A stretch of 64,000 nt of DNA from Sporosarcina sp. P33. Lineage in GTDB: Bacteria > Bacillota > Bacilli > Bacillales_A > Planococcaceae. A program made the position numbers and the translations under genes. The DNA lies in contig NZ_CP015027.1 in the NCBI RefSeq assembly GCF_002077155.1, positions 2,582,501 to 2,646,500 of the forward strand, given 5' to 3'. This document shows, in pieces, positions 1-64,000 of this stretch (its first letter is position 1; each line of letters opens with the position of its first letter). The notes under the pieces are model-generated. The model had not been told where the DNA came from, ran no database searches, and saw only the letters and a program-made list of their open reading frames with translations.

Positions 1-1
1 A

Positions 2-268
2 CTCGCAACATGCACGTCAACACCCGTGATCGCAGTTTGTTATCATCATAAAGTGACGGACTTTATGAAGCTTGCGGACTTATCCCATGTAGCCATCCCG
101 ATTGATGAGATGCATACATCAGACAGCTACCTGGCAGACGCCTACGATTCGTTGGCATCTGACTGGAATGATACATGCGAAAAAACCGCAAAACTTTCCG
201 ATACATTATACGAAGCAGCCATGAAGGGGACGCGTCAATTCACAGAAGCCATAAAAAAAAGCATATAA
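2..268 (+). CDS. Polysaccharide pyruvyl transferase family protein, C-terminal part
   Basis: The reading frame is open from the window edge, so this is the 3' end of a longer gene; an internal GTG at 26 is not a convincing start. The visible 88 residues include PVIAVCYHHKVTDFM followed by an amphipathic C-terminal helix. This fits the end of the WcaK/CsaB pyruvyl transferase family, where a sentence of this kind (small hydrophobic strand, YxxK) precedes the C-terminus. Members add pyruvate ketals to wall or exopolysaccharides; CsaB does so on the secondary wall polymer that SLH domains bind. The three SLH proteins nearby make a CsaB-like role plausible, but the catalytic part lies outside the window, so the exact member cannot be named. 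Confidence 0.6.
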   Translation, partial: LATCTSTPVIAVCYHHKVTDFMKLADLSHVAIPIDEMHTSDSYLADAYDSLASDWNDTCEKTAKLSDTLYEAAMKGTRQFTEAIKKSI

Positions 269-285
269 AATACATTATATGCCCT

Positions 286-334
286 GACTGAAGAGGATTT
301 CCAAAACTATGGAAGTCATCTTCAGTCTTTTTTT
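286..334 (+). terminator. Rho-independent terminator of the pyruvyl transferase gene
   Basis: A 17-nt arm at 286-302 pairs with 311-327 with two mismatches around an 8-nt loop, followed by seven T residues. It lies 17 bases after the stop codon. Confidence 0.85.
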
Positions 335-389
335 AATTATGGGAGGCAGAAGCTGTGTTCAAGTGCTATAACAGTAAATACAGAAATAG

Positions 390-1064
390 TTAAAATCCAA
401 GCATAGACCGTACTTCAGTGACATACGTCTGGCTGACAGGCAATTCCGTGCCATTGACCAGCTTAATGACAAGGTTCGATGAAAAGTCCCGGGAGATTTT
501 CTCGATGCTGTTCATGTTGATGATGTACGAACGATGGATACGCAGGAAACATCTTGGCAGACGAAGCTGCAGATCCTTTAACGTAAAGCTCGTGTTGTAG
601 CTCTCACCCGCCGTGTAAAACCAAGTTTTCTTGTGAAGACTTTCTATATAACTGACCTGATCAAGAGGAATGGGAAACCATTCATCTTCTTTCTTGCCTG
701 TAAGAAACTGTAGCTGATCGCGTTTCAATACGTGGAAATTTGGCGGCAAGATAATGATCAATGCTCCCGGTTCTTCCTGAACTTCAATAGGATAGCCAAT
801 TCCAAAGTAAGGCATGCCGTATAGGGAATTATCCATGACGACTTCCACTTTGCGCTGTTCTCTGATGGTAGCTTCCGCAATGCTGCCTGTTTGGATATTC
901 TGGCCTTCCTTCAAATGAATATCATGCATCCCCGGCTCGTAGTAGATATAGCGTTCTGCCACAGCAATGGCGATAGAAGCATCTTTTGGAACCCAGTCTT
1001 CTAAAATGGTGGCATATTGATGTAATACTTTTTTTGGGACGTCGTTATTTTCCATTTTATTCAT
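390..1064 (-). CDS. LytTR-family transcriptional regulator
   Basis: A 224-residue protein. The C-terminal ~100 residues (about 125-224) are a LytTR DNA-binding domain, with the typical FLRIHRSYIINM segment and a C-terminal beta-rich end. There is no response-regulator receiver domain. The N-terminal ~115 residues (IAVAERYIYYEPG, later GMPYFGIGYPI) look like a small sensor fold of the kind seen in YfmS-like chemoreceptors. It is therefore probably a one-component regulator that senses a small molecule. The start at 1064 has an AAAAGGGG ribosome binding site. It is divergent from aceA with about 200 bases between, which suggests that it controls isocitrate lyase or itself. That target is inferred from position only. 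Confidence 0.8.
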   Translation of the reverse strand: MNKMENNDVPKKVLHQYATILEDWVPKDASIAIAVAERYIYYEPGMHDIHLKEGQNIQTGSIAEATIREQRKVEVVMDNSLYGMPYFGIGYPIEVQEEPGALIIILPPNFHVLKRDQLQFLTGKKEDEWFPIPLDQVSYIESLHKKTWFYTAGESYNTSFTLKDLQLRLPRCFLRIHRSYIINMNSIEKISRDFSSNLVIKLVNGTELPVSQTYVTEVRSMLGF

Positions 1065-1160
1065 ATAATCCCCTTTTTATATAATTACACTCTAATGTAA
1101 GGCCTTTCATCCATTCTACCATTCTTTCATCCTCTAAAAAAGCCCTTTTGTCGAAATGGA

Positions 1161-1189
1161 CTGACAATTCTAACACCCTGTTATATAGT
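1161..1189 (+). promoter_or_regulatory. Putative sigma-A promoter for aceA
   Basis: CTGACA at 1161-1166, a 17-base spacer and TATAGT at 1184-1189 match the vegetative consensus well. The predicted start site lies about 70 bases before the aceA start codon, in the divergent interval shared with the LytTR gene. Confidence 0.6.
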
Positions 1190-1265
1190 AATACATAACG
1201 AAGATAGCTGTTATGAAACAGACTGTAACAGCTAGCCGTTGAAAAATTGGGAAGGTGTGAAGAAA

Positions 1266-2546
1266 ATGTCAACAAGACAAGAACAAATTGCACAACTGGA
1301 GAAAAGCTGGGCCGAGGATAGTCGTTGGAAAGGAATCAAACGTAACTATACTGCTGAAGATGTAGTAAAGCTGCGCGGTTCACTTCTAATTCAAAATACA
1401 CTGGCTGAAAAGGGTGCTGCTCGCCTTTGGAAATCACTTCACGAAGAAGATTTCATCAATGCACTTGGTGCGTTAACAGGTAACCAAGCGGTACAGCAAG
1501 TTAAAGCTGGTCTACAAGCAATCTACCTAAGCGGATGGCAAGTTGCTGCTGATGCAAACCTTGCAGGACAAATGTATCCTGACCAAAGTTTATATCCGGC
1601 AAACTCTGTACCTGCAGTTGTCAAGCGCATCAACCAAGCACTTCAACGTGCAGACCAGATCGACCATGCAGAAGGCCGTGAAGACGGATTCGATTGGTTC
1701 GCTCCAATCGTTGCAGATATGGAAGCTGGTTTCGGTGGTCCATTGAACGTGTTTGAACTGATGAAAGGCATGATCGAAGCAGGAGCTGCAGGTGTTCACT
1801 TGGAAGACCAATTAGCTTCTGAAAAGAAATGCGGACACTTGGGCGGTAAAGTATTGCTTCCAACACAAAACGCAGTTCGCAACCTGTCTGCTGCACGTTT
1901 AGCTGCTGACGTTCTGGGCGTAGACACAGTAATCATCGCTCGTACAGATGCAGATGCTGCTGATATGGTAACTAGCGACATCGATCCAGCTGACGCAGAA
2001 TTCTTAACTGGAGAGCGTACGCCGGAAGGATTCTACAAATCTAAGCCAGGCATCAAACAAGCAATCGCACGCGGACTTGCTTATGCAGAGTATGCTGACC
2101 TAGTATGGTGTGAAACTTCTCACCCATCACTTGAAGAAGCTCAAGAATTCGCTGATGCAATTCACGCGAAATACCCTGAAAAAATGCTTGCATATAACTG
2201 TTCACCTTCATTCAACTGGAAAGCAAACTTGGATGAAGCAACAATCGAGAAGTACCAAGTTGAACTTGGCAAGATGGGCTACAAGTTCCAGTTCGTAACA
2301 CTTGCTGGTTTCCACACATTAAACCACAGCATGTTCGAGTTGGCTCACGGCTACAAGACTCGCGGTATGGGTGCATATTCCGAGCTTCAGCAAGCTGAAT
2401 TCGATAACGAATCAAAAGGTTACACAGCTACTCGTCACCAGCGTGAAGTTGGAACAGGATACTTTGACGAAGTTGCACAAGTGATCTCTGAAGGTCAATC
2501 TTCAACAACTGCTATGTCTGGTTCAACTGAAACAGCACAGTTCTAA
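1266..2546 (+). CDS. aceA: Isocitrate lyase
   Basis: A 426-residue enzyme that cleaves isocitrate to glyoxylate and succinate, the first step of the glyoxylate shunt. The family signature [10 protein letters not shown] with the catalytic cysteine is at about residues 187-196, and the DMEAGFGG and WCETS metal/substrate segments are present. Length fits the short bacterial form. The ATG at 1266 is chosen because GGAAGGTG lies just upstream; an in-frame TTG at 1239 would add nine residues with no good ribosome binding site. No malate synthase lies nearby; the next gene is a glyoxylate-type aminotransferase, which gives glyoxylate an alternative fate (glycine). Transcription probably starts at the promoter near 1161-1189. 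Confidence 0.97.
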
Positions 2547-2656
2547 TAATACGTACGCTGTACTAAACAGGGTTTTTGGGAGAAATTCCTGTACGCTTCA
2601 ACAAAAGGGTATTCATATGATAACGGGGTCACAACATCTGCCAGCAGATGGAGTGA

Positions 2657-2700
2657 AAAGTGGGAGGGAATTGGGCGCGAGTCCAATTTCCTCCTTTTCT
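2657..2700 (+). terminator. Rho-independent terminator after aceA
   Basis: GGAGGGAATTGG at 2663-2674 pairs with CCAATTTCCTCC at 2683-2694 (one wobble), followed by TTTTCT. It separates aceA from the aminotransferase gene. Confidence 0.8.
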
Positions 2701-2771
2701 TATATTTGAAAAATTTTGATAGTTTCGATATGATAGAAGGCATGGACTTCATTAAAAGGAGGAGTTAGATA

Positions 2772-3941
2772 ATGAGAAATAAAGAAATGCTGTTAATTCC
2801 CGGGCCTACTCCGGTAGCAGATTCCATTTACGATGCAATGGCAAGCGAGACATGGTCACATACCGATCCGCGCTTCGTTACAATCTATAAACGGACGATT
2901 GATCAGACAAGAGAAATTTTCAATACAGACGGCGAAGTGTTCGTAGTCGCAGGTTCTGGAACAATTGCAATGGAGATGGCGATTGTGAATACGATTGCAG
3001 AAGGCGAGAAGCTGCTCGTTGTGAGCCAAGGGTACTTTGGCGACCGTTTCATCAAGCTCGGGCAGGCATTCGGCATTCAAGTGGATGTATTGCAGTCGGA
3101 ATGGGGACAGCAAGTAACGCCTGATGAAATTGACCGTAAGCTGGCGGGCGGCAATTACAAGGCGGTCACTGTCACACATGCAGATACATCTACAGGTGTG
3201 GCGGTTGATCTGGAAGCTGTCGTCCCTGTTATCAAGAAACATGGCGCGCTCGTGATCGTAGACGGCGTCTGTGCTTCTACTGCAATGGACGAAGATATGA
3301 GCAGAGAATACGGCGGTGAAGGAAATACGCTCGACATCGTCCTGACAGGATCACAAAAAGCGATTGGTGTGCCTCCGGGTCTGGCGTTGATTGCATTCAA
3401 TCAAAAGGCATTGGATGCACGCGCGGCGATGGAGCGTGTGCAAGCATATTATTGCGATATTTATAATTGGCTGCCTGTCATGCACGATCCTTCCAAATAC
3501 TTTGCCACACCGGCAGTGAACTTAGTGTATGCGCTGGAAGAAGGGCTGCGAATTGTATTGGAAGAAGGGATGGATGCCCGTATCGCAAGACATAAAGCAT
3601 TCGGCCGCGCAGTCCGTCAAAGCCTGGCAGTCTACGGCATGAATGCGATCGCTTCAGAAGAAGTCGCGGCACCGACATTGAGCTGCATCCTGTATCCTGA
3701 AGGGGTAGATGACGCGGAGTTCCGCGCAGCGATGGCAGCTAAAGGAACGGTATTGTCGGGCTCACTCGCTCACCTGGCCGGAAAAGCATTCCGTATCGGG
3801 CATATGGGCAACACCACTGCCGACATGCTGGAGAAAGCGGTCATGCAAATTGGAGAAACACTGATTGAAATGGGTCACCAAGCGGATATTTCCAAAGCGC
3901 AGCAAGTATTCACAAATGAAATAAATCAATTGACTGTATAA
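2772..3941 (+). CDS. Class V aminotransferase, alanine/serine-glyoxylate or PucG-like
   Basis: A 389-residue PLP enzyme of the alanine-glyoxylate/serine-pyruvate aminotransferase group. It opens with the LIPGPTPV motif; the SHTDPRF segment, Asp164 (VDGVC) and the PLP lysine K196 (GSQKAIG) are visible, as is a C-terminal RIGHMG. Members move an amino group to or from glyoxylate; B. subtilis PucG uses ureidoglycine. A strong GGAGG site precedes the ATG. Its place after aceA suggests that it converts glyoxylate to glycine. A ureidoglycine role would link it to the ureide genes near 43-50 kb, but the sequence alone does not settle the amino donor. It has its own leader after a terminator, so it is probably transcribed separately from aceA. 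Confidence 0.85.
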   Translation: MRNKEMLLIPGPTPVADSIYDAMASETWSHTDPRFVTIYKRTIDQTREIFNTDGEVFVVAGSGTIAMEMAIVNTIAEGEKLLVVSQGYFGDRFIKLGQAFGIQVDVLQSEWGQQVTPDEIDRKLAGGNYKAVTVTHADTSTGVAVDLEAVVPVIKKHGALVIVDGVCASTAMDEDMSREYGGEGNTLDIVLTGSQKAIGVPPGLALIAFNQKALDARAAMERVQAYYCDIYNWLPVMHDPSKYFATPAVNLVYALEEGLRIVLEEGMDARIARHKAFGRAVRQSLAVYGMNAIASEEVAAPTLSCILYPEGVDDAEFRAAMAAKGTVLSGSLAHLAGKAFRIGHMGNTTADMLEKAVMQIGETLIEMGHQADISKAQQVFTNEINQLTV

Positions 3942-3942
3942 T

Positions 3943-3987
3943 AAAAAGGCCGGCGAGAGAATGAATTTTCTCTTACCGGCCTATTTT
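3943..3987. terminator. Bidirectional terminator between convergent genes
   Basis: AGGCCGG at 3947-3953 pairs with CCGGCCT at 3976-3982, with further GAGAGAA/TTTCTC pairing inside, and A/T tracts on both sides. It serves the aminotransferase gene and the convergent SLH nucleotidase gene. Confidence 0.8.
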
Positions 3988-3993
3988 AGCAAC

Positions 3994-6165
3994 TTATTTT
4001 GCTTTCTCCACTTGTTTTATATTGAGGATAAAGTTGGAAATTAGTTTTGCTGTTTGCTGACGGGTAGTGGAAGCAGAAGGCATATAATGGCCTTGGTCCC
4101 CGTTTGCAATATTCAATTCCGCCATCATCGCAATGGCATCTTTTGCTTCTTTATTGTAGTTGCCCAGATCACCGAATGGGGTAGAAGAAGCAGCTGTGTA
4201 TGGCTTGTCTGTGTAATTTTCATACGCACGTTTTATCATTTGTGCAAATTGCGCACGGGTCACCGGCTGGTTCGGCTGGAACTGATCACCGTGCCCTTTA
4301 ACAATTCCCTGTGCATACGCTGCCGCAATTTCATTTTGTGTAGCAGCCGCATAGTCTTTCAAGTCTTTGAAAGGGGAAGCAGTCACATGGTCAGTCGGCA
4401 ATTCCAGCGCTCTGACGATAAATGAAGTGGCCTGTGCTCTAGTCAGTTTGTTCCCCGGTTTGAATGCGTCCGTCTCTGTGCTGAGCAGATCGCGGTAATA
4501 TAAATCGGAAATGTACGGGTAAGACCAGTTATCCGTTGTCACATCAGCAAACGGAACTTTTGCCAGTATGCGTCCTTCAATGCCTTTTGACACGGTCTTC
4601 AATGACTTCAGATGATCCGCAAAGTTTTCCCAGTCTGAGAACCCCGGTTCACTGACGCGTCCCGCTTCATAAGCCTTGCCCAACGCTTCAAAGCCGTCGC
4701 CGCCGCGTGCAGTAAAGACATTTGTAGCTGCTTTGTACATTTTGCTGTCCGTTACTTCTATGCCGTCCACTTCTAATGAAACAATACGGCTGCCAACCGG
4801 TTTAGAAGGATCAAAAAGCAATTTCATACCCGCGGCATGTAAGAAACCGCCTGATTCTTTCGGATACTCTTTTACTGCGTGCTCAAAAGTAGATTTCAAC
4901 TCTGCGCCGCTGATTTCTACGATGGCCAGCGGGTTGCCAAAAGGCAGCACCGTCAGAACTTCTCCGTACGTAATTTCTCCTTTATCGATGGAAGAACGGA
5001 TTCCGCCGCCGTTTTGGAATGCGATGGACACATCAGAATCAATTTCTTTCGCTTTCTGCAGCATACCGTCCGTAATCAAGTTCCCCAGATTCGTTTCGCT
5101 AGCACGCACACCGCCCAGATTCCGCAGTCCATTCAGGAATACTTCAGAAGTTGCTCCGACCGGGCTCGCCATTCGTTCCTCCACTTGCTTCGTGTAAGGA
5201 GCCAGAATTTCAGCCGCGCCGGCATCACGCTCAGCTCCTTCGCCGCCAATCTCGTGAAGCTTTCCGCTGTAACTCGTAATTACTCCGTTTGAATCAAACT
5301 CCACGTCCAGTTGGCCAAGGAATTTATTGTATTCATTCGCTTGTACAATGACAACAGGATCCGTATCCGCATGGATCACTGCAGGCTCAGTGAGTTTAGA
5401 ATGTGTATGACCGCCGACAATAATATCAATTTCCGGCACGGCTTTCGCTAATTCCTGATCATTGTCGATTGCTTTATTATCGTCAAATCCAATATGCGTA
5501 ATCGCGATAATCTTATTAATTCCTTGAGCTTCAAATGCAGAGACCGCTTCTTTCGCTTCTGCAATATAATTCGTAAACGTCACTTTTTCAGGGCTGGAGA
5601 TCGACACAACTTCTTCCGTCGTCAAACCGAAGATTCCGATCTTCTCGCCGTTTACTTCTTTGATAATGCCATTATAAATCTGCCCATTTTCAGGTGAGTC
5701 AGTAATGATATCATTCTGCAGTCCGTCAAATAATGGATCTTTCGAGAAATCTACATTGGAAGATACGATAGGGAACTGGGCCGCTTTGACCATTTTGGCA
5801 AGGGACCCATGGCCATTTTCTGAGCGCCCGAGATCGAACTCGTGATTGCCGAACGTCATAGCGTCATAGCCGAGATAGTTCATAATTTTCATGTCCACTT
5901 CGCCTTCAAATTCATTGAAGTACAAGGTGCCGGAGAATACGTCCCCTGCATCGAGCAAGAGATTCGCAGGGTGTTCTTTTTTCAGTTTCTTAACGACTGC
6001 GGCGCGTTCGGGTGCATTGCCTACGTGTCCGTGTGTATCGTTCGAGTGCAGGACGGTCAGAGAGAACTTGTCCGTCTGATCTGCAGCGGCAATTGTCGGC
6101 GTGATAGATGCGGCAGACAGCAGCAGCGCAGACGCGGCGGTCCATTTGATCAGCTTCGTAGTCAT
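3994..6165 (-). CDS. SLH-anchored 5'-nucleotidase / cyclic-nucleotide phosphodiesterase
   Basis: A 723-residue exported enzyme of the UshA/YfkN type. A signal peptide covers about the first 30 residues and ends near TIAAADQ. The metallophosphatase domain has HSNDTHGH, LDAGD, GNHEFD and GGHTHS, the usual di-metal ligands; a 5'-nucleotidase C-terminal domain follows (QNGGGIR, GNPLAIVEISG, ARGGDGFEA). The last ~180 residues are three SLH repeats (KLTRAQAT, PVTRAQFA and a third degenerate copy), which bind pyruvylated wall polymer. It should release phosphate and nucleosides from external nucleotides at the surface. The ATG at 6165 sits 8 bases after AAAGGTGG; the GTG four codons earlier overlaps that site and is unlikely to be the start. 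Confidence 0.93.
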   Translation of the reverse strand: MTTKLIKWTAASALLLSAASITPTIAAADQTDKFSLTVLHSNDTHGHVGNAPERAAVVKKLKKEHPANLLLDAGDVFSGTLYFNEFEGEVDMKIMNYLGYDAMTFGNHEFDLGRSENGHGSLAKMVKAAQFPIVSSNVDFSKDPLFDGLQNDIITDSPENGQIYNGIIKEVNGEKIGIFGLTTEEVVSISSPEKVTFTNYIAEAKEAVSAFEAQGINKIIAITHIGFDDNKAIDNDQELAKAVPEIDIIVGGHTHSKLTEPAVIHADTDPVVIVQANEYNKFLGQLDVEFDSNGVITSYSGKLHEIGGEGAERDAGAAEILAPYTKQVEERMASPVGATSEVFLNGLRNLGGVRASETNLGNLITDGMLQKAKEIDSDVSIAFQNGGGIRSSIDKGEITYGEVLTVLPFGNPLAIVEISGAELKSTFEHAVKEYPKESGGFLHAAGMKLLFDPSKPVGSRIVSLEVDGIEVTDSKMYKAATNVFTARGGDGFEALGKAYEAGRVSEPGFSDWENFADHLKSLKTVSKGIEGRILAKVPFADVTTDNWSYPYISDLYYRDLLSTETDAFKPGNKLTRAQATSFIVRALELPTDHVTASPFKDLKDYAAATQNEIAAAYAQGIVKGHGDQFQPNQPVTRAQFAQMIKRAYENYTDKPYTAASSTPFGDLGNYNKEAKDAIAMMAELNIANGDQGHYMPSASTTRQQTAKLISNFILNIKQVEKAK

Positions 6166-6282
6166 AGACGTTTCCACCTTTCAATTTTGATAATACTGAA
6201 ATATAAGATTACTATACATAGTTTACCATTAAGCCGGTTAGGGGGCAATGAAGGGTGGAAGGAAATGGAGAATCCATTGAAC

Positions 6283-6384
6283 CCACTGTGGCGCTGGCGG
6301 ATGGCTTCCGCGATGAGCCAGACAGAAGATCGCCTGTCAGTCTCATCACTTCGCCTACCGCTTGTAAGGCGCCTCCGTTCAGTG
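6283..6384. repeat. Intergenic repeat, pair A, copy 1
   Basis: About 100 bases that recur at 6521-6623 with scattered differences (both contain GAGCCAGACA, ATCGCCTGTCAGTCTC and TTGTAAGGCGCCTCCGTTCAG). The two are direct repeats. There is no plausible gene in 6166-7092; the interval holds this pair and a second pair (6789-7037). Confidence 0.8.
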
Positions 6385-6520
6385 AGTGGAAGTCACTTAG
6401 GCTTCTGGTTTTGGAAAAGTGTCGGGCAAGTGCTGTGCGGACGGGCTTTGTTCTTGTGTATCATAACTGGATTACACCAGTTGCCGTCATTATAAGGGGA
6501 CAAGGGGAACGGCATAGAAG

Positions 6521-6623
6521 CCACTGCGGCGCTTGCGGATGGCTACGCAATGAGCCAGACAGGAAGATCGCCTGTCAGTCTCACCGCTACGCCTACCGCT
6601 TGTAAGGCGCCTCCGTTCAGTTA
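6521..6623. repeat. Intergenic repeat, pair A, copy 2
   Basis: Second copy of the 6283-6384 repeat in the same orientation. Differences are mostly single bases, so frames read through them carry no sign of coding selection. Confidence 0.8.
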
Positions 6624-6788
6624 GGGGGGAAGCAGAATCTGACACGTCTTTTGCCAAAGCACACGCAAGTCGTCAACCAGTCACTGCACTTCTTCTCTAT
6701 TAAACAGCAACCTGGATTGCCCCCACTCAGCAGCGCAGGCACAACTGCGGGGTCGGCCGAAGTCATGAGACAACTGGCGCGCACTATC

Positions 6789-6895
6789 GCCAGCTGGCTC
6801 ATGGCGAAAGGCAATCCCCCACGTGCCTGTGCGGGTCCAAAGAGCAGACACTCGCCAACTCCAATCCCCGACAACCGATCGAGCAACGATCCCCC
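6789..6895. repeat. Intergenic repeat, pair B, copy 1
   Basis: About 105 bases, nearly identical to 6936-7037 (GCCAGCTGGCTCATGGCG, then GACACTCGCCAACTCC and CCCCGACAACCGATCGAGC). Confidence 0.8.
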
Positions 6896-6935
6896 AAAAC
6901 CAGAGCCAGAACGGAATTGAACTCACTGAGGCGTT

Positions 6936-7037
6936 GCCAGCTGGCTCATGGCGAAAGGCAATCCCCCACGTGCCGGCGCGGGTCCAAAGAGTAGACACTC
7001 GCCAACTCCAATCCCCGACAACCGATCGAGCAACGAC
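6936..7037. repeat. Intergenic repeat, pair B, copy 2
   Basis: Second copy of the 6789-6895 repeat, same orientation, about 147 bases downstream. It ends just before the amidase terminator. Confidence 0.8.
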
Positions 7038-7051
7038 CCAACCCCCCACAC

Positions 7052-7086
7052 AAAAACCCCCTTCCAGAAAACATCCGGAAGGGGGG
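7052..7086 (-). terminator. Terminator of the SLH amidase gene
   Basis: On the minus strand a GC-rich arm (CCCCCTTCC read on plus at about 7057-7065) pairs with GGAAGGGGG at 7077-7085 and is followed by five T. The hairpin begins seven bases after the stop codon. Confidence 0.85.
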
Positions 7087-7092
7087 AGCTGC

Positions 7093-8769
7093 TTATTGCT
7101 TGCTGTAGTACTGATACAAACCTGTATAAATTGCATCCGCATAAATATTCATGTACGTCTCACTCGTAAGCTTCGCATAATCCTGTGAATTCGTCAGGAA
7201 GCCCAGCTCTACAAGTACAGCGGCCACGTTATTATTACGGATAACATAAAAACGATTGTTCTTCACTCCGCGGTCAGACATATTCGCCTTCTGGACGATA
7301 TTACGCTGAATGAAAGAAGCCAAATCGCGGCTTTCGTTGGCATTTACGTTAGAAGACGAATCATAGAACGTCTCTGCTCCTTTAGCAGCAAAGCCCGCCG
7401 CATTCACGTGAATTGAAACGAATGCTTCTGCGTAGTTCTTCTTTGCAAAGTCTGTTCGTGCTTCTAACGAATAATACTTATCTGTAGAACGCGTCATCAG
7501 CACTTTCGCGCCTGCATTCTTTAACTTTGCTTCTAATTTCTTAGACACATTCAACGTGATGGATTTTTCAGATTGGCCGTTCTTTCCGGTGCCCGGGTCA
7601 TGTCCGCCGTGGCCTGCGTCGACAACGATTACGCGGTCTTTCAATGGATTGCCTGTTTGATTCAATAACTTCAAATACGTTTTATGAACATAGCCCGTTG
7701 TGCTGCCGGTGCGAATTTTTGCCCAGTAGCCTGAAATGGAAAGTACTTCTACTTTCTGGCCTGCGTTCAGTTTGCCGATAGTAGCTGCACTTGAATTGCC
7801 TGCTGACCGGACGTTTAAGCCATTTACAGTTACTTTCCCCATTGTTTTTGCAGCAGGAGCCGGTTTTGGCGGTACTGTTACGGCAGGCGGTGCAGGTGTC
7901 GGGTTACTTGTTGCCACGTCATTTAAGTTAGGAGTTGTGAAGTACTCATGGATATATCCATCGACACCGTTGATGCGCACTTTTAGCCAGACACCTTCGC
8001 TTCCGGTGACTTCTACCAATCTGCCATTTTGCAGCACATCAATAATCGCGGAAGTATCCGACGGCGCACTGCGCACATTCAATGGATCTTTGTCATCACC
8101 TGTTTTTACACGCACGTATTTTACGCTGGACTGCTGATCAGGTGTTTTTACTGTCAATGCAAACTGCTTATCCATGGCACGTGCAACGAATAAAGCGAAT
8201 TGGGAGCGCGTCAGTTTATTATTCGGCAGGAATTTTTTATTGTCGCCTTGTGTAATGCCAGCATAATAAAGGCCGTTGATGCGATCCGCATATTTATGAT
8301 TGGCGACATCCGTCAGTCCTAATGGTTTTTGACTTGTGACTTTTTCAGACAGGTTAAATGCGACGGACATGGCATAAGCCATCTCGTCACGCTTAATTTC
8401 TTCGTTTGGTTTAAACTTACTACCGTCAGTTACCGGGAAGAAACCTTTTTGCAGTGCAATATTAGCAAACTTGTATTGTTCGCCATTTGGATTTAAGCCG
8501 TTGATGTTCATATTTTTCAAAGGAACATTTTCATTTCCTGTAGCGATAACCAGCATCTTCGCTACGTGTGATCGGCGAAGGTTATCACCCGGGTTGAACT
8601 TGACGGACTGGTTCACAATGCCTTTTTCGGCTATGTAATGGACTTCCTTGAAATATTCACGATCGGCTGGGACGTCGGAAAACTTAAAGCTTGCCAGGGA
8701 CTGAAGAGGTGAGAAAGCAAGAATCGTTAGCAGCAACAGACCGACTGTTGCCCATTTGAATTGTTTCAT
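7093..8769 (-). CDS. N-acetylmuramoyl-L-alanine amidase with SLH and SH3 domains
   Basis: A 558-residue secreted wall hydrolase. A signal peptide (about 1-27) is followed by three SLH repeats (about 28-205, third with NKLTRSQFALFVARAM), two bacterial SH3 domains (about 215-280 and 305-365, each with LNVRSA), a proline-rich linker between them and an Amidase_3 domain (about 375-555). Zinc ligands are visible: His in DAGHGGHD (about 386), a Glu before the helix of the KSITLNV segment region, His in SIHVNA (about 453), and the catalytic Glu in VELGFL (about 520). It cuts the bond between MurNAc and the stem peptide. SLH repeats at the N-terminus imply attachment to wall polymer. The start has a GGAGG site 8 bases upstream. 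Confidence 0.95.
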   Translation of the reverse strand: MKQFKWATVGLLLLTILAFSPLQSLASFKFSDVPADREYFKEVHYIAEKGIVNQSVKFNPGDNLRRSHVAKMLVIATGNENVPLKNMNINGLNPNGEQYKFANIALQKGFFPVTDGSKFKPNEEIKRDEMAYAMSVAFNLSEKVTSQKPLGLTDVANHKYADRINGLYYAGITQGDNKKFLPNNKLTRSQFALFVARAMDKQFALTVKTPDQQSSVKYVRVKTGDDKDPLNVRSAPSDTSAIIDVLQNGRLVEVTGSEGVWLKVRINGVDGYIHEYFTTPNLNDVATSNPTPAPPAVTVPPKPAPAAKTMGKVTVNGLNVRSAGNSSAATIGKLNAGQKVEVLSISGYWAKIRTGSTTGYVHKTYLKLLNQTGNPLKDRVIVVDAGHGGHDPGTGKNGQSEKSITLNVSKKLEAKLKNAGAKVLMTRSTDKYYSLEARTDFAKKNYAEAFVSIHVNAAGFAAKGAETFYDSSSNVNANESRDLASFIQRNIVQKANMSDRGVKNNRFYVIRNNNVAAVLVELGFLTNSQDYAKLTSETYMNIYADAIYTGLYQYYSKQ

Positions 8770-8944
8770 GAGTTCCTCCTTGGAAAATATTATTTATTAC
8801 TAGACTCATAGGTTCATTTTACCAGTAATAAAAAATGATTACTAGATGTTTTTGTCATACTGTGTAAAATAGTAATCGGTAATGGATGATTCTTCATTCC
8901 TACTTCTGTTAGCTGGGCAAGAAAGCGTATAGAATGGCGGATAT

Positions 8945-8980
8945 AGAAAAAGCCGAATGTCCTTGTAGAACATTCGGCTG
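8945..8980 (-). terminator. Terminator of the SLH NlpC/P60 gene
   Basis: AGCCGAATGT at 8951-8960 pairs exactly with ACATTCGGCT at 8970-8979; on the minus strand it is followed by TTTTTC. The hairpin starts a few bases after the stop codon. Confidence 0.85.
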
Positions 8981-8985
8981 TATGA

Positions 8986-9897
8986 TCAATTATTGATACG
9001 ATCAATAAACTTATTCAATTGTCCAACTGATACTTTATCTGCTATACCGAATGTACCATCTAGGTAACCGGTAGTAATTTTGTGGTGGAATAGGATGTTG
9101 ATGTACTCAGTTGCCCAGTGACCCTTGGGAACATCAGAGAAATTCGCAATGGCTGATCCTCTTAATTCAAATGCTCCAACTAACACTTTTGCTAATTGAG
9201 CGCGAGTTAATTCTTTATCCGGGTTAAAGTTGCCGCCGTCCCCAGTAAAGATATTGGCTTCAGCTACTGCGGAAATCGCGTGATAATGCGGATTTGATTC
9301 GTCAACGTCTTTAAACGCAATATTCACAGTCGTCATATCAAGCTCCAGCTTTTCTGCCAATACTTGTGCAACTTCTCCGCGGGTTGCATAGACAATTTCT
9401 TTAACAGGAGCTGAAGCTGCAACCTGTTTCTCTTCTTTCGGAGCAGTTTCAGAGAAGTCTGCTACGCGGCGAGCGCCGATATAACGGCTTTTCCAATAGT
9501 ATGGATCATCCAGTGAGGAAACCATAACGCCTTTACTTACAGAAGCGTGAATGAAATTATTAGATCCGGAATAGATCCCTACATGTGATACACCGCGGCC
9601 TGAAGTATTGAAGAATACTAAATCTCCAACCTCTAGATTGCTTTTGGAAACAGGGGTTCCTGTAGCCATTTGCTGGCCTGTAGTTCGCGGTATCGATAAA
9701 CCTTCTTTTTTGAATACGTATTGTGTATATCCCGAGCAGTCAAATGCAGTAGGGGTTGTCCCGCCAAGTCGATAGGGGGTGCCCAAGTAATCACGTGCTG
9801 TGCTCATTAATGAAGTTGGTGAGTTTGCAGATGCAAATTCTGGTGCAAGTGAAAAGAATAATAGACTTGCCATAACCAGAGACAGTAGACGTTTCAT
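8986..9897 (-). CDS. NlpC/P60 endopeptidase with C-terminal SLH repeats
   Basis: A 303-residue secreted hydrolase. Signal peptide about 1-24 (cut near ASANS). The NlpC/P60 domain (about 27-145) has catalytic Cys54 (FDCSGY), His105 (VSHVGIY) and His117 (FIHAS). About 165-303 are SLH-like repeats (ELTRAQLAKVLVGAF; KGHWATEYI), the last one degenerate. The enzyme should cut D-Glu-gamma-meso-DAP type bonds in stem peptides while bound to wall polymer. Upstream of the gene lie three hexamers spaced by 5 bases that fit the WalR box, so control by WalRK is likely. It is the opposite domain order to the amidase next door, where SLH repeats come first. Confidence 0.93.
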   Translation of the reverse strand: MKRLLSLVMASLLFFSLAPEFASANSPTSLMSTARDYLGTPYRLGGTTPTAFDCSGYTQYVFKKEGLSIPRTTGQQMATGTPVSKSNLEVGDLVFFNTSGRGVSHVGIYSGSNNFIHASVSKGVMVSSLDDPYYWKSRYIGARRVADFSETAPKEEKQVAASAPVKEIVYATRGEVAQVLAEKLELDMTTVNIAFKDVDESNPHYHAISAVAEANIFTGDGGNFNPDKELTRAQLAKVLVGAFELRGSAIANFSDVPKGHWATEYINILFHHKITTGYLDGTFGIADKVSVGQLNKFIDRINN

Positions 9898-9981
9898 GCT
9901 GTTCTCAAATTCCCCTTTCGCACAATCATCTGTTGTGCTTTATAATCTAGGAATATACTAGCACGGATAAACATGAGATTT

Positions 9982-10009
9982 GTTACAGTTACATTACAAG
10001 AGAATTACA
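9982..10009 (-). promoter_or_regulatory. Three WalR-type hexamers upstream of the SLH NlpC/P60 gene
   Basis: Read on the minus strand: TGTAAT, 5 bases, TGTAAT, 5 bases, TGTAAC (plus coordinates 10004-10009, 9993-9998, 9982-9987). The WalR (YycF) consensus is TGTWAH-N5-TGTWAH, so this is two overlapping perfect boxes. They lie about 85-110 bases before the start codon, a usual place for WalR activation of wall hydrolase genes. Confidence 0.7.
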
Positions 10010-10121
10010 CAGAGAAGTCACATTGAAATTTTAGTAGAAACTCCTAGATAGGTTTTTCAATATACAGAACATACGGTAAAGTCAGACAACAGTTATTGCG
10101 ACTTTATATCCGTGATGTATG

Positions 10122-10130
10122 TGGTATAAT
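10122..10130 (+). promoter_or_regulatory. Extended -10 promoter for the glycosyltransferase/flippase operon
   Basis: TGGTATAAT (TG at 10122-10123, TATAAT at 10125-10130) is a perfect extended -10; no good -35 stands 17 bases upstream. It is about 60 bases before the GTG start. Confidence 0.5.
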
Positions 10131-10190
10131 CATTCAACGTATAAAAGAGCCATCCTGTAAATCAGGAAAGCGACAAAGGATGAGTTATAA

Positions 10191-11288
10191 GTGAGTAAAG
10201 TAGTAGTCTTCAGTAATATGTATCCTTCCGCAGAGCATCCTACCTACGGAATCTTTGTGAAAAATCAAGTGGAACAATTAAAAAGTGCCGGAACAGACGT
10301 AAAAGTCATTGCGATTCATGAACCGGGGAAAAGTCCAATAGATAAAATAACAAAATATCTGTCATGGGGCATCAGCTCTCTGCTGTATGTACTGCGGAAT
10401 AAAAAGAAAATCGGCATAACGCATGCGCATTATGCATTTCCTACAGGTTTATTGTCGCTGATGGCGAAGAAGTTATTTAATATTCCGTACGTTGTCACGG
10501 TACATGGCGGAGATCTTGATAAAATGGCGAAGAAAAGTGCTCGCATTGCTAATTACACCAAACAAATTTTGCAGGAAGCGGCATCTGTCATCACAGTAGG
10601 GGAGAAGCTTCATGATCATGTAATCCATGACTACGGCATTGCGCCGCAAAAAGTAGAAATAATGAGTATGGGCGTGGACACGAATATATTTAAAACGATG
10701 GCGCAGGAGGAAGTGCGTTTATTGCTGGATGTGCCTTTGAATGAACGGGTGCTGATCTTTGTGGGCAATGTGATTGAAGCAAAAGGCGTCATGGAATTGC
10801 TGGATGCATTTGAACAGCTGCGCAAAACACATGATGATCTGCTTCTCTATATAATAGGCTCGCAAAAGGATGAACGTTTTACAGCGGCAGTAAAAGAAAA
10901 GGCTGCCGGTAATAAAGATATCCGTTTTAAAGAGCCTGTCAGCCAGACGGAATTATCCAAATGGATGTCTGCAGCTGATATTCTCGTTCTGCCTTCCTAT
11001 CATGAAGGATTTGGCCTCGTTGCGCTCGAGGCACTGGTGTCCGGTGCGAAAGTCGTAGCATCGAATGTCGGCGGACTGCCGTACTTACTGAAAGATGGTG
11101 CAGGAACGCTTGTTGAGCCGCGTGACGCCCATTCTCTTGCAGCCGGACTGGAACAGGCCCTTGCGAATGAAGTAACAAGAGAGCAGCATGAAACTGCACA
11201 GCAGATCATTCAGCAACATTCTTCAGAAGTAATCGTCAAGAGATTGAACGATATCTATGAAAAGAATGGAAAGGGATTCACTTCATGA
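10191..11288 (+). CDS. GT4-family glycosyltransferase
   Basis: A 365-residue GT-B fold enzyme. The N-terminal half has YGIFVKNQV, HAHYAFPTG and VTVHGGD, the acceptor-side motifs of group 1 transferases; the C-terminal half has FVGNVIEAKG, then PSYHEGFGLVALEAL, the E-x7-E motif that binds the nucleotide sugar, and NVGGLPYLL. GTG at 10191 is used, ten bases after AAAGGA. It overlaps the flippase gene by four bases (ATGA), so both are translated together. The pair suggests assembly and export of a lipid-linked sugar chain, possibly for wall polymer or capsule. The sugar and acceptor cannot be read from sequence. Confidence 0.9.
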   Translation: MSKVVVFSNMYPSAEHPTYGIFVKNQVEQLKSAGTDVKVIAIHEPGKSPIDKITKYLSWGISSLLYVLRNKKKIGITHAHYAFPTGLLSLMAKKLFNIPYVVTVHGGDLDKMAKKSARIANYTKQILQEAASVITVGEKLHDHVIHDYGIAPQKVEIMSMGVDTNIFKTMAQEEVRLLLDVPLNERVLIFVGNVIEAKGVMELLDAFEQLRKTHDDLLLYIIGSQKDERFTAAVKEKAAGNKDIRFKEPVSQTELSKWMSAADILVLPSYHEGFGLVALEALVSGAKVVASNVGGLPYLLKDGAGTLVEPRDAHSLAAGLEQALANEVTREQHETAQQIIQQHSSEVIVKRLNDIYEKNGKGFTS

Positions 11289-12568
11289 GTAAATTATTCA
11301 AAATTATCGGGGCGGTTGCCGTCATCAATATCGTGGCAAGACTGTTCGGCTTCGGCCGTGAAGTCGTTATCGGGATTCAATATGGGACATCCACAGTAGC
11401 AGATGCGATTGCGACGGCCTATACAATTCCAAACTTCATTTATTTAGTGCTGGGCGGGGCGCTGACGACCGCATTCATATCAGTCTATCATTCGTCGAGC
11501 ATGGACAAGCCGCTATTTGTCCGAAAGGCGTTCACGACTGTTGTCATTTCAGCAACCATCATAACTATGCTGATTATCATATTTATGAATCCGATCCTTC
11601 ACTTGTTTTTCAAGGAATTAACAGAAGAAGATTATACACTTGTCCGGAACCTCTTCCTTTGGATGATGCCTTCCTCCATTGTGCTGGTGATGTCAACCTG
11701 GATGAGCGGATTGCTGAACATCAATGACCGCTTTCAGCTCTCAAGTCTGGCGATTTTGCTGTATAATGCCGCGTTTGTTCTAGTCGGTGTGCTGCTGACG
11801 AAGTGGCTCGGTCCCGAATCATACGGTGTCGGCGCCATGGCCAGTGCGCTCATGATGGCTTTGTTCCTCTATTGGGGCATCAAGCGCGCGAATCTGTCGT
11901 CACTGAAGCCTTCATTCGGTATGCCGCCCGATATTAAAAGAATGTGGTGGCTGGCACTTCCGATTTTATTCGGCGGTGCATCGCTGCAGTTCTACTATAT
12001 TATCCACCGGTTTGCGGCAGGCGGTTTAGGAGAAGGTGCAATTTCTTCTATTAATTATGCGTCGAAACTGACGGGCTTTCCGCAGGCAATTCTGATGACT
12101 GCCGTAACAACGGTCATCTATCCCATGCTTGCAAAGAAAGAGGGGGAAGGGGATACAAAGACGATCAAAGCGCTTTATAAAAAAGGGATGCTGTACATGG
12201 TGGCGCTACTTTTGCCTGCGACTGCATTCTGTTATTTTTTAGCAGAGCCATTGATCCGCATTGTATTCGGTTATGGGAACTTCGGTGAAAAGTCGATTAT
12301 GCTGACGGTGCCGGTGTTCAAAATATTTGCCCTGTCGATGTTCTTTTTGGCGGCGAATACATACATTACACGCTTCTATTATGCAAAAGGGAATTCGATC
12401 ACGCCGATTATCTTCAGTCTTATTAGCGTATTCGGTATTAATATTGGCATCATTTATGCATTGGTCGATCAAATCGGTGCACAGGCCATTGCTTACGGTA
12501 CTGTCATCAGTGCCGCGGTGAACTTTCTGCTGCTTGCAGGATATGCACGGCTTAAATGGAAATTATAA
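11285..12568 (+). CDS. MurJ/MviN-like lipid-linked sugar flippase
   Basis: A 427-residue membrane protein of the MOP superfamily. The N-terminal NIVARLFGFGREVV is typical of MurJ, followed by about 12 hydrophobic segments. It is shorter than usual MurJ proteins (about 500 residues, 14 segments) and seems to lack the last two. Such proteins move lipid II or other undecaprenyl-linked sugars across the membrane. Because it is translationally coupled to a glycosyltransferase and lies in a surface-polymer region, it may serve a special polymer rather than being the only lipid II flippase. That is inference. Confidence 0.85.
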   Translation: MSKLFKIIGAVAVINIVARLFGFGREVVIGIQYGTSTVADAIATAYTIPNFIYLVLGGALTTAFISVYHSSSMDKPLFVRKAFTTVVISATIITMLIIIFMNPILHLFFKELTEEDYTLVRNLFLWMMPSSIVLVMSTWMSGLLNINDRFQLSSLAILLYNAAFVLVGVLLTKWLGPESYGVGAMASALMMALFLYWGIKRANLSSLKPSFGMPPDIKRMWWLALPILFGGASLQFYYIIHRFAAGGLGEGAISSINYASKLTGFPQAILMTAVTTVIYPMLAKKEGEGDTKTIKALYKKGMLYMVALLLPATAFCYFLAEPLIRIVFGYGNFGEKSIMLTVPVFKIFALSMFFLAANTYITRFYYAKGNSITPIIFSLISVFGINIGIIYALVDQIGAQAIAYGTVISAAVNFLLLAGYARLKWKL

Positions 12569-12576
12569 AGTACATG

Positions 12577-12610
12577 AAAAAGCTTCCTCCCGCATGGGGA
12601 GGAAGCTTTT
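12577..12610. terminator. Bidirectional terminator
   Basis: AAAAGCTTCCTCCC pairs with GGGGAGGAAGCTTTT around a 4-base loop. A and T tracts on both sides let it serve the flippase gene and the convergent sulP gene. Confidence 0.85.
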
Positions 12611-12678
12611 GCGTGTGCTGGTGTAAGCCAGAAGCAAATGACGGACGGGGCAGTGCTTTTCTGCAATGGATGAAGAAC

Positions 12679-14271
12679 TTACAGCATAAAGAAGTTATCT
12701 TTGCCGATTTTTTCGTACAGCCCGCTTCGTTTAAACAGATTTACTTTTTCTGGCGGCACTTTCTTGAAAATCAGCCGCTTATTTCGCTGCCGCGCTTCGT
12801 CAAGAAGTGCGGACAGGGCAGCTTCACCGGTAGCGTCAATAGCTGTTACATTTTTCATGTCTAAAATAATCGTCTTCTGGTCAAGCTTCAAAAGTTCGGG
12901 ATAACGGTCCTCGAAATACTTCGCCGTACCGAAAAACAGCGGTCCGGATAACTTGAACTTAATCAGATCTTCTTCATCGTCTTCAGACAGTTTGTATTTC
13001 TCCACATCACTCAGCTTACTCTGCTTAATATCGAGTGAGCCGCTCATCTTCCGTAAGAAGGAAAGTGCAGCAAGCAGAATTCCGACTTCTACCGCGATCG
13101 TCAAATTCACGAAAATTGTCAGAAGGAATGTGGTCAGCAGGACAATGGAGTCACCTGAGCGCAATGAAGCAATTTGAACAAATGCTTTTCGTGAACTCAT
13201 ATTCCATGCGACATACATAAGAATTGGCGCCATTGCTGCTAATGGAATGTAAGAGGCATAGGGTGCGAATAGTAATAAGAATGCAAGAACAAACAGACTT
13301 TGAATGACGCCCGAAATCGGACTGACTGCACCTGAGCCAATGTTTGTAGCGGTACGTGCAATCGCCCCGGTAGCTGGTATTCCGCCGAAAAGCGGTGTAA
13401 CTATATTGGCGATACCTTGACCGAATAATTCTTTTTTGGAATCATGTTTCGGCAAGTTGCTCTTCATTCCATCTGCTACGACAGCAGACAGCAAGGACTC
13501 AATTGCTCCAAGCGCTGCAATGATCAAAGCAGGCTGCCACAGATTAACCAGTTTAGAAAGTGTAATCTGCGGGAAATGAAAAGCAGGAAGATGCTGTGGA
13601 ATCCCGCCGTATGCAGTGCCGATCGTCTCGATTTTCCCGGGGAAAAACAGAATAGAACAAATCGTCGGTATCAACAGTGCTACGAGCAGTACCGGTATCT
13701 TCTTGGAAATCTTCGGTAAAATAAAAATAACGGCCAGACCGATTACGGCAGTCAATATACTGAACGTATTGACCGTGTGGAACTGGCGTGCAATTTCCGT
13801 CATGCTTTCATGGAAAAATTCCTTCTTCTCCACGCCGGTCAGTCCAAAGAAGTTTTGAAACTGTCCGGTGAAAATAATGACGGCAATCCCTGCGGTAAAA
13901 CCAATCGTCACCGAGCGGGGGACGAAATGAATCAGGCTGCTGACGCCGAGGAAACTCATGACGACAAGGATAATCCCGGCCAGGAAGCCGGCAATCAGTA
14001 AATCTTCATAGCCGTACTGCAGGACGATTGCCAGCAAAATAGGAATGAACGCCCCTGTCGGACCCGCTATTTGAAAGCGTGAACCGCCAAGCAGTGCAAC
14101 TAACAGACCTGCGATAATCGTCGTGTACAGACCATATTCGGGTTTGACGCCCGATGCAATTGCAAAAGCCATCCCAAGCGGAATGGCTACAATTCCAACA
14201 GTAATCCCTGCAATCAAATCCTGCCGGAATCCCGCTGCATTATAGTTAAGATAGCGTTGATCTTTGAACAT
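12679..14271 (-). CDS. SulP-family anion transporter with STAS domain
   Basis: A 530-residue membrane protein. The first ~400 residues hold 10-12 hydrophobic segments with family motifs (IPLGMAFAIASGV, GGSRFQIAGPTGAF, GIPATGAIARTATN). The C-terminal ~100 residues are a STAS domain (IILDMKNVTAIDATGEAAL). SulP proteins carry sulfate, bicarbonate or dicarboxylates; the substrate is not evident here and no sulfur-assimilation gene is adjacent. Monocistronic, with its own start region 215 bases from the divergent SDR gene. Confidence 0.93.
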   Translation of the reverse strand: MFKDQRYLNYNAAGFRQDLIAGITVGIVAIPLGMAFAIASGVKPEYGLYTTIIAGLLVALLGGSRFQIAGPTGAFIPILLAIVLQYGYEDLLIAGFLAGIILVVMSFLGVSSLIHFVPRSVTIGFTAGIAVIIFTGQFQNFFGLTGVEKKEFFHESMTEIARQFHTVNTFSILTAVIGLAVIFILPKISKKIPVLLVALLIPTICSILFFPGKIETIGTAYGGIPQHLPAFHFPQITLSKLVNLWQPALIIAALGAIESLLSAVVADGMKSNLPKHDSKKELFGQGIANIVTPLFGGIPATGAIARTATNIGSGAVSPISGVIQSLFVLAFLLLFAPYASYIPLAAMAPILMYVAWNMSSRKAFVQIASLRSGDSIVLLTTFLLTIFVNLTIAVEVGILLAALSFLRKMSGSLDIKQSKLSDVEKYKLSEDDEEDLIKFKLSGPLFFGTAKYFEDRYPELLKLDQKTIILDMKNVTAIDATGEAALSALLDEARQRNKRLIFKKVPPEKVNLFKRSGLYEKIGKDNFFML

Positions 14272-14411
14272 ATTTGTTCACTTCTTCCGCTTATAGTGTG
14301 TAGTTTACAGTTCTAATTATATCTTATGCTGTTTATTTATACAAGGTGTGCATAAAAGCAGTAGCGTAGAAGGAATAAGAAATCATAGGGGATTTCATGC
14401 AAACAGCAAAA

Positions 14412-14440
14412 TTGATTCGGAAGTATTTTAGTGTTAAACT
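14412..14440 (+). promoter_or_regulatory. Putative promoter of the SDR gene
   Basis: TTGATT at 14412-14417, 17 bases, TAAACT at 14435-14440. The ribosome binding site follows about 35 bases later. Confidence 0.5.
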
Positions 14441-14489
14441 ATATTAAAATAACAAAGGCAGAAAAGCCAATACAAAGGAGAGATTTATG

Positions 14490-15227
14490 ATGGGCAGATT
14501 ACAAGATAAAGTAGCATTCATTACAGGCGGAGCATCAGGTATGGGTGAAATGATGGTGAAACAATTTGTTGCAGAAGGCGCAAAAGTCATCGCAGCAGAT
14601 ATTAATGAAGCAGCCCTTGAAGAAAAATGGGGCGGGCAAGACAATATATTCACGGTTACATTGAACGTAACCGCAGATGAAGAATGGGAAGCGGCTATGA
14701 AAAAAGCAGTCGACCACTTCGGAAAATTAGACATTCTCGTCAACAACGCCGGTATTTCGACTGAAAAAACAGTGGATCAGATTACAATTGAAGATTGGCG
14801 CAAATTATCCGACATCAACAGTTTCGGTACATTCCTAGGCATGAAACATGCATCTAAATATATGAAGAAAGCGAAAAAAGGCGCAATTGTTAATATATCC
14901 TCCTATACGGCACTTATCGGTATGGGCTTGAACCCGTACTCCGCGTCTAAAGGAGCGGTGCGTGCAATCTCCAAAGCGGCGGCAGCTGAATACGGTAAAG
15001 ACGGCATTCGTGTAAATACGGTATTCCCGGGTGTTATTGAAACCCCAATGACGAAAAACCTGGAAGAATCAAAAGATATCCTCGGCATGCTGATCAAAAT
15101 GACTCCGCTGCAGCGCCTGGGACAACCTGAAGATGTAGGGAATGCGGTATTGTTCTTGGCATCTGATGAATCATCTTATATCACAGGTGCAGAAATTGTC
15201 ATCGACGGCGGATACTCTGCAAGATAA
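14490..15227 (+). CDS. SDR-family NAD(P)-dependent oxidoreductase
   Basis: A 245-residue short-chain dehydrogenase. The cofactor motif TGGASGMGE is near the N-terminus, NNAG at about 85-88, catalytic Ser in NISSY and YxxxK in YSASKGA, and the C-terminal IDGGYS typical of the classical group. The acidic AADINE segment after strand 2 suggests NAD rather than NADP. Two adjacent ATG codons (14487, 14490) follow AAAGGAG; the second gives better spacing. The substrate is unknown; the gene stands alone between two terminator/promoter regions. Confidence 0.9.
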   Translation: MGRLQDKVAFITGGASGMGEMMVKQFVAEGAKVIAADINEAALEEKWGGQDNIFTVTLNVTADEEWEAAMKKAVDHFGKLDILVNNAGISTEKTVDQITIEDWRKLSDINSFGTFLGMKHASKYMKKAKKGAIVNISSYTALIGMGLNPYSASKGAVRAISKAAAAEYGKDGIRVNTVFPGVIETPMTKNLEESKDILGMLIKMTPLQRLGQPEDVGNAVLFLASDESSYITGAEIVIDGGYSAR

Positions 15228-15243
15228 TAATAGTAAAAGAAAT

Positions 15244-15295
15244 AAACGGGTTGTCCCACAAGTCACCATGACTTGCGGAACAACCCGTTTTTTAC
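15244..15295. terminator. Bidirectional terminator
   Basis: AAACGGGTTGTCC...AAGTCA pairs with TGACTT...GGAACAACCCGTTT, a long arm with a 3-base loop, followed by a T tract on plus. It serves the SDR gene and the convergent LysM gene. Confidence 0.85.
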
Positions 15296-15299
15296 GGTG

Positions 15300-16001
15300 T
15301 TATTTTATGTCCGTGAAGCGCTTAAAGCCCATGAAACGCGTATTCCAGTATGAAGAATCCAATGATGCAATCTCAATTTCTTTCACACCTGCGTGAATGA
15401 ACTTATTGTCTCCAAGGTAAATCCCGATATGTGAAATGCCGGGACGATATGTATTTTGGAAAAACAACAAATCTCCCACTGAAGGATCTTTGACGAAAAC
15501 TGAACGGTTAAAGAATCCGATCGTATCCAGTCTAGGGACTTTCACACCTGCCTGGTTGAACGTATAGTAAATAAATCCGCTGCAATCAAATCCCGAAGGA
15601 GTTACGCCGGCCCATACATAAGGGATTCCTTGAAGGGGCATTGCGATATCCACCAATCTAGTGCTCAACGCATTGGATGGTGCACTTGTAACCAGCGTTT
15701 TCGGCTGTGTGACAGGTTTACTTGATGACAATGTGCCGGTAAATGAATTAGTAGAAGATACAGCTTTCGACGAGTTCACTTTATTTTCTACAATCAGCTT
15801 CTGTTTCACCTTAATGTTATTTGAAGTAAGAGAGTTCAGACGCTTTAATTCAGTTACGGTAATCTTGTATTGAGTAGAAATCTTATAAAGAGTTTCTCCC
15901 GGCTGCACGATATGCGTTTTTGACGCAGCGGCAACACTGCCTACAGATATGCTTGTTGCCAGCATAAGAGAGGCAATCGCGGTTAGAGCAATTTTCTTCA
16001 T
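15300..16001 (-). CDS. LysM-NlpC/P60 cell-wall endopeptidase
   Basis: A 233-residue secreted hydrolase. Signal peptide about 1-26; one LysM domain at about 28-72 (HIVQPGETLYKIS) that binds glycan; a Ser/Thr/Lys-rich linker; NlpC/P60 domain from about 112 with Cys140 (FDCSGF), His191 (ISHIGIY) and His203 (FIHAG). The layout is a reduced form of B. subtilis LytE/CwlS, which have three or more LysM units. No WalR-type box was found in the 100 bases upstream, unlike the two other NlpC/P60 genes in the window. Confidence 0.93.
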   Translation of the reverse strand: MKKIALTAIASLMLATSISVGSVAAASKTHIVQPGETLYKISTQYKITVTELKRLNSLTSNNIKVKQKLIVENKVNSSKAVSSTNSFTGTLSSSKPVTQPKTLVTSAPSNALSTRLVDIAMPLQGIPYVWAGVTPSGFDCSGFIYYTFNQAGVKVPRLDTIGFFNRSVFVKDPSVGDLLFFQNTYRPGISHIGIYLGDNKFIHAGVKEIEIASLDSSYWNTRFMGFKRFTDIK

Positions 16002-16285
16002 GTTTAAATTATCTCCTTTTAGTATACTAGATTTACTTCTTGTGCTTTAGTACATAGTCTGGATTTAATTCTATAAACCTATCATACAATACTAGAATGG
16101 ATAGTAAACGTACCTTTAGACTTATCTTTCAAAAAATGTTTAATAGACTATTAGATCCATTGTTTTTGAGTTGAGGGTTTGTTGAGCGTGAATTTCGGTT
16201 TTTTTAGTAAAATTGAATCTATATTCAGATTTATCAATAAATTCTAGAAGTCATTAATTGAAAGCGATTACTATGTGGAACGCTG
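16002..16285. other. AT-rich intergenic region, no gene seen
   Basis: The divide between the LysM hydrolase start and the oxidase 3' end. It should hold the LysM gene promoter, though no strong box could be fixed. TGAAAGCGATTACT at 16259-16272 resembles a CcpA cre site but lies far from any start. Confidence 0.4.
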
Positions 16286-16336
16286 TAAAAAAAAGCCCGT
16301 GAAAAATTCCGATTTCGGATTTTCAGGGCTTTTTTA
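16286..16336 (-). terminator. Terminator of the ba3 oxidase operon
   Basis: AGCCCGTGAAAAATTCCGA pairs with TCGGATTTTTCAGGGCT (one mismatch); on minus it is followed by a run of eight T. It ends five bases from the subunit I stop codon. Confidence 0.85.
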
Positions 16337-16340
16337 TTGG

Positions 16341-17993
16341 TTAAGAACGTCCGATAGGCCAGTCGAATGGTATAGATCCAGGAGGTGAGTGCTTGATAAT
16401 ATCGATCATCGGAATAGTATACGCAAATAATATCAAAGCGATAGTGATACCGATCCATAAGTACCAGTTCTCCAAAATCTTTGGTGTTTTCTCTGCGTCG
16501 GGCTCTTCTTCAGCGATCGGGTATTCTTCATAACCGCGTGGTGCGAAGAATGCCAATTGAATAAAGATGTAGAACATCAGCAGAATACCGATGAATAGAA
16601 TGGTTCCGCCGACTGCCTGCGACAACTGATAACTGATCCATGTGGAAACTTGATCTCCGCCTGCATATTCAGAGAAAGCTGAACGACGCGGTCCGCCGAT
16701 CAAACCTTGAATGTGCATGGAAGTAGACATGATCGTCATACCGATCGCCCAGATGAATGTCTGAATGATTCCTAATTTATTTAATCTCGGAGTCAAACGG
16801 CGTCCTGTCAAGTGAGGAATCAGCCAATACGCAATACCGAAAAACGTCAAAATGACAGTGGTTGCGACCGTTAAATGGAAATGCCCGGTAATCCAGATTG
16901 TGTTATGGACAAGAGAGTTTACCTGGTGGGAAGCGTTAATAATACCGCCTGCTCCGCCTGGAATAAACGCTGCCATACCTACGAACGGTGCTAAGAAACG
17001 AACATCTTTCCAAGGCAGTTTCTTAAACCAGCCGAAGAGAGATGTATATCCTTTTTTTCTTCCTGTAATTTCAAAAGTAGCAAACAGAGAGAATGCAGTC
17101 ATCAATGAAGGGATGACGACCATGAATGTCAAAACTACTTGGATGAATTTCCAAGTCGGGTCAATACCCGGTTCGGTCAATTGGTGGTGGAATCCGACCG
17201 GAATCGAGAACATCAGCAATAGAATGAATGCAAGTCTTGCCAATGAGTCACTGAATAGCTTTCCGCCGATAATTTTTGGGATAATTGCGTACCAAGCCAT
17301 ATAAGCAGGCAATAACCAGAAATATACGAGCGGGTGACCGAAGTACCAGAATAGTGTGCGTGTCAGTAACACGTTGACTGTCGCGACATAACCGAGTGAC
17401 CAAGGTAAGATTAATACAACAACTGAGTACGCTACACCAAGTGATGCAACAACCCACATGATCATGTTAATGACGACCATGAACGCAAGTAATGGAGATT
17501 TTTCACCTTTATGTGCTTTCTTCCATACATATAATTGACGGAAGTTTACGAATGCAGCAATCCAGCTGCCGATAATAACCATTGCCAATCCAATATAGAA
17601 TACCGGATGTGCGCGAAGCGGTGTGTAGAATGTATACAATACGGATGCTTCACCTGTTAAGATCATCCACGCAGATAATACAGTTCCGACTAGCATTACC
17701 CAAAATGAAATCCAGCCCCATTTTAGTTGTTTGCCGGAAATACCGACTGTTTTTCCCATAAGAGAGAACTGGAAGCCTACGATGAAGAATGTAGTCAATA
17801 CAAGACCCAGTACTACGCCGTGTGTTGTTAAAATCGTGTAATAGTCAATATTAAATGGCAATGTATATTTTCCTGAACGGACCAAAGTCTGGAGCAGTCC
17901 CATTAAACCGCCGACTAAGAGCGAGATGAACGTGACATGCATAAAGGCCATATAGAGTCTGGATTCTTTTTTCGAGAAGTTGAATAGTTCCAT
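16341..17993 (-). CDS. ba3-type cytochrome c oxidase subunit I
   Basis: A 550-residue membrane protein with about 13 hydrophobic segments. This is a B-type heme-copper oxidase large subunit: the low-spin heme ligand lies in ILTTHGVVLG, the CuB/heme ligands in FWYFGHPLVYFWLLPAY (His-Pro-x-x-Tyr cross-link), in HHQL, and in ITGHFHLTVA. It reduces oxygen to water at the outer face of the membrane, taking electrons from subunit II. It follows subunit II with a 3-base gap and GGAGGT ahead of the ATG. B-type enzymes tend to work at low oxygen. Confidence in family is high. Confidence 0.95.
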   Translation of the reverse strand: MELFNFSKKESRLYMAFMHVTFISLLVGGLMGLLQTLVRSGKYTLPFNIDYYTILTTHGVVLGLVLTTFFIVGFQFSLMGKTVGISGKQLKWGWISFWVMLVGTVLSAWMILTGEASVLYTFYTPLRAHPVFYIGLAMVIIGSWIAAFVNFRQLYVWKKAHKGEKSPLLAFMVVINMIMWVVASLGVAYSVVVLILPWSLGYVATVNVLLTRTLFWYFGHPLVYFWLLPAYMAWYAIIPKIIGGKLFSDSLARLAFILLLMFSIPVGFHHQLTEPGIDPTWKFIQVVLTFMVVIPSLMTAFSLFATFEITGRKKGYTSLFGWFKKLPWKDVRFLAPFVGMAAFIPGGAGGIINASHQVNSLVHNTIWITGHFHLTVATTVILTFFGIAYWLIPHLTGRRLTPRLNKLGIIQTFIWAIGMTIMSTSMHIQGLIGGPRRSAFSEYAGGDQVSTWISYQLSQAVGGTILFIGILLMFYIFIQLAFFAPRGYEEYPIAEEEPDAEKTPKILENWYLWIGITIALILFAYTIPMIDIIKHSPPGSIPFDWPIGRS

Positions 17994-17996
17994 AGC

Positions 17997-18497
17997 TTAA
18001 TACACCTCCACTGTGCCGAACATCAAATGGTGACCGATGCCGCAATATTCATTACAGACTACTGTAAATTCGCCGCTGTTTTTCATGACGGCTTCAAAGC
18101 GGCTAATATGTCCGGGTTCCACCATCATATTGACATTTGTGCCTGCCACTTGGAATCCGTGGACGACATCTTTACTTGTAATTTGGAAAAGAACTGTGGA
18201 ACCTTTAGGCACACGAATCGTCTTAGTAGCGGTTCCGTCATCTTCTTTACCAAAATCGTAGTTAAATGCCGACGCAACCATATTGACAACATACTTTCCG
18301 TCAGCAACTTCTGTCAGACCGAGATTCTCAGGCTGGAATGATTCGTTTGCTTCGACGTTCTGCGGATCGATTGTTTCAATGTGACTTTGCGGATGTGTTC
18401 CTTTCCAGAACGCTGCAAAGCCGATAATCAGTAAGAATAAAACCAATGAACCTAATCCGAACACTAGCCAAACTTTTTCGTATTTATGCAAATGCAT
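17997..18497 (-). CDS. ba3-type cytochrome c oxidase subunit II
   Basis: A 166-residue protein with one N-terminal membrane segment (about 10-32) and an external cupredoxin domain. The CuA motif CNEYCGIGHHLM near the C-terminus gives both bridging cysteines, the His and Met ligands; an upstream His lies in KDVVHGFQV. ATG at 18497 follows AAAGGAGG by seven bases; the longer in-frame GTG-type extension upstream lacks a site and would cover it. Middle gene of a subunit IIa-II-I operon. Confidence 0.95.
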   Translation of the reverse strand: MHLHKYEKVWLVFGLGSLVLFLLIIGFAAFWKGTHPQSHIETIDPQNVEANESFQPENLGLTEVADGKYVVNMVASAFNYDFGKEDDGTATKTIRVPKGSTVLFQITSKDVVHGFQVAGTNVNMMVEPGHISRFEAVMKNSGEFTVVCNEYCGIGHHLMFGTVEVY

Positions 18498-18523
18498 AGT
18501 ATTTCCTCCTTTAATGCTGTTCA

Positions 18524-18664
18524 TTATCTAGATATGAATAATCCGTAAGCGCCGAACCACATGATAAGAATAACGATACCAACAATCATTACCATGATTA
18601 ATGTACCTTTTAGATTCGCTTCTTCTTTTGGCTGGTTTTTAGAAGACACCTGTTTCTTGCTCAA
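18524..18664 (-). CDS. Cytochrome c oxidase subunit IIa
   Basis: A 46-residue protein that starts at TTG (18664) seven bases after AAGGAGGT. It begins MSKKQVSSKNQPKEE and has one membrane helix, LIMVMIVGIVILIMWFGAY, and ends LFISR. That is the size and shape of subunit IIa of ba3 oxidases, which supplies the helix missing from their short subunit II. The gene is first in the operon, 26 bases before subunit II. It is easily missed because of its length and TTG start. Confidence 0.85.
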   Translation of the reverse strand: MSKKQVSSKNQPKEEANLKGTLIMVMIVGIVILIMWFGAYGLFISR

Positions 18665-19005
18665 CACGGCCACCTCCTTCTCTGAATGTAATTCGTACTC
18701 TCATCATAATCCTGGAGGAGGAATAAAGAATTAGGGAAATCCCTATGAATGGACATTTATGAGGAATGTTCACAATATGTTCAACCACTTAACATGCTTT
18801 TGACATACACATTTATGCGCATTTGTGATTCATAACAGGCAGAACGTACTATCTGGAAAATCCATCAATTATGCAGTGAAAATAAATGTGTAGCAGTAAT
18901 TAATAGAGGGTAGAATTTAATAGAAAAGTGCGGGCTGATTCTTGACCGTACGTCAGTTTGAAATTACAATATAATAAGGTAAAACCTAGGAAGACGGTGT
19001 ATGAA
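18665..19005. other. Intergenic region between divergent oxidase operon and nagB
   Basis: Holds the start regions of both transcripts. A TTGACA occurs near 18801 on plus without a convincing -10 at 17 bases. No gene or known regulatory site is clear. Confidence 0.4.
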
Positions 19006-19710
19006 ATGGAAAACATTAAATGGATTACAGTGAAAAACCCTGAAGAGGGAGCAAAAGAAGTTTTCAACCTGATTTCCGAAGAACTTCAACATGATAGATT
19101 GCACGTGCTGGGACTGGCAACAGGAAGCACGATGATCCCGGTTTATGACGAATGGACAAACTCGCAGCTGGACTTTTCTAATGTTACAGCATTCAATTTA
19201 GACGAATATGTCGGATTAGGTGCAGACAATCCTAATAGCTATGCATACTTTATGAAACAGCATTTATTCAGCAAAAAACCGTTCAAAGCGACATATATTC
19301 CAAATGGCATGGCGGAAGACTTAGATGAAGAGTGCAAAGAGTACGAGCGGAAGCTGAACTCCAACCCGCTGGATATTCAGCTGCTTGGAGTAGGAGAGAA
19401 TGGCCATATTGCATTCAACGAACCCGGAACGTCATTTGATTCTGTCACACATGTTGCAAAACTCACAGAATCCACGCTGGATGTTAACAGTCAGTACTTC
19501 GAAAATGATGATAAAATTCCGAACATCGCGTTAACGATGGGAATCTCATCCATTACCAATGCAAAGAAACTGATTATGGTTGCGTTCGGAGAGAAAAAGC
19601 GCGCAGCAATGGAAAAGTTAAAGTCTGGTGAAGTGACAGCAGACTGGCCAATCACTAAACTATTGCGTCACGATGACGTCGTAGTCATCACTGATTTACA
19701 GATTGACTGA
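19006..19710 (+). CDS. nagB: Glucosamine-6-phosphate deaminase
   Basis: A 234-residue enzyme that converts glucosamine-6-phosphate to fructose-6-phosphate and ammonia. Visible motifs are LGLATGSTMIPVY (phosphate loop), NLDEYVG with the base Asp, GVGENGHIAFNEPG with the catalytic Asp/His region replaced by the family's Glu-Asn-Gly-His, and a C-terminal SGEVTADWP. The ATG at 19006 matches the family N-terminus, though its AGGAAG site is 12 bases away; starts further upstream are weaker. No nagA, nagP or NagR gene is adjacent, so this is an isolated amino-sugar gene. Confidence 0.93.
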   Translation: MENIKWITVKNPEEGAKEVFNLISEELQHDRLHVLGLATGSTMIPVYDEWTNSQLDFSNVTAFNLDEYVGLGADNPNSYAYFMKQHLFSKKPFKATYIPNGMAEDLDEECKEYERKLNSNPLDIQLLGVGENGHIAFNEPGTSFDSVTHVAKLTESTLDVNSQYFENDDKIPNIALTMGISSITNAKKLIMVAFGEKKRAAMEKLKSGEVTADWPITKLLRHDDVVVITDLQID

Positions 19711-19727
19711 AATATTGCAGTAACTAA

Positions 19728-19776
19728 TAAAAGGGCTGTTGCAGAAGCGGTAACGACTTCTGCAGCAGCCCTTTTT
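19728..19776 (+). terminator. Terminator after nagB
   Basis: GGGCTGTTGCAGAAG pairs with CTTCTGCAGCAGCCC around a 9-base loop, then TTTTT. Confidence 0.88.
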
Positions 19777-19885
19777 GCGTTGTTTCATATGTTGACGTCA
19801 TAAAATAACATAACCAGAATGTATTTGTTAAAAACAGCCATAATTATTTCAAAAGTAACAAAGTATACGCACATTGAAACAACCT

Positions 19886-19902
19886 TGTTACATTACTGTA
19901 AT
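19886..19902 (+). promoter_or_regulatory. WalR-type box upstream of the small NlpC/P60 gene
   Basis: TGTTAC-ATTAC-TGTAAT is a perfect match to TGTWAH-N5-TGTWAH. It lies about 93-109 bases before the start codon. The WalRK system controls essential wall hydrolases in Bacillales, which fits the downstream gene. Confidence 0.7.
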
Positions 19903-19994
19903 AAAAATGAGGATTTGAAAATGCTAATGTTAATACAACATAAACAGCCAGACTAGTAAACAGGCAAAAATACATACTATTATTGGAGGAACTT

Positions 19995-20453
19995 ATGAAT
20001 CTATTGCAAAAAGTACTATCAGTTATTGCGTTATCTGCTGTATTAATTGTCGCGCCTTTTACGGGACAAGCTGAAGCGGCAGGAAAAACTACTAATATTA
20101 CCAAAACGGCAACAAGTCTTACAGGAATCAAATACCGTTACGGCGGAACAACTAGAGCAGGTTTTGATTGCTCAGGTTATGTCGGCTATGTATTTAAACA
20201 AAACGGATTAAAGGTAGCAAGAACGTCCAAAGCTATGTATGCATCAGGACGTGCTGTAAAGAAGTCAAATCTTCGCAACGGCGATCTGGTATTCTTTAAT
20301 ACAACCGGCCGCGGGGTGTCCCATGTAGGGATCTATGTAGGCAACGGCAAATTCGCGCATGCGTCCACATCTAAAGGTGTGCGTGTAGACAGAGTAAATG
20401 ATGTATATTGGGGCAAGCGTTATATCGGTGCTAAGCGTGTGGCAGGTATTTAA
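19995..20453 (+). CDS. Small secreted NlpC/P60 endopeptidase
   Basis: A 152-residue protein: signal peptide about 1-29 (cut after QAEAA) and a bare NlpC/P60 domain with Cys59 (FDCSGY), His110 (VSHVGIY) and His122 (FAHAS). No LysM, SLH or SH3 wall-binding part is present, so it is probably released or held by charge. The domain is very like that of the SLH hydrolase at 8986-9897, including RGVSHVGIY and KRYIGAKRVA-type ends, so the two are paralogues. The ATG at 19995 has GGAGGA five bases ahead. A WalR-type box lies upstream. Confidence 0.92.
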   Translation: MNLLQKVLSVIALSAVLIVAPFTGQAEAAGKTTNITKTATSLTGIKYRYGGTTRAGFDCSGYVGYVFKQNGLKVARTSKAMYASGRAVKKSNLRNGDLVFFNTTGRGVSHVGIYVGNGKFAHASTSKGVRVDRVNDVYWGKRYIGAKRVAGI

Positions 20454-20460
20454 ATAGTGG

Positions 20461-20491
20461 ACGGTCTTCCATTACGGGAGACCGTTTTTTT
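20461..20491 (+). terminator. Terminator of the small NlpC/P60 gene
   Basis: ACGGTCTTCC pairs with GGGAGACCGT around a short loop, followed by seven T. Confidence 0.85.
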
Positions 20492-20493
20492 AT

Positions 20494-20535
20494 GTAAAAA
20501 AACCGGATGCGAGAGAACTTATCTCGTATCCGGTG
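20494..20535 (-). terminator. Terminator of the secA2-slaP operon
   Basis: CCGGATGCGAGA pairs with TCTCGTATCCGG; on minus it is followed by a T run (plus AAAAAA at about 20496-20501). Confidence 0.8.
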
Positions 20536-20539
20536 CATG

Positions 20540-21448
20540 TTAATTAGTTGCGTCTTGAGGAACGCGGATGGTCCAGCGGGAGAAATCCGGTTCTGCTTTG
20601 ACAATCAGTTCCTTCGGATAAATGAATGTCCAAGGAGTGGTGCTGTTTGCTTTTACCGAAAGTGGCGGTTTCAGGTCAAATGTTCCCCGTGCCACCAGTT
20701 CTCCGGTCGCATCGATCAGTTCAAGCGGCAGCTTTTCAATATTGATCTGCTTGGAGTGGCCGTTGCGGACGAAGACCGATGCGGCAATATTGCCGTCATC
20801 TTGCTTCTGTATTTGGAAACCGGCGATATTTACTTCGCGGGGCTTCAATTTTGGAAGACCTTCAACGATGTCAGCCAGCGCTTCTTTTTGTTCAGCAGGA
20901 AGCTGCTCTTCCCAGGAAGGGGCAAGTTCCAATTGGTGCGGCATCATGGAGTGTACGTTGAATGCCAGCTTCCAGTTTTCAGCGGGAATTTCTTCAGCCA
21001 GCTGGTCTTTCTTTTCAAAAACGAATACCCACGGACGTGCACTGCGCGCAGGAATTTCACCCAATTCATTCAGGTCGAATTCCGCGGAAGCCGCTGTGTT
21101 GCCTTCTGCGTCCAATAATAGAAGTTCAATTGTTCCTACAGTGATGGCTTGGTCAAGTGAAGAACGGAAAAATGATTTTACTAGCCAGCTGTCATTTGCA
21201 GGTTCGAAATCGATGTCGATACCAGATAAAGAGATTTGATTTGGCTTTAATGGCTCCAGTTCATTTGCAAGAAAACGGAAAACATATTCCTGTTCCTGCG
21301 TCAGGTTCCATTGCTCATGAAGTGATAATTCAGTCTCGATATCTTCATCGCCTGAACCTGCCTGGCCGTTCTCTAAGATTTCTTCGGATTCTACTGTACT
21401 TTCCAATCCGGTTTTTTCAGTCTTTTTGAATAAGTTGAAGAGTTTCAT
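20540..21448 (-). CDS. slaP: Accessory Sec system S-layer assembly protein
   Basis: A 302-residue cytoplasmic protein with no signal peptide or membrane segment. It has an acidic N-terminal stretch (about 20-45) and two related beta-rich halves: the segments SLSGIDIDFEPAND and NIAGFQIQKQDD, each later followed by a RPWVFVF or TPWTFIY strand, look like an internal duplication. This is the pattern I recall for SlaP, the partner of SecA2 in B. anthracis needed for export of S-layer proteins. The start overlaps the secA2 stop by four bases (ATGA), so the pair is coupled. The nearby SLH proteins are plausible clients. Confidence 0.85.
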   Translation of the reverse strand: MKLFNLFKKTEKTGLESTVESEEILENGQAGSGDEDIETELSLHEQWNLTQEQEYVFRFLANELEPLKPNQISLSGIDIDFEPANDSWLVKSFFRSSLDQAITVGTIELLLLDAEGNTAASAEFDLNELGEIPARSARPWVFVFEKKDQLAEEIPAENWKLAFNVHSMMPHQLELAPSWEEQLPAEQKEALADIVEGLPKLKPREVNIAGFQIQKQDDGNIAASVFVRNGHSKQINIEKLPLELIDATGELVARGTFDLKPPLSVKANSTTPWTFIYPKELIVKAEPDFSRWTIRVPQDATN

Positions 21449-23808
21449 TGGGAAACCTCCTGTTGTGTATTGAGTTGCTTCATGAATGCGATAATTTCGG
21501 ACGCAATATCCCTGCGCAGACGCTGATAGTGCTTAGCAAATAACTGCAAGCCTTCGCGCTGGTAAATACGCATTGGATCTTCCTGTCCGTATGAACGCAA
21601 TCCAATTCCTTCTTTTAAGCGGGTCATAACTTCCAAATGCTTGACCCACATCGTGTCGATATAGCTCAACATGACCTGCGGCAGCAGCTGACTTACTTGT
21701 TCATTATCAGTGAATGTGTCGATAAATGCAAACAACTCTGCGATGCTTTCATCATACTCTTTCATGATATCTGCTGTTCTATCTAATGAACGCGGCAATT
21801 CTACCGGCGTCAGCAGCAAGGCGTTCATCGTGCGCTCAATTCGTTCAAAATCCCAGTTGTCTGCGATTTCATTATCCGGACAGCTGTCCAGTACAACGAA
21901 TTCGACGGTTTCTGACAGCATGGTCTTCAGTTTGCCGAAAATATCCTTGCCTTCCAGCACGCGGTCGCGCAATGAATAGATTACTTCACGCTGGTCATTG
22001 ATGACATCATCAAGCTTCAGATTGTATTCACGCATAGAGAAATGTGCGCCTTCCACAATGCGCTGGGTGCGTTCCGTCAGCTCATGCACATCGGTATTCA
22101 AGACTCTGCCGGTTTCATCCGTTTTGACTTTCGTCAGGAACTTCTCCAGCTCTTCAGGGGAGAAACGGATATACATTTCATCTTCCAAAGAAAGATAGAA
22201 TTGACTTTCTCCGTGATCACCCTGACGACCAGAGCGGCCGCGCAGCTGATTATCGACACGCCGGCTCTCATGCTTTTCCGTTCCCAGTACGAATAAACCG
22301 CCGTTTTCCTCGACGCCTTCACCGAGTACGATGTCGGTTCCGCGTCCCGCCATGTTGGTGGCGACAGTAATATTGCCTGCCTGTCCCGCATCGGCAATCA
22401 ATGAAACTTCCTGCTCGACACTTTTCGCATTCAACAGGTGGAAGCTCAATCCTTCATCACGCAAGTATTTGGCGACGGCTTCGGATTGGAGAATGGAAGT
22501 AGTTCCGACAAGTACAGGCTGTCCTTTGGCGTGACGAGCCGCCACTTCTTTGGCAACTGCTCTGTATTTCTCATCCGTCGTTTTATATACGAAGTCCGGT
22601 GCATCGATTCGTGCACGCGGGCGGTTCGTAGGAATTTGAAGTACTTCCATATTATAAACTTCACGGAATTCCTTATCCTGTGTCATCGCCGTGCCTGTCA
22701 TTCCGCAAAGTTTTGGATACATGCGGAAATAGTTTTGGATCGTAATTTGTGCCTGGGCTTTATTTTCATCCGTAATCTCGACGCCTTCTTTTGCCTCGAT
22801 GGCCTGATGAAGACCATCTGATAAAGTCCGGCCTTCCATAATCCGGCCGGTGAACATATCGACCAGTTCTATTTTTCCGTCCCGCACGATATAATCCACA
22901 TCACGCTTGAAGATGACGAATGCACGGACTGCCTGGATGACGTAATGATACAGCGTCTGGTGATCCAGATCATACAAGTTGCCGATGCCGAATGCTTTCT
23001 CGACTTTTTCGATTCCTTGTTCGGTGAGGGAAGTCGCTTTAGTTGCATCATCAAAGTCGAAGTCTTCGTTCACTTTAAAACGTTTGGCAAGACGGGCTGC
23101 GATATGGTGAAGATCTGCATCCGCCTGCATTTTACCCGCTACAATCAACGGTGTTTTTGCTTCATCGATCAGCACGCTGTCAACTTCATCAATAATGGCG
23201 AAATGGTAGGGACGCTGCACTTTCTGTGAAGGGTGCTGCACCATATTATCGCGCAAGTAGTCAAATCCGAATTCCGTTCCGACACCGTACGTAATATCTG
23301 CTTCGTATGCCGCCTGCTTCGCCGGACCTTGCATCATCGGCACGTTTAATCCGACAGTCAATCCTAAGAAGCGGTGAATTTGACCGATTTGTTCAAAGTC
23401 ACGTTTCGCCAGATAGTCATTGACTGTGATGACGTGTACGCCTTTTCCTTCCAGTGCGCGGACATAAGAGGGGAGAGACGCTACCAGAGTTTTCCCTTCA
23501 CCAGTCGGCATTTCGGCAATGTTTCCTTCGGTCAGCACGGCTCCGCCGATCAGCTGGACATCAAAATGACGCATCCCGAGAACCCGTTTAGACGCTTCGC
23601 GTACGACGGCGAATGCATCCGGCAAGATCTTCTCAATGGTTGCGCCTTCTTCTAATTGTTCTTTGAAATGATTCGTCATTCCTGACAAATCATCATCGGA
23701 CATGGCAATATATTTGGGTTCGAGTGAATTGATCTGCTCCACAATTTTGCGGTATTTGCGCAGCTGGCGTTCACTCGTTCCAGTTTTACGTTTAAAGATT
23801 TTCAACAT
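21445..23808 (-). CDS. secA2: Accessory Sec system translocase ATPase SecA2
   Basis: A 787-residue SecA-like motor. Walker A is GEGKT at 103-107, Walker B/DEAD-type motif DEVD at 207-210, followed by LIDEAKTPL; the second RecA-like domain has VATNMAGRGTDIVLG and RQLRGRSGRQGD-type residues. The C-terminal zinc finger and SecB-binding tail of housekeeping SecA are missing; the protein ends at NTQQEVSQ. That and the coupled slaP gene mark it as SecA2 of the S-layer type. It should drive export of a subset of proteins through SecYEG. First gene of a two-gene operon divergent from tagO. Confidence 0.95.
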   Translation of the reverse strand: MLKIFKRKTGTSERQLRKYRKIVEQINSLEPKYIAMSDDDLSGMTNHFKEQLEEGATIEKILPDAFAVVREASKRVLGMRHFDVQLIGGAVLTEGNIAEMPTGEGKTLVASLPSYVRALEGKGVHVITVNDYLAKRDFEQIGQIHRFLGLTVGLNVPMMQGPAKQAAYEADITYGVGTEFGFDYLRDNMVQHPSQKVQRPYHFAIIDEVDSVLIDEAKTPLIVAGKMQADADLHHIAARLAKRFKVNEDFDFDDATKATSLTEQGIEKVEKAFGIGNLYDLDHQTLYHYVIQAVRAFVIFKRDVDYIVRDGKIELVDMFTGRIMEGRTLSDGLHQAIEAKEGVEITDENKAQAQITIQNYFRMYPKLCGMTGTAMTQDKEFREVYNMEVLQIPTNRPRARIDAPDFVYKTTDEKYRAVAKEVAARHAKGQPVLVGTTSILQSEAVAKYLRDEGLSFHLLNAKSVEQEVSLIADAGQAGNITVATNMAGRGTDIVLGEGVEENGGLFVLGTEKHESRRVDNQLRGRSGRQGDHGESQFYLSLEDEMYIRFSPEELEKFLTKVKTDETGRVLNTDVHELTERTQRIVEGAHFSMREYNLKLDDVINDQREVIYSLRDRVLEGKDIFGKLKTMLSETVEFVVLDSCPDNEIADNWDFERIERTMNALLLTPVELPRSLDRTADIMKEYDESIAELFAFIDTFTDNEQVSQLLPQVMLSYIDTMWVKHLEVMTRLKEGIGLRSYGQEDPMRIYQREGLQLFAKHYQRLRRDIASEIIAFMKQLNTQQEVSQ

Positions 23809-24046
23809 GAGTTAGACGCTCCTTTATAAATCTCCGTCTATAATGAGAGATTCCTATTCATTTTACCAAAAAGCCCGGCAAAAGACTATCTATATCTGGA
23901 AGGGAAGAAGAATAGACTTGCTCTGCCGCAACTTTGTGCAAAATGCTTAAAACCTCTTGATAACAGTGTTTTTTGATGTTTGTATGCAAGCAAGTAAGGG
24001 AATGATTAAGTAATGCGTACTAAATAATGAAATCTATCAGCAACCA

Positions 24047-24055
24047 TGTTATACT
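24047..24055 (+). promoter_or_regulatory. Extended -10 promoter for tagO
   Basis: TGTTATACT (TG 24047-24048, TATACT 24050-24055). No good -35 is visible at the expected distance. It lies about 42 bases before the start codon. Confidence 0.5.
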
Positions 24056-24096
24056 ATGAGGTGATATGTACTTAATGCTAATTGGGGAGGAAAGAC

Positions 24097-25140
24097 ATGT
24101 TATTCATTGCAATGTCTGTAGCTTTTATCGCTGCAATCATACTAACACCGCTTGTCATCAAACTCGCGTATCGGATCGGTGCGGTTGACCGTCCCAATTA
24201 TCGGAAAGTTCACGCGAGAATCATGCCTCGAATCGGCGGACTCGCAATTTTTGGTGCGTTTATTATTGGATATGCTATTTTGTTGCCAAAAGACGAGCAC
24301 GCAGTCGGTATCCTGGTCGGTGCGGTACTGATCGTCATGATTGGCTTCTTAGACGATATGTTAGAAATTACAGCGAAAGCAAAAGCTTCAGGCCAGCTCG
24401 TTGCTGCATTGGTCGTTGTCCTGTGGGGCGGACTGCAAATTGAGTTCATCAATTTACCGTTTCTCGGCCAACTGGACTTCGGATATTTCAGTATTCCAAT
24501 CACAATTATCTGGATCATCGGAATCACAAACGCCATCAACTTGATTGATGGGCTGGATGGTCTGGCTGCGGGTGTTTCCACTATTGCTTTGATCGCCATT
24601 ACCGTAATGGCTGCATTAATGGGAGATATCTTCGTTGCCGCAACAGCTTCTATATTGGCAGCAAGTTCGCTTGGATTCTTAGTGTTCAACTTCCATCCGG
24701 CGAAAATTTTTATGGGCGATACCGGTTCGCTTTTCCTCGGATTTATGATTTCCGTGCTGGCATTGCTCGGTTTTAAGAACGTAGCGGTTGTATCATTAGT
24801 TATCCCGATTATCATGCTGGGTGTACCGATTTCAGATACATTCTTTGCGATCGTCAGACGCGTCCGCATGAAACAGTCGATTACAGCGGCAGATAAGTCG
24901 CATTTGCATCACTGTTTGCTGCGCGTAGGGTTTTCGCATAGACAAGCCGTGCTGACTATTTACGGTATTGCGATCTTGTTTGGCGCAGCGGCCGTTTTGT
25001 TCTCACAGGCAACGGTTTGGGGCGCATTGCTTCTCATCTTCGTCATGCTGATTGTCATCGAATTGTTCGTTGAGCTAATCGGTTTGGCAGGCGCGAATTA
25101 TCGTCCGCTGTTAAATTTAGTGCGCATGATTGGCAAGTAA
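24097..25140 (+). CDS. tagO: Undecaprenyl-phosphate GlcNAc-1-phosphate transferase
   Basis: A 347-residue membrane enzyme with about 11 hydrophobic segments. It transfers GlcNAc-1-phosphate to undecaprenyl phosphate, the first step of wall teichoic acid and related polymer synthesis. Visible family motifs: RKVHARIMPRIGGLAIF near the start, GFLDDMLE (Mg-binding DD), NLIDGLDGLAAG, FMGDTGSLFLG and DKSHLHHCLL. The ATG at 24097 follows GGAGGAA by five bases; the preceding in-frame TTG would overlap the ribosome binding site. It sits next to an LCP gene and yvyE, the B. subtilis order. Confidence 0.93.
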   Translation: MLFIAMSVAFIAAIILTPLVIKLAYRIGAVDRPNYRKVHARIMPRIGGLAIFGAFIIGYAILLPKDEHAVGILVGAVLIVMIGFLDDMLEITAKAKASGQLVAALVVVLWGGLQIEFINLPFLGQLDFGYFSIPITIIWIIGITNAINLIDGLDGLAAGVSTIALIAITVMAALMGDIFVAATASILAASSLGFLVFNFHPAKIFMGDTGSLFLGFMISVLALLGFKNVAVVSLVIPIIMLGVPISDTFFAIVRRVRMKQSITAADKSHLHHCLLRVGFSHRQAVLTIYGIAILFGAAAVLFSQATVWGALLLIFVMLIVIELFVELIGLAGANYRPLLNLVRMIGK

Positions 25141-25147
25141 GTTAGGA

Positions 25148-25187
25148 AAGTCCTCATCTGCTTTGGAGCGGATGGGGGCTTTTTTTG
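25148..25187 (+). terminator. Terminator after tagO
   Basis: AGTCCTCATCTGC pairs with GCGGATGGGGGCT using wobble pairs, followed by seven T. Confidence 0.8.
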
Positions 25188-25228
25188 ATGTGATGAAGTA
25201 ATGAGAAAAGGGAAGGGGAAGGCACTGT

Positions 25229-25359
25229 CGCACTGCGTTCCAGGCGGACGCGTTCGGGAGGACCCGCGCCGAGCCAACCAGGTCGCCTGTTGGCTCCCTT
25301 TTGGTTGTCTCGCCTGTCGGGCTGATCCTCCCCGAGTCGCCGCCTTCCACTTCGTTGCA
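25229..25359. repeat. Palindromic intergenic element, inverted relative to 63203-63325
   Basis: About 130 bases with imperfect terminal inverted repeats. It contains GGACGCGTTCGGGAGGACC and, at the far end, GATCCTCCCCGAGTCGCCGCC. A second copy in the opposite orientation is at 63203-63325. The GACGC(T/G)TTC ... GAGTCGCC frame is shared with the elements at 56738-57460 and 62920-63089. Confidence 0.75.
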
Positions 25360-25419
25360 CTTTTGTTGGTTTTTTGGAGGGAGAATGGGGTGTATGATTT
25401 GCAGAGATTACGGCGGCTG

Positions 25420-26412
25420 CCGCTCATTAATCCTGTTAAGCGCTCATAGTGGCTGTGTGGGCGCTCTATGCGTCCCCGCGACCGCTCATAGCTTCTTGTT
25501 TTGCGCTCTATTGGGCTTTGCAAGCGCTCATAGTGGACGGTTATCCGCTCATTGGGCTTTGTTTTCATTCACAGTCTTATGTTTGTGGGAGAGTTGTAGA
25601 GTGGCGTGTATGTTTACAAATTCCGGCGCAACCGCTCATTAATTCTGATAAGCGCTCATAGCAGCTTTGTGAGCGCTCTATGCGTCCCCGCGACCGCTCA
25701 TAGCCTTTCGCTTTGCGCTCTATGGGGCTTTGCAAGCGCTCATAGTGGTCGGTTATCCGCTCATTGGGCTTTGTTTTCATTCCCAGTCTTATGTTTGTGG
25801 GAGAGTTGTAGAGTGGCGTGTATGTTTACAAATTCCGGCGCAACCGCTCATTAATTCCGATAAGCGCTCATAGCAGCTTTGTGAGCGCTCTATGCGTCCC
25901 CGCGACCGCTCATAGCTTCTTGTTTTGCGCTCTATTGGGCTTTGCAAGCGCTCATAGTGGACGGTTATCCGCTCATTGGGCTTTTTTTCATTCGCAATCT
26001 AATGTTTGTGGGAGAGTTGTAGAGTGACGGTCACGTGATCTGCAAATTCCGGCGCAACCGCAACCGCTCATTAATTCCGATAAACGCTCATAGCAGCTTT
26101 GTGAGCGCTCTATGCGTCCTCGTGACCGCTCATAGCCTTTCGTTTTGCGCTCTATGGGGCTGTGCAAGCGCTCATAGCGGACGGTTATCCGCTCATTGGG
26201 CTTTGTTTCATTCGCAATCTAATGTTTGTGGGAGAGTTGTAGAGTGGCGTGTATGATTTGCAAATTCCGGCGCAACCGCTCATTAATTCCTATAAGCGCT
26301 CATAGCAGCTGTGTGAGCGCTCTATGTGTGCCGGTGACCGCTCATAGCTTCTTGTTTTGCGCTCTATGGGGCTTTGCAAGCGCTCATAGTGGACGGTTAT
26401 CCGCTCATTGGG
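25420..26412. repeat. Five tandem 212-bp cassettes, each with seven 21-bp CGCTCATA units
   Basis: Cassettes begin at 25420, 25632, 25844, 26064 and 26276 (spacing 212, 212, 220, 212). Each has seven units of exactly 21 bases that start with a core near (G/C)CGCTCATA or CGCTCTAT, then a variable 11-12 base part; the variable parts are conserved between cassettes. A linker of about 65 bases (containing TGTGGGAGAGTTGTAGAG) joins cassettes. The block fills the space between the convergent tagO and LCP genes. Because 21 is a multiple of three, long frames stay open on both strands with a 7-residue period, but they have no homology I recognise. Confidence 0.9.
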
Positions 26413-26420
26413 CATAGAAT

Positions 26421-26469
26421 AGCCCCAAGCCCCAAGCCTCAAGCCCCAAACCCCAAGCCCCAAGCCCCT
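26421..26469. repeat. Tandem heptamer AGCCCCA with G-quadruplex potential on minus
   Basis: Seven tandem copies of AGCCCCA with two or three changed bases. The minus strand reads GGGGCTT repeated, so it has more than four runs of four G with 3-base loops. It directly follows the last 21-bp cassette. Confidence 0.85.
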
Positions 26470-26537
26470 AGCCACAACCCCAAACCTCCCCCGAAAACCA
26501 GTTCAACATCCCCGCGGCCTGCACAATAAATCCGCAA

Positions 26538-26572
26538 TAAAAAAACGATGAAACCCGGTGAGGTTCCATCGC
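26538..26572 (-). terminator. Terminator of the LCP gene
   Basis: On minus CGATGGAACCT pairs with GGTTTCATCG, followed by seven T. Confidence 0.82.
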
Positions 26573-26581
26573 TGACTATTT

Positions 26582-27613
26582 TTATTGATAAGCCGTTTGG
26601 GATGAGGCGGAGGTTTGGTTTATGTCGAGTTCGGTTAAGGAAGAAGAGTCGGGAATCAGGCCGAGGTGGGATTTTAGAATTTGCTTTGTTTCGCCCAGGT
26701 TCTGTTCATCTAGTTTGTAGTAGTAGATGCCGGTGGACATATCGTCATAGCCTTTCAGTGTGAGTGTATCCACTTCAGGAAGTCCGGTCTTTATATATTG
26801 GATAAAGGACAGCATTTGTTTAGAAGTCATGTCTGTCTTCATATTCTCCCCGAGTGCGTTAATGACGTCTCCGTATTTGGTAATGGATGTAAGAGATGTG
26901 GCTTCTTTGATCATTGCCTGGAGAATCATTTGCTGGCGTTTGCCGCGCTCGATGTCATTGTCGAGTTTGCGTGTTCGTGCAAGGGCCAGTGTGTGGCGTC
27001 CGTCCAAACGCTGCAGTCCCGGCATCAGATGTATTGCGTTTTTGTCGTTTTCATCTTTCTCGATGCGTTCGTACGGCACTTCGACTTCGACGCCGCCCAG
27101 TGCATCTACGACATCAATGAAAGCGTTGAAGTTCATTTTGACGTAATAGTTAACTGGAATATCAAATAATTCTTCGACGGTATCAATGGATGCTTTTGTT
27201 CCGCCGTACGCATGGGCGTGGGTAATTTTGTCTTTGTAATGGACTTGTGGAATATAGACATAGGAATCACGCGGGATGCTGACGAGTTTGATGCTTTTGG
27301 CCTTTGGATTTAATGTGGCAAGCACCAGTGCATCGGATCTTCCGTGCTCTTCTCTTTCCAGGCGTGCTTCACTTTCGTCGACGCCGATCAGCAGGATAGA
27401 AACGTTATCTTTAGCGGGCTCTACATACATTTCAGGCGGCTCTGATTTTGCAATCGGTTCATAGGAGCGATCGAGCACATTTACCGCCTGATTATGCAAT
27501 TTGAAGGCGTATGCCGAAATGGCTATTGCAGCGAGGAGGAATGTGAACAAGGCTATTTTAAAGAAGCGCTTCGTTTTCGACCCCTTTTTCCTCTTATATT
27601 CTTCTCTTTTCAT
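26582..27613 (-). CDS. LytR-CpsA-Psr family wall polymer ligase, TagV-like
   Basis: A 343-residue protein: a basic cytoplasmic start, one membrane helix (about 20-42) and an external LCP domain. Family residues are visible in LLIGVDESE, GRSDALVLATLN, VSIPRDSYV, THAHAYGG and the Arg-rich ALARTRKLDNDIERGKRQ, which bind the polyprenyl pyrophosphate. LCP enzymes attach wall teichoic acid or similar polymers to peptidoglycan. Position next to yvyE and tagO matches yvhJ/tagV of B. subtilis, so TagV-like is the best guess. Confidence 0.9.
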   Translation of the reverse strand: MKREEYKRKKGSKTKRFFKIALFTFLLAAIAISAYAFKLHNQAVNVLDRSYEPIAKSEPPEMYVEPAKDNVSILLIGVDESEARLEREEHGRSDALVLATLNPKAKSIKLVSIPRDSYVYIPQVHYKDKITHAHAYGGTKASIDTVEELFDIPVNYYVKMNFNAFIDVVDALGGVEVEVPYERIEKDENDKNAIHLMPGLQRLDGRHTLALARTRKLDNDIERGKRQQMILQAMIKEATSLTSITKYGDVINALGENMKTDMTSKQMLSFIQYIKTGLPEVDTLTLKGYDDMSTGIYYYKLDEQNLGETKQILKSHLGLIPDSSSLTELDINQTSASSQTAYQ

Positions 27614-27670
27614 TTTATACCTCCAGGGAGTACGGCAGGAAGAGCCGTCAATGGCGAATTTATTGAAAGA

Positions 27671-27707
27671 TGTACCGGACTGTCAGAAGCAGTTCGGTAC
27701 AATTTTT
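27671..27707 (+). terminator. Plus-oriented hairpin with T tract between two minus genes
   Basis: TGTACCGGACTG at 27671-27682 pairs with CAGTTCGGTACA at 27690-27701, then TTTTTT-type tract. The T tract is only on plus, yet both neighbours (LCP, yvyE) are on minus, so it may end an antisense transcript or be a leader structure. Confidence 0.45.
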
Positions 27708-27789
27708 TCTGGTAAAAAAATGAATTTGCACCGTTAGAATGGCGGCATCATCTACTGCCATTATACCCGCTTTTTGATTGGACGTATAG

Positions 27790-28422
27790 TCAGATGTCGA
27801 ATTCCAGAAATTCATGACCCGTTATGTCGATGACAGCCTGGCCGTTTGTCAGCTCTGTCATCCAATCGACAAATAACTTCTCGTCTTCTTTCGGAACATA
27901 TAAAAACAATTCAACGTCCTCTTCATAGACAATCTCTTTTAACGGGAAGGCTGATTGGCGTACTTCGTTTTCGACTTTGCCGAGCCATGTATAGTCAATA
28001 GATGTTTTGACTACTGCGTGCAGCTTTCTTTCGACTGCTCCCGTGGCCGCAATGCCTTCAGAAGCTGCTCTTCCATAAGCGCGGATCAATCCTCCGCCGC
28101 CAAGTTTGATGCCGCCGAAATAGCGTGTCACGACAATTACGGTATCTTTCAGCTGCTGTTTTTTGAGAACTTCCAGAATGGGAACGCCGGCTGTGCCTGA
28201 AGGTTCTCCGTCATCATTTGCTTTTTGTATATGGTCATGTTCACCTATTATATAGGCAGAGCAATTATGAGTAGCAGTATGGTGGTTCTTTTTAATTTCT
28301 GCAATGAAGTCCATGGCCTCTTGTTCTGTCTCGACGCGCTTGACAAATGACAGAAAGCGGGACTTTTGAATAATGAATTCACTTTCACCGTATAATTTCA
28401 CGGTTTTATAATTAGCTCGCAT
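27790..28422 (-). CDS. yvyE: YigZ/IMPACT family protein
   Basis: A 210-residue cytoplasmic protein of the UPF0029/IMPACT family. The N-terminal half has SRFLSFVKRV, HNCSAYIIG and DDGEPSGTAGVPIL, the family hallmark, followed by VTRYFGGIKLGGGGLIRAY; a C-terminal ferredoxin-like domain follows. Biochemical role is not settled; eukaryotic IMPACT proteins bind translation factors. The name follows the B. subtilis gene beside degS, tagV and tagO. It is divergent from degS with 150 bases between. Confidence 0.92.
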   Translation of the reverse strand: MRANYKTVKLYGESEFIIQKSRFLSFVKRVETEQEAMDFIAEIKKNHHTATHNCSAYIIGEHDHIQKANDDGEPSGTAGVPILEVLKKQQLKDTVIVVTRYFGGIKLGGGGLIRAYGRAASEGIAATGAVERKLHAVVKTSIDYTWLGKVENEVRQSAFPLKEIVYEEDVELFLYVPKEDEKLFVDWMTELTNGQAVIDITGHEFLEFDI

Positions 28423-28476
28423 TTGTCGTTCCCCCTACATTTGTAATATACTTATAATACTTTTACATCATGAAAA

Positions 28477-28485
28477 TGATATACT
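28477..28485 (+). promoter_or_regulatory. Extended -10 promoter for degSU
   Basis: TGATATACT (TATACT at 28480-28485) lies about 90 bases before the degS start. No clear -35. Confidence 0.4.
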
Positions 28486-28572
28486 GTATATGAAGTGTAT
28501 AAGTAATTAGGCTAAACTGCAATGCTGCTCACTTTGCTGATTTTCTTATAGACAGGTGCGGGAGGTAGTTAT

Positions 28573-29721
28573 TTGAACGAGAAAGCGATTGACATTCAAC
28601 AAATGGAAAAGATTTTCGGCAACATGGTAAATGTGATGGATCGTTCGAAAAGCGATATCTTCTTAATTAGTGAACAAAGCCGCCGAAGTTATGAAGAAAT
28701 GCAAAAAGAGCTGGCAGAAGTGAAAGAAAGTATTTCGCATGTAATAACAGAAGGTGATTCCTTAGAAGATATGTCCCGTCATTCGCGAAAGCGTCTGGCC
28801 GCAGTATCTAAGGATTTTGTTACGTATAGTGAAGAAGAAGTAAAACAAGCTTACAGTGCGGCAAATGACTTGCTTGTACGTGTCTCCATCAATAAAATGG
28901 AAGAGAAGCAGCTTCGCGAAAGGCGGGATGAGCTGGAACGCCGGCTTATGGCGCTGCTTTCTACAATTGAAAGAGCAGATCAGCTCGTTAACCAAGTAAC
29001 GACTGTGATTAATTATTTAACGTCTGATTTAAAAGATGTGAGCACGGCACTTGAAACCGCCCGACACAAACAAGATTTTGCGGTCCAGATCATTCAGGCG
29101 CAGGAAGAAGAACGGAAACGGCTGTCACGCGATATTCATGACGGACCAGCCCAGATGCTGGCGAATGTTCTGATGCGTTCCGGCCTGATTGAGAAAACGT
29201 TTGTCCAGCATGGTCCGGATGAAGCTATGAGGGAACTGGCCTATCTGAAAGAAATGGTCAGAGGAGCATTGTCTGAAGTGCGGCGAATCATTTATGATCT
29301 GCGTCCTATGGCATTGGATGACTTGGGGCTTGTTCCGACGTTACGCAAATATTTATCGACTATTAGTGAATATGAGGCGCCGCTGATCATCCACTTCCAA
29401 AGCAACGGAGCAGAAAAAAGATTTGCTTCTAATTTTGAAGTAGGGGTTTTCCGGCTCATACAGGAATCAGTGAATAACAGCATCAAGCATGCGAAAACTG
29501 ATGAAATTTGGGTCAAAATCGAATGGTTGCGCGAAACCGTCAATATTTTAATAAAAGATCAAGGTCTTGGCTTTGACACAAAAGAAGTAAAAGAAAAATC
29601 ATTTGGTTTAATTGGAATGCAAGAACGAGTGGAATTATTGAAAGGGAAAATGAAGGTATCCTCTAAAATTGGGGAAGGCACTTCTGTTCTTTTTCAGATT
29701 CCATTAGATGATGAAATGTAA
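28573..29721 (+). CDS. degS: Sensor histidine kinase DegS
   Basis: A 382-residue soluble kinase without membrane segments. The N-terminal ~150 residues are mostly coiled coil; the dimerisation and phosphorylation helix has RDIHDGPAQ with His189, the position used in B. subtilis DegS. A HATPase domain follows (ESVNNSIKHAKT, then KDQGLGFD, KSFGLIGMQERV). It phosphorylates DegU. The start codon is TTG at 28573 behind GGAGGT. It forms an operon with degU (28-base gap). Confidence 0.95.
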   Translation: MNEKAIDIQQMEKIFGNMVNVMDRSKSDIFLISEQSRRSYEEMQKELAEVKESISHVITEGDSLEDMSRHSRKRLAAVSKDFVTYSEEEVKQAYSAANDLLVRVSINKMEEKQLRERRDELERRLMALLSTIERADQLVNQVTTVINYLTSDLKDVSTALETARHKQDFAVQIIQAQEEERKRLSRDIHDGPAQMLANVLMRSGLIEKTFVQHGPDEAMRELAYLKEMVRGALSEVRRIIYDLRPMALDDLGLVPTLRKYLSTISEYEAPLIIHFQSNGAEKRFASNFEVGVFRLIQESVNNSIKHAKTDEIWVKIEWLRETVNILIKDQGLGFDTKEVKEKSFGLIGMQERVELLKGKMKVSSKIGEGTSVLFQIPLDDEM

Positions 29722-29749
29722 GTAAGGTAATTACTGGGAGGAATAGCAT

Positions 29750-30430
29750 ATGGAGTCGACAAAAATTTTGATAGTAGATGATCACCAATTGTTCCGCGAA
29801 GGAGTTAAACGAATTTTGGATTTTGAAGAATCGTTTAACGTAGTAGCTGAAGGAGACGACGGATCAGAGGTGCTTGAGTTATACAGAGAGTACCAGCCGG
29901 ACGTTGTACTGATGGATATTAACATGCCGCGTATGAACGGTGTGGACGCAACAGAGGAACTCGTAAAAGAATTCCCGGATGCACGCGTTATTATGCTTTC
30001 TATTCACGATGATGAGTCCTATGTGACACACGCCCTAAAGACAGGTGCTCTCGGCTATATGCTAAAAGAAATGGATGCGGATGCAATTGTACAAGCCATT
30101 AAAGTAGTGGCGAATGGCGGCTCTTATTTGCACCCGAAAATCACGCATAATTTAGTCTCTGAATTCCGCCGTTTGAGCGAGAGAGAACATAAAGGTTCTT
30201 TCCAGCAGAACGATATTCGCCGCCCGCTTCATTTGCTGACAAAGCGTGAATGTGAAGTTCTGCAATTGCTGACAGACGGTCAAAGCAACAGAACAATTGG
30301 TGAAACGCTATTCATCTCAGAAAAGACCGTGAAAAATCACGTTTCCAGCATACTGCAAAAAATGAATGTAAATGACCGTACGCAAGCAGTTGTCACAGCT
30401 ATCAAAAATGGCTGGGTAGAAGTAAAATAA
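29750..30430 (+). CDS. degU: Two-component response regulator DegU
   Basis: A 226-residue NarL-type regulator. Receiver domain with acidic pair VDDH (10-12), phosphorylation site Asp56 (LMDINMP) and Lys in MLKEMD; C-terminal LuxR-type helix-turn-helix ([25 protein letters not shown]). In Bacillus it controls secreted enzymes, motility and, in the unphosphorylated form, aids ComK; comK lies 1.1 kb downstream here. A GGGAGG site precedes the ATG. Confidence 0.97.
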
Positions 30431-30442
30431 TGAAATAACATG

Positions 30443-30475
30443 AAAAAGATCTTTGTGCGCTGAAGGTCTTTTTCT
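30443..30475 (+). terminator. Terminator after degU
   Basis: AAAAAGATCTT at 30443-30453 pairs with AAGGTCTTTTT at 30463-30473 with one wobble; the T-rich arm itself provides the tail. Confidence 0.75.
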
Positions 30476-30491
30476 CTACGCGGAGGGACTT

Positions 30492-31058
30492 ATGAAGAAA
30501 AAATTAGCAGCGGCATCCATTGCACTGGCCCTTGTTTTGGGAGCATGCGGTAACTCGGATGACAAGAACACAAATGCTCCTGTAAACGAGGAACCGGCAC
30601 CAGGCAGCGGTGCGATCGACCACGGAGTAGATGACAAGAAGGTCGGATTCAGTATGTCCGGCGACAAAGTAGAAGAAGCTGCGGATGTGCCTGAACAAGA
30701 AAAAGCCGATATTCTCGCCGCTTTTGATAACTATATCGAAACATTGAACAAACAGGATATCGATGGGTATCTCGCTACACTTTCTACGGAAGGCTATGAT
30801 CTTGAAGAAGAGCGTCAGGCGACCGAGGAAATGCTTGCGAATACAGCGATGAAGCGTGAAACGGATAATGAAACGATCGTAAAATACACGGGGGAAAGCG
30901 CTCAAGTATTCTCGACGCTGAAAACCACGTTCACGGATAAAGAGTCGGGCGTGGAAAATACACCTGAAGGCCGCCAAGTAACTGTCTTTAATAAGGAAGA
31001 CGGCGAGTGGAAAGTGTTCTCCATCCACTTTATCGGGGACGAGCCGGGCAACCAGTAA
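30492..31058 (+). CDS. Lipoprotein with NTF2-like domain
   Basis: A 188-residue predicted lipoprotein: signal and lipobox LVLGACG with the lipid-bearing Cys at about 20, a low-complexity Asn/Pro linker, then about 120 residues resembling an NTF2/SnoaL-like fold (FDNYIETLNKQDIDGYLATL, a common start of DUF4440-type domains, and EDGEWKVFSIHFIG at the end). Ligand or function unknown. ATG at 30492 has GGAGGG just ahead. It is separated from degU by a terminator, so it is likely expressed on its own or by read-through. Confidence 0.8.
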   Translation: MKKKLAAASIALALVLGACGNSDDKNTNAPVNEEPAPGSGAIDHGVDDKKVGFSMSGDKVEEAADVPEQEKADILAAFDNYIETLNKQDIDGYLATLSTEGYDLEEERQATEEMLANTAMKRETDNETIVKYTGESAQVFSTLKTTFTDKESGVENTPEGRQVTVFNKEDGEWKVFSIHFIGDEPGNQ

Positions 31059-31102
31059 TACCGCAGAAAATATAATAAAATTGCAGTTACGTTACTGCAT
31101 AA

Positions 31103-31133
31103 GACTTCCGGCAAAACAGCCGGAAGTTTTTTT
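31103..31133 (+). terminator. Terminator after the lipoprotein gene
   Basis: ACTTCCGGC pairs exactly with GCCGGAAGT around a 6-base loop, followed by seven T. Confidence 0.88.
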
Positions 31134-31230
31134 ATGCAAAAAAAAGCCATACTGTATGTACTTGCTTTTTCAAACAGAAGTAATTATAATCAGTATAAGA
31201 ACAAATGTTCTATAAGGGAGGACGATGAGT

Positions 31231-31608
31231 ATGCCTTTGATTCCAGCGGAGGCATTGCCGTATCTAGAGAACTATATTTATTTGCCCATGCTGCTGACAA
31301 TATTGGAGCGGGACCGGCAATTAGTAGATCAAGTTCCCTTCAAGCTGAAGAGTCCGTATATCAACTTGATCGACGAAACGATGAATACAGTGTCTGCGGA
31401 TCTGCAGGCAACTGCTCTGTATCTGCGGCGGCACCAAATGAAAGTCATCCGCCGCTCGACAGATGACCTGTTTACGGAATATCTGTTTATCCACGAAGGC
31501 TATGAAGACTTGCGCCGCTACTTAAACGTCCGTCTGCGTAACCGGTCGGAAGAACTGCTGAATCAATACATCAGGAAATTGGAGAATCAGAACTTTTCGG
31601 CTCCATAA
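31231..31608 (+). CDS. Small conserved Bacillales protein, YhjD-like
   Basis: A 125-residue, mostly helical, cytoplasmic protein. From memory it resembles B. subtilis YhjD-type proteins: YLPMLLTILERDR near the start, PYINLIDE in the middle and RRYLNVRLRNRSEELL near the end. No function is known for the group. ATG at 31231 is nine bases from GGGAGG; ATG at 31225 is only three away. The last 38 bases overlap the end of the convergent comK gene, so the two mRNAs are complementary at their 3' ends. Confidence 0.65.
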   Translation: MPLIPAEALPYLENYIYLPMLLTILERDRQLVDQVPFKLKSPYINLIDETMNTVSADLQATALYLRRHQMKVIRRSTDDLFTEYLFIHEGYEDLRRYLNVRLRNRSEELLNQYIRKLENQNFSAP

Positions 31609-32107
31609 TCATATAATAGGAGCTGCGCAATTCTTCCTGTGCATGTTCAAAACGCTGAGACAAAATATGCGACAGCGCCATTTGCCGGTAGACAGTCGCA
31701 AGTGACGTATCAAGCGGCATCTGTGTATCGTTCTTCAGCATAACAATTACTCCGTCTTCATGTTGAACCGCATCTTTTACTGCGTGATAAGCCACCCATG
31801 AATTTTTATGTAACGTAGGGGACAGTAAAGGGAAGAACAATAACGGCCGATCATTCGAATGAGTGAGCATAATGGGCGGTTTGGGACGGTTTTTCAAATC
31901 ACTTTTTGAACTGTTGATAATCGATTCGAAATTAGAACGGTAATGTGCGCATGAATCTCTCATAATTTCTAATGGGGTTTTCTCAACAATAAACGTCCGG
32001 TCGCTTTCTACTACTTTCGTATAGTACGGATTGGAATGTTGTCCGTGAAGTAATGCAAAAGTATGAAAAGTCACGATGTAAGACGACAGGTAATGTGGAT
32101 TGGACAT
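31571..32107 (-). CDS. comK: Competence transcription factor ComK
   Basis: A 178-residue protein. The core matches ComK: YYTKVVESDRTFIVEKTPL, then DSCAHYRSNFES, RPKPPIML and LLFFPLLSPTLHKNSWVAY, which align with KIIEKDCVFYV, DRSCRFFGSSY, HKPPIMV and LFPTLSSTRPQCGWIS in B. subtilis ComK as I recall it. ComK activates DNA uptake genes and its own promoter. The Cys in the CGW motif is Ser-free (NSW) here. Convergent with a YhjD-like gene (38-base overlap). Its promoter region is AT-rich but I could not find a clean AAAAN5TTTT pair. Confidence 0.85.
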   Translation of the reverse strand: MSNPHYLSSYIVTFHTFALLHGQHSNPYYTKVVESDRTFIVEKTPLEIMRDSCAHYRSNFESIINSSKSDLKNRPKPPIMLTHSNDRPLLFFPLLSPTLHKNSWVAYHAVKDAVQHEDGVIVMLKNDTQMPLDTSLATVYRQMALSHILSQRFEHAQEELRSSYYMIMEPKSSDSPIS

Positions 32108-32321
32108 GGCGTTCCCTCCCTGTTAATAGGACAATATACGTATTAATTATAATATAGAAAAAACGAAAATCAACAATAATTTTAGAAAACGGCAAATGTT
32201 CTGTCACCCGTGAGATATTATAAAAATGCCCGAGGTAAAGGCATTAAAAATCATTGATTACGGCAGATGCGGTAACTTGCGAACAGCCTTTATGAATTTC
32301 GGCCGGTAATGGTGTGAACAC

Positions 32322-32369
32322 AAGAAAAGACTGAAGATGAAATCCGTTCGGGATTCCTCTCCAGTCTGT
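32322..32369 (-). terminator. Terminator of the M20 amidohydrolase gene
   Basis: On minus AGACTGGAGAGGAATCC pairs with GGATTTCATCTTCAGTCT (a few mismatches) and is followed by TTTTC. Confidence 0.75.
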
Positions 32370-32381
32370 GTGCACTATTCG

Positions 32382-33545
32382 TCAGTTCTGGTATTCAAGT
32401 GCGGCCGCGCCCAGTGTTTTGGCAGCTGCCAGCATAGCCTGTTCATCTATGTCGAACCGCGGGTGATGGTGCGGAAAAGCATCTTTCGGCCGCGCGCCTG
32501 TGAAGAAAAATGTGCCCGGCACTTTTTCCAGGTAGTAAGCAAAGTCCTCTCCGCCCATTTGCGGCTGCATTTGGACTGCGCCTTTTAGTTCCGGAATGGA
32601 TTCCGCCACCTGTTTCAGGAAGTCCGTTTCTTTCTCATGATTGACCACTGCAGGATAACCGCGGAAATATTCTGCCGTGATTTCGCAGTCATGTGCGATA
32701 GCTGTGCCTTTTACTACACGCTGTATTTCCTGTTCCATCAGATTGCGGACGTCATTCGTGAAGGAACGCACGGTTCCGGTCAATACGGCCTGATCAGCAA
32801 TGACGTTATAGGCATTTTCTGAAACGAATGAACCGACTGAAAGAACGGCTGAATCAATAGGGTCTACACGTCTTGAAACGAGCTGCTGCAGATTGATGAC
32901 CAGCTGCGAGCCGATGACAATCGCATCTTTTGTCTGATGCGGAGAAGCACCGTGTCCGCCTGCACCTTGAATCGTAATCTTAAAGCGGTCAGCTGCCGCC
33001 ATGATCGGTCCGGCGGCATAATAAATGACTCCCGGCTCAAAAAGGGACCAGAGATGCGTGCCGAAAATGACATCTACACCTTCCAGGCAGCCATCTTCAA
33101 TCATTGCGATTGCGCCGCCCGGGGCTGATTCTTCCGCATGCTGATGAATAAATACATATTCGCCGGCCAGCTCTTCACGCATTTCATTCATTGCTTTTGC
33201 GAGCTGCAGCAGTGTGGCGGTATGGCCATCATGTCCGCATGCATGCATAACACCCGGAACTGTAGAAGCGTATGGCGCGTCTTTTTGATCCTGAATGGGC
33301 AGTGCATCAAAATCTGCGCGCAATGCAACAGTTTTACCCGGCTTCGCGCCCTTTATCTTAGCCGTGATGCCATTGCCGCCCACGCCTGTACGCACTTCCA
33401 TTCCCAATTGTTTATAGAAATCAGCTATATAAGCAGCCGTCTTTTCTTCTTTAAATGAAACTTCGGGATTCATATGCAGGTAGCGTCGAATCTCTACCAT
33501 ATCACCATAGGATTGCTCTAATTTCTTAAATAACTGCTCTCTCAT
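32382..33545 (-). CDS. M20-family amidohydrolase
   Basis: A 387-residue metallo-hydrolase of the HipO/IAA-amino acid hydrolase branch. Metal-site motifs: HACGHDGHT (about 100-108), HQHAEESAPGGA with the catalytic Glu, GTHLW, and a C-terminal GGEDFAYY plus HHHPRFDID. Members remove N-acyl groups from amino acids; examples are N-acetyl-diaminopimelate, hippurate and N-acetylcysteine deacylases. The substrate cannot be told apart from sequence; B. subtilis YhaA is similar. Single gene, GAGGGG before the ATG. Confidence 0.9.
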   Translation of the reverse strand: MREQLFKKLEQSYGDMVEIRRYLHMNPEVSFKEEKTAAYIADFYKQLGMEVRTGVGGNGITAKIKGAKPGKTVALRADFDALPIQDQKDAPYASTVPGVMHACGHDGHTATLLQLAKAMNEMREELAGEYVFIHQHAEESAPGGAIAMIEDGCLEGVDVIFGTHLWSLFEPGVIYYAAGPIMAAADRFKITIQGAGGHGASPHQTKDAIVIGSQLVINLQQLVSRRVDPIDSAVLSVGSFVSENAYNVIADQAVLTGTVRSFTNDVRNLMEQEIQRVVKGTAIAHDCEITAEYFRGYPAVVNHEKETDFLKQVAESIPELKGAVQMQPQMGGEDFAYYLEKVPGTFFFTGARPKDAFPHHHPRFDIDEQAMLAAAKTLGAAALEYQN

Positions 33546-33666
33546 TTATTCGTCCCCTCTCAAAAAAACAACTAGGTCAAATTTAGTATAACAAGCGAAT
33601 GATAGCGCGGCAAACTCTGTAATGAGAAATTTCAGACAGCAAAAGTTTTTTACACAGATGAATACA

Positions 33667-33701
33667 GAAAAAAAGAGGCTGACGCAAAAACGTCAAACCT
33701 C
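33667..33701 (-). terminator. Terminator overlapping the end of hmoB
   Basis: On minus GAGGTTTGACG pairs with CGTCAGCCTC around a T-rich loop, followed by seven T. The upstream arm includes the stop codon and last codons of hmoB. Confidence 0.78.
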
Positions 33702-34202
33702 ATCTACAGGTGTCTTATAATGGGCGGTGTACGGTGCACTTGAGAAGATATGCTGTGTCGCGCCGCCGGCATCTTTGAAATTCATCGTATTGGACAGCTT
33801 ATTGCCGGGGGAGTTGTGCCATACTTCATACAATCGCTTGTCTGTCCACTCCGTCAGTAATGTATACGTATCAGAGCCGATTGGACGTAATAAGCGATAT
33901 GCAATGAAGCCAGGCATATTCTGCAATTTCTCACCCATCTCTTTATACTGGTGCTCGAAAATCGGTTTTCCTTCATCTGTAACAGCAACATTATCCATTG
34001 CGAAAAATCCTGGTTCTGTCAGATTGCCGAAAGATCCGGCCACTTCATATTTCCTCGGCGTCTGAAATATGCTTGCACCATTTGTTTCATGGAGCAGCAG
34101 CGTGTGGCCGCTGCCGTTCATTAAGAAAATCGATTCACTTTTGTGCTTCTCCTTAATCTTTTCCATAAATTCAAAAGTTCCTGTCGTCATATAAATATTC
34201 AT
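33693..34202 (-). CDS. hmoB: Heme-degrading monooxygenase HmoB-like
   Basis: A 169-residue protein of the antibiotic-biosynthesis-monooxygenase fold. The C-terminal ABM half has FIAYRLLRPIGSDTYTLLTEW and YEVWHNSP, typical of HmoB (YhgC), where this half binds heme and cleaves it with oxygen. The N-terminal ~80 residues are a degenerate copy. It is divergent from hemEHY as yhgC is in B. subtilis, so heme breakdown and heme synthesis genes stand back to back. Confidence 0.9.
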   Translation of the reverse strand: MNIYMTTGTFEFMEKIKEKHKSESIFLMNGSGHTLLLHETNGASIFQTPRKYEVAGSFGNLTEPGFFAMDNVAVTDEGKPIFEHQYKEMGEKLQNMPGFIAYRLLRPIGSDTYTLLTEWTDKRLYEVWHNSPGNKLSNTMNFKDAGGATQHIFSSAPYTAHYKTPVDEV

Positions 34203-34496
34203 TCAAAGTTCCTCCTTTGACTGGCTGCAATCGTCTTTGCATAACAGTATAGCTCTTTTTCAGTGTATGATTCTACACTTAGTAATTCCCCTAAATATCC
34301 TCTGTCAAACACGCGTATGGCGCGGGAAATCATAATGATTGTCGAAACGATGGCAGAAGCATGACCGCAGAGAGCACAAAATTATGACAAAGGCGCAATT
34401 CACTATACATTGACCTGCCAACGGTTTATTATGAGAAACGTATATGAGCACCGCGAAAAGAATGTTATATAAAATTGGAAAGAGGGATCGCTGAAT
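34203..34496. other. Divergent control region between hmoB and hemE
   Basis: Holds the promoters of both genes. A short palindrome ATCATAATGAT at 34329-34339 resembles a Fur half-site arrangement but is not a full box. TTGACC at 34410-34415 may be a -35 for hemE without a good -10. Confidence 0.35.
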
Positions 34497-35540
34497 ATGT
34501 CAACATTTAATGATACGTTATTGCGTGCTGCGAGAGGCGAGAAGATTGAACACACACCAGTGTGGTTCATGCGTCAAGCAGGACGTTCACAGCCGGAATA
34601 CCGAAAGATCAAAGAAAAATACTCCTTGGAAGAAATTACGCATCAGCCGGAATTGTGTGCATATGTAACTAAACTGCCTGTTGATCAATATGACGTCGAT
34701 GCAGCTATTCTATATAAAGATATCGTCACACCGCTAGTGGGAATCGGTGTAGATGTAAAAATAAAATCAGGCGTAGGCCCTGTTATTTCAAACCCTATCC
34801 GTTCTGCACAAGATATCGAAAAGCTTGGAGAGTTTTCAGCAGAAGAGCAAATTCCTTACGTAGTAGATACGATAAAAATCCTTACGCAAGAGCAATTGAA
34901 TGTACCGCTGATCGGATTTGCGGGAGCGCCGTTTACACTTGCGAGCTATATGATTGAAGGGGGCCCTTCAAAGAGTTATAACCTGACGAAATCCTTCATG
35001 GTGTCAGAACCGCAAGCATGGTTCACACTGATGGACAAGCTGGCGGATATGACGATTTCCTATATCACAGCTCAAGTGAATGCAGGAGCAAAAGCCGTGC
35101 AGATATTTGATTCGTGGGTTGGGGCACTTAACGTGTCAGACTACCGAATCTTCATCAAACCGACGATGACACGTATTTTCTCAGAATTGCGCAAGTTAAA
35201 TGTTCCATTGATTACATTCGGAGTAGGTGCAAGCCACTTGGCGAATGAATGGCATGATCTGCCGGTTGACGTAGTAGGACTGGATTGGCGTTTGTCCGTA
35301 AAAGAAGCAGGCGAACGCGGCCTGACAAAACCATTGCAGGGGAACTTGGATCCGTCCATGCTGCTCGCTGACTGGTCTGTCATCGAAGAGCGTGCAAAGC
35401 TGATTGTTGAACAAGGGGTGGAACACGGCAGCCATATCTTCAACTTGGGCCACGGTGTATTCCCTGAAGTACAACCTGCAACATTGAAGCGTTTGACAGC
35501 ATTTGTTCATGAATACAGTGCTGAATTACGTTCGAAATAA
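34497..35540 (+). CDS. hemE: Uroporphyrinogen decarboxylase
   Basis: A 347-residue enzyme that removes four carboxyl groups from uroporphyrinogen III to give coproporphyrinogen III. Signature [16 protein letters not shown] (about 22-37) and the second signature [17 protein letters not shown] are present; QIFDSWVG with the Asp/Tyr pocket follows. First of three coproporphyrin-pathway genes; hemH starts about 23 bases after its stop. GAGGGA site ahead of ATG. Confidence 0.97.
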
Positions 35541-35563
35541 AATCAAATCACGAGGTGAACATG

Positions 35564-36499
35564 ATGACGAAAAAGAAAATGGGCTTACTCGTTATGGCGT
35601 ATGGGACACCGAACTCCTATGACGATTTAATACCGTACTACACGCATATCCGCAGAGGCCGTCCGCCGGCTCCAGAACAAGTGGAAGATCTTCGCAGCCG
35701 CTATGAAGCAATCGGAGGGATTTCACCGCTGGCACGGATTACGGATGATCAGGCGAACGCACTTGGCGCACGTCTGAATGAAGTACAGGATGAAATTGAA
35801 TTCAAGGTATATGTCGGATTGAAACATATCGCACCTTTCGTGGAAGATGCAGTACAGCAAATGGATGACGACGGCATTGAAGAAGCGGTTTCCATCGTAT
35901 TGGCACCGCACTTCTCTACGTTCTCTGTTAAATCATACAACGGCCGGGCGAAAGAGGAAGCAGACAAGCACGGCATCCGTCTGACTTCTGTGGAAAGCTG
36001 GTACAAGCAGCCGAAGTTTATCGAGTACTGGGCAAACCAGCTGCGTCAAACGTACGGCGCCATGGATGAAGCAGAACGTGACAATTCATGTTTGATCGTA
36101 TCTGCGCACTCATTACCGGAAAAGATCTTGGCGAATGGAGACCCATACGCTGATCAGCTGAAAGAAACAGCTGAAATGATCACAGAAGCAGCCGGCGTTA
36201 AAACATACGCACTTGGCTGGCAAAGTGAAGGGCAGACGCCAGATCCTTGGCTCGGTCCTGACGTTCAAGATCTGACACGTGATCTGTATGAAACTAAAGG
36301 CTATACGTCATTCGTTTATACACCAGTCGGTTTCGTAAGCGACCATTTGGAAGTGCTGTACGATAATGACTATGAATGTAAAGTCGTATGTGATGATATC
36401 GGCGCAGCATATCACAGACCTGCCATGCCGAACACAGATCCTTTATTCGTTGATGCAATGGCAGATGCAGTGATGGAGCAATTACAGCAGTCGAAATGA
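35564..36499 (+). CDS. hemH: Coproporphyrin III ferrochelatase
   Basis: A 311-residue soluble enzyme that inserts Fe(II) into coproporphyrin III in Firmicutes. It begins [19 protein letters not shown] and has [10 protein letters not shown], then SAHSLPEKI with the metal-binding His and [11 protein letters not shown] with the catalytic Glu. The start at 35564 agrees with B. subtilis HemH and is six bases from GAGGTG; upstream ATG at 35561 is too close to that site. Confidence 0.97.
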
Positions 36500-36527
36500 A
36501 TTCAACAGGATCGGAGTGAAAACGGAC

Positions 36528-37943
36528 ATGAGTGAACGAAAAAAAGTGGTCATTATCGGCGGGGGCATCACAGGTCTCGCGGCGGCGTACTATATGCAAA
36601 AAGATGCGCGTGAGCAAGGACTTCCCTTAGACATCACCTTGATAGAAGCATCTATTAAGCTGGGCGGAAAAATCCAGACAGTCCGTCGAGACGGCTATGT
36701 AATCGAACGCGGTCCCGACTCCTTTTTGATCCGTAAACAAAGTGTTGACCAATTGGCAAGTGACTTGGGAATAGCGGATCAGCTTGTCCGAAACGCAACC
36801 GGGCAAGCATATATTCTTTTGCATAATCATATGCACAAAATACCGGCAGGCGCTGTTATGGGCGTCCCGACAGAAGTCAAACCATTTGTGACATCAGGTC
36901 TATTCAGTGTAAGCGGTAAAGTGCGCGCGGCAGGCGATTTGATCCTGCCGCGTTCTGAAGTGACTGGAGATCAGTCGCTCGGTAAGTTCTTCCGCAGGCG
37001 CTTCGGCACCGAAGTGGTAGAAAACTTAATTGAACCGCTATTATCAGGGGTCTATGCCGGTGATATCGATCATATGAGCCTGGAATCCACTTTCCCGCAG
37101 TTCTACGAAGTGGAGAAAAAGCACCGCAGCCTAATTTTAGGCATGAAAAAAACCACGCCTAAGCAGCTGCCGCAAAAGAATAGCCACAGTTCGAAAAAGA
37201 TGGGTGCATTCCATACTTTCCGAAACGGGCTGGAGTCGCTGACAGAAGCATTGGAAGAACAGCTGACGGATATAACGGTTATGAAAGGCACGCGCGTCAT
37301 CAAAGTGGAAAAACAAGGTGACAGTGCTGTTCTGACAATGGGCGATCAGCAGAAAATTGAGGCTGACGCGGTTATCCTGGCAACAAGCCACACAGTGGCA
37401 AGCCGCCTGTTTGAGCCATACGGTCTGCTGAATGAACTGGGAACGATACCGACTACATCGGTCGCAACCGTTGCGCTCGGCTATCCGAAACATGCAATGA
37501 AGAAGGAGATTGACGGAACAGGTTTCCTTGTGCCGCGCAGTAGCAATCACTCCATCACCGCCTGTACGCTCGTCGACCGCAAATGGCCGACAACCACCCC
37601 TGACGACAAAGTCATGGTTCGTGCATTCGTCGGGCGTGTCGGGGAAGAAGCGATTGTCGACTTGCCCGACAGCGAGATAGAGAAAATCGTGCGCAAAGAC
37701 TTAGGAGAAATCCTCGGTCTCGAAGGTGAACCGGAATTCTGTATCATTACACGCTGGAAAGACGACCGTCCGCAATACCGTGTCGGTCATAAAGACAAAA
37801 TCCTGCGCGCGAGAGAAGAACTCCAAAGTGAATTCCCAATGATCCAGCTGGCCGGCGCTTCCTATAACGGAGTCGGCTTACCGGACTGTATCGATCAGGG
37901 AGTCGCCGCAAAAGATGAAGTACTGGCAAGACTATTCAGTTAA
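36528..37943 (+). CDS. hemY: Coproporphyrinogen III oxidase, FAD-dependent
   Basis: A 471-residue flavoenzyme that oxidises coproporphyrinogen III to coproporphyrin III before iron insertion. N-terminal FAD site VVIIGGGITGLAAAYY; ERGPDSFL and the GGKIQT loop follow; C-terminal GASYNGVGLPDCIDQG closes the FAD site. The ATG at 36528 gives the same N-terminus as B. subtilis HemY. Last gene of hemEHY; the terminator hairpin follows at once. HemQ, the last enzyme of this pathway, is not in the window. Confidence 0.96.
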   Translation: MSERKKVVIIGGGITGLAAAYYMQKDAREQGLPLDITLIEASIKLGGKIQTVRRDGYVIERGPDSFLIRKQSVDQLASDLGIADQLVRNATGQAYILLHNHMHKIPAGAVMGVPTEVKPFVTSGLFSVSGKVRAAGDLILPRSEVTGDQSLGKFFRRRFGTEVVENLIEPLLSGVYAGDIDHMSLESTFPQFYEVEKKHRSLILGMKKTTPKQLPQKNSHSSKKMGAFHTFRNGLESLTEALEEQLTDITVMKGTRVIKVEKQGDSAVLTMGDQQKIEADAVILATSHTVASRLFEPYGLLNELGTIPTTSVATVALGYPKHAMKKEIDGTGFLVPRSSNHSITACTLVDRKWPTTTPDDKVMVRAFVGRVGEEAIVDLPDSEIEKIVRKDLGEILGLEGEPEFCIITRWKDDRPQYRVGHKDKILRAREELQSEFPMIQLAGASYNGVGLPDCIDQGVAAKDEVLARLFS

Positions 37944-37948
37944 TACAA

Positions 37949-37994
37949 GCCATACAGCAAGCTCAGTTTACTGACTTGCTGTATGGCTTTTTTA
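37949..37994 (+). terminator. Terminator after hemY; left copy of a duplicated hairpin
   Basis: AGCCATACAGCAAG pairs exactly with CTTGCTGTATGGCT across CTCAGTTTACTGA, then six T. Almost the same hairpin stands at 50471-50517, with paired changes in the stem. Confidence 0.9.
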
Positions 37995-38465
37995 AAATGC
38001 CGGATGGACTTTTTATATTACGGACTTACCACAAATCCTATAAATACATCCAAATCCCTTCCACTAAACTGTAGCCGCCTGAGAACTCCCACACCGATAA
38101 TGTTTAGAGGAACCGTGTTGCAGTTGTCGCCCAATAGTCTCCTATTGTTCATTGAATACCATACAGATAGTTTGGAAATTCTTTTATATGGGAGTTTGCG
38201 TGTTGGTACCATGATTAATTCTATATCATTTAGTTCGGAAAACTTTTCTGGCCATTGACTTTTTTTCTGTAATGACTAACATAGTTAATAAATTGAAGGA
38301 AAATAGAATTTGTAAAAAATACTTTCAAATTCAGCGACTTAATGAAAAACCTAAGATCTGTTTCGTGCCTGACTGTAACCGTTTCAGTAATATAGGTAGT
38401 CATTAGTGTTATTGGGGTTTTTGGGAAGAACATTATATTATTTATGTAAAAAGAAAGGAAAGTAT
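37995..38465. other. Non-coding start of the accessory island
   Basis: About 470 bases with no recognisable gene. Short open frames on both strands (up to 91 codons) have no family match I can name and no good ribosome binding sites. It should contain the IclR gene promoter; TATATT-like boxes precede that gene but none is clear. Confidence 0.45.
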
Positions 38466-39203
38466 ATGAATCAAACTCAAACTGTAGGACGTGCGTTAGA
38501 TATTTTATTTGCATTGGCGGAGGAGGATCGATTATTGACAGTGAAAGAGATATCTGAAAAAGTGTCCATACCCACTTCTACAGTCTATCGGCTAATTAAA
38601 ACATTGGAGATAAACGATATAATATCCAGAGAGCCGAATGGGGGCATTGGATTAGGTTTCAGGTTATTTACATTGGCACAGAAATTAAATAATAAAATGG
38701 AAAATGACCTGTTAGAGTCGTCTCTTCCTATTTTACGGCAACTTACAGAAAAGTTGCACGAGACATCCTTTATAGCATTGAAAAAAGGTGATGTCGGCGT
38801 TACGGTACAATCCGTAGAAGTAGACCGATTAATTCGCTTTGTTACAAGTAATGGGAAAAAACATCCGCTGACTGAAGGCGCTACAGGTAAAGCAATCCTC
38901 GCCTTTGAGAAAAAAGAAATCATTCATAAGGTTTTAACCACAATCCCGGAGACAGAACAAACTAGCTTTTCTGCTGAATTGCATAAGATCCGGGAAAATG
39001 GTTATGTGAAGACTATAGGTGAAGTGGATGAAGATACATTCGCGGTCGCTGCACCGATTTTCAATATGAGCAATGAAGTAATTGCAAGCATAAATATAGC
39101 AGGCCCCAAAATGAGATTTGACCAAGTAGATATGGAACAAGTTGTTGGGGAAATAAAAAGAGCCTCACAAAGACTTACAGCTTCATTGCGTGTAATTAAA
39201 TAA
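38466..39203 (+). CDS. IclR-family transcriptional regulator
   Basis: A 245-residue regulator. Winged helix at about 1-65 (VGRALDILFAL, then VKEISEKVSIPTSTVYRLIKTLE) and a GAF-like effector domain with the family's C-terminal signature region (LTEGATGKAILAF, RENGYVKTIGEVDEDTFAVAAPIF). IclR proteins often control catabolic genes next to them. Here the next intact genes, 3 kb on and in the same direction, encode ureide-type hydrolases and a TRAP transporter. Two dead insertion sequences now separate it from them. ATG at 38466 follows AAAGGAAAG. Confidence 0.92.
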   Translation: MNQTQTVGRALDILFALAEEDRLLTVKEISEKVSIPTSTVYRLIKTLEINDIISREPNGGIGLGFRLFTLAQKLNNKMENDLLESSLPILRQLTEKLHETSFIALKKGDVGVTVQSVEVDRLIRFVTSNGKKHPLTEGATGKAILAFEKKEIIHKVLTTIPETEQTSFSAELHKIRENGYVKTIGEVDEDTFAVAAPIFNMSNEVIASINIAGPKMRFDQVDMEQVVGEIKRASQRLTASLRVIK

Positions 39204-39374
39204 CTTTTTTGTTTAAACCTTCTCATTAAGTCAAAAGATTTTATTTGAAAAAATAAGTAAAAAAAGCTAAAAAGTACTATCTGTGTTTAAAATGTACCCT
39301 ATAGGATAGACACCTTGAAAAAAGTCTATCTCATAGGGGATTTTTGTTTATAAAGAAATAAGGCGTTGGAGCGA

Positions 39375-40579
39375 ATGAACATGAATGAACGATTGTTTAC
39401 CGCAAAAGAACAAGCACGATTACAATGGGATCCTATCATACAAGCATTCAGTTACAAATATATCGCCTATACAGATTAATTTAAGCGACAATTTATCACA
39501 GAGAATGAAAAAGGAAGGCTGCCCCAAGGGATTTTCAAAGTGGCCCGCTTAGATGCGGATTTAAATGGGGTAGAACGGATTAGAACTTCAGGTAAACCTT
39601 GGTGTGCTTCCTATCAGAACAACGGGTGGAAAGCTTACAAGACACACGAAAATTAATTCAGGCCGTCCATTAGAACGCGACTTAACACCTGAAAAAAGAT
39701 TGAATGATTGGAAGGGAAGAATGAACTGCCATAACACCATCCACAAATATAAATTAAACCATTTGGTTAGCTACTTATGCGTAATCATGGAAGTATCTCG
39801 TTCGGACTACTATTAGCACTTCGGTGAGAAATCTAAACAGAAGCGTGCAATATAAGGACAAGCAGATGAGGACGTAAAGGAAATCAATTTAAATGCCTAT
39901 CATTTCCAGGGCTGAAAAAAGGAGCATGCCAAATTAAAATGACACTCCAAAATCAGTATGGGATTACGTATAACGTAAAATGTATCCGCCGTATTAGAAG
40001 AAACTTGATTTTATCTGTCCGATCCACAAAGCCAACTCAGCACGTCATATGGCGAAAGTGACGAAAGAACATCGCGCATGTGAAAACATGCTACAGCGTA
40101 AGTTTAAACAAGGAGTAGCCGGAGATGTATTATTGACTAATATCACGTATTTGATGTATGGAAACGGTAGAGGTGCTTATTTATCTACGCTTAAAGATAC
40201 TTAAACAAATGAAACATGTTCATATGAAATCATCTCCTCTTTAGATCTAGAAATCGCATTGAATACGCATAAAAACCTTAAGTAAAATCGCCATTTGACA
40301 ATCGATGCATTTTTTCATTCGGATCATGGATTTCATTATACGAATCCACGATATCAACCAGCAGTGAAGAAAATGGGAATAGGACAATCCATATCATGCA
40401 GAGTGAACTTCTGGGATAACGCCTCACGAGAATCATTTCTTGGTCACTTCAAGGATGAAACCAATATAAAAAATTGTGAGATACTAGAAGCTGATCAAGA
40501 AATCAAGAGTTATATGACGTATAACAACCATTGTAGAGGTCACTGGAACTTGAAAAAGCTGCCGCCTGAAATATACTGA
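39375..40579 (+). mobile_element. Degenerate IS3-family insertion sequence
   Basis: Two remnant genes, both broken. The first (from about 39375) reads RLFTAKEQARLQWDP, a stop at 39477-39479, then RQFITENEKGRLPQGIF and ERIRTSGKPW, an OrfA-type helix-turn-helix protein. The second starts near MEVSRSDYY at about 39790 and ends with an integrase core piece (FFHSDHGFHYTNP, WDNASRESFLGHFKDE, YMTYNNHCRGHWNLKKL) with several stops and frameshifts between. DDE catalytic order is not intact. Probable ends lie near 39270 and 40640, but no clean terminal repeats or target duplication were found. Confidence 0.82.
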
Positions 40580-40689
40580 AGACAGCTTCAACAGACAGCC
40601 TAGACTTTTTAATTAACCTTTACCAAGCGTACACTTTAGTTATAATGGTCATGCGAATTTTTTAAAGTTTGAGAGTAAGCTCCCTTATT

Positions 40690-41833
40690 GTTGCCGCAAT
40701 TCTAGGGTTTTTTGCTGTAATGCACTTGTTCCGATAATACCTTATAAATAAACCTCAATAATTTATGACCACAGGCGACCGCGGCTATTATCTTCAATCC
40801 CCAAGCGGAAATACGATAATATAGTGAACTAAAGGTTGGATTCTTCGATCGACCGGCCATCACACCACTTGAATACAGTGCCGTTTTAAATGTTAAATCT
40901 CTTGGGTGGTAGGTGAATTTTTTTTCTTCTCTGCGCTTTCATTAGATTCTAGAGAAACCCCTTCCAAAAAGCTAAATGTCCAACTGTCATATAGGGCTCT
41001 ATATTTGGGCCGACTTCTCTTGAAATAACAGCGGCACTCTGTTGTTTCACGCCGGGTATTTCCATCAGCAACGCGCACTCTTCGGGAAAGTACCCCAAAA
41101 TATAAAGTCCAATGTTTTCTTCAACCTGCATGATCTTACCTAAGTAAAAGTGATATACCTCGAAAGAAACCTCCAATAATTGACCATTAATCATACTTTG
41201 TTTCCCATCCATCGCTGTCAAAAAATCTCGTGCAGACGCTTTTACTCATTCGTGTCTTCTCGCTTCAATCTGTTCGATGCTCAATACCCCTCCGTCGACA
41301 AATAGTCGGGGCAAGGCTTGTCCTTTCTTTGAAAAAATATCTGACAAGTATCCAGTGAGTTTAATATTGGATCGTTGAAGCACGTGGTTCAATTCGTGTT
41401 TGGCTTGCGCCCGTTTTTGCATGTGGGACTGTCTACGCCTTGTTAGTAATCGTAATTCCGTCACATCGAAGCCGGGAATATTAGATGCATAAATGGGACC
41501 TCAAAGACCTAACCGGACAATCCATTCGGCGTCTTTCGTATCTGTTTTTTATCCGGGAACAATCTTAATACGTTGAGAATTGGCAAGTGTGATGCGAAAG
41601 AGAACTACGAAAAAGATATTCAACACAGGTAACCAATATTTTCCGGCACTTTCCATAAAGACGTCTGTTACTTGATGGTCATTCAACCAGTCTAGCGCTT
41701 AACGTAACCCATGGATACGGGTACCAAACGTTCTTTCATAATTTTTAGGCCGATGCGTACCCAAAGGCCCTTCCAAAATACAACAAACAATGGTCTTTTG
41801 GTGAACATTGAATCCACAACACGTTTCTACCAT
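40690..41833 (-). mobile_element. Degenerate IS110-family insertion sequence
   Basis: Minus-strand remnants of one transposase. The start near 41833 reads CCGFNVHQKTIVCCILEG (DEDD domain start), then VFMESAGKYWLPVLNI, DTKDAEWIVRLG, and TELRLLTRRRQSHMQKR near 41460; the Transposase_20 part at 41080-40950 reads LLMEIPGVKQQSAAVISREVG and YMTVGHLAFW, and a tail continues to about 40690 (NGTVFKWCDGRSKNP). Several stop codons and frameshifts break it, so it is inactive. It lies tail to tail with the IS3 remnant. Confidence 0.82.
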
Positions 41834-42143
41834 AATTTCTATCTAGAATCCCTCCATCGAGTAATGTGTAGGTAATGAAGTTCCTTATGGTGAATAGAAA
41901 TTTTTTTTTCAAGTGCCGTGACGTAATCGGCTTATCGCTCATGATAAGAACTCATCTAGTTTTTGTACAGGTTTGCAAAAAAAACATTAAACCAATTGAT
42001 TTGTATTACTTACCACGCCTATAATAAAAAATCTCTCTTTCAGTCATAGCGTATATTGCGAAGTAATCATATTGTTTTTATGTTTTAAATGTTTTCGATT
42101 GGAAAAATATCTGATGTATAAGAAATAAAAATATAAAAAACTA

Positions 42144-42172
42144 TTGATTTATTGTGATAATTGAGATATTAT
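42144..42172 (+). promoter_or_regulatory. Promoter of the TRAP/ureide operon
   Basis: TTGATT at 42144-42149, 17 bases, TATTAT at 42167-42172. About 55 bases before the dctP start codon. Confidence 0.65.
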
Positions 42173-42212
42173 TTATCAACAATAGGAAAAAGATTATCAT
42201 TATTTGATAATC
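42152..42212. promoter_or_regulatory. Two inverted repeats with GATAA arms; candidate operators
   Basis: TTGTGATAA (42152-42160) faces TTATCAACAA (42173-42182) over the -35/-10 spacer and -10; GATTATC (42192-42198) faces GATAATC (42206-42212) downstream of the likely start site. Both would block transcription if bound, which would suit repression by the IclR regulator 3 kb upstream. No direct evidence. Confidence 0.5.
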
Positions 42213-42228
42213 GAATAGGAGGAAGAAG

Positions 42229-43227
42229 ATGAAAAACATTACAAAAATATTTTTAGTCATTACTTTATGTGTGGGAGTACTTGCAGGATGTTCAAGTGGT
42301 AGAGGTGATAGTTCTGGAAATGAAATGAAAACGCTATCACTTGCGCATGGAGGTGCGTTAAATTCACATCTTCAAGAAGCGGCATTGAAGTTCCAAGAGC
42401 TTGTAGAGGAAAAGACTGATGGGAAAATTAAGATTGAAATTCACCCTAACTCAGAATTAGGCGCGGAAAGAGAAATGGCGGAATCATTACAATCCGGTAG
42501 TATTGATTTGGCTGTTCTATCAACTGGTCCGCTTGGTAATTTTGCAAATAAAATTAGCGTATTAGACTTTCCTTTTTTGTTTGAAGATGCTGCCCATGCT
42601 GAAAAGTTATTGGACGGTGAGCTAGGAGAGCAAATATCCCAACAATTAGAGGATGCTGGCCTTAAGAATCTGTATTGGGTGGATAACGGTTCATACAATA
42701 TTGCAACGAATGACAAACCAATCAGAAAGTTTGAGGACTTAAAAGGTCTGAAGTTAAGAACACAGGAAAATCAGATCCAAATTGATACAATCAATGCGTT
42801 TGGTGCATCCGCAACACCGATTGCTTTTAGTGAACTATTCTTGGCTGCACAACAAGGAATTGTCGATGGCCAAGGTAACTCTTTAGCTGTCTTAATTCCG
42901 CAAAAGTATTATGAAGTTCACAAATACCTGACAATTACGAACCATATGTATTCTGGCGGTGCAATCTTGATGAACAATGAAATATTTAATAAATTTGATG
43001 AGGATACGCAAGAAATTCTTATGAATTCAGCGAAAGAAGCAGGAATTTTTGAACGTGAGTTCGTTCAAAAACTAAATGAGGACTATGCAAAGGTAGCGGA
43101 AGAAAATGGAATGGAAATCATCCGAGATATTGATTTAGATCCTTTTAAAGAAGCGGTAAAACCTATATATGTAAAATATGAAAATAAATACGGCGAGTTA
43201 TTCAAGATCATTGAAGATGGAAAATAA
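42229..43227 (+). CDS. TRAP transporter solute-binding lipoprotein, DctP type
   Basis: A 332-residue lipoprotein: signal and lipobox LAGCS with Cys at about 21, then a DctP-type binding domain (KFQELVEEKTDGKIKIEIHPNSELG, split by family strands; VLDFPFLF; LKGLKLRTQENQIQI with the conserved ligand-binding Arg; GIVDGQGNSLAV). The conserved Arg binds the carboxylate of most TRAP ligands. First gene of the ureide operon, with a strong AGGAGGAAG site. A cytoplasmic-face operator region lies just upstream. In Gram-positive cells the binding protein is held by lipid. Confidence 0.93.
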   Translation: MKNITKIFLVITLCVGVLAGCSSGRGDSSGNEMKTLSLAHGGALNSHLQEAALKFQELVEEKTDGKIKIEIHPNSELGAEREMAESLQSGSIDLAVLSTGPLGNFANKISVLDFPFLFEDAAHAEKLLDGELGEQISQQLEDAGLKNLYWVDNGSYNIATNDKPIRKFEDLKGLKLRTQENQIQIDTINAFGASATPIAFSELFLAAQQGIVDGQGNSLAVLIPQKYYEVHKYLTITNHMYSGGAILMNNEIFNKFDEDTQEILMNSAKEAGIFEREFVQKLNEDYAKVAEENGMEIIRDIDLDPFKEAVKPIYVKYENKYGELFKIIEDGK

Positions 43228-43257
43228 ATAAACGCCATCCATAGGGGAGATGAGATG

Positions 43258-44184
43258 ATGTCTAAACTTAATGAGTATAATGTGGCGGGTCCGAGAAGGG
43301 ACTTTATTGGTTACGGCCGTAAGGGTCTGCAAGTCAAATGGCCTTATGATGCAAGGGTAGTATTGAATATTGCCATCAATTATGAAGAAGGTTCTGAACA
43401 GATGAAATCGTTAGGGGATAATGAAAATGAGACATTTGTTGAATTCAATCCTTTAATGCCGAATCATATGCGTGATATTGCTGTTGAATCAGTTTTCGAG
43501 TATGGCAGTAGGGTGGGAATATGGCGTTTGCAACGTCTGTTTGACGAATTAAATATTCCAGTTACCATTTTTGGTTGTGCAGTTGCCTTGGAAAGAAATC
43601 TAGAAGTAGCTAACTGGATTAAAGAACGCGGCCATGATGTATGTGTGCATGGTTGGCGCTGGGAAAAGTCCTGGAATTTGCCGCGTGAAGAGGAAAAAGA
43701 AAGAATTCGTCTAGCGTATGATTCCATCAAACAAACTTGCGGGGTGGCTACAGTAGGTTGGTATTCCCGATATGGTCCCTCGGTTAATACAAGGGAGCTT
43801 TTAGTGGAACATGGAGGATTCCTTTACGACTCAGACGCTTATAATGACGAGTTGCCTTATTATGAAAAAGTGAGGGGTAAGCAACATTTGGTTGTTCCTT
43901 ACAATCAAACTTTGAATGATGGGAAATTTGTGAGGCCACAGGGCTTTGGAAGTGCCACTGATTTTCTTGATACGCTTAAAAGAGCTTTCGATTATTTATG
44001 GAATGAAGGAGAAACACACCCGAAAATGATGACAATCGGCCTTCATCCAAGAATCATCGGGCAGCCTTACAGGATATCCGCATTAAAAGAGTTTTTGCAA
44101 TATGTTCTTCAGAAAGAAAGTGTATGGATTGCTAAGCGGTTGGAAATTGCGGAATTCTGGAAACAGCAATACAAGACGGATTAG
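43258..44184 (+). CDS. Polysaccharide deacetylase-like allantoinase, PuuE type
   Basis: A 308-residue protein of the NodB-like fold. It reads RDFIGYGRKGLQVKWP, NYEEGSEQ, ESVFEYGSRVGIWRL, VHGWRWEKSW, GWYSRYGPSVNT, GGFLYDSDAYNDELPYY and IGLHPRIIGQPYR, which tracks Pseudomonas PuuE (RDLIGYG, NYEEGGE, ESLYEYGSRAGVWRL, GGFLYDSD) along its length as I recall it. PuuE opens the allantoin ring without the usual metal-dependent fold. Related proteins can act on other cyclic ureides, so substrate is not certain. It lies between the binding protein and small TRAP membrane gene, an arrangement that ties hydrolysis to uptake. Confidence 0.82.
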   Translation: MSKLNEYNVAGPRRDFIGYGRKGLQVKWPYDARVVLNIAINYEEGSEQMKSLGDNENETFVEFNPLMPNHMRDIAVESVFEYGSRVGIWRLQRLFDELNIPVTIFGCAVALERNLEVANWIKERGHDVCVHGWRWEKSWNLPREEEKERIRLAYDSIKQTCGVATVGWYSRYGPSVNTRELLVEHGGFLYDSDAYNDELPYYEKVRGKQHLVVPYNQTLNDGKFVRPQGFGSATDFLDTLKRAFDYLWNEGETHPKMMTIGLHPRIIGQPYRISALKEFLQYVLQKESVWIAKRLEIAEFWKQQYKTD

Positions 44185-44198
44185 AGGGGACAAAGGTT

Positions 44199-44699
44199 AT
44201 GGCTAAAGTGATTCAGTGGATCGACAATATAAATAAAGGATTTAAAGTAATAGCTTCCCTTAGTTTAGCGATCATGTCCATTGTAATTGTAGTTCAAGTT
44301 ATCTCCAGATATTTTCTTCACAGTACATTTTCATGGTCGGAGGAGCTAGCTAGATATCTTATGATTTTGACTATCCTTCTTGGAGCCGCGCTTGCACTGC
44401 GTACTCAATCATTGATTGGTTTGGAAATCATTGCGGAGAATGTGTCATCGGGCAAAAGACGTGTACTAAAGTTTTTCGTTTATATCGTTTGCCTATTATT
44501 TTTCATCGCACTGCTGATCTTTGGTTTATCCACGGTGGCTGCTGTTGAGCATCAGTTAAGTCCTGCATTACAAATTAGTATGTCCATTCCTTATACAGCG
44601 ATACCGCTAGGCGCATTGGCCTTGATCATCAATACGATTGCAGTGCTGCTGGAGCTAATTAAGAATAAGGAAACGATTAAGAACGAGGGGGAAATATAA
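44199..44699 (+). CDS. TRAP transporter small membrane subunit, DctQ type
   Basis: A 166-residue membrane protein with four hydrophobic segments and the family's ISRYFLHSTFSWSEELARYLM and AALALRTQSLIGLEII motifs. It pairs with the large subunit gene, which starts one base after its stop. AGGGGAC lies ahead of the ATG. Confidence 0.93.
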   Translation: MAKVIQWIDNINKGFKVIASLSLAIMSIVIVVQVISRYFLHSTFSWSEELARYLMILTILLGAALALRTQSLIGLEIIAENVSSGKRRVLKFFVYIVCLLFFIALLIFGLSTVAAVEHQLSPALQISMSIPYTAIPLGALALIINTIAVLLELIKNKETIKNEGEI

Positions 44700-44700
44700 G

Positions 44701-45975
44701 ATGTTAATAATTTTATTAGTCTCCCTTGCTGCATTGCTGATCTTATCTGTGCCAGTTGCCGTGGCAGTAGGACTATCTTCATTATTGGCTATTTACTTCG
44801 GTAGCAACTTACCATTGAATGTCGTGGCACAAAAGTTATTTACTTCTATTGACTCATTTCCATTAATGGCCATTCCATTTTTTATTTTCGCGGGAACGTT
44901 GATGGAACAAGGCGGCATTGCCAAAAGGCTTGTCCGCTTTGCAAACGCACTGGTAGGGAAATTCACAGGCGGGCTCGGAATGGTAGTGGTTGTAACTGCC
45001 ATGTTTTTCGGTGCCATCTCAGGTTCGGGTATTGCTACTACAGCTGCTCTGGGATCTATCTTGATTCCAGCAATGATCAGGAAGGGGTATGACCGTAGCT
45101 ATGCCGGTGCACTTCAGGCCACTGCAGGTGAGTTGGGTGTCATTATCCCTCCAAGTGTTTCGATGATTTTGTTCGGGGTGGCGGCAAGCGTATCGATCGG
45201 CGATTTATTCATTGCCGGTATATTGCCGGGCATCTTGATTGCTGTTTCCTTGTTGGTCGGCGTATTTATCATTTCGAAAATTAGAGGTTATAAAGGTGAT
45301 TCAACTTTACCGAAAGGTGAGACAGTAGCTGCATTTAAAGATGCCCTTCTTGCTTTATTGATGCCGGTCATTATTTTGGGTGGAATTTATGGAGGAATTT
45401 TCACCCCTACGGAAGCTGCAGCGGTAGCAGTAGCCTATTCTTTCATTGTAGGAACTTTTGTTTACAAGGAAATCAAGATCGCCAATATTATAGAAATACT
45501 ATCCAAGTCCGTGATCAGTACTTCTATCGTCATGTTCATCATCGCGAATGCGGGCTTATTCGCTTGGGTTCTAACGAGGGAATCTGTACCACAAAAAATG
45601 GCTTTATTATTCACTACGGTGACAGAATCGCCTATTGTTTTTCTGCTGATAATTAATGTGATGTTACTGGTCGTCGGAATGTTTTTCGATGGCAGTGTAG
45701 CCATTATTATTTTGGCACCTCTGTTGACACCGATTGCCGTAGGTTTAGGTATTGATCCAATCCACTTCGGCATGGTAATGATTACCAACCTTGCCGTCGG
45801 AATGTGTACACCTCCTTTAGGAGTGAATTTATTCGTTTCATGCCAGATTGCAGATATCAGACTTGAACAAATCACAAAGGCAATTCTGCCATTCGTATTC
45901 ATACTAATTGTGGATGTATTAATCATTAGTTATATTCCGTGGATCAGCACGATTCTTGTGGATTGGTTGAAGTGA
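44701..45975 (+). CDS. TRAP transporter large membrane subunit, DctM type
   Basis: A 424-residue membrane protein with about 12 hydrophobic segments. Family motifs: IPFFIFAGTLMEQGGIAKRL, FGAISGSGIATTAALGSI, QATAGELGVIIPPS, GIFTPTEAAAVAV and MCTPPLGVNLF. It uses a sodium or proton gradient to import the ligand handed over by the binding protein. Translation is probably coupled to dctQ. Confidence 0.94.
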   Translation: MLIILLVSLAALLILSVPVAVAVGLSSLLAIYFGSNLPLNVVAQKLFTSIDSFPLMAIPFFIFAGTLMEQGGIAKRLVRFANALVGKFTGGLGMVVVVTAMFFGAISGSGIATTAALGSILIPAMIRKGYDRSYAGALQATAGELGVIIPPSVSMILFGVAASVSIGDLFIAGILPGILIAVSLLVGVFIISKIRGYKGDSTLPKGETVAAFKDALLALLMPVIILGGIYGGIFTPTEAAAVAVAYSFIVGTFVYKEIKIANIIEILSKSVISTSIVMFIIANAGLFAWVLTRESVPQKMALLFTTVTESPIVFLLIINVMLLVVGMFFDGSVAIIILAPLLTPIAVGLGIDPIHFGMVMITNLAVGMCTPPLGVNLFVSCQIADIRLEQITKAILPFVFILIVDVLIISYIPWISTILVDWLK

Positions 45976-46010
45976 TAAGTAATAGATATGTTATAGAGAG
46001 GATGTAATGT

Positions 46011-47387
46011 ATGAATGAACTAAAAGCGATAAAAGGGAATATTGTAGCCCCTGACAAAGTCTATTTTGATCATTATTTGGTTTATAAAAATGACGAAATC
46101 GTAGCCATTGAAGAACATGTCACCGGCGATACGGATGTATTGGATGCAAGTGGAAAGTACGTATTACCAGGCGCAGTGGATGCTCATGTTCATTGTTATA
46201 GTGCCCTGTCCGAGGGGTTTGAAGCAGCAACAAGATCTGCTGCGGGCGGCGGCGTGACCACAATTGTGGAAATGCCATACGATGCAGATAAATTGATCTG
46301 CAATGAAAAGGTCTTCAAAGAAAAAATTGAATTGCTGGAGAAAGAGGCTGTTGTGGATGTCGCTTTATTGGCGACAATTGCGCCTGAAAACGGTCTGGAT
46401 CAGATTCCGTTGCTCTCAAAAGCCGGCGCGTGCGGTTTTAAAATCTCTTTATTCAATACACATCCAGTACGTTTTCCAAAGATTGATGAAGGTATTCTTG
46501 AAGATGCGTTTCAATTGACGAGAAAGGCGGGAAGACCGATTAGTGTCCACGCGGAGACAGATTCTATTGTGCGCAAAAATATTGAGAGGTACCAGGATCT
46601 AGGCGTGAACAATCCAATTGCCCATTGCTGGAGCAGACCAAAGCTTGCGGAATCGACTGCTGCACTGACAATTTTAGAGATGGCGTACCAATTGAAAGCG
46701 AAAGCACATTTGCATCATACGACTTTCCCCCACGTATTTGACCTGGTGGAAGAGTATAAGGACAGGGGCGCCAATGTTACCGCGGAAACATGTACACATT
46801 ATCTAGTATTCAGTGAAGATGACATGGAACGGTTAGGTGCGAAAGGTAAAATCAATCCGCCTTTGCGACCTGAAAAAGATCGATTAGGACTGTGGAAAAT
46901 GTTGGAGGAAGGGAATATTGACATGGTGACTTCAGACCATGCCCCTTGGCCCATAGAAGCAAAGCAGCATGAAAATATTTTTGAAAATTCATCAGGTGCT
47001 CCTGGTGTAGAAGTTTTGTTGCCGATTTTATATAGTGAAGGTGTAGCCAAAGGAAGAATTTCCTTAAATAGATTAGTTAAATTAATCAGTGAATATCCTG
47101 CAGAACGTTTTGGCCTGGGACATCGCAAAGGGAAATTGGCATCAGGCTATGATGCTGATTTCGTCGTATTGGATCCAAACCAGGACGTTGTGGTGAAAGC
47201 AAAAGACATGCATTCTAACGCTGACTGGAGTCCCTATGAAGACATGCAGTTGCAAGGTAAAATTGAATCTACATATTTACGTGGTAAAGCCATTTATGAC
47301 GGTGATAAAGTCTATGGGGAAAAGGGATACGGTAAGTATATCCCTGCACAATTTGGAGGTGAAAACTCCGATGGGTTCCAACATTAA
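46011..47387 (+). CDS. Cyclic amidohydrolase, allantoinase/hydantoinase type
   Basis: A 458-residue amidohydrolase. Metal ligands are in DAHVHCYS (His-x-His), GFKISLF (the carboxylated Lys), HAETDS, HHTTFPHVF and TSDHAPWP. The layout and the DHAPW ending fit AllB/hydantoinase rather than PyrC. Enzymes of this group open five- or six-membered cyclic ureides such as allantoin, hydantoin or dihydropyrimidine. It would overlap in function with the PuuE-like protein encoded in the same operon, so one of the two probably acts on a different ring. Its last 17 bases overlap the start of the next gene. Confidence 0.88.
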   Translation: MNELKAIKGNIVAPDKVYFDHYLVYKNDEIVAIEEHVTGDTDVLDASGKYVLPGAVDAHVHCYSALSEGFEAATRSAAGGGVTTIVEMPYDADKLICNEKVFKEKIELLEKEAVVDVALLATIAPENGLDQIPLLSKAGACGFKISLFNTHPVRFPKIDEGILEDAFQLTRKAGRPISVHAETDSIVRKNIERYQDLGVNNPIAHCWSRPKLAESTAALTILEMAYQLKAKAHLHHTTFPHVFDLVEEYKDRGANVTAETCTHYLVFSEDDMERLGAKGKINPPLRPEKDRLGLWKMLEEGNIDMVTSDHAPWPIEAKQHENIFENSSGAPGVEVLLPILYSEGVAKGRISLNRLVKLISEYPAERFGLGHRKGKLASGYDADFVVLDPNQDVVVKAKDMHSNADWSPYEDMQLQGKIESTYLRGKAIYDGDKVYGEKGYGKYIPAQFGGENSDGFQH

Positions 47388-48621
47388 AATGAACACTGAG
47401 AGAATTAAAGGTGATATCTCTATATTGGCAAATATTGTTGACCAAGATCGTCCTCTCTACACACGCAGACCATTTACAGGTGAGTATTTGAAGAGCAGGA
47501 AATGGTTAAAAGAGGAAATGGAGAAGGCAGGTTTAACTGTTTCTGTCGATGCTGCATCTAATTTGATTGGAGAACGAAAGGGCAGCCGTCCTGAATTGCC
47601 GCCGATAATGATTGGATCCCATACAGATTCTGTCGTGGGTGGAGGTCGTTTCGATGGAATTATCGGGGTTTTGGGGGGGATAGAAATTGCGCGACAGCTA
47701 GACGAACAGGACGTACGATTGGAACATACATTGTTAATCGTTGATTTCACTGCAGAGGAAGCAAGTGAATTCGGTATTTCCACTATTGGAAGCAGGGGAA
47801 TGGTTGGCAACTTGAACAAAGAAATATTGGAACGTGTCAATCATGACGGAATCACACTACGTGAAGGACTGGAGCAATTGGGCGGCAGACCATCCGAATT
47901 GGAAAAAGAAAAGAAAAAAAACGGAGATATCAGCTTGTATTTGGAATTGCATATCGAACAGGGCCCTGTCCTTGAACAAACAGGACATGAACTTGGTGCA
48001 GTGACGGGCATTGTGGGTATTAGGCGCTACAAGGTTACTTGCCATGGACAAGCCAATCATGCTGGTACTACACCAATGAATATGCGGGCAGATGCATTGG
48101 CAGCAGCTTCTGAAGTTATTCTTTCCATTGAGTATGTAGCAAACCAATCCTATTCTACACAAATAGTGGGAACGGTCGGCCGTCTGTTTGTTGAGCCAAA
48201 TGCTTCGAATGTGGTACCTGGTAAAGTTGTATTTGATTTTGAGCTAAGATCTTTGGAATCAGATGTATTAGATGAAGCTATCGAAAATATTGGACAGAGT
48301 ATTGATTCCATTGCTGTTAAAAGAACTCTGGATATCACAATTGAGCCGCTTTCAGTTTCAGATGGTATTATCATTAACGAAGATGTCGTGGAAGGTGTGT
48401 TCCACAGTTGCCAAGAAGTTGGCAGTAGTTTAAGATTGCCGAGCGGGGCCGGTCATGACGCTAATCAAATTGCATCTATAGCACCTGTCGGTATGGTTTT
48501 TGTGCCAAGTCAAAATGGTGTCAGTCATTCATCAGACGAGTGGACAGATTATGAGCTTGTAACCAAGGGGATTCAGGCACTGTGGAATACCTTAATTTAT
48601 TTTGATAAGCAATTTAAATAA
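47371..48621 (+). CDS. M20-family carbamoylase/allantoate amidohydrolase
   Basis: A 416-residue Zn-dependent hydrolase of the hydantoinase/carbamoylase group (AllC, N-carbamoyl-L-amino acid hydrolase, beta-ureidopropionase). Motifs: IGSHTDSVVGGGRFDG (metal His and Asp), FTAEEASEFG with the catalytic Glu pair, ELHIEQGPVLE, HAGTTPMNMRADAL and LPSGAGHDANQ near the C-terminus. It should remove the carbamoyl or ureido group from the ring-opened product. The ATG at 47371 follows GGAGGT by ten bases and overlaps the previous gene by 17 bases, showing tight operon coupling. Confidence 0.88.
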   Translation: MGSNIKMNTERIKGDISILANIVDQDRPLYTRRPFTGEYLKSRKWLKEEMEKAGLTVSVDAASNLIGERKGSRPELPPIMIGSHTDSVVGGGRFDGIIGVLGGIEIARQLDEQDVRLEHTLLIVDFTAEEASEFGISTIGSRGMVGNLNKEILERVNHDGITLREGLEQLGGRPSELEKEKKKNGDISLYLELHIEQGPVLEQTGHELGAVTGIVGIRRYKVTCHGQANHAGTTPMNMRADALAAASEVILSIEYVANQSYSTQIVGTVGRLFVEPNASNVVPGKVVFDFELRSLESDVLDEAIENIGQSIDSIAVKRTLDITIEPLSVSDGIIINEDVVEGVFHSCQEVGSSLRLPSGAGHDANQIASIAPVGMVFVPSQNGVSHSSDEWTDYELVTKGIQALWNTLIYFDKQFK

Positions 48622-48641
48622 GACTATATAATTCACGATTC

Positions 48642-48683
48642 AAGAACCCTATTTTCATGTATAAGACATGAAAAAGGGTTCTT
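48642..48683 (+). terminator. Terminator within the ureide cluster
   Basis: AAGAACCCTATTTTCATG pairs with CATGAAAAAGGGTTCTT across a 7-base loop, then TTGATT. The T tail is short, so read-through into the next gene is possible. Confidence 0.65.
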
Positions 48684-48717
48684 TGATTAAATAGAAAGTT
48701 TACGGGGGGATTATCAA

Positions 48718-50037
48718 ATGATAGAAGTTATTCAGTCAATGAGGGAACGCTTGTTACAAACAAATAGCCCCTCATTGAACCATTCGGGAGTTTCCGGGGA
48801 AAGACTTACAAGCAGACTAATAGAAATCGCAAAGATTGGTTTGACTGTGGAGGGAGGCTCCCATCGTTTAGGGTATTCTTCTGAAGAGGCACAGGCAAAA
48901 GGTCTAGTGAAAAAATGGATAAATGAGATGGGGTTAGAAGTTAGGATGGACGGCGCCGGGAATATAATTGGTAGATTGGAAGGCAAGAAAGGCTTACCCG
49001 CTATTGCATGTGGTTCCCATATAGACAGTGTACCGAATGGCGGTCACTTTGATGGGGTCCTAGGTGTGCTTGCGGCATTGGAAGTGTTGGAAGCGTGGAA
49101 GTACATTGGTTTCCAGCCGACCGTCCCGGTTGAAGTGATTGTGTTTGCGGACGAGGAAGGAACCCGCTTTAATACAGGTTATATTGGCAGCAGTGCCATG
49201 ACGGGTAAGGCGGAATGGAACTTTCTCTCCCGTCTAACCGATCAAGAAGATTATAGATTTGCAGATATTGCGAGGGTGGCGGGAATCACTCAAGAAAGTT
49301 TTACCAACGCTGCACGTTCTGCAGATGAACTATCAGCTTACATCGAAGTGCATATTGAGCAAGGGACGCAGTTGGAAAGGAATGAACAACCCGTAGGAAT
49401 AGTTACAGGAATTGCGGGTTCTTCCAATTTAGAATTAAAGTTTATAGGCATGGCGGCACATGCTGGCAACACTCCAATGAAGGGCCGACGCGATGCATTG
49501 GTTGCCGCTAGCCATTTCATTTCAACACTTCCCGAATTAGCATTGTCAGTTAGCGATACGGCGGTGGCGACTGTTGGCCAGCTGCATGTTTATCCGAATG
49601 GAAGTAACGTAGTGCCTGGAGAAGTCAGGTTAAGTGTAGATCTCCGTGATATTTATTCAAATTCTATTCAGCGGCTTATGGAGAAAGTGAAGAGTCGAGC
49701 AACGGATATCGAACGACTTTTCAATGTCCAAGTGGAATGGACTGACACATTGCAAATAGCTCCCACTTTAATGGATCAGACATTGATTGAACTCCAGGAA
49801 AAAACTATTAAAAAAAATGGTATGATACCCGTTCATCTACCAAGTGGAGCAGGTCACGATGCAATGGTAATGGGCCGTCATATACCAACTGCTATGTTCT
49901 TCACTAGGAGTCTGGGCGGAATTAGCCACCATCCCGCAGAATGGTCGGATTTGTCTGATTGCATGCAGACAGTCCATGTATTGAAGGGGTTTTTGGAGAG
50001 ATTATCAAGTGACTTGGCTGAACGCGGAAACATTTAG
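48718..50037 (+). CDS. Second M20-family carbamoylase/allantoate amidohydrolase
   Basis: A 439-residue enzyme of the same group as the gene before it, but clearly different in sequence. Motifs: CGSHIDSVPNGGHFDG, FADEEGTRF, HIEQGTQLERN, HAGNTPMKGRRDAL and LPSGAGHDAMV. This copy has the canonical EEGTRF motif where the neighbour has EEASEF. Two such enzymes could act in series on allantoate and ureidoglycolate, or on different substrates. GGGGGGA lies ahead of the ATG. It lies after a hairpin, so it may be expressed at a lower level. Confidence 0.88.
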   Translation: MIEVIQSMRERLLQTNSPSLNHSGVSGERLTSRLIEIAKIGLTVEGGSHRLGYSSEEAQAKGLVKKWINEMGLEVRMDGAGNIIGRLEGKKGLPAIACGSHIDSVPNGGHFDGVLGVLAALEVLEAWKYIGFQPTVPVEVIVFADEEGTRFNTGYIGSSAMTGKAEWNFLSRLTDQEDYRFADIARVAGITQESFTNAARSADELSAYIEVHIEQGTQLERNEQPVGIVTGIAGSSNLELKFIGMAAHAGNTPMKGRRDALVAASHFISTLPELALSVSDTAVATVGQLHVYPNGSNVVPGEVRLSVDLRDIYSNSIQRLMEKVKSRATDIERLFNVQVEWTDTLQIAPTLMDQTLIELQEKTIKKNGMIPVHLPSGAGHDAMVMGRHIPTAMFFTRSLGGISHHPAEWSDLSDCMQTVHVLKGFLERLSSDLAERGNI

Positions 50038-50136
50038 GAGAATAAAAGCCTAAGTAACCAAATGATAGTTAAAAAGAATTTCGGTTCATATTCATAGGTC
50101 AGTTAGGGGTGATTTCATTAATTTATACAATAGTAC

Positions 50137-50164
50137 AGCAGGATTAAAAGCAACCTGCTTTTTA
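50137..50164 (+). terminator. Terminator after the second carbamoylase
   Basis: AGCAGG pairs with CCTGCT across 11 bases, followed by a T-rich tail. The stem is short, so this is a modest candidate. Confidence 0.55.
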
Positions 50165-50181
50165 TATAGATATAAAGGCAA

Positions 50182-50457
50182 TCATTTATATTTCTTCACA
50201 AGATAAAGAGCTAGACAATCATTTTGATGGGTAACTACTTTAACTTCCTTAAATTCTTCAACTCTATAACCAGCCCAACCCTTCCTTACAAATCTGGTAT
50301 TCCCGAGTAGCCCACTCCACGCTAACCGGGTAGGAGGAATATGTAATGTCCGTCCAATTTAACCATCTAAAACCACCGTTCTTTTGGGATCCTGTATACA
50401 ACACAACTTGGAAACCACTCCGAATCTTTTAGGAATTATTTGGCGAACAGGCACCAT
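50182..50457 (-). pseudogene. Remnant of an unrecognised gene with one in-frame stop
   Basis: A minus-strand frame of 92 codons from ATG at 50457 to TGA at 50182, broken once by TAA at 50359-50361. It reads MVPVRQIIPKRFGVVSK, stop region after RTVVLDG, then IGRTLHIPPTRLAWSGLLG and RKGWAGYRVEEFKEVKVV, ending LALYLVKKYK. The even amino acid use and the lysine-rich end suggest that it once coded. I do not know the family. It is at the right edge of the island, just inside the duplicated hairpin. Confidence 0.45.
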
Positions 50458-50465
50458 CTCCTGAT

Positions 50466-50518
50466 TAATATAAGCCGTACAGCAAGCCCAGTTTACTGAC
50501 TTGCTGTACGGATTTTTT
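50466..50518 (+). terminator. Right copy of the hemY-type terminator hairpin
   Basis: AAGCCGTACAGCAAG pairs with CTTGCTGTACGG across CCCAGTTTACTGA, then seven T. It differs from the copy at 37941-37994 by about five of 53 bases, and a stem A-T pair there is a G-C pair here, so both arms changed together. There is no active gene right before it. Confidence 0.85.
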
Positions 50519-50535
50519 TGTTTGGATCGGGAGTA

Positions 50536-50561
50536 GGGAATGAGGGGGTGGGGTGTTGGGG
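50536..50561 (+). other. G-rich tract with quadruplex potential
   Basis: Four G runs (3, 5, 4 and 4 G) within 26 bases, with loops of one to five bases. It lies just before the 21-bp array at 50568. Confidence 0.6.
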
Positions 50562-50567
50562 TGTTGG

Positions 50568-50756
50568 AATGGCGCCATTGTAGGTCGGTATGCCGCGGTG
50601 CGATACGTCAATGGCGCGGTTGTCGCTGGGAATCGCGCGTTCCGTGTAAAGAATGGCGCGGTGGAGAGTCCGATTGGCGCAGTTCCACACGATAATAGCA
50701 CGGTCGCCGCTGTGATTAACGCGGTGCAACACGCCAATAGCGCGATCCCTCCAACA
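50568..50756. repeat. Nine 21-bp units with core AATGGCGCGGT
   Basis: Units start at 50568 and every 21 bases after, with no slippage, each with AAT(G/A)GCGCGGT or a close form and then about ten variable bases. A plus frame stays open through all units with a 7-residue period (NGAVVAG, NRAFRVK, NGAVESP). The region between the right-hand hairpin and yhfH is otherwise empty. Confidence 0.85.
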
Positions 50757-50781
50757 CCAACAAAAAACTCAATTTTAACGC

Positions 50782-50809
50782 AAAAAAAAGCGAATATAGG
50801 AATATTCGC
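50782..50809 (-). terminator. Terminator of yhfH
   Basis: GCGAATAT pairs with ATATTCGC around a 4-base loop; on minus a run of eight T follows (plus AAAAAAAA at 50782-50789). Confidence 0.82.
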
Positions 50810-50826
50810 CGAATGAAAGTTTTAAA

Positions 50827-50952
50827 TTATTTTACGTTGCACTGATCACATTGGTTGGAGTAGCACTCATGCTGCTCTTCGATATCGTTCCCGCATGTCA
50901 CACAAACCTTCGCCGGCAAGTTTCTGAAAAAATCTACGATGCTTTCTACCAT
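50827..50952 (-). CDS. yhfH: YhfH family small Zn-ribbon-like protein
   Basis: A 41-residue protein, MVESIVDFFRNLPAKV followed by CVTCGNDIEEQHECYSNQC and a final CNVK. The four or five cysteines in CxxC pairs suggest a metal-binding ribbon. It matches the B. subtilis YhfH family as I recall it and lies beside lplJ, as there. ATG at 50952 is 11 bases after GAGGGG; a longer frame upstream has no better site. Function unknown. Confidence 0.8.
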   Translation of the reverse strand: MVESIVDFFRNLPAKVCVTCGNDIEEQHECYSNQCDQCNVK

Positions 50953-50995
50953 AATAATCAATTCCCCTCTTGTTTGTTGTATAACTCCTTGGTAT

Positions 50996-51008
50996 ATACA
51001 CAGTGTAT
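50996..51008. promoter_or_regulatory. 13-bp palindrome in the yhfH-lplJ interval
   Basis: ATACACAGTGTAT is a perfect inverted repeat in the 207-base divergent interval. The GTGTA/TACAC arms resemble GntR-type operators, but no regulator gene is adjacent. Confidence 0.3.
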
Positions 51009-51159
51009 TATAACAGGTGTCAAAAGTCAACACTTGCTATAAACTTCTGTTAAAATGGATTCAACCCTTTAACGGCGGGATTTATCCATGTTTTGAAGGT
51101 TCTAAATTGAAAGAATTCAATAAAAATAAATGTGACAAATTTGTGAGGAGAGAAGAAAA

Positions 51160-52152
51160 ATGAAATTTATCGATAATCACGGCATCACAGATCCGCGAAT
51201 TAACCTGGCAATCGAAGAATATGTGCTCAACACAATGGATGTCGACAAAGATTCGTACTTGCTGTTCTATATCAACGAACCGTCCATCATCATCGGAAAG
51301 AACCAAAACACGGTAGAAGAGATCAACACAGAATTCGTAGACCGTGAAGGCATTCGTGTCGTGCGCAGGCTGTCCGGCGGCGGCGCGGTGTATCACGACA
51401 AAGGAAATTTGAACTTCAGTTTCATTACGAAAGACGACGGAGATTCATTCCGTAACTTCAAGAAATTTACGGAGCCTGTAACAGACGCGCTTGCGAAAAT
51501 GGGGATCAAGGCGGAATTGCTTGGCCGCAATGATATTTTGATTGATGGGCGAAAAATCTCAGGGAATGCGCAGTTCGCAACGGGGGACCGCATGTTCAGC
51601 CATGGCACATTGCTGTTTGATACAGATATGGAAGGTGTCGTAAACTCGCTGAAGGTCAAGAAGGACAAAATTGAGTCAAAAGGAATTAAATCCATCCGCA
51701 GCCGTGTGGCGAATATTTCTGAATTTCTTGAAGAGCCAATTTCGATAGAACAGTTCAGACAGGAGATTTTGAACTCCATATTCGGCGGAGAAGAAAACAT
51801 TGAGTATCGTGAATTGACGGATGACGACTGGACGAAAATCCGTGAGCTGTCCGCTGAGCGCTACAGCAACTGGGAGTGGAATTATGGACGTTCACCGAAG
51901 TTCAACTTACAGCAGTCTAAACGTTTCCCGGTCGGCGGAATTGATATCCGTCTGTTTGTGGAAAAAGGGATGATGGAAAATATCCAAATTTATGGAGACT
52001 TCTTCGGTGTGGGAGAAGTGCAGGAAATCGAAAATCGCTTAAAAGGCGTGAAGTATGAGCGGCAGGCGATTACAGAAGCACTGGAATCGATGGATGTGGA
52101 AAAAATCCTCGGCGGCATCAAGCTGGAAGAATTCGTCGGTCTGATTTATTAA
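51160..52152 (+). CDS. lplJ: Lipoate-protein ligase
   Basis: A 330-residue enzyme that activates free lipoate with ATP and attaches it to lipoyl domains. Visible: IGKNQNTVEEIN, RRLSGGGAVYHDKGNLNFSF (lipoate/ATP loop) and ISGNAQFATGDRMFSHGTLL. A C-terminal accessory domain runs from about 245. Length equals B. subtilis LplJ. GAGGAGAG before the ATG; adjacent to yhfH as in B. subtilis. Confidence 0.95.
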   Translation: MKFIDNHGITDPRINLAIEEYVLNTMDVDKDSYLLFYINEPSIIIGKNQNTVEEINTEFVDREGIRVVRRLSGGGAVYHDKGNLNFSFITKDDGDSFRNFKKFTEPVTDALAKMGIKAELLGRNDILIDGRKISGNAQFATGDRMFSHGTLLFDTDMEGVVNSLKVKKDKIESKGIKSIRSRVANISEFLEEPISIEQFRQEILNSIFGGEENIEYRELTDDDWTKIRELSAERYSNWEWNYGRSPKFNLQQSKRFPVGGIDIRLFVEKGMMENIQIYGDFFGVGEVQEIENRLKGVKYERQAITEALESMDVEKILGGIKLEEFVGLIY

Positions 52153-52159
52153 GCAACAG

Positions 52160-52187
52160 CGCATGTCTTGCGGGGCATGCGTTTTTT
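52160..52187 (+). terminator. Terminator after lplJ
   Basis: CGCATG pairs with CATGCG around a 10-base loop that can itself extend the stem, followed by six T. Confidence 0.75.
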
Positions 52188-52226
52188 GTGTGCAGGCGAT
52201 TTATTTATGTGTGCCCGTAAATGCGC

Positions 52227-52232
52227 TATAAT
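52227..52232 (+). promoter_or_regulatory. -10 element of the Bce-type operon
   Basis: TATAAT, about 29 bases before the GTG start of the response regulator gene. The -35 (TTTATG at about 52204) is weak, as expected for a promoter helped by an activator. Confidence 0.4.
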
Positions 52233-52260
52233 AAGCATAACTAGAAAGTGAGGGGTTACG

Positions 52261-52959
52261 GTGAAGCATCGAATATTCATTGTGGAAGATGATCAGAAAA
52301 TTGCACAGCTGCTGGCGGGAACGCTGGAGAAATATCAGTATGAAGTGGCGATTGTAAAAGATTTTGACCGGGTGGTGGAAGAGTGCGTCGCGTATAATCC
52401 GCATTTGGTGCTGCTTGATATTAACTTGCCGATTTATGACGGGTATTATTGGTGCCGGCAGCTGCGGCAGCATACGATGTGTCCGATCATCTTCATTTCA
52501 GCGCGTTCGGGCGATATGGATCAAGTATTTGCGCTCGAAAACGGCGGCGATGATTTCATTACGAAACCGTTCCATTATGAAATTGTCCTCGCGAAAATTA
52601 AAAGCCATCTGCGCCGGTCGTTTGGGGAATACTCACCGAATCAGTCAGAGCGCGTCATTGTGTCCGGGGATCTGACGCTGTACATAGAACGGATGGCGCT
52701 GCAAAAAGGTGAAGAAGATATTCCGCTTCAGAAGAAAGAGTGTGTCATTCTTGAATTGCTGATGGGCGAGTCGCCAAAAGTCGTTTCAAGGGAGCGGCTG
52801 CTCGAAGAATTATGGGATGACCAGTCGTTTGTCGATGAGAATACGTTAAATGTCAACATGGCGCGCGTACGCAAGAAATTAGCCGACTATGATGTGCAGT
52901 CGTGGATCGAAACCGTGCGCGGCGCGGGTTACCGGTTTGTACCGGAGTCGGAGGCCTGA
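52261..52959 (+). CDS. OmpR-family response regulator, BceR type
   Basis: A 232-residue regulator: receiver domain with Asp53 (LLDINLP) and the FITKPFHYEIVLAKI region, then a winged-helix domain (ENTLNVNMARVRKKL, RGAGYRF). The FHYEI region and neighbours point to the BceR/YxdJ/YtsA group, which answers to cell-wall-active peptides. GTG start after GGGGTT. Its stop overlaps the kinase start by one base. Confidence 0.9.
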   Translation: MKHRIFIVEDDQKIAQLLAGTLEKYQYEVAIVKDFDRVVEECVAYNPHLVLLDINLPIYDGYYWCRQLRQHTMCPIIFISARSGDMDQVFALENGGDDFITKPFHYEIVLAKIKSHLRRSFGEYSPNQSERVIVSGDLTLYIERMALQKGEEDIPLQKKECVILELLMGESPKVVSRERLLEELWDDQSFVDENTLNVNMARVRKKLADYDVQSWIETVRGAGYRFVPESEA

Positions 52960-53981
52960 TGAAAGCATTCATGCTGTTCGTCAAAGAACATATACCGTTT
53001 ATGCTGTTTCAGATCGGGCTCGTATCATTCATTTTGCTGCTGTACTGGCTTGACGGCTTCCGCAATCCGAACACTGCCATTTATTCAGTGGCAATGGGCA
53101 TCTTGCTGACGGCAGGGTATCTGGGCGCGAAATACATTATGCGGCGCACGTATTATGCGAAGATCGTTGAGAAGCCGAAGCAAATGGAAAGCGCATTGAT
53201 CCGTCATATACTGACGCCTGAACACAAACAGACGACGGAATTTATGCGCGAACTATACCGTCTGTACCAGCGGGAAGTGCAGACGCTCTATGATGTGCAA
53301 AACCGTCATATGCACTTTATGAATCAATGGGTGCATCAAATGAAAACGCCGATTTCGGTCATTAATTTATTGCTGCAGGAAGATGAAGTGGATAAGAAGA
53401 GCATCATGCAGGAAGTGGAACGGATCCAGAATGGGCTCGACATCGTCCTTGTGAATGCGCGGCTTGAAACGTTTGAAGACGATATGCAGATTGAACGGCT
53501 GCCGCTTCGCCAAGTGCTGCAGGAAGTGCTCAATGAAAATAAACGTCTTTTCATTGCGAACGGATTATTTCCTGTGCTGAACGTCGATGAGCATTTGACC
53601 GTGGCGACCGACCGGAAGTGGATCAAGTTTATGCTCAATCAATTTATTACGAATGCAGTGAAATATACATTTGAAAAAGGCAAGAAAATCCATGTCCAGG
53701 CTGTCCAAAAACCTGAAGGACTGTGTCTGGAAATTATGGATGAAGGCATCGGCATCCCGGCATCTGACTTGCACCGCGTGACGAAAGCATTTTTCACGGG
53801 TGAGAACGGCAGATTGTCAGGGGAGTCAACGGGAATGGGGCTGTATATCGCATCGGAAGTATGTGAGCGGCTCGGCCATCAATTGACGATTTCCTCGAAA
53901 CAGGGGGAAGGCACGACGATCGCGTTATTATTTACAGACGGAGAGGCGGGTGAACAGCCAGATGACACAACCGATCGTTAA
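52959..53981 (+). CDS. Intramembrane-sensing histidine kinase, BceS type
   Basis: A 340-residue kinase with two closely spaced N-terminal membrane helices (about 13-31 and 41-60) and almost no external loop. Phosphorylation His126 lies in QWVHQMKTPISV, a form typical of BceS kinases; ATPase motifs NAVKYTFEKG, DEGIGIP and GMGLYI follow. Such kinases do not bind peptide themselves but sense the partner ABC transporter. Overlaps the ATPase gene start. Confidence 0.9.
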   Translation: MKAFMLFVKEHIPFMLFQIGLVSFILLLYWLDGFRNPNTAIYSVAMGILLTAGYLGAKYIMRRTYYAKIVEKPKQMESALIRHILTPEHKQTTEFMRELYRLYQREVQTLYDVQNRHMHFMNQWVHQMKTPISVINLLLQEDEVDKKSIMQEVERIQNGLDIVLVNARLETFEDDMQIERLPLRQVLQEVLNENKRLFIANGLFPVLNVDEHLTVATDRKWIKFMLNQFITNAVKYTFEKGKKIHVQAVQKPEGLCLEIMDEGIGIPASDLHRVTKAFFTGENGRLSGESTGMGLYIASEVCERLGHQLTISSKQGEGTTIALLFTDGEAGEQPDDTTDR

Positions 53982-54741
53982 AATGGAAGATGTAACGAAA
54001 ATCTATGAGGGAAAAGTCATACACCGCGCGTTGAACCAGCTGGACTTCGATGTAGAAGAAGGCGAGTTCGTTGCGATTATGGGGCCGTCCGGAAGCGGGA
54101 AAACGACATTATTGAATCTGCTGATGGCGACCGATATTCCGACGTACGGCAAAATTGTCATTGGCGGCGTGGAACCGGAGACACTCAGTCAGAATGATAT
54201 CGCGCTGTTTCGCAGGCGGCAGATCGGCTTTGTCTTTCAAGAAATTAATTTGCTGCAAATGCTGACAGTGGAAGAAAACCTTGTGCTGCCGCTGACGCTA
54301 GACGGCCTGCCGATTGAAGAAATGAAAAAACGCGTGCAGGATATGGCGCAAAAGCTGAACTTGGAAGATATTCTGGAGAGGCGTCCCGATGAATTATCGG
54401 GCGGACAGGCACAGCGCACAGCAATCGGCCGCGCACTGATCCATCAGCCGGGCATCGTGCTGGCGGATGAGCCGACAGGGAACTTAGATTCCAAGTCCGC
54501 AAAAGACGTGCTCGAATTACTCGAACATATCAATTTGCATGAGAAAACAACGATTATTATGGTAACGCATGATCCGATTGCTGCGAGCTACTGCGACCGG
54601 GTGCTGTTCATTAAAGACGGCGAATTTTTCAATGAAATTTATAAAGATGAACGCCGGCATACATTTTTCCAGCGCATCTTGAATGTGCTGTCATTACTTG
54701 GAGGCAATGTGAATGACTTTTCGACAGTTCGCTTACCGTAA
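53962..54741 (+). CDS. ABC transporter ATP-binding protein, BceA type
   Basis: A 259-residue ATPase: Walker A GPSGSGKTTL (41-50), LSGGQAQR signature, Walker B VLADEPTGNLD, MVTHDP switch His, and the BceA-like C-terminus FFQRILNVLSLLGG. It pairs with the large permease gene to detoxify and sense peptide antibiotics such as bacitracin. Starts at ATG 53962 or GTG 53950; both overlap the kinase gene. Its last 29 bases overlap the permease gene. Confidence 0.9.
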   Translation: MTQPIVKMEDVTKIYEGKVIHRALNQLDFDVEEGEFVAIMGPSGSGKTTLLNLLMATDIPTYGKIVIGGVEPETLSQNDIALFRRRQIGFVFQEINLLQMLTVEENLVLPLTLDGLPIEEMKKRVQDMAQKLNLEDILERRPDELSGGQAQRTAIGRALIHQPGIVLADEPTGNLDSKSAKDVLELLEHINLHEKTTIIMVTHDPIAASYCDRVLFIKDGEFFNEIYKDERRHTFFQRILNVLSLLGGNVNDFSTVRLP

Positions 54742-56647
54742 CGTCGTCCGCAATCGCCGTGTATACGCAGCATTTTTCATGGCGAGTGTATTTTCTGTCA
54801 TGGTGTTCTTCCTGTATTCGATGCTGCTGTTTCATCCGTCGATTGAAAATACCTTCCTGAAAGAGATTTCCGTGCTGGGCATGGGAATTGCGGAAGTCAT
54901 TCTTTTCATCTTCACGCTGTTTTTCCTGTTCTACTCGATGCGGGCGTTTCTGCAGGCAAGGTCAAAAGAATTTGGCGTCTTGCTGCTGCTTGGAATGGCG
55001 AAGCGCCAACTGCACCGTCTCATTTTCATTGAGGCGATGCTGCTCGGATTTACATCGATTGTAAGCGGCATTTTTCTTGGCTTCATGTTTTCAAAGTTTT
55101 TCTTCATGATCGTTAAAGCAATCGTGCAAATTCCTGTGCTGCCGCTGTATTTGTCATGGAAGCCGTTCGTGCTGACGATGGGTGCGTTCCTCAGTTTATT
55201 TGCCATCATTTCATACATCGCACCGGTTTTCATTCAGCAGGGGCAAGTGTCAGATTTGCTGAACGGCGACATGGCGGTAGAGTCGGTGTATACGTATTCA
55301 AATCGGCGCGGAATTTTCGGTGTCATCTTGCTGTTGCTTGCATATGCAATGGCGGCACTTGTCTCGCGCTCAAGCATTATCAGTCTGTTTTTCTTGCTGC
55401 CGCCGCTCATCACGGTCGGCACGTATTACTTTTTCACAGATACACTGCCGCTCCTCTTGCATGCACTGAGGCGGCAAAAGAAGTTTTTCTGGCGTGATTT
55501 TTGGATGATTTCGATTTCAGAAAGCATCGTACGCCTAAAAGAAAATGCCCGGATGTTCTTTATCGTAACGATTGTTTCGACGATTGCGTTCATGTCCGTC
55601 GGGATCCTCGCTTCGCTGACGTCATTTGCTTCGCAGTACCGTGAAGTGAATCCGCTCGGGCTAGTCTATAAAAGCCTGCCGCATAACGAATACGAGTATC
55701 CGCATATTGCGCAGCTGACCAATGAACTCGAACAGCGCGGACTCGATTACTGGGCAGTGCGTTTCCGCGTGCTCGAACAGCAGTCTTCCTATACGAGAAA
55801 TAAAGTCAACATCGTCAAATTGTCTGATCTGAATGAACTGGCGATGTCGTTCGGAAAAGAGCCGCTGGCGCTCGAGCAGGGGCATGCGCTGTTCCTGCCG
55901 GCAAGTGCGGCAGCTGCGAGCGAACTGTCGAATAAATCGGTGCGGACGAAACTGGCGGAAAGCCAGATCACCTTTGAAATTGAAGGGGTCTATCCGTACA
56001 AGCTGTTTCCGCCGAATGCGCTCGGACTTAATACGATTGTTGTAAATCATCTGGATTTCGACCGGGTGGAGGAGCAGGCACGTTTCAGCTCATTGGCGTT
56101 TACTTATTATGCGTTTAATGTGCACGACTGGCAGGCGACACAGGAAATTGGCCTGTCCATCAATGCTCAGCTGCTCGCGGGGCTTATGCTTGAAGACCGG
56201 GAACCTGTACGTTATGAGTTTGAGAATCCTGGCTTGAGCTATTCGCATATTCGCATGACGTTTTCGCTGCTGTTGTTTATCGGTTTGTTGCTTGCGGGCG
56301 TGTTTTTCTTGGCATCGGGGAGTTTTATTTATTTCCGGCTGTATACGTCGCTCAGCCACGACCGGCGGCAGTATGCGGTGCTGCAGCGGATTGGGATGAC
56401 GGACAGGGAGTTTAAGAAGATTGTGAACCGCCAGCTGATTCCGCAGTTTTTCTTCCCGTGGGGTGTGTCGTTCATTCATAGTGTGTTTGCGTTTTTGGCG
56501 CTGCAGGTGATTTGGGATGCGCTGGCGGAGATTTCGATTGTTAAGGAGCTTGCGCTGGTGCTGGCGGGGTTTGCGCTGCTGCAGATTTTTTATTTTTATC
56601 TTATCCGCTGGCGTTATATTTCACATATTAAGGCACCTACTTCTTGA
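54713..56647 (+). CDS. BceB-type ABC transporter permease
   Basis: A 644-residue membrane protein with ten hydrophobic segments: four at the N-terminal end, two more before a large (about 200 residue) external domain at about 310-520, and four at the end (FtsX-type). The large outer domain is the hallmark of BceB permeases and holds the peptide-sensing part. ATG lies 8 bases after GGAGG. Last of the regulator-kinase-ATPase-permease set. Confidence 0.9.
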   Translation: MTFRQFAYRNVVRNRRVYAAFFMASVFSVMVFFLYSMLLFHPSIENTFLKEISVLGMGIAEVILFIFTLFFLFYSMRAFLQARSKEFGVLLLLGMAKRQLHRLIFIEAMLLGFTSIVSGIFLGFMFSKFFFMIVKAIVQIPVLPLYLSWKPFVLTMGAFLSLFAIISYIAPVFIQQGQVSDLLNGDMAVESVYTYSNRRGIFGVILLLLAYAMAALVSRSSIISLFFLLPPLITVGTYYFFTDTLPLLLHALRRQKKFFWRDFWMISISESIVRLKENARMFFIVTIVSTIAFMSVGILASLTSFASQYREVNPLGLVYKSLPHNEYEYPHIAQLTNELEQRGLDYWAVRFRVLEQQSSYTRNKVNIVKLSDLNELAMSFGKEPLALEQGHALFLPASAAAASELSNKSVRTKLAESQITFEIEGVYPYKLFPPNALGLNTIVVNHLDFDRVEEQARFSSLAFTYYAFNVHDWQATQEIGLSINAQLLAGLMLEDREPVRYEFENPGLSYSHIRMTFSLLLFIGLLLAGVFFLASGSFIYFRLYTSLSHDRRQYAVLQRIGMTDREFKKIVNRQLIPQFFFPWGVSFIHSVFAFLALQVIWDALAEISIVKELALVLAGFALLQIFYFYLIRWRYISHIKAPTS

Positions 56648-56665
56648 GAGTGGGTGTCTTTTTTG
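56633..56665 (+). terminator. Terminator overlapping the permease stop codon
   Basis: GGCACCTACT pairs with AGTGGGTGTC (wobble pairs), followed by six T. The upstream arm covers the last codons. Confidence 0.75.
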
Positions 56666-56696
56666 CGTGGAGAGTTAGTTAGTGAGTACTAGGGGG

Positions 56697-57520
56697 ATGT
56701 CCATTTTGCGTAGAGGGTTAATTAGTGAGTACGAGGGGATGGCAACTCCAGCTGGGGGACGCTTTCTGGAGGGAGGGCGGTGAACCACACCGCTCCGCTT
56801 TGCTACGCCGGGGTGTTTCACCTGTCCCTCTGATCCTCTCAGAGTCGCCCCCAGCTTCCGTTGCCATCCTAATTATAGAATGGTGGTACTCAGATCACTC
56901 ATTGCAGGTGGTGTGTGAATTAGTGTTGTGTTTGAATGTATTTAAGTTCAAGTGCAGCTGCTGAACGGTAATTGAGGACTAATTCCAGAGTGGATGTCTA
57001 TTTGCGTAGAGAGTTAGTTAGTGAGTACGAGGGGATGGCAACTCCAGCTGGGGGACGCTTTCTGGAGGGAGGGCGGTGAACCACACCGCTCCGCTTCGCT
57101 TCGCCTGGGTGTTTCACCTGTCCCTCTGATCCTCTCAGAGTCGCCCCCAGCTTCCGTTGCCATCCTAATTATAAAGTGGTGGTACTTAGATCACTCATTG
57201 CAGGCAGTGTGTGAATTAGTGTTGTGTTTGAATGTATTTAAGTTCAAGTGCAGCTGCTGAACGGTAATTGAGGACTAATTCCAGAGTGGATGTCTATTTG
57301 CGTAGAGAGTTAATTAGTGAGTACGGGGGGATGGCAACTCCAGCTGGGGGACGCTTTCTGGAGGGAGGGCGGTGAACCACACCGCTTCGCTTTGCTTCGC
57401 CGGGGTGTTTCACCTGTCCCTCTGATCCTCCCAGAGTCGCCCCCAGCTTCCGTTGCCATCCTAATTTTAGAGTGGTGGTACTCAGCTCACTCATTGCAGG
57501 CGGTGTGTGAATTGTTGTTG
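56697..57520. repeat. 296-bp tandem repeat, almost three copies, each with a 131-bp palindromic element
   Basis: Units begin near 56697, 56993 and 57289; the third is shortened at its end. Each carries an element at 56738-56868, 57034-57164 and 57330-57460 with terminal inverted repeats (GATGGCAACTCCAGCTGGGG against its complement with three mismatches) and the GACGCTTTC/GAGTCGCC pair of the other elements. A frame of 79 codons, opening at GTG in each unit, is a by-product of the repeat. The 1.05-kb gap between the permease and lcfB has no other content up to the lcfB promoter. Confidence 0.88.
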
Positions 57521-57615
57521 TCCTTAAACTTATTTAGTTTAAGGGCAAATCCTGCATTCCAGCAGGTTTCAGTGTCTTTGCCATAGTGTAAATAAACAAA
57601 ATTACCAGTAAACTC

Positions 57616-57644
57616 TTGCCAATTAATTATTCTATCAGTATAAT
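57616..57644 (+). promoter_or_regulatory. Promoter of lcfB
   Basis: TTGCCA at 57616-57621, 17 bases, TATAAT at 57639-57644; a strong vegetative promoter. Confidence 0.75.
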
Positions 57645-57655
57645 GAATGAAATAC

Positions 57656-57673
57656 TGAATGGTTGTTCATTCA
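57656..57673. promoter_or_regulatory. FadR-type operator at the lcfB start site
   Basis: TGAATGGTTGTTCATTCA matches the Bacillus FadR box TGAATGANTANTCATTCA at all but two fixed positions. It begins about 12 bases after the -10, so a bound repressor would cover the start site. FadR is released by long-chain acyl-CoA, the product of this gene. Confidence 0.75.
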
Positions 57674-57693
57674 TTGGTTAGGGAGATGAAAGT

Positions 57694-59247
57694 ATGAATT
57701 TAGTTTCAAGTGTTCAGCAGACTGCACAGACTAAGCCAGATAAAGTTGCTTATCGTTTTATGGGACAGGATACGTCTTATGCGGAGTTTGATATGTCGGT
57801 GTCTATGTTTGCGTCCGCGTTGCGGAACCTCGGTGTGAGGCAGGGGGATCATGTGGCGTTTTTGCTTGGTAATACGCCGCATTATTTGATTTCGCTTTAT
57901 GCGACTATGCGGATTGGCGCGACGGCTGTGCCGATTAATCCGTTATATACGCCTGATGAGATTTCGTATATTTTGGAAAACAGTGATGCGAAGGCTGTCA
58001 TTGCGATTGATCAATTACTGCCGCTTGTGGAAGTGGCGAGCCAGTCGTTTCCGGCGATTGAGAACTATATTGTCTGTGAAATGAATCCGGATGCCGGTGA
58101 GAAGTTGGCTGCGCTGCCGGAACGCGTGAAGACGAAAGTTCATCCGTTCAGCATGCTGCTGAAGCAGGCGGCGCCTTTGACAGAAGCGGTGCAGGTTGAC
58201 GAAAATGAAAGCGCTATCATACTTTACACATCGGGAACGACTGGACATCCGAAAGGCGCGATGCTGACGCATAAAAATATTTACTCAAATGCGCGCGATG
58301 TCGGGGATTATTTGGGGTTCTCTGAAAATGATAAAATTGTCGCGACATTGCCGCTGTTTCACGTCTTTGCGCTGACGGTTGTGGCGAATGCGCCGCTCGT
58401 TAAAGGGGCGACGATTCTTCTGGAACCGCGCTTTAGCCCGGGGGAGATTTTCCAGCTGATCCGCGAACAAAAGGCGACGGTATTTGCCGGTGTTCCGACG
58501 ATGTACAATTTCCTGTATCAGTATCCGGAAGGCCAGACGGAAGACTTTGATTCCATCAGACTGGCGATTTCAGGCGGCTCTTCATTGCCGGTATCTTTGC
58601 TTCATAATTTCGAAGAAAAATTTCAAGTGCGTGTTTCTGAAGGCTACGGTTTATCGGAAGCATCACCTGTTACTTGTTTCAATCCGCTCGACCGCGAACG
58701 AGTGCCCGGTTCGATTGGAACGAACATCATGAATGTGGAAAACAAGGTAGTCGATGAAATGGGGGAGGAAGTGCCTGTCAATGAAGTCGGCGAATTGATT
58801 GTTCGCGGTCCGAATGTTATGAAGGGCTATTATAAGCTGCCTGAAGAAACAGCTGTTGCTTTGCGGGACGGATGGCTCTATACGGGGGACTTGGCGCGGC
58901 AAGATGAAAACGGTTACTTCTATATCGTAGACCGCAAGAAAGATATGATCATCGTCGGCGGATTCAACGTCTACCCTAGAGAAGTCGAAGAAGTGCTGTT
59001 CAGCCACCGCGATGTCGTGGAAGCCGCGGTAGTCGGCGTGCCGGATGTTAATTTCGGCGAAGAAGTACAGGCATATGTAGTGCTGAAAGAAGGTTCGGAC
59101 GTTACAGAGGCGTCGCTGCATGATTTCCTTGCCAAGCGTCTGGTAAAGTATAAAGTGCCGAAGAATATTCAGTTCCTTGATGAATTGCCGAGAAACACAA
59201 CAGGCAAAATCCTGAGACGTTCATTGAAGGAACAAATTAAAAGCTAA
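57694..59247 (+). CDS. lcfB: Long-chain fatty acid-CoA ligase
   Basis: A 517-residue acyl-adenylating enzyme that activates fatty acids for beta-oxidation. Motifs: ILYTSGTTGHPKGAMLTHKN (about 177-196), GYGLSEASPV, GWLYTGDLARQDENGY, and the C-terminal PRNTTGKILRRSL with the catalytic Lys. It is closest in layout to B. subtilis YhfL (LcfB), also near yhfJ (lplJ). It has a strong promoter and a FadR-type operator. Confidence 0.93.
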   Translation: MNLVSSVQQTAQTKPDKVAYRFMGQDTSYAEFDMSVSMFASALRNLGVRQGDHVAFLLGNTPHYLISLYATMRIGATAVPINPLYTPDEISYILENSDAKAVIAIDQLLPLVEVASQSFPAIENYIVCEMNPDAGEKLAALPERVKTKVHPFSMLLKQAAPLTEAVQVDENESAIILYTSGTTGHPKGAMLTHKNIYSNARDVGDYLGFSENDKIVATLPLFHVFALTVVANAPLVKGATILLEPRFSPGEIFQLIREQKATVFAGVPTMYNFLYQYPEGQTEDFDSIRLAISGGSSLPVSLLHNFEEKFQVRVSEGYGLSEASPVTCFNPLDRERVPGSIGTNIMNVENKVVDEMGEEVPVNEVGELIVRGPNVMKGYYKLPEETAVALRDGWLYTGDLARQDENGYFYIVDRKKDMIIVGGFNVYPREVEEVLFSHRDVVEAAVVGVPDVNFGEEVQAYVVLKEGSDVTEASLHDFLAKRLVKYKVPKNIQFLDELPRNTTGKILRRSLKEQIKS

Positions 59248-59251
59248 TGAT

Positions 59252-59292
59252 AAAAAGAGTGACGGGGCAGTAATTTCCGTCACTCTTTTTTC
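59252..59292 (+). terminator. Terminator after lcfB
   Basis: AAAGAGTGACGG pairs with CCGTCACTCTTT across 11 bases, followed by T. Confidence 0.88.
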
Positions 59293-59366
59293 GTGCATTT
59301 ATTGCCAAAACAACCGTCTGCTTGTTATGGTTTAAGGAGAAGATCTCAACTAACAGGAGGGATTAC

Positions 59367-61337
59367 ATGGAGAAACGATGTGTAGCGGCGGAAGATCTGT
59401 TTGAAACGAAATCGGTGACGAATCCGGTGCTTGCGCCGAATAATCAGGAAGCTGCAGTGACAGTGACAAAAATGAATAGAGAAGATAATACGTACTACTC
59501 TGCGATTCATCATATCGACTTGCAGACCGGAAACGTAACACAGTGGACGTTCGGCAAGCAGCTGGTGAGTGCGGCGAAATGGTCCGCTGACGGCAAACAG
59601 CTGGCGTTTTTATCAAACCGTACCGGAACGAATCAGCTGTACGTCATGCAAAAAGCCGGCGGGGAAGCTCGTGTGCTCACTGACTGCAAAGAAGGAATCG
59701 ATTCATTTGAATGGTCGCCATGCGGCAAGAAAATCTGGTTTACCGGCACGATCAGAACGGGTGAAACCTTCGCGACGACGGTAAAGAAAGAAGAAGCATT
59801 TCCGCAGCCGATCCGCGTGACGAAAATGAAATATAAAGCAGACTTTACCGGGGTGCTGCCGCAAGATCAGCATGCACAAATCGGTTATGTCGATCTTGCG
59901 ACGTGCGCAGTATGTAATTTTACGGCCGAACCGTTTGATCATTCATTGGAAGCGGTGTCTCATGACGGCAAGTATCTGGTGATCGGTGTCAACCGCAAGG
60001 AGCAGACGGATTACGATTTCAGTACGCCGCTCGTTCTTGTAGAAATTGAAACGAGAGACGAAACTGTTATTCTGGATCAGCAAGGCTATTTCGGCAAAGT
60101 GCAGTTCTCAAAAGACGACCGCTACATCGCCTATACAGGGCTCGATATGACGTACCAAAACGTTACCCAGACAGATGTTTTCGTCTACGACCGGACGGGT
60201 GGCCTGACGGTGAATTTAACAGCGGGAATTGACGCGCCGGTTGGAGATGAGTGCATTTCCGATCACTTGCAGCAACATTATGCACCAGGCGTTGTATGGA
60301 CCGACGACGAGCAGCTCTACTTCCAGCTGTCGAGCATGGGCGACGTCCGTTTATATGCGGCGACACTGGACGGCGCCATCTATCCGGCGACGGGGGAAGA
60401 AGAGCATGTGTACGGCTACGATGTATCGTCAACCGGTGAATTTGCGCTCGTTGCGGTAAGTACGGCGACGAACCCGGGCGAGCTGTATCTTCAGACGATC
60501 GCGACAGGGGAACGAAAAGCACTGACTTCATGTAATGAAGGCTGGCTGAAGAAAGTCAGACTTGTAACGCCGGAAACGATTCATTACACGAACGGGGATA
60601 TGAATATTCAAGGCTGGCTGATGAAGCCTGCCAATTTTAAGGAAGGCAGCCGCTATCCGCTCATAGTGGAAATCCATGGCGGGCCGCATGCGATGTACGG
60701 CTGTACGTATTTTCATGAAATGCAGCTGCTGGCGGCGGAAGGCTACGGCGTGCTCTATCTCAATCCGCGCGGCAGCCACGGGTACAGTCAGGAATTTGTG
60801 GACGCGGTGCGCGGAGATTATGGCGGCGCTGCATACGAAGATATTATGGCGGGAGTCGATGAAGTGCTGGCGAATGAAACGTGGATCGATGAAACGAGAC
60901 TTGGCGTCACCGGCGGCAGCTACGGCGGCTTTATGACGAACTGGATTGTCGGGCATACGAACCGTTTTAAAGCGGCGGTCACCCAGCGCTCCATCAGCAA
61001 CTGGATCAGTTTCTTCGGCGTATCCGATATCGGCTATTATTTCACTGACTGGCATCTGAAAGCGGATATGAGAGATGCGGATACCTTATGGAAGCACTCT
61101 CCGCTGAAATATGCAGAGCAGGTAGAGACGCCGTTATTGATTTTGCATGCGGAACGGGATTTCACATGCCCGATTGAGCAGGCCGAGCAGTTGTTCATTA
61201 CATTAAAAGACTTGGGCAAAGAAACGGAATTCGTGCGTTTTCCGGAATCTGACCATAATTTATCAAGAACCGGCAAACCGAACCTTCGAATAGCCCGATT
61301 ACAAGAGATTACCGGGTGGTTTAGACGCTATCTGTGA
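59367..61337 (+). CDS. S9-family peptidase, acylaminoacyl-peptidase-like
   Basis: A 656-residue cytoplasmic peptidase of the prolyl oligopeptidase family. The first ~390 residues form a beta-propeller (repeated WSADGKQLAFLSNR, EWSPCGKKIWFTG-like blades); the last ~260 are an alpha/beta hydrolase with Ser518 in GGSYGGFMTNW, Asp in HAERDFTCP (about 604) and His in ESDHNLSR (about 634). B. subtilis YuxL is similar. It probably breaks down short peptides. ATG at 59367 follows AGGAGGG. Confidence 0.92.
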   Translation: MEKRCVAAEDLFETKSVTNPVLAPNNQEAAVTVTKMNREDNTYYSAIHHIDLQTGNVTQWTFGKQLVSAAKWSADGKQLAFLSNRTGTNQLYVMQKAGGEARVLTDCKEGIDSFEWSPCGKKIWFTGTIRTGETFATTVKKEEAFPQPIRVTKMKYKADFTGVLPQDQHAQIGYVDLATCAVCNFTAEPFDHSLEAVSHDGKYLVIGVNRKEQTDYDFSTPLVLVEIETRDETVILDQQGYFGKVQFSKDDRYIAYTGLDMTYQNVTQTDVFVYDRTGGLTVNLTAGIDAPVGDECISDHLQQHYAPGVVWTDDEQLYFQLSSMGDVRLYAATLDGAIYPATGEEEHVYGYDVSSTGEFALVAVSTATNPGELYLQTIATGERKALTSCNEGWLKKVRLVTPETIHYTNGDMNIQGWLMKPANFKEGSRYPLIVEIHGGPHAMYGCTYFHEMQLLAAEGYGVLYLNPRGSHGYSQEFVDAVRGDYGGAAYEDIMAGVDEVLANETWIDETRLGVTGGSYGGFMTNWIVGHTNRFKAAVTQRSISNWISFFGVSDIGYYFTDWHLKADMRDADTLWKHSPLKYAEQVETPLLILHAERDFTCPIEQAEQLFITLKDLGKETEFVRFPESDHNLSRTGKPNLRIARLQEITGWFRRYL

Positions 61338-61443
61338 GGTAATATGAAGATGTATGTTAATTCGTCTATACATGAAAATAAATATGTGTATAATGAGATA
61401 CGAATCGTACGCATAAAAAATATTTGAGAAGAGGTTCTGCATC

Positions 61444-62886
61444 ATGGAAGAGCAATTACTATACAGAATAGAGAAGGATTTTATCGGTGAAAAGAAGGTG
61501 CCAAAAGACGCGTATTATGGTATTCAGACACTGCGGGCGGCAGAAAACTTCCCGATTACTGGCTACCGCGTCAACCGCGACCTGATCCGTGCAATCGCAA
61601 TCGTCAAAAAGTCAGCAGCACAGGCAAACCGTGACATTGGCCAGCTTGACGCTGATCTTGCGGAAGCAATTATCCAGGCATCTGAAGAAGTAATCAACGG
61701 CGCATTACGCGACCAGTTCCTCGTCGATCCGATCCAGGGCGGCGCGGGCACATCGGTCAATATGAATGCCAACGAAGTAATCGCGAACCGTGCACTTGAA
61801 ATTCTCGGACATGAAAAAGGCGAATATGACATTATCAGTCCAAACTCGCACGTGAATATGGCACAATCCACAAATGACGCATTCCCGACTGCGATACATA
61901 TCGCGACATTAATGAAAGTCGACAAATTGCTCGAAGTTATGGAATCGCTTCATAAAACATATTTGAAAAAATCAATCGAATTCCAATCCGTCCTGAAAAT
62001 GGGCCGTACACACCTGCAAGACGCGGTTCCCATCCGTCTAGGGCAAGAATTCGAAGCCTATGCCATGGTACTGCGCCGTGATATCGAACGTATTCGTGTG
62101 TCACGCGTCTATTTGTATGAAATCAACATGGGAGCAACGGCAGTAGGAACAGGCTTGAACGCGGATCCGCTGTACATCGAAAAAGTAGCAAGCTATCTTT
62201 CTGAAAACAGCGGTTTCCAATTAAAATCGTCCACACATCTCGTTGACGCTACACAAAACACAGACTCCTACGTTCAAGTATCCGCTGCGCTGCGCGGCAC
62301 GATGCTGAACCAGTCTAAAATTTGTAATGACCTGCGCCTGATGGCATCGGGTCCGCGCACAGGATTGTCGGAGATTTCATTGCCTGCAAGACAGCCGGGA
62401 TCATCCATCATGCCAGGGAAAGTGAACCCGGTAATGGCGGAAGTGATGAACCAAGTATCGTTCCAAGTAGTCGGCAACGATATGACCATCGCACTCGCAT
62501 CAGAAGCAGGACAGTTCGAGCTCAACGTCATGGAGCCGGTGCTAGTGTTTAACTTGCTGCAGTCATTAAAAATCATGACAAACGTCTTCGGCGCATTCCG
62601 CGATTATTGCCTAGACGGCATAAAGGCGAACGTGGAGCACTTGGAAGAATACGTGGAAAAGAGTATCGGCGTCATCACGGCGATCAACCCGCACGTAGGT
62701 TATGAAGTAGCATCACAAATCGCAAAAGAAGCACTGCTGTCGAACAAATCAATCCGTGAACTGTGCATCGAGAAAAAAGTACTGACAAAAGAAGAACTCG
62801 ACCAGATCCTGCACCCATTCGAGATGACGAAACCTGGAATTTCTGGGAAAGAGCTGTTGAAGAAGAAGATTATTCTTTCTAAATAA
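61444..62886 (+). CDS. aspA: Aspartate ammonia-lyase
   Basis: A 480-residue fumarase/aspartase superfamily enzyme that splits aspartate into fumarate and ammonia. Signature GSSIMPGKVNPV (about 318-329) and the N-terminal EKDFIGEKKVPKDAYYG and TNDAFPTAIH are typical of AspA rather than fumarase (which would have SSAMPYKRNP-type or longer ends). Single gene; a TATAAT at 61389-61394 is a likely -10. No terminator with a clear T tract was seen after it; a palindromic element follows. Confidence 0.94.
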   Translation: MEEQLLYRIEKDFIGEKKVPKDAYYGIQTLRAAENFPITGYRVNRDLIRAIAIVKKSAAQANRDIGQLDADLAEAIIQASEEVINGALRDQFLVDPIQGGAGTSVNMNANEVIANRALEILGHEKGEYDIISPNSHVNMAQSTNDAFPTAIHIATLMKVDKLLEVMESLHKTYLKKSIEFQSVLKMGRTHLQDAVPIRLGQEFEAYAMVLRRDIERIRVSRVYLYEINMGATAVGTGLNADPLYIEKVASYLSENSGFQLKSSTHLVDATQNTDSYVQVSAALRGTMLNQSKICNDLRLMASGPRTGLSEISLPARQPGSSIMPGKVNPVMAEVMNQVSFQVVGNDMTIALASEAGQFELNVMEPVLVFNLLQSLKIMTNVFGAFRDYCLDGIKANVEHLEEYVEKSIGVITAINPHVGYEVASQIAKEALLSNKSIRELCIEKKVLTKEELDQILHPFEMTKPGISGKELLKKKIILSK

Positions 62887-62919
62887 GTGAGTGAGGCTGG
62901 AGTTTGGCTAGTGGTTTGG

Positions 62920-63089
62920 GGAATGGGGCTCCAGACGGGACGCTTTCCTGCGGGCATGGCTTGAGCCAAGCGAACAGCGAAGTGTTCGCTTTGACGTATT
63001 TTTGCGTACTTTGCAGAAATTAAGGCATCTGCCCAGGGTCTCAAGATCACGCTGATTCCCCAGAAGTCGCCCGTCTTCCGCCCCATTCC
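62920..63089. repeat. 170-bp palindromic intergenic element
   Basis: Ends are inverted repeats (GGAATGGGGC at 62920-62929 against GCCCCATTCC at 63080-63089, then GACGGG/CCCGTC). It has GACGCTTTCC near the left and GAAGTCGCCCGTC near the right, as in other elements here and in many Bacillales. An inner hairpin surrounds GAACAGCGAAGTGTTCGC. Confidence 0.78.
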
Positions 63090-63202
63090 CTACGGGGGTA
63101 GTTGACGTCAAATGGAGAATATATTGGAATTTTCCGGCCGTTAGTTTTCAAACTGGTTTAAAGTCGATATGCTGCACTTGATAATCTGCTATCCAGTTGA
63201 TT

Positions 63203-63325
63203 GGAGTGGAGGGTGGCGACTCGGGGAGGATCAGCCCGACAGGTGAGACAACTAAGAGAGCGAAGCGAACAGTTGGCTCAGCGCGGGCCCTCCCGAACGC
63301 GTCCGCCCGCAACGGAAATCAACGG
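63203..63325. repeat. Palindromic intergenic element, inverted copy of 25229-25359
   Basis: Reads CGACTCGGGGAGGATCAGCC and later CCTCCCGAACGCGTCCGCC, the reverse complement of the first element. The middle differs by small changes and an inserted GAGCGAAGCGAACAG. Confidence 0.75.
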
Positions 63326-63401
63326 CGTCTGATACACTCTCTACCTATTCCAAGTCTCCAATCCTTACACCCTGCGCAACAACGCAAAGGAGTTACCAAT
63401 C

Positions 63402-63692
63402 ATGAAAGTGCATAATATTATGGAAATCGTAGTCCGTGACGTGATTACCAAATATAAAAACGAACTCAACATGCCGTGTACATGCGAACAATGCCTGAAC
63501 GACGTACTCGCCATGACGCTGAACAACGTCAAACCGCAATACGTCGTCCACGAATCCAACAGCGCCTACGTCCGCGCAGCCCACGAAGCCGACCGGCAAG
63601 GCGCAACCGCCATCTTGACCAAGGTCGCCTGGGCAGCAGGGGAAGTAGGAAAAAATCCGCGCTGTGACAACATGAAAAACCCTTCCGAATAA
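63402..63692 (+). CDS. comFB: Late competence protein ComFB
   Basis: A 96-residue protein. The ComFB domain is visible: MEIVVRDVITKYKNEL, then CTCEQCLNDVLAMTLNN with Cys26, Cys28 and Cys31, which may bind metal, and KPQYVV. In B. subtilis it lies within the comF operon; here it stands alone. ATG at 63402 follows AAAGGAG. The role in competence is unclear even in B. subtilis. Related ComFB domains in cyanobacteria bind cyclic di-nucleotides. Confidence 0.85.
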   Translation: MKVHNIMEIVVRDVITKYKNELNMPCTCEQCLNDVLAMTLNNVKPQYVVHESNSAYVRAAHEADRQGATAILTKVAWAAGEVGKNPRCDNMKNPSE

Positions 63693-63711
63693 TCACGGAA
63701 GGGTTTTCGTT
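63675..63711 (+). terminator. Terminator after comFB
   Basis: AAACCCTTCCG pairs with CGGAAGGGTTT around an 8-base loop. The upstream arm covers the end of the gene. Confidence 0.85.
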
Positions 63712-63738
63712 TATTTCAATAATGAAACTAACCATGTC

Positions 63739-64000
63739 AAGCGCTCATAAAACCCCCGCAAGCGCTCATACCTCTCTGGCAACCGCTCATAGATTCCTCC
63801 AAGCGCTCATACCAAGCCGCTGACCGCTCTTAGATCTCTTCAAGCGCTCAATCAAGGCAGCCAACCGCTCATAACGCACTCCGAAAAAACTTATTACCTC
63901 TTAAACACAGGCTTCCGCATTCATGTGCGCATGAATCATGTCAAGCGCTCATAAAACCCCGGCAAGCGCTCATACCTCTCCGTCAACCGCTCATAGATTC
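63739..64000. repeat. 21-bp CGCTCATA array, two cassettes, cut by the window end
   Basis: Units AAGCGCTCATA or AACCGCTCATA begin at 63739, 63760, 63781, 63801, 63822, 63842 and 63863 (20-21 bases apart). A second cassette starts at 63943, 204 bases after the first, and repeats its variable parts almost exactly. The core is that of the 25.4-26.4 kb array but the variable parts differ. Confidence 0.85.

Follow-up and report, generated by a model that had tools for sequence, protein, structure and literature searches.

Results

Three WalR-type half-sites precede the gene of an SLH-bearing hydrolase

In Sporosarcina sp. P33, the response regulator WalR probably activates the gene of an NlpC/P60 hydrolase through an array of three direct-repeat half-sites; the product would be a D,L-endopeptidase of the LytE/CwlO kind with SLH repeats as its wall-binding module. 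The window, i.e., the whole stretch of DNA that was analyzed, comprises 64,000 nucleotides. The gene and the array occupy the following positions in it:

8986 to 9897, minus strand: NlpC/P60 and SLH hydrolase gene, 303 aa, with Pfam PF00877 and PF00395 above the cut-off
10004 to 10009, minus strand: half-site 1, TGTAAT (in 51 orthologues: TGTAAT 34, TGTAAC 16, TGTTAC 1)
9993 to 9998, minus strand: half-site 2, TGTAAT, common to both boxes (in 51 orthologues: TGTAAT 45, TGTAAC 1, CGTAAT 5)
9982 to 9987, minus strand: half-site 3, TGTAAC, adjoining the expected -35 (in 51 orthologues: TGTAAC 38, TGTAAT 13)

As the preliminary description had claimed, three TGTAA(T/C) hexamers separated by 5-nt spacers (tctct and gtaac) are present; they run from 10009 to 9982 on the minus strand and form two overlapping TGTWAH-N5-TGTWAH boxes (9993-10009 and 9982-9998, minus strand). 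The same pattern is given for the WalR box in the accessible portions of two publications (PMC9210968, PMC4168254). The array ends 84 nt 5' of the ATG at 9897. Exact boxes number four in the window versus 0.35 expected, and the exact triple appeared in none of 60 shuffles of the window. A lone double box carries little weight, because the genome contains 26 of them versus 16 for the reversed control pattern; the exact triple occurs only once in the 3.24-Mb genome, as this array, with no control matches. The prediction that the array is a WalR operator is well supported by the box pattern (two direct repeats with a 5-nt spacer, present twice), by conservation and by the presence of an encoded WalR.

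The hydrolase scored 112.7 bits for NlpC/P60 (residues 39-144) and 68.6 bits for SLH, with two SLH stretches above the curated Pfam cut-off and a partial third recognized by eye. Residues C54, H105 and H117, which we take to be the Cys-His-His catalytic triad of NlpC/P60 enzymes, are unchanged throughout 21 aligned sequences. The protein is thus a putative NlpC/P60 D,L-endopeptidase, expected to cut the bond between D-Glu and the diamino acid. The Pfam scan found no LysM in it, so we regard it as a functional analogue of LytE/CwlO and not as their orthologue. Nothing seen in this 303-aa enzyme pointed to lattice formation as in an S-layer protein.

The genome has seven NlpC/P60 matches and 62 SLH repeat matches, the latter grouped by eye into 24 loci. 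A gene for a CsaB-type pyruvyl transferase, an enzyme that serves SLH anchoring, spans the left window edge (G000:C1:2581662-2582546, G000 being the genome of the window). Further SLH genes lie beside it, just left of the window. The SLH neighbors of the hydrolase gene, also on the minus strand, encode a 5'-nucleotidase with SLH (3994-6177) and an SLH, SH3 and amidase protein (7093-8769).

The array and the likely promoter are conserved in Sporosarcina

The search of 61 Sporosarcina genomes, the own one included, yielded 51 full-length orthologues (aligned from query residue 1-2 to at least 300), three N-terminal-only matches and seven weaker ones; upstream regions were read for all 51 orthologues, own included. 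The preliminary description had made its reading depend on conservation of the site in relatives, and conserved it is. The exact triple stands upstream of 46 of the 51 orthologues (0 in 10,200 shuffled 400-nt upstream regions) and the other five differ by one base; the middle half-site is CGTAAT at L076, L077, L079, L082 and L083. Information per column was 1.82, 1.90 and 1.86 bits for half-sites 1 to 3, compared with 0.67 for spacer 1, 1.34 for spacer 2 and 0.26 for the 25-nt 5' flank. The sixth base is T or C, never A, in all 153 half-sites of the 51 promoters. Since the protein identities of the 50 relatives to the hydrolase of the window span 53 to 88 percent, conservation of the triple is not just a matter of recent descent. 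Altogether, the 61 genomes contain 117 exact triples, at least one in 59 of them, versus seven for the reversed control.

The promoter and the 5' leader contain the following elements:

9955 to 9963, minus strand: likely extended -10, TGC TAGTAT, read from the sequence, 18 nt 3' of half-site 3
9920 to 9938, minus strand: possible 5'-UTR hairpin, GCACAA...TTGTGC, directly 5' of the Shine-Dalgarno and 3' of the likely start
9912 to 9918, minus strand: Shine-Dalgarno AAAGGGG, read from the sequence

An extended -10 match (TGNTANNNT) begins 18-20 nt past half-site 3 in 49 of the 51 orthologues; for the remaining two, L057 and L058, the automatic pick fell 14 nt past the last half-site. The simple -35/-10 scan did not list the element at 9955-9963. 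Counted from the start expected by the extended -10, the array ends at about -35. Activator-dependent promoters typically combine an extended -10 with a weak -35. The predicted promoter geometry suits WalR activation. The Shine-Dalgarno (GAAAGGGG) was recognized by eye in 47 of the 51 orthologue rows.

A 4-7 bp stem like that of the hairpin is present in 45 of the 51 orthologues, the other six having a different best pairing. Some compensatory changes were noted across orthologues L038-L088 (GCGCAA/TTGCGC, ACACAT/ATGTGT, CACTGT/ACGGTG). Compared with simple shuffles, the leader fold energy was only weakly lower, with a mean z of -0.74 and 18 of 51 leaders below -1, and RNAalifold on the MAFFT alignment returned no pairs. 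Tentatively, the inverted repeat at 9938-9920 may form a 5' hairpin in the mRNA and serve as an RNA element.

The likely regulator and the proposed mode of control

The walR gene (G000:C1:1833372-1834064) encodes a protein scoring 459 bits against a cut-off of 340 and is followed by genes for WalK (862 bits, cut-off 725), YycH, YycI and an MBL-fold protein. The DNA-binding domain of this WalR aligns with two solved domains, those of YycF (2d1v, over 107 residues) and WalR (2zxj, over 109 residues), which we take to come from B. subtilis and S. aureus, respectively. All three share GDVRTVDVT(I/V)RRLREKIED, a stretch that presumably contains the recognition helix.

With WalR itself counted, the genome encodes 13 proteins that match the WalR model over nearly its full length, and the second best (278 bits) looks PhoP-like by eye. 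Another OmpR-family regulator, chiefly this paralogue, might therefore bind the array and put the gene under phosphate instead of wall control; we consider this very unlikely. The reverse complement of TGTWAA does resemble the Pho box consensus, and TGTWAA-type triples are located between transporter and phosphodiesterase-like genes (by eye). However, a reversed Pho box needs half-sites ending in A, of which there are none among the 153 at the 51 orthologues, which argues against it. The helix of the PhoP-like protein, GDSRIVDVHISHLREKIE, differs from the corresponding WalR region, and at least 72 of the 117 triples in the genus are found at NlpC/P60 genes. The orientation of the repeats is weakened as a sure mark of WalR versus PhoP by S. 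aureus, in which it does not predict the mode of control (PMC10746227). Mostly A-ending arrays or boxes, which are Pho-box-like when reversed, were also seen (L108, L111, G000:C1:15459, G000:C1:2133591), lying by ABC-transporter, phosphate-cotransporter-like and alkaline-phosphatase-like genes (by eye).

If WalR is the ligand, it could repress the hydrolase gene, as it does iseA in B. subtilis. Half-site 3 abuts the expected -35, so occlusion is conceivable, and the available text on C. difficile reports that WalR overexpression represses, approximately 4-fold, an NlpC/P60 gene preceded by two putative WalR sites (PMC9210968). Our confidence in activation was lowered slightly because of this result, from high to fairly high. 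Repression nevertheless seems improbable, given the combination of an extended -10 and a weak -35 and given that in S. aureus, according to the part of the source at hand, WalR sites 5' of the -35 accompany activation, with no significant effect of orientation (PMC10746227). Finally, the array might mainly serve the divergent glycosyltransferase gene at 10191 and not the hydrolase gene. All 13 inspected NlpC/P60-SLH loci, own included, do have a GT4 gene that starts in the shared intergenic region and runs the opposite way. Against this, the distance between the array and the extended -10 is kept on the hydrolase side whereas the 25 nt on the glycosyltransferase side are not conserved, and the array is still present at the three SLH-less orthologues, whose neighbor in place of the glycosyltransferase gene is a co-directional transporter gene. 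Such a role is extremely unlikely.

In the preferred scheme of activation, phosphorylated WalR would bind the three half-sites, spaced 11 bp apart on one DNA face and ending near the -35, and would activate the extended -10 promoter of the secreted NlpC/P60 D,L-endopeptidase. The SLH repeats would bind the pyruvylated secondary cell wall polymer and thus hold the enzyme on the wall. A feedback like that involving LytE and CwlO of B. subtilis would operate: upon low wall cutting, WalRK would raise the endopeptidase output. We infer the binding, activation, enzyme specificity, anchoring and feedback from sequence and from precedent. According to the excerpts available for B. subtilis, transcription of lytE, a gene with two WalR sites, is abolished when one of the sites carries a point mutation, and WalRK responds to the products of endopeptidases (PMC7299342); cwlO and lytE are both listed under WalR, and their double deletion is impossible (PMC10653849). 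For C. difficile, the excerpt states that no annotated peptidoglycan gene changed upon wal knock-down (PMC9210968). The middle half-site, common to both boxes, would be unable to serve two separate dimers at once, so WalR may bind in competing registers or as a head-to-tail chain. The hydrolase promoter is a handy case for learning how WalR uses three half-sites.

The array accompanies the catalytic domain more than the SLH anchor

The SLH-less orthologues in G003, G005 and G013 keep the triple and end in a Pro/Lys/Ala-rich tail; Pfam found no SLH in the G003 protein, and these three genomes gave no match to the SLH S-layer-like protein of the own genome. In the 61 genomes, at least 72 of the 117 exact triples lie within 250 nt 5' of a same-strand NlpC/P60 match, in at least 58 genomes; 46 of these triples belong to the hydrolase orthologues, and 45 of the 117 triples are elsewhere (among the matches listed). 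The triple also stands before single-domain NlpC/P60 genes (L092, L093) and before two NlpC/P60 paralogues that carry SLH-like repeats (L094, L095), and the paralogues L096 and L097 have one double box each. The window contains a further site of this kind:

19886 to 19902, plus strand: WalR-type box before the single-domain NlpC/P60 gene 19983-20453, with a third half-site, one base off, upstream

In relatives, exact triples occur 5' of single-domain NlpC/P60 genes. Elsewhere in the own genome, a degenerate triple accompanies an SLH-NlpC paralogue near 875 kb, and the box at an SH3-NlpC gene near 2550 kb is reversed. Upstream boxes are absent from the SLH and NlpC gene near 678 kb, the NlpC/P60 gene near 1631 kb and the LysM-NlpC/P60 gene at 15300-16001, which has the LytE-like architecture in the window yet lacks a box. 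The predicted WalR-type control is therefore not a property of every NlpC/P60 gene. Because SLH-less orthologues and other NlpC/P60 genes keep the array, this control appears tied to the catalytic domain more than to SLH.

The preliminary description had placed an S-layer-type hydrolase under the WalRK system. WalR control is well supported by the conserved array, the matching WalR and the promoter geometry; the S-layer part holds only partly, as the hydrolase bears SLH and three SLH-less orthologues keep the array. The proposed genome scan for boxes before other SLH genes went against a broader link: 22 of the 24 SLH loci lack an exact upstream box (same strand, counted by eye). With such a box at only two loci, one of them a putative S-layer gene, general WalR control of SLH genes was rejected.

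A box upstream of a putative S-layer gene

Nine of the 26 boxes in the genome have T or C as the sixth base in both half-sites (by eye), and six of these, at five promoters, precede envelope genes: the NlpC/P60-SLH gene (two boxes), the single-domain NlpC/P60 gene of the window, a LysM and 3D gene of the YocH type (Pfam), an SLH and Ig-like gene (Pfam) and the tatD-yabE region. For the last, the names were assigned by eye, the tatD start is uncertain and the yabE-like frame lies approximately 970 nt further on. The remaining three boxes lie by a csoR-like gene and within two unrelated genes.

The SLH and Ig-like gene (genome positions 2545983-2548481) encodes an S-layer-like protein of 833 aa, and its box is at G000:C1:2545698-2545714 (L098, 1199-1215). 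It is found at the own gene and at four full-length orthologues of 73-76% identity (L139-L142), and the corresponding position is boxless in L143 (63%), L144 (81% over 330 residues, with another box at -61) and L145 (41%). Among 21 upstream regions of relatives and paralogues, a forward exact box is present in six, a reverse one in one and none in 14. The box lies roughly 70 nt 5' of the likely -35 (by eye). We did not accept it as proof of co-regulation, with 14 of the 21 upstream regions boxless and the position far from the likely promoter.

The suggestion that surface layer and wall growth are joined finds no support at the 22 boxless SLH loci and retains this one putative S-layer gene, boxed in the own genome and four close relatives and not at that place in three others. 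It is doubtful that WalR directly governs both the SLH-anchored endopeptidase and this main SLH S-layer-like protein, and that it occupies the three half-sites as a head-to-tail chain. If it did, surface-layer supply and wall opening would be under one essential regulator in this Sporosarcina clade.

Comparison with known systems

LytE and CwlO of B. subtilis have LysM repeats or a coiled-coil N terminus. Like them, the enzyme described here is a secreted NlpC/P60 protein encoded behind WalR-type direct repeats; unlike them, it has SLH repeats in place of these modules, and the two boxes, as predicted WalR sites, overlap in one triple, lytE being compared by description. More than one WalR site upstream is a feature shared with lytE, according to the part of the source available (PMC7299342).

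With the canonical TGTWAH-N5-TGTWAH box the array shares the half-site, the direct orientation and the 5-nt spacing, and it differs in having three half-sites and only T or C as the sixth base at 51 promoters. Tandem Pho boxes of PhoP/PhoB are likewise head-to-tail hexamers 11 bp apart beside the -35, but their base preference and the expected regulator differ.

The S-layer protein family of C. difficile is anchored by CWB2. Two of its members, Cwp16 and Cwp17, have amidase domains by prediction and are likewise wall hydrolases tied to WalR in the accessible portion of PMC9210968; the anchor family and the hydrolase class differ from those found here, and the tie rests on RNA-seq there and on sequence here. 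The same portion states that WalR affects S-layer genes in C. difficile, two of them with predicted amidase domains, and that, for B. anthracis, WalRK has been suggested as the regulator of a gene for an S-layer protein (PMC9210968). Because of these precedents, a tie between WalR and surface-layer proteins is not new. The literature matches listed contained none on WalR in Sporosarcina and none on WalR as the regulator of an SLH-NlpC/P60 gene. That WalR controls NlpC/P60 enzymes is already well known; our analysis would add an SLH-anchored member and a conserved triple operator, extending the scheme to another anchor type without constituting a new kind of system.

Triple arrays and double boxes outside Sporosarcina

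Relatives matching over both domains were taken from 80 named loci, with start codons picked automatically. The exact forward double box precedes the genes of such relatives in Metabacillus, Cytobacillus, Bacillus (2), Fictibacillus, Halobacillus (3) and Alkalicoccus; eight of these boxes lie at -75 to -119 and one at -227. The eight Lysinibacillus relatives have a forward box near -195 in three cases, a reverse one only in two and none in three, and no box was found at the relatives from Salimicrobium and Domibacillus (two) (L183, L184, L186).

In other genera of the family, six of the 13 inspected triple loci lie before NlpC/P60 genes, assigned by Pfam for L254 and L261 and by eye for L255, L256, L259 and L263; the other seven precede FtsW-like, OppA-like and other genes. 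Outside the family, NlpC/P60 was the picked downstream frame at none of 30 triple loci, eight of which yielded no downstream frame at all. TGTWAY triples were found in 79 of 299 genomes class-wide (control: six matches in five genomes), which rules out triple arrays as a Sporosarcina speciality; the counts of 6/13 within and 0/30 outside the family likewise rule out that triples always stand at hydrolases. The triple is, as a sequence pattern, a recurrent architecture, and its link to NlpC/P60 is seen within the family.

The NlpC/P60 protein of L255 has SH3-like repeats (by eye). WalR-type sites thus stay with the endopeptidase as its wall-binding part varies among SLH, a Pro/Lys-rich tail (three relatives), none (single-domain) and SH3-like repeats (L255). 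This comparative argument suggests that WalRK homeostasis tracks the bond that is cut, not the anchor.

Several triples accompany genes of other kinds. Some lie just 5' of FtsW/RodA-like genes (names by eye) in two Sporosarcina genomes (L134, L136) and in two genomes of another genus (L257, L258). In other families, TGTWAY triples precede a helix-turn-helix and CBS-domain gene, YtoI-like by eye (L270-L273, L281, L283, L284, L291, L292). In Staphylococcus-looking genomes, the genus being guessed, they are located before a gene for a small secreted protein that is IsaB-like by eye (L274-L276).
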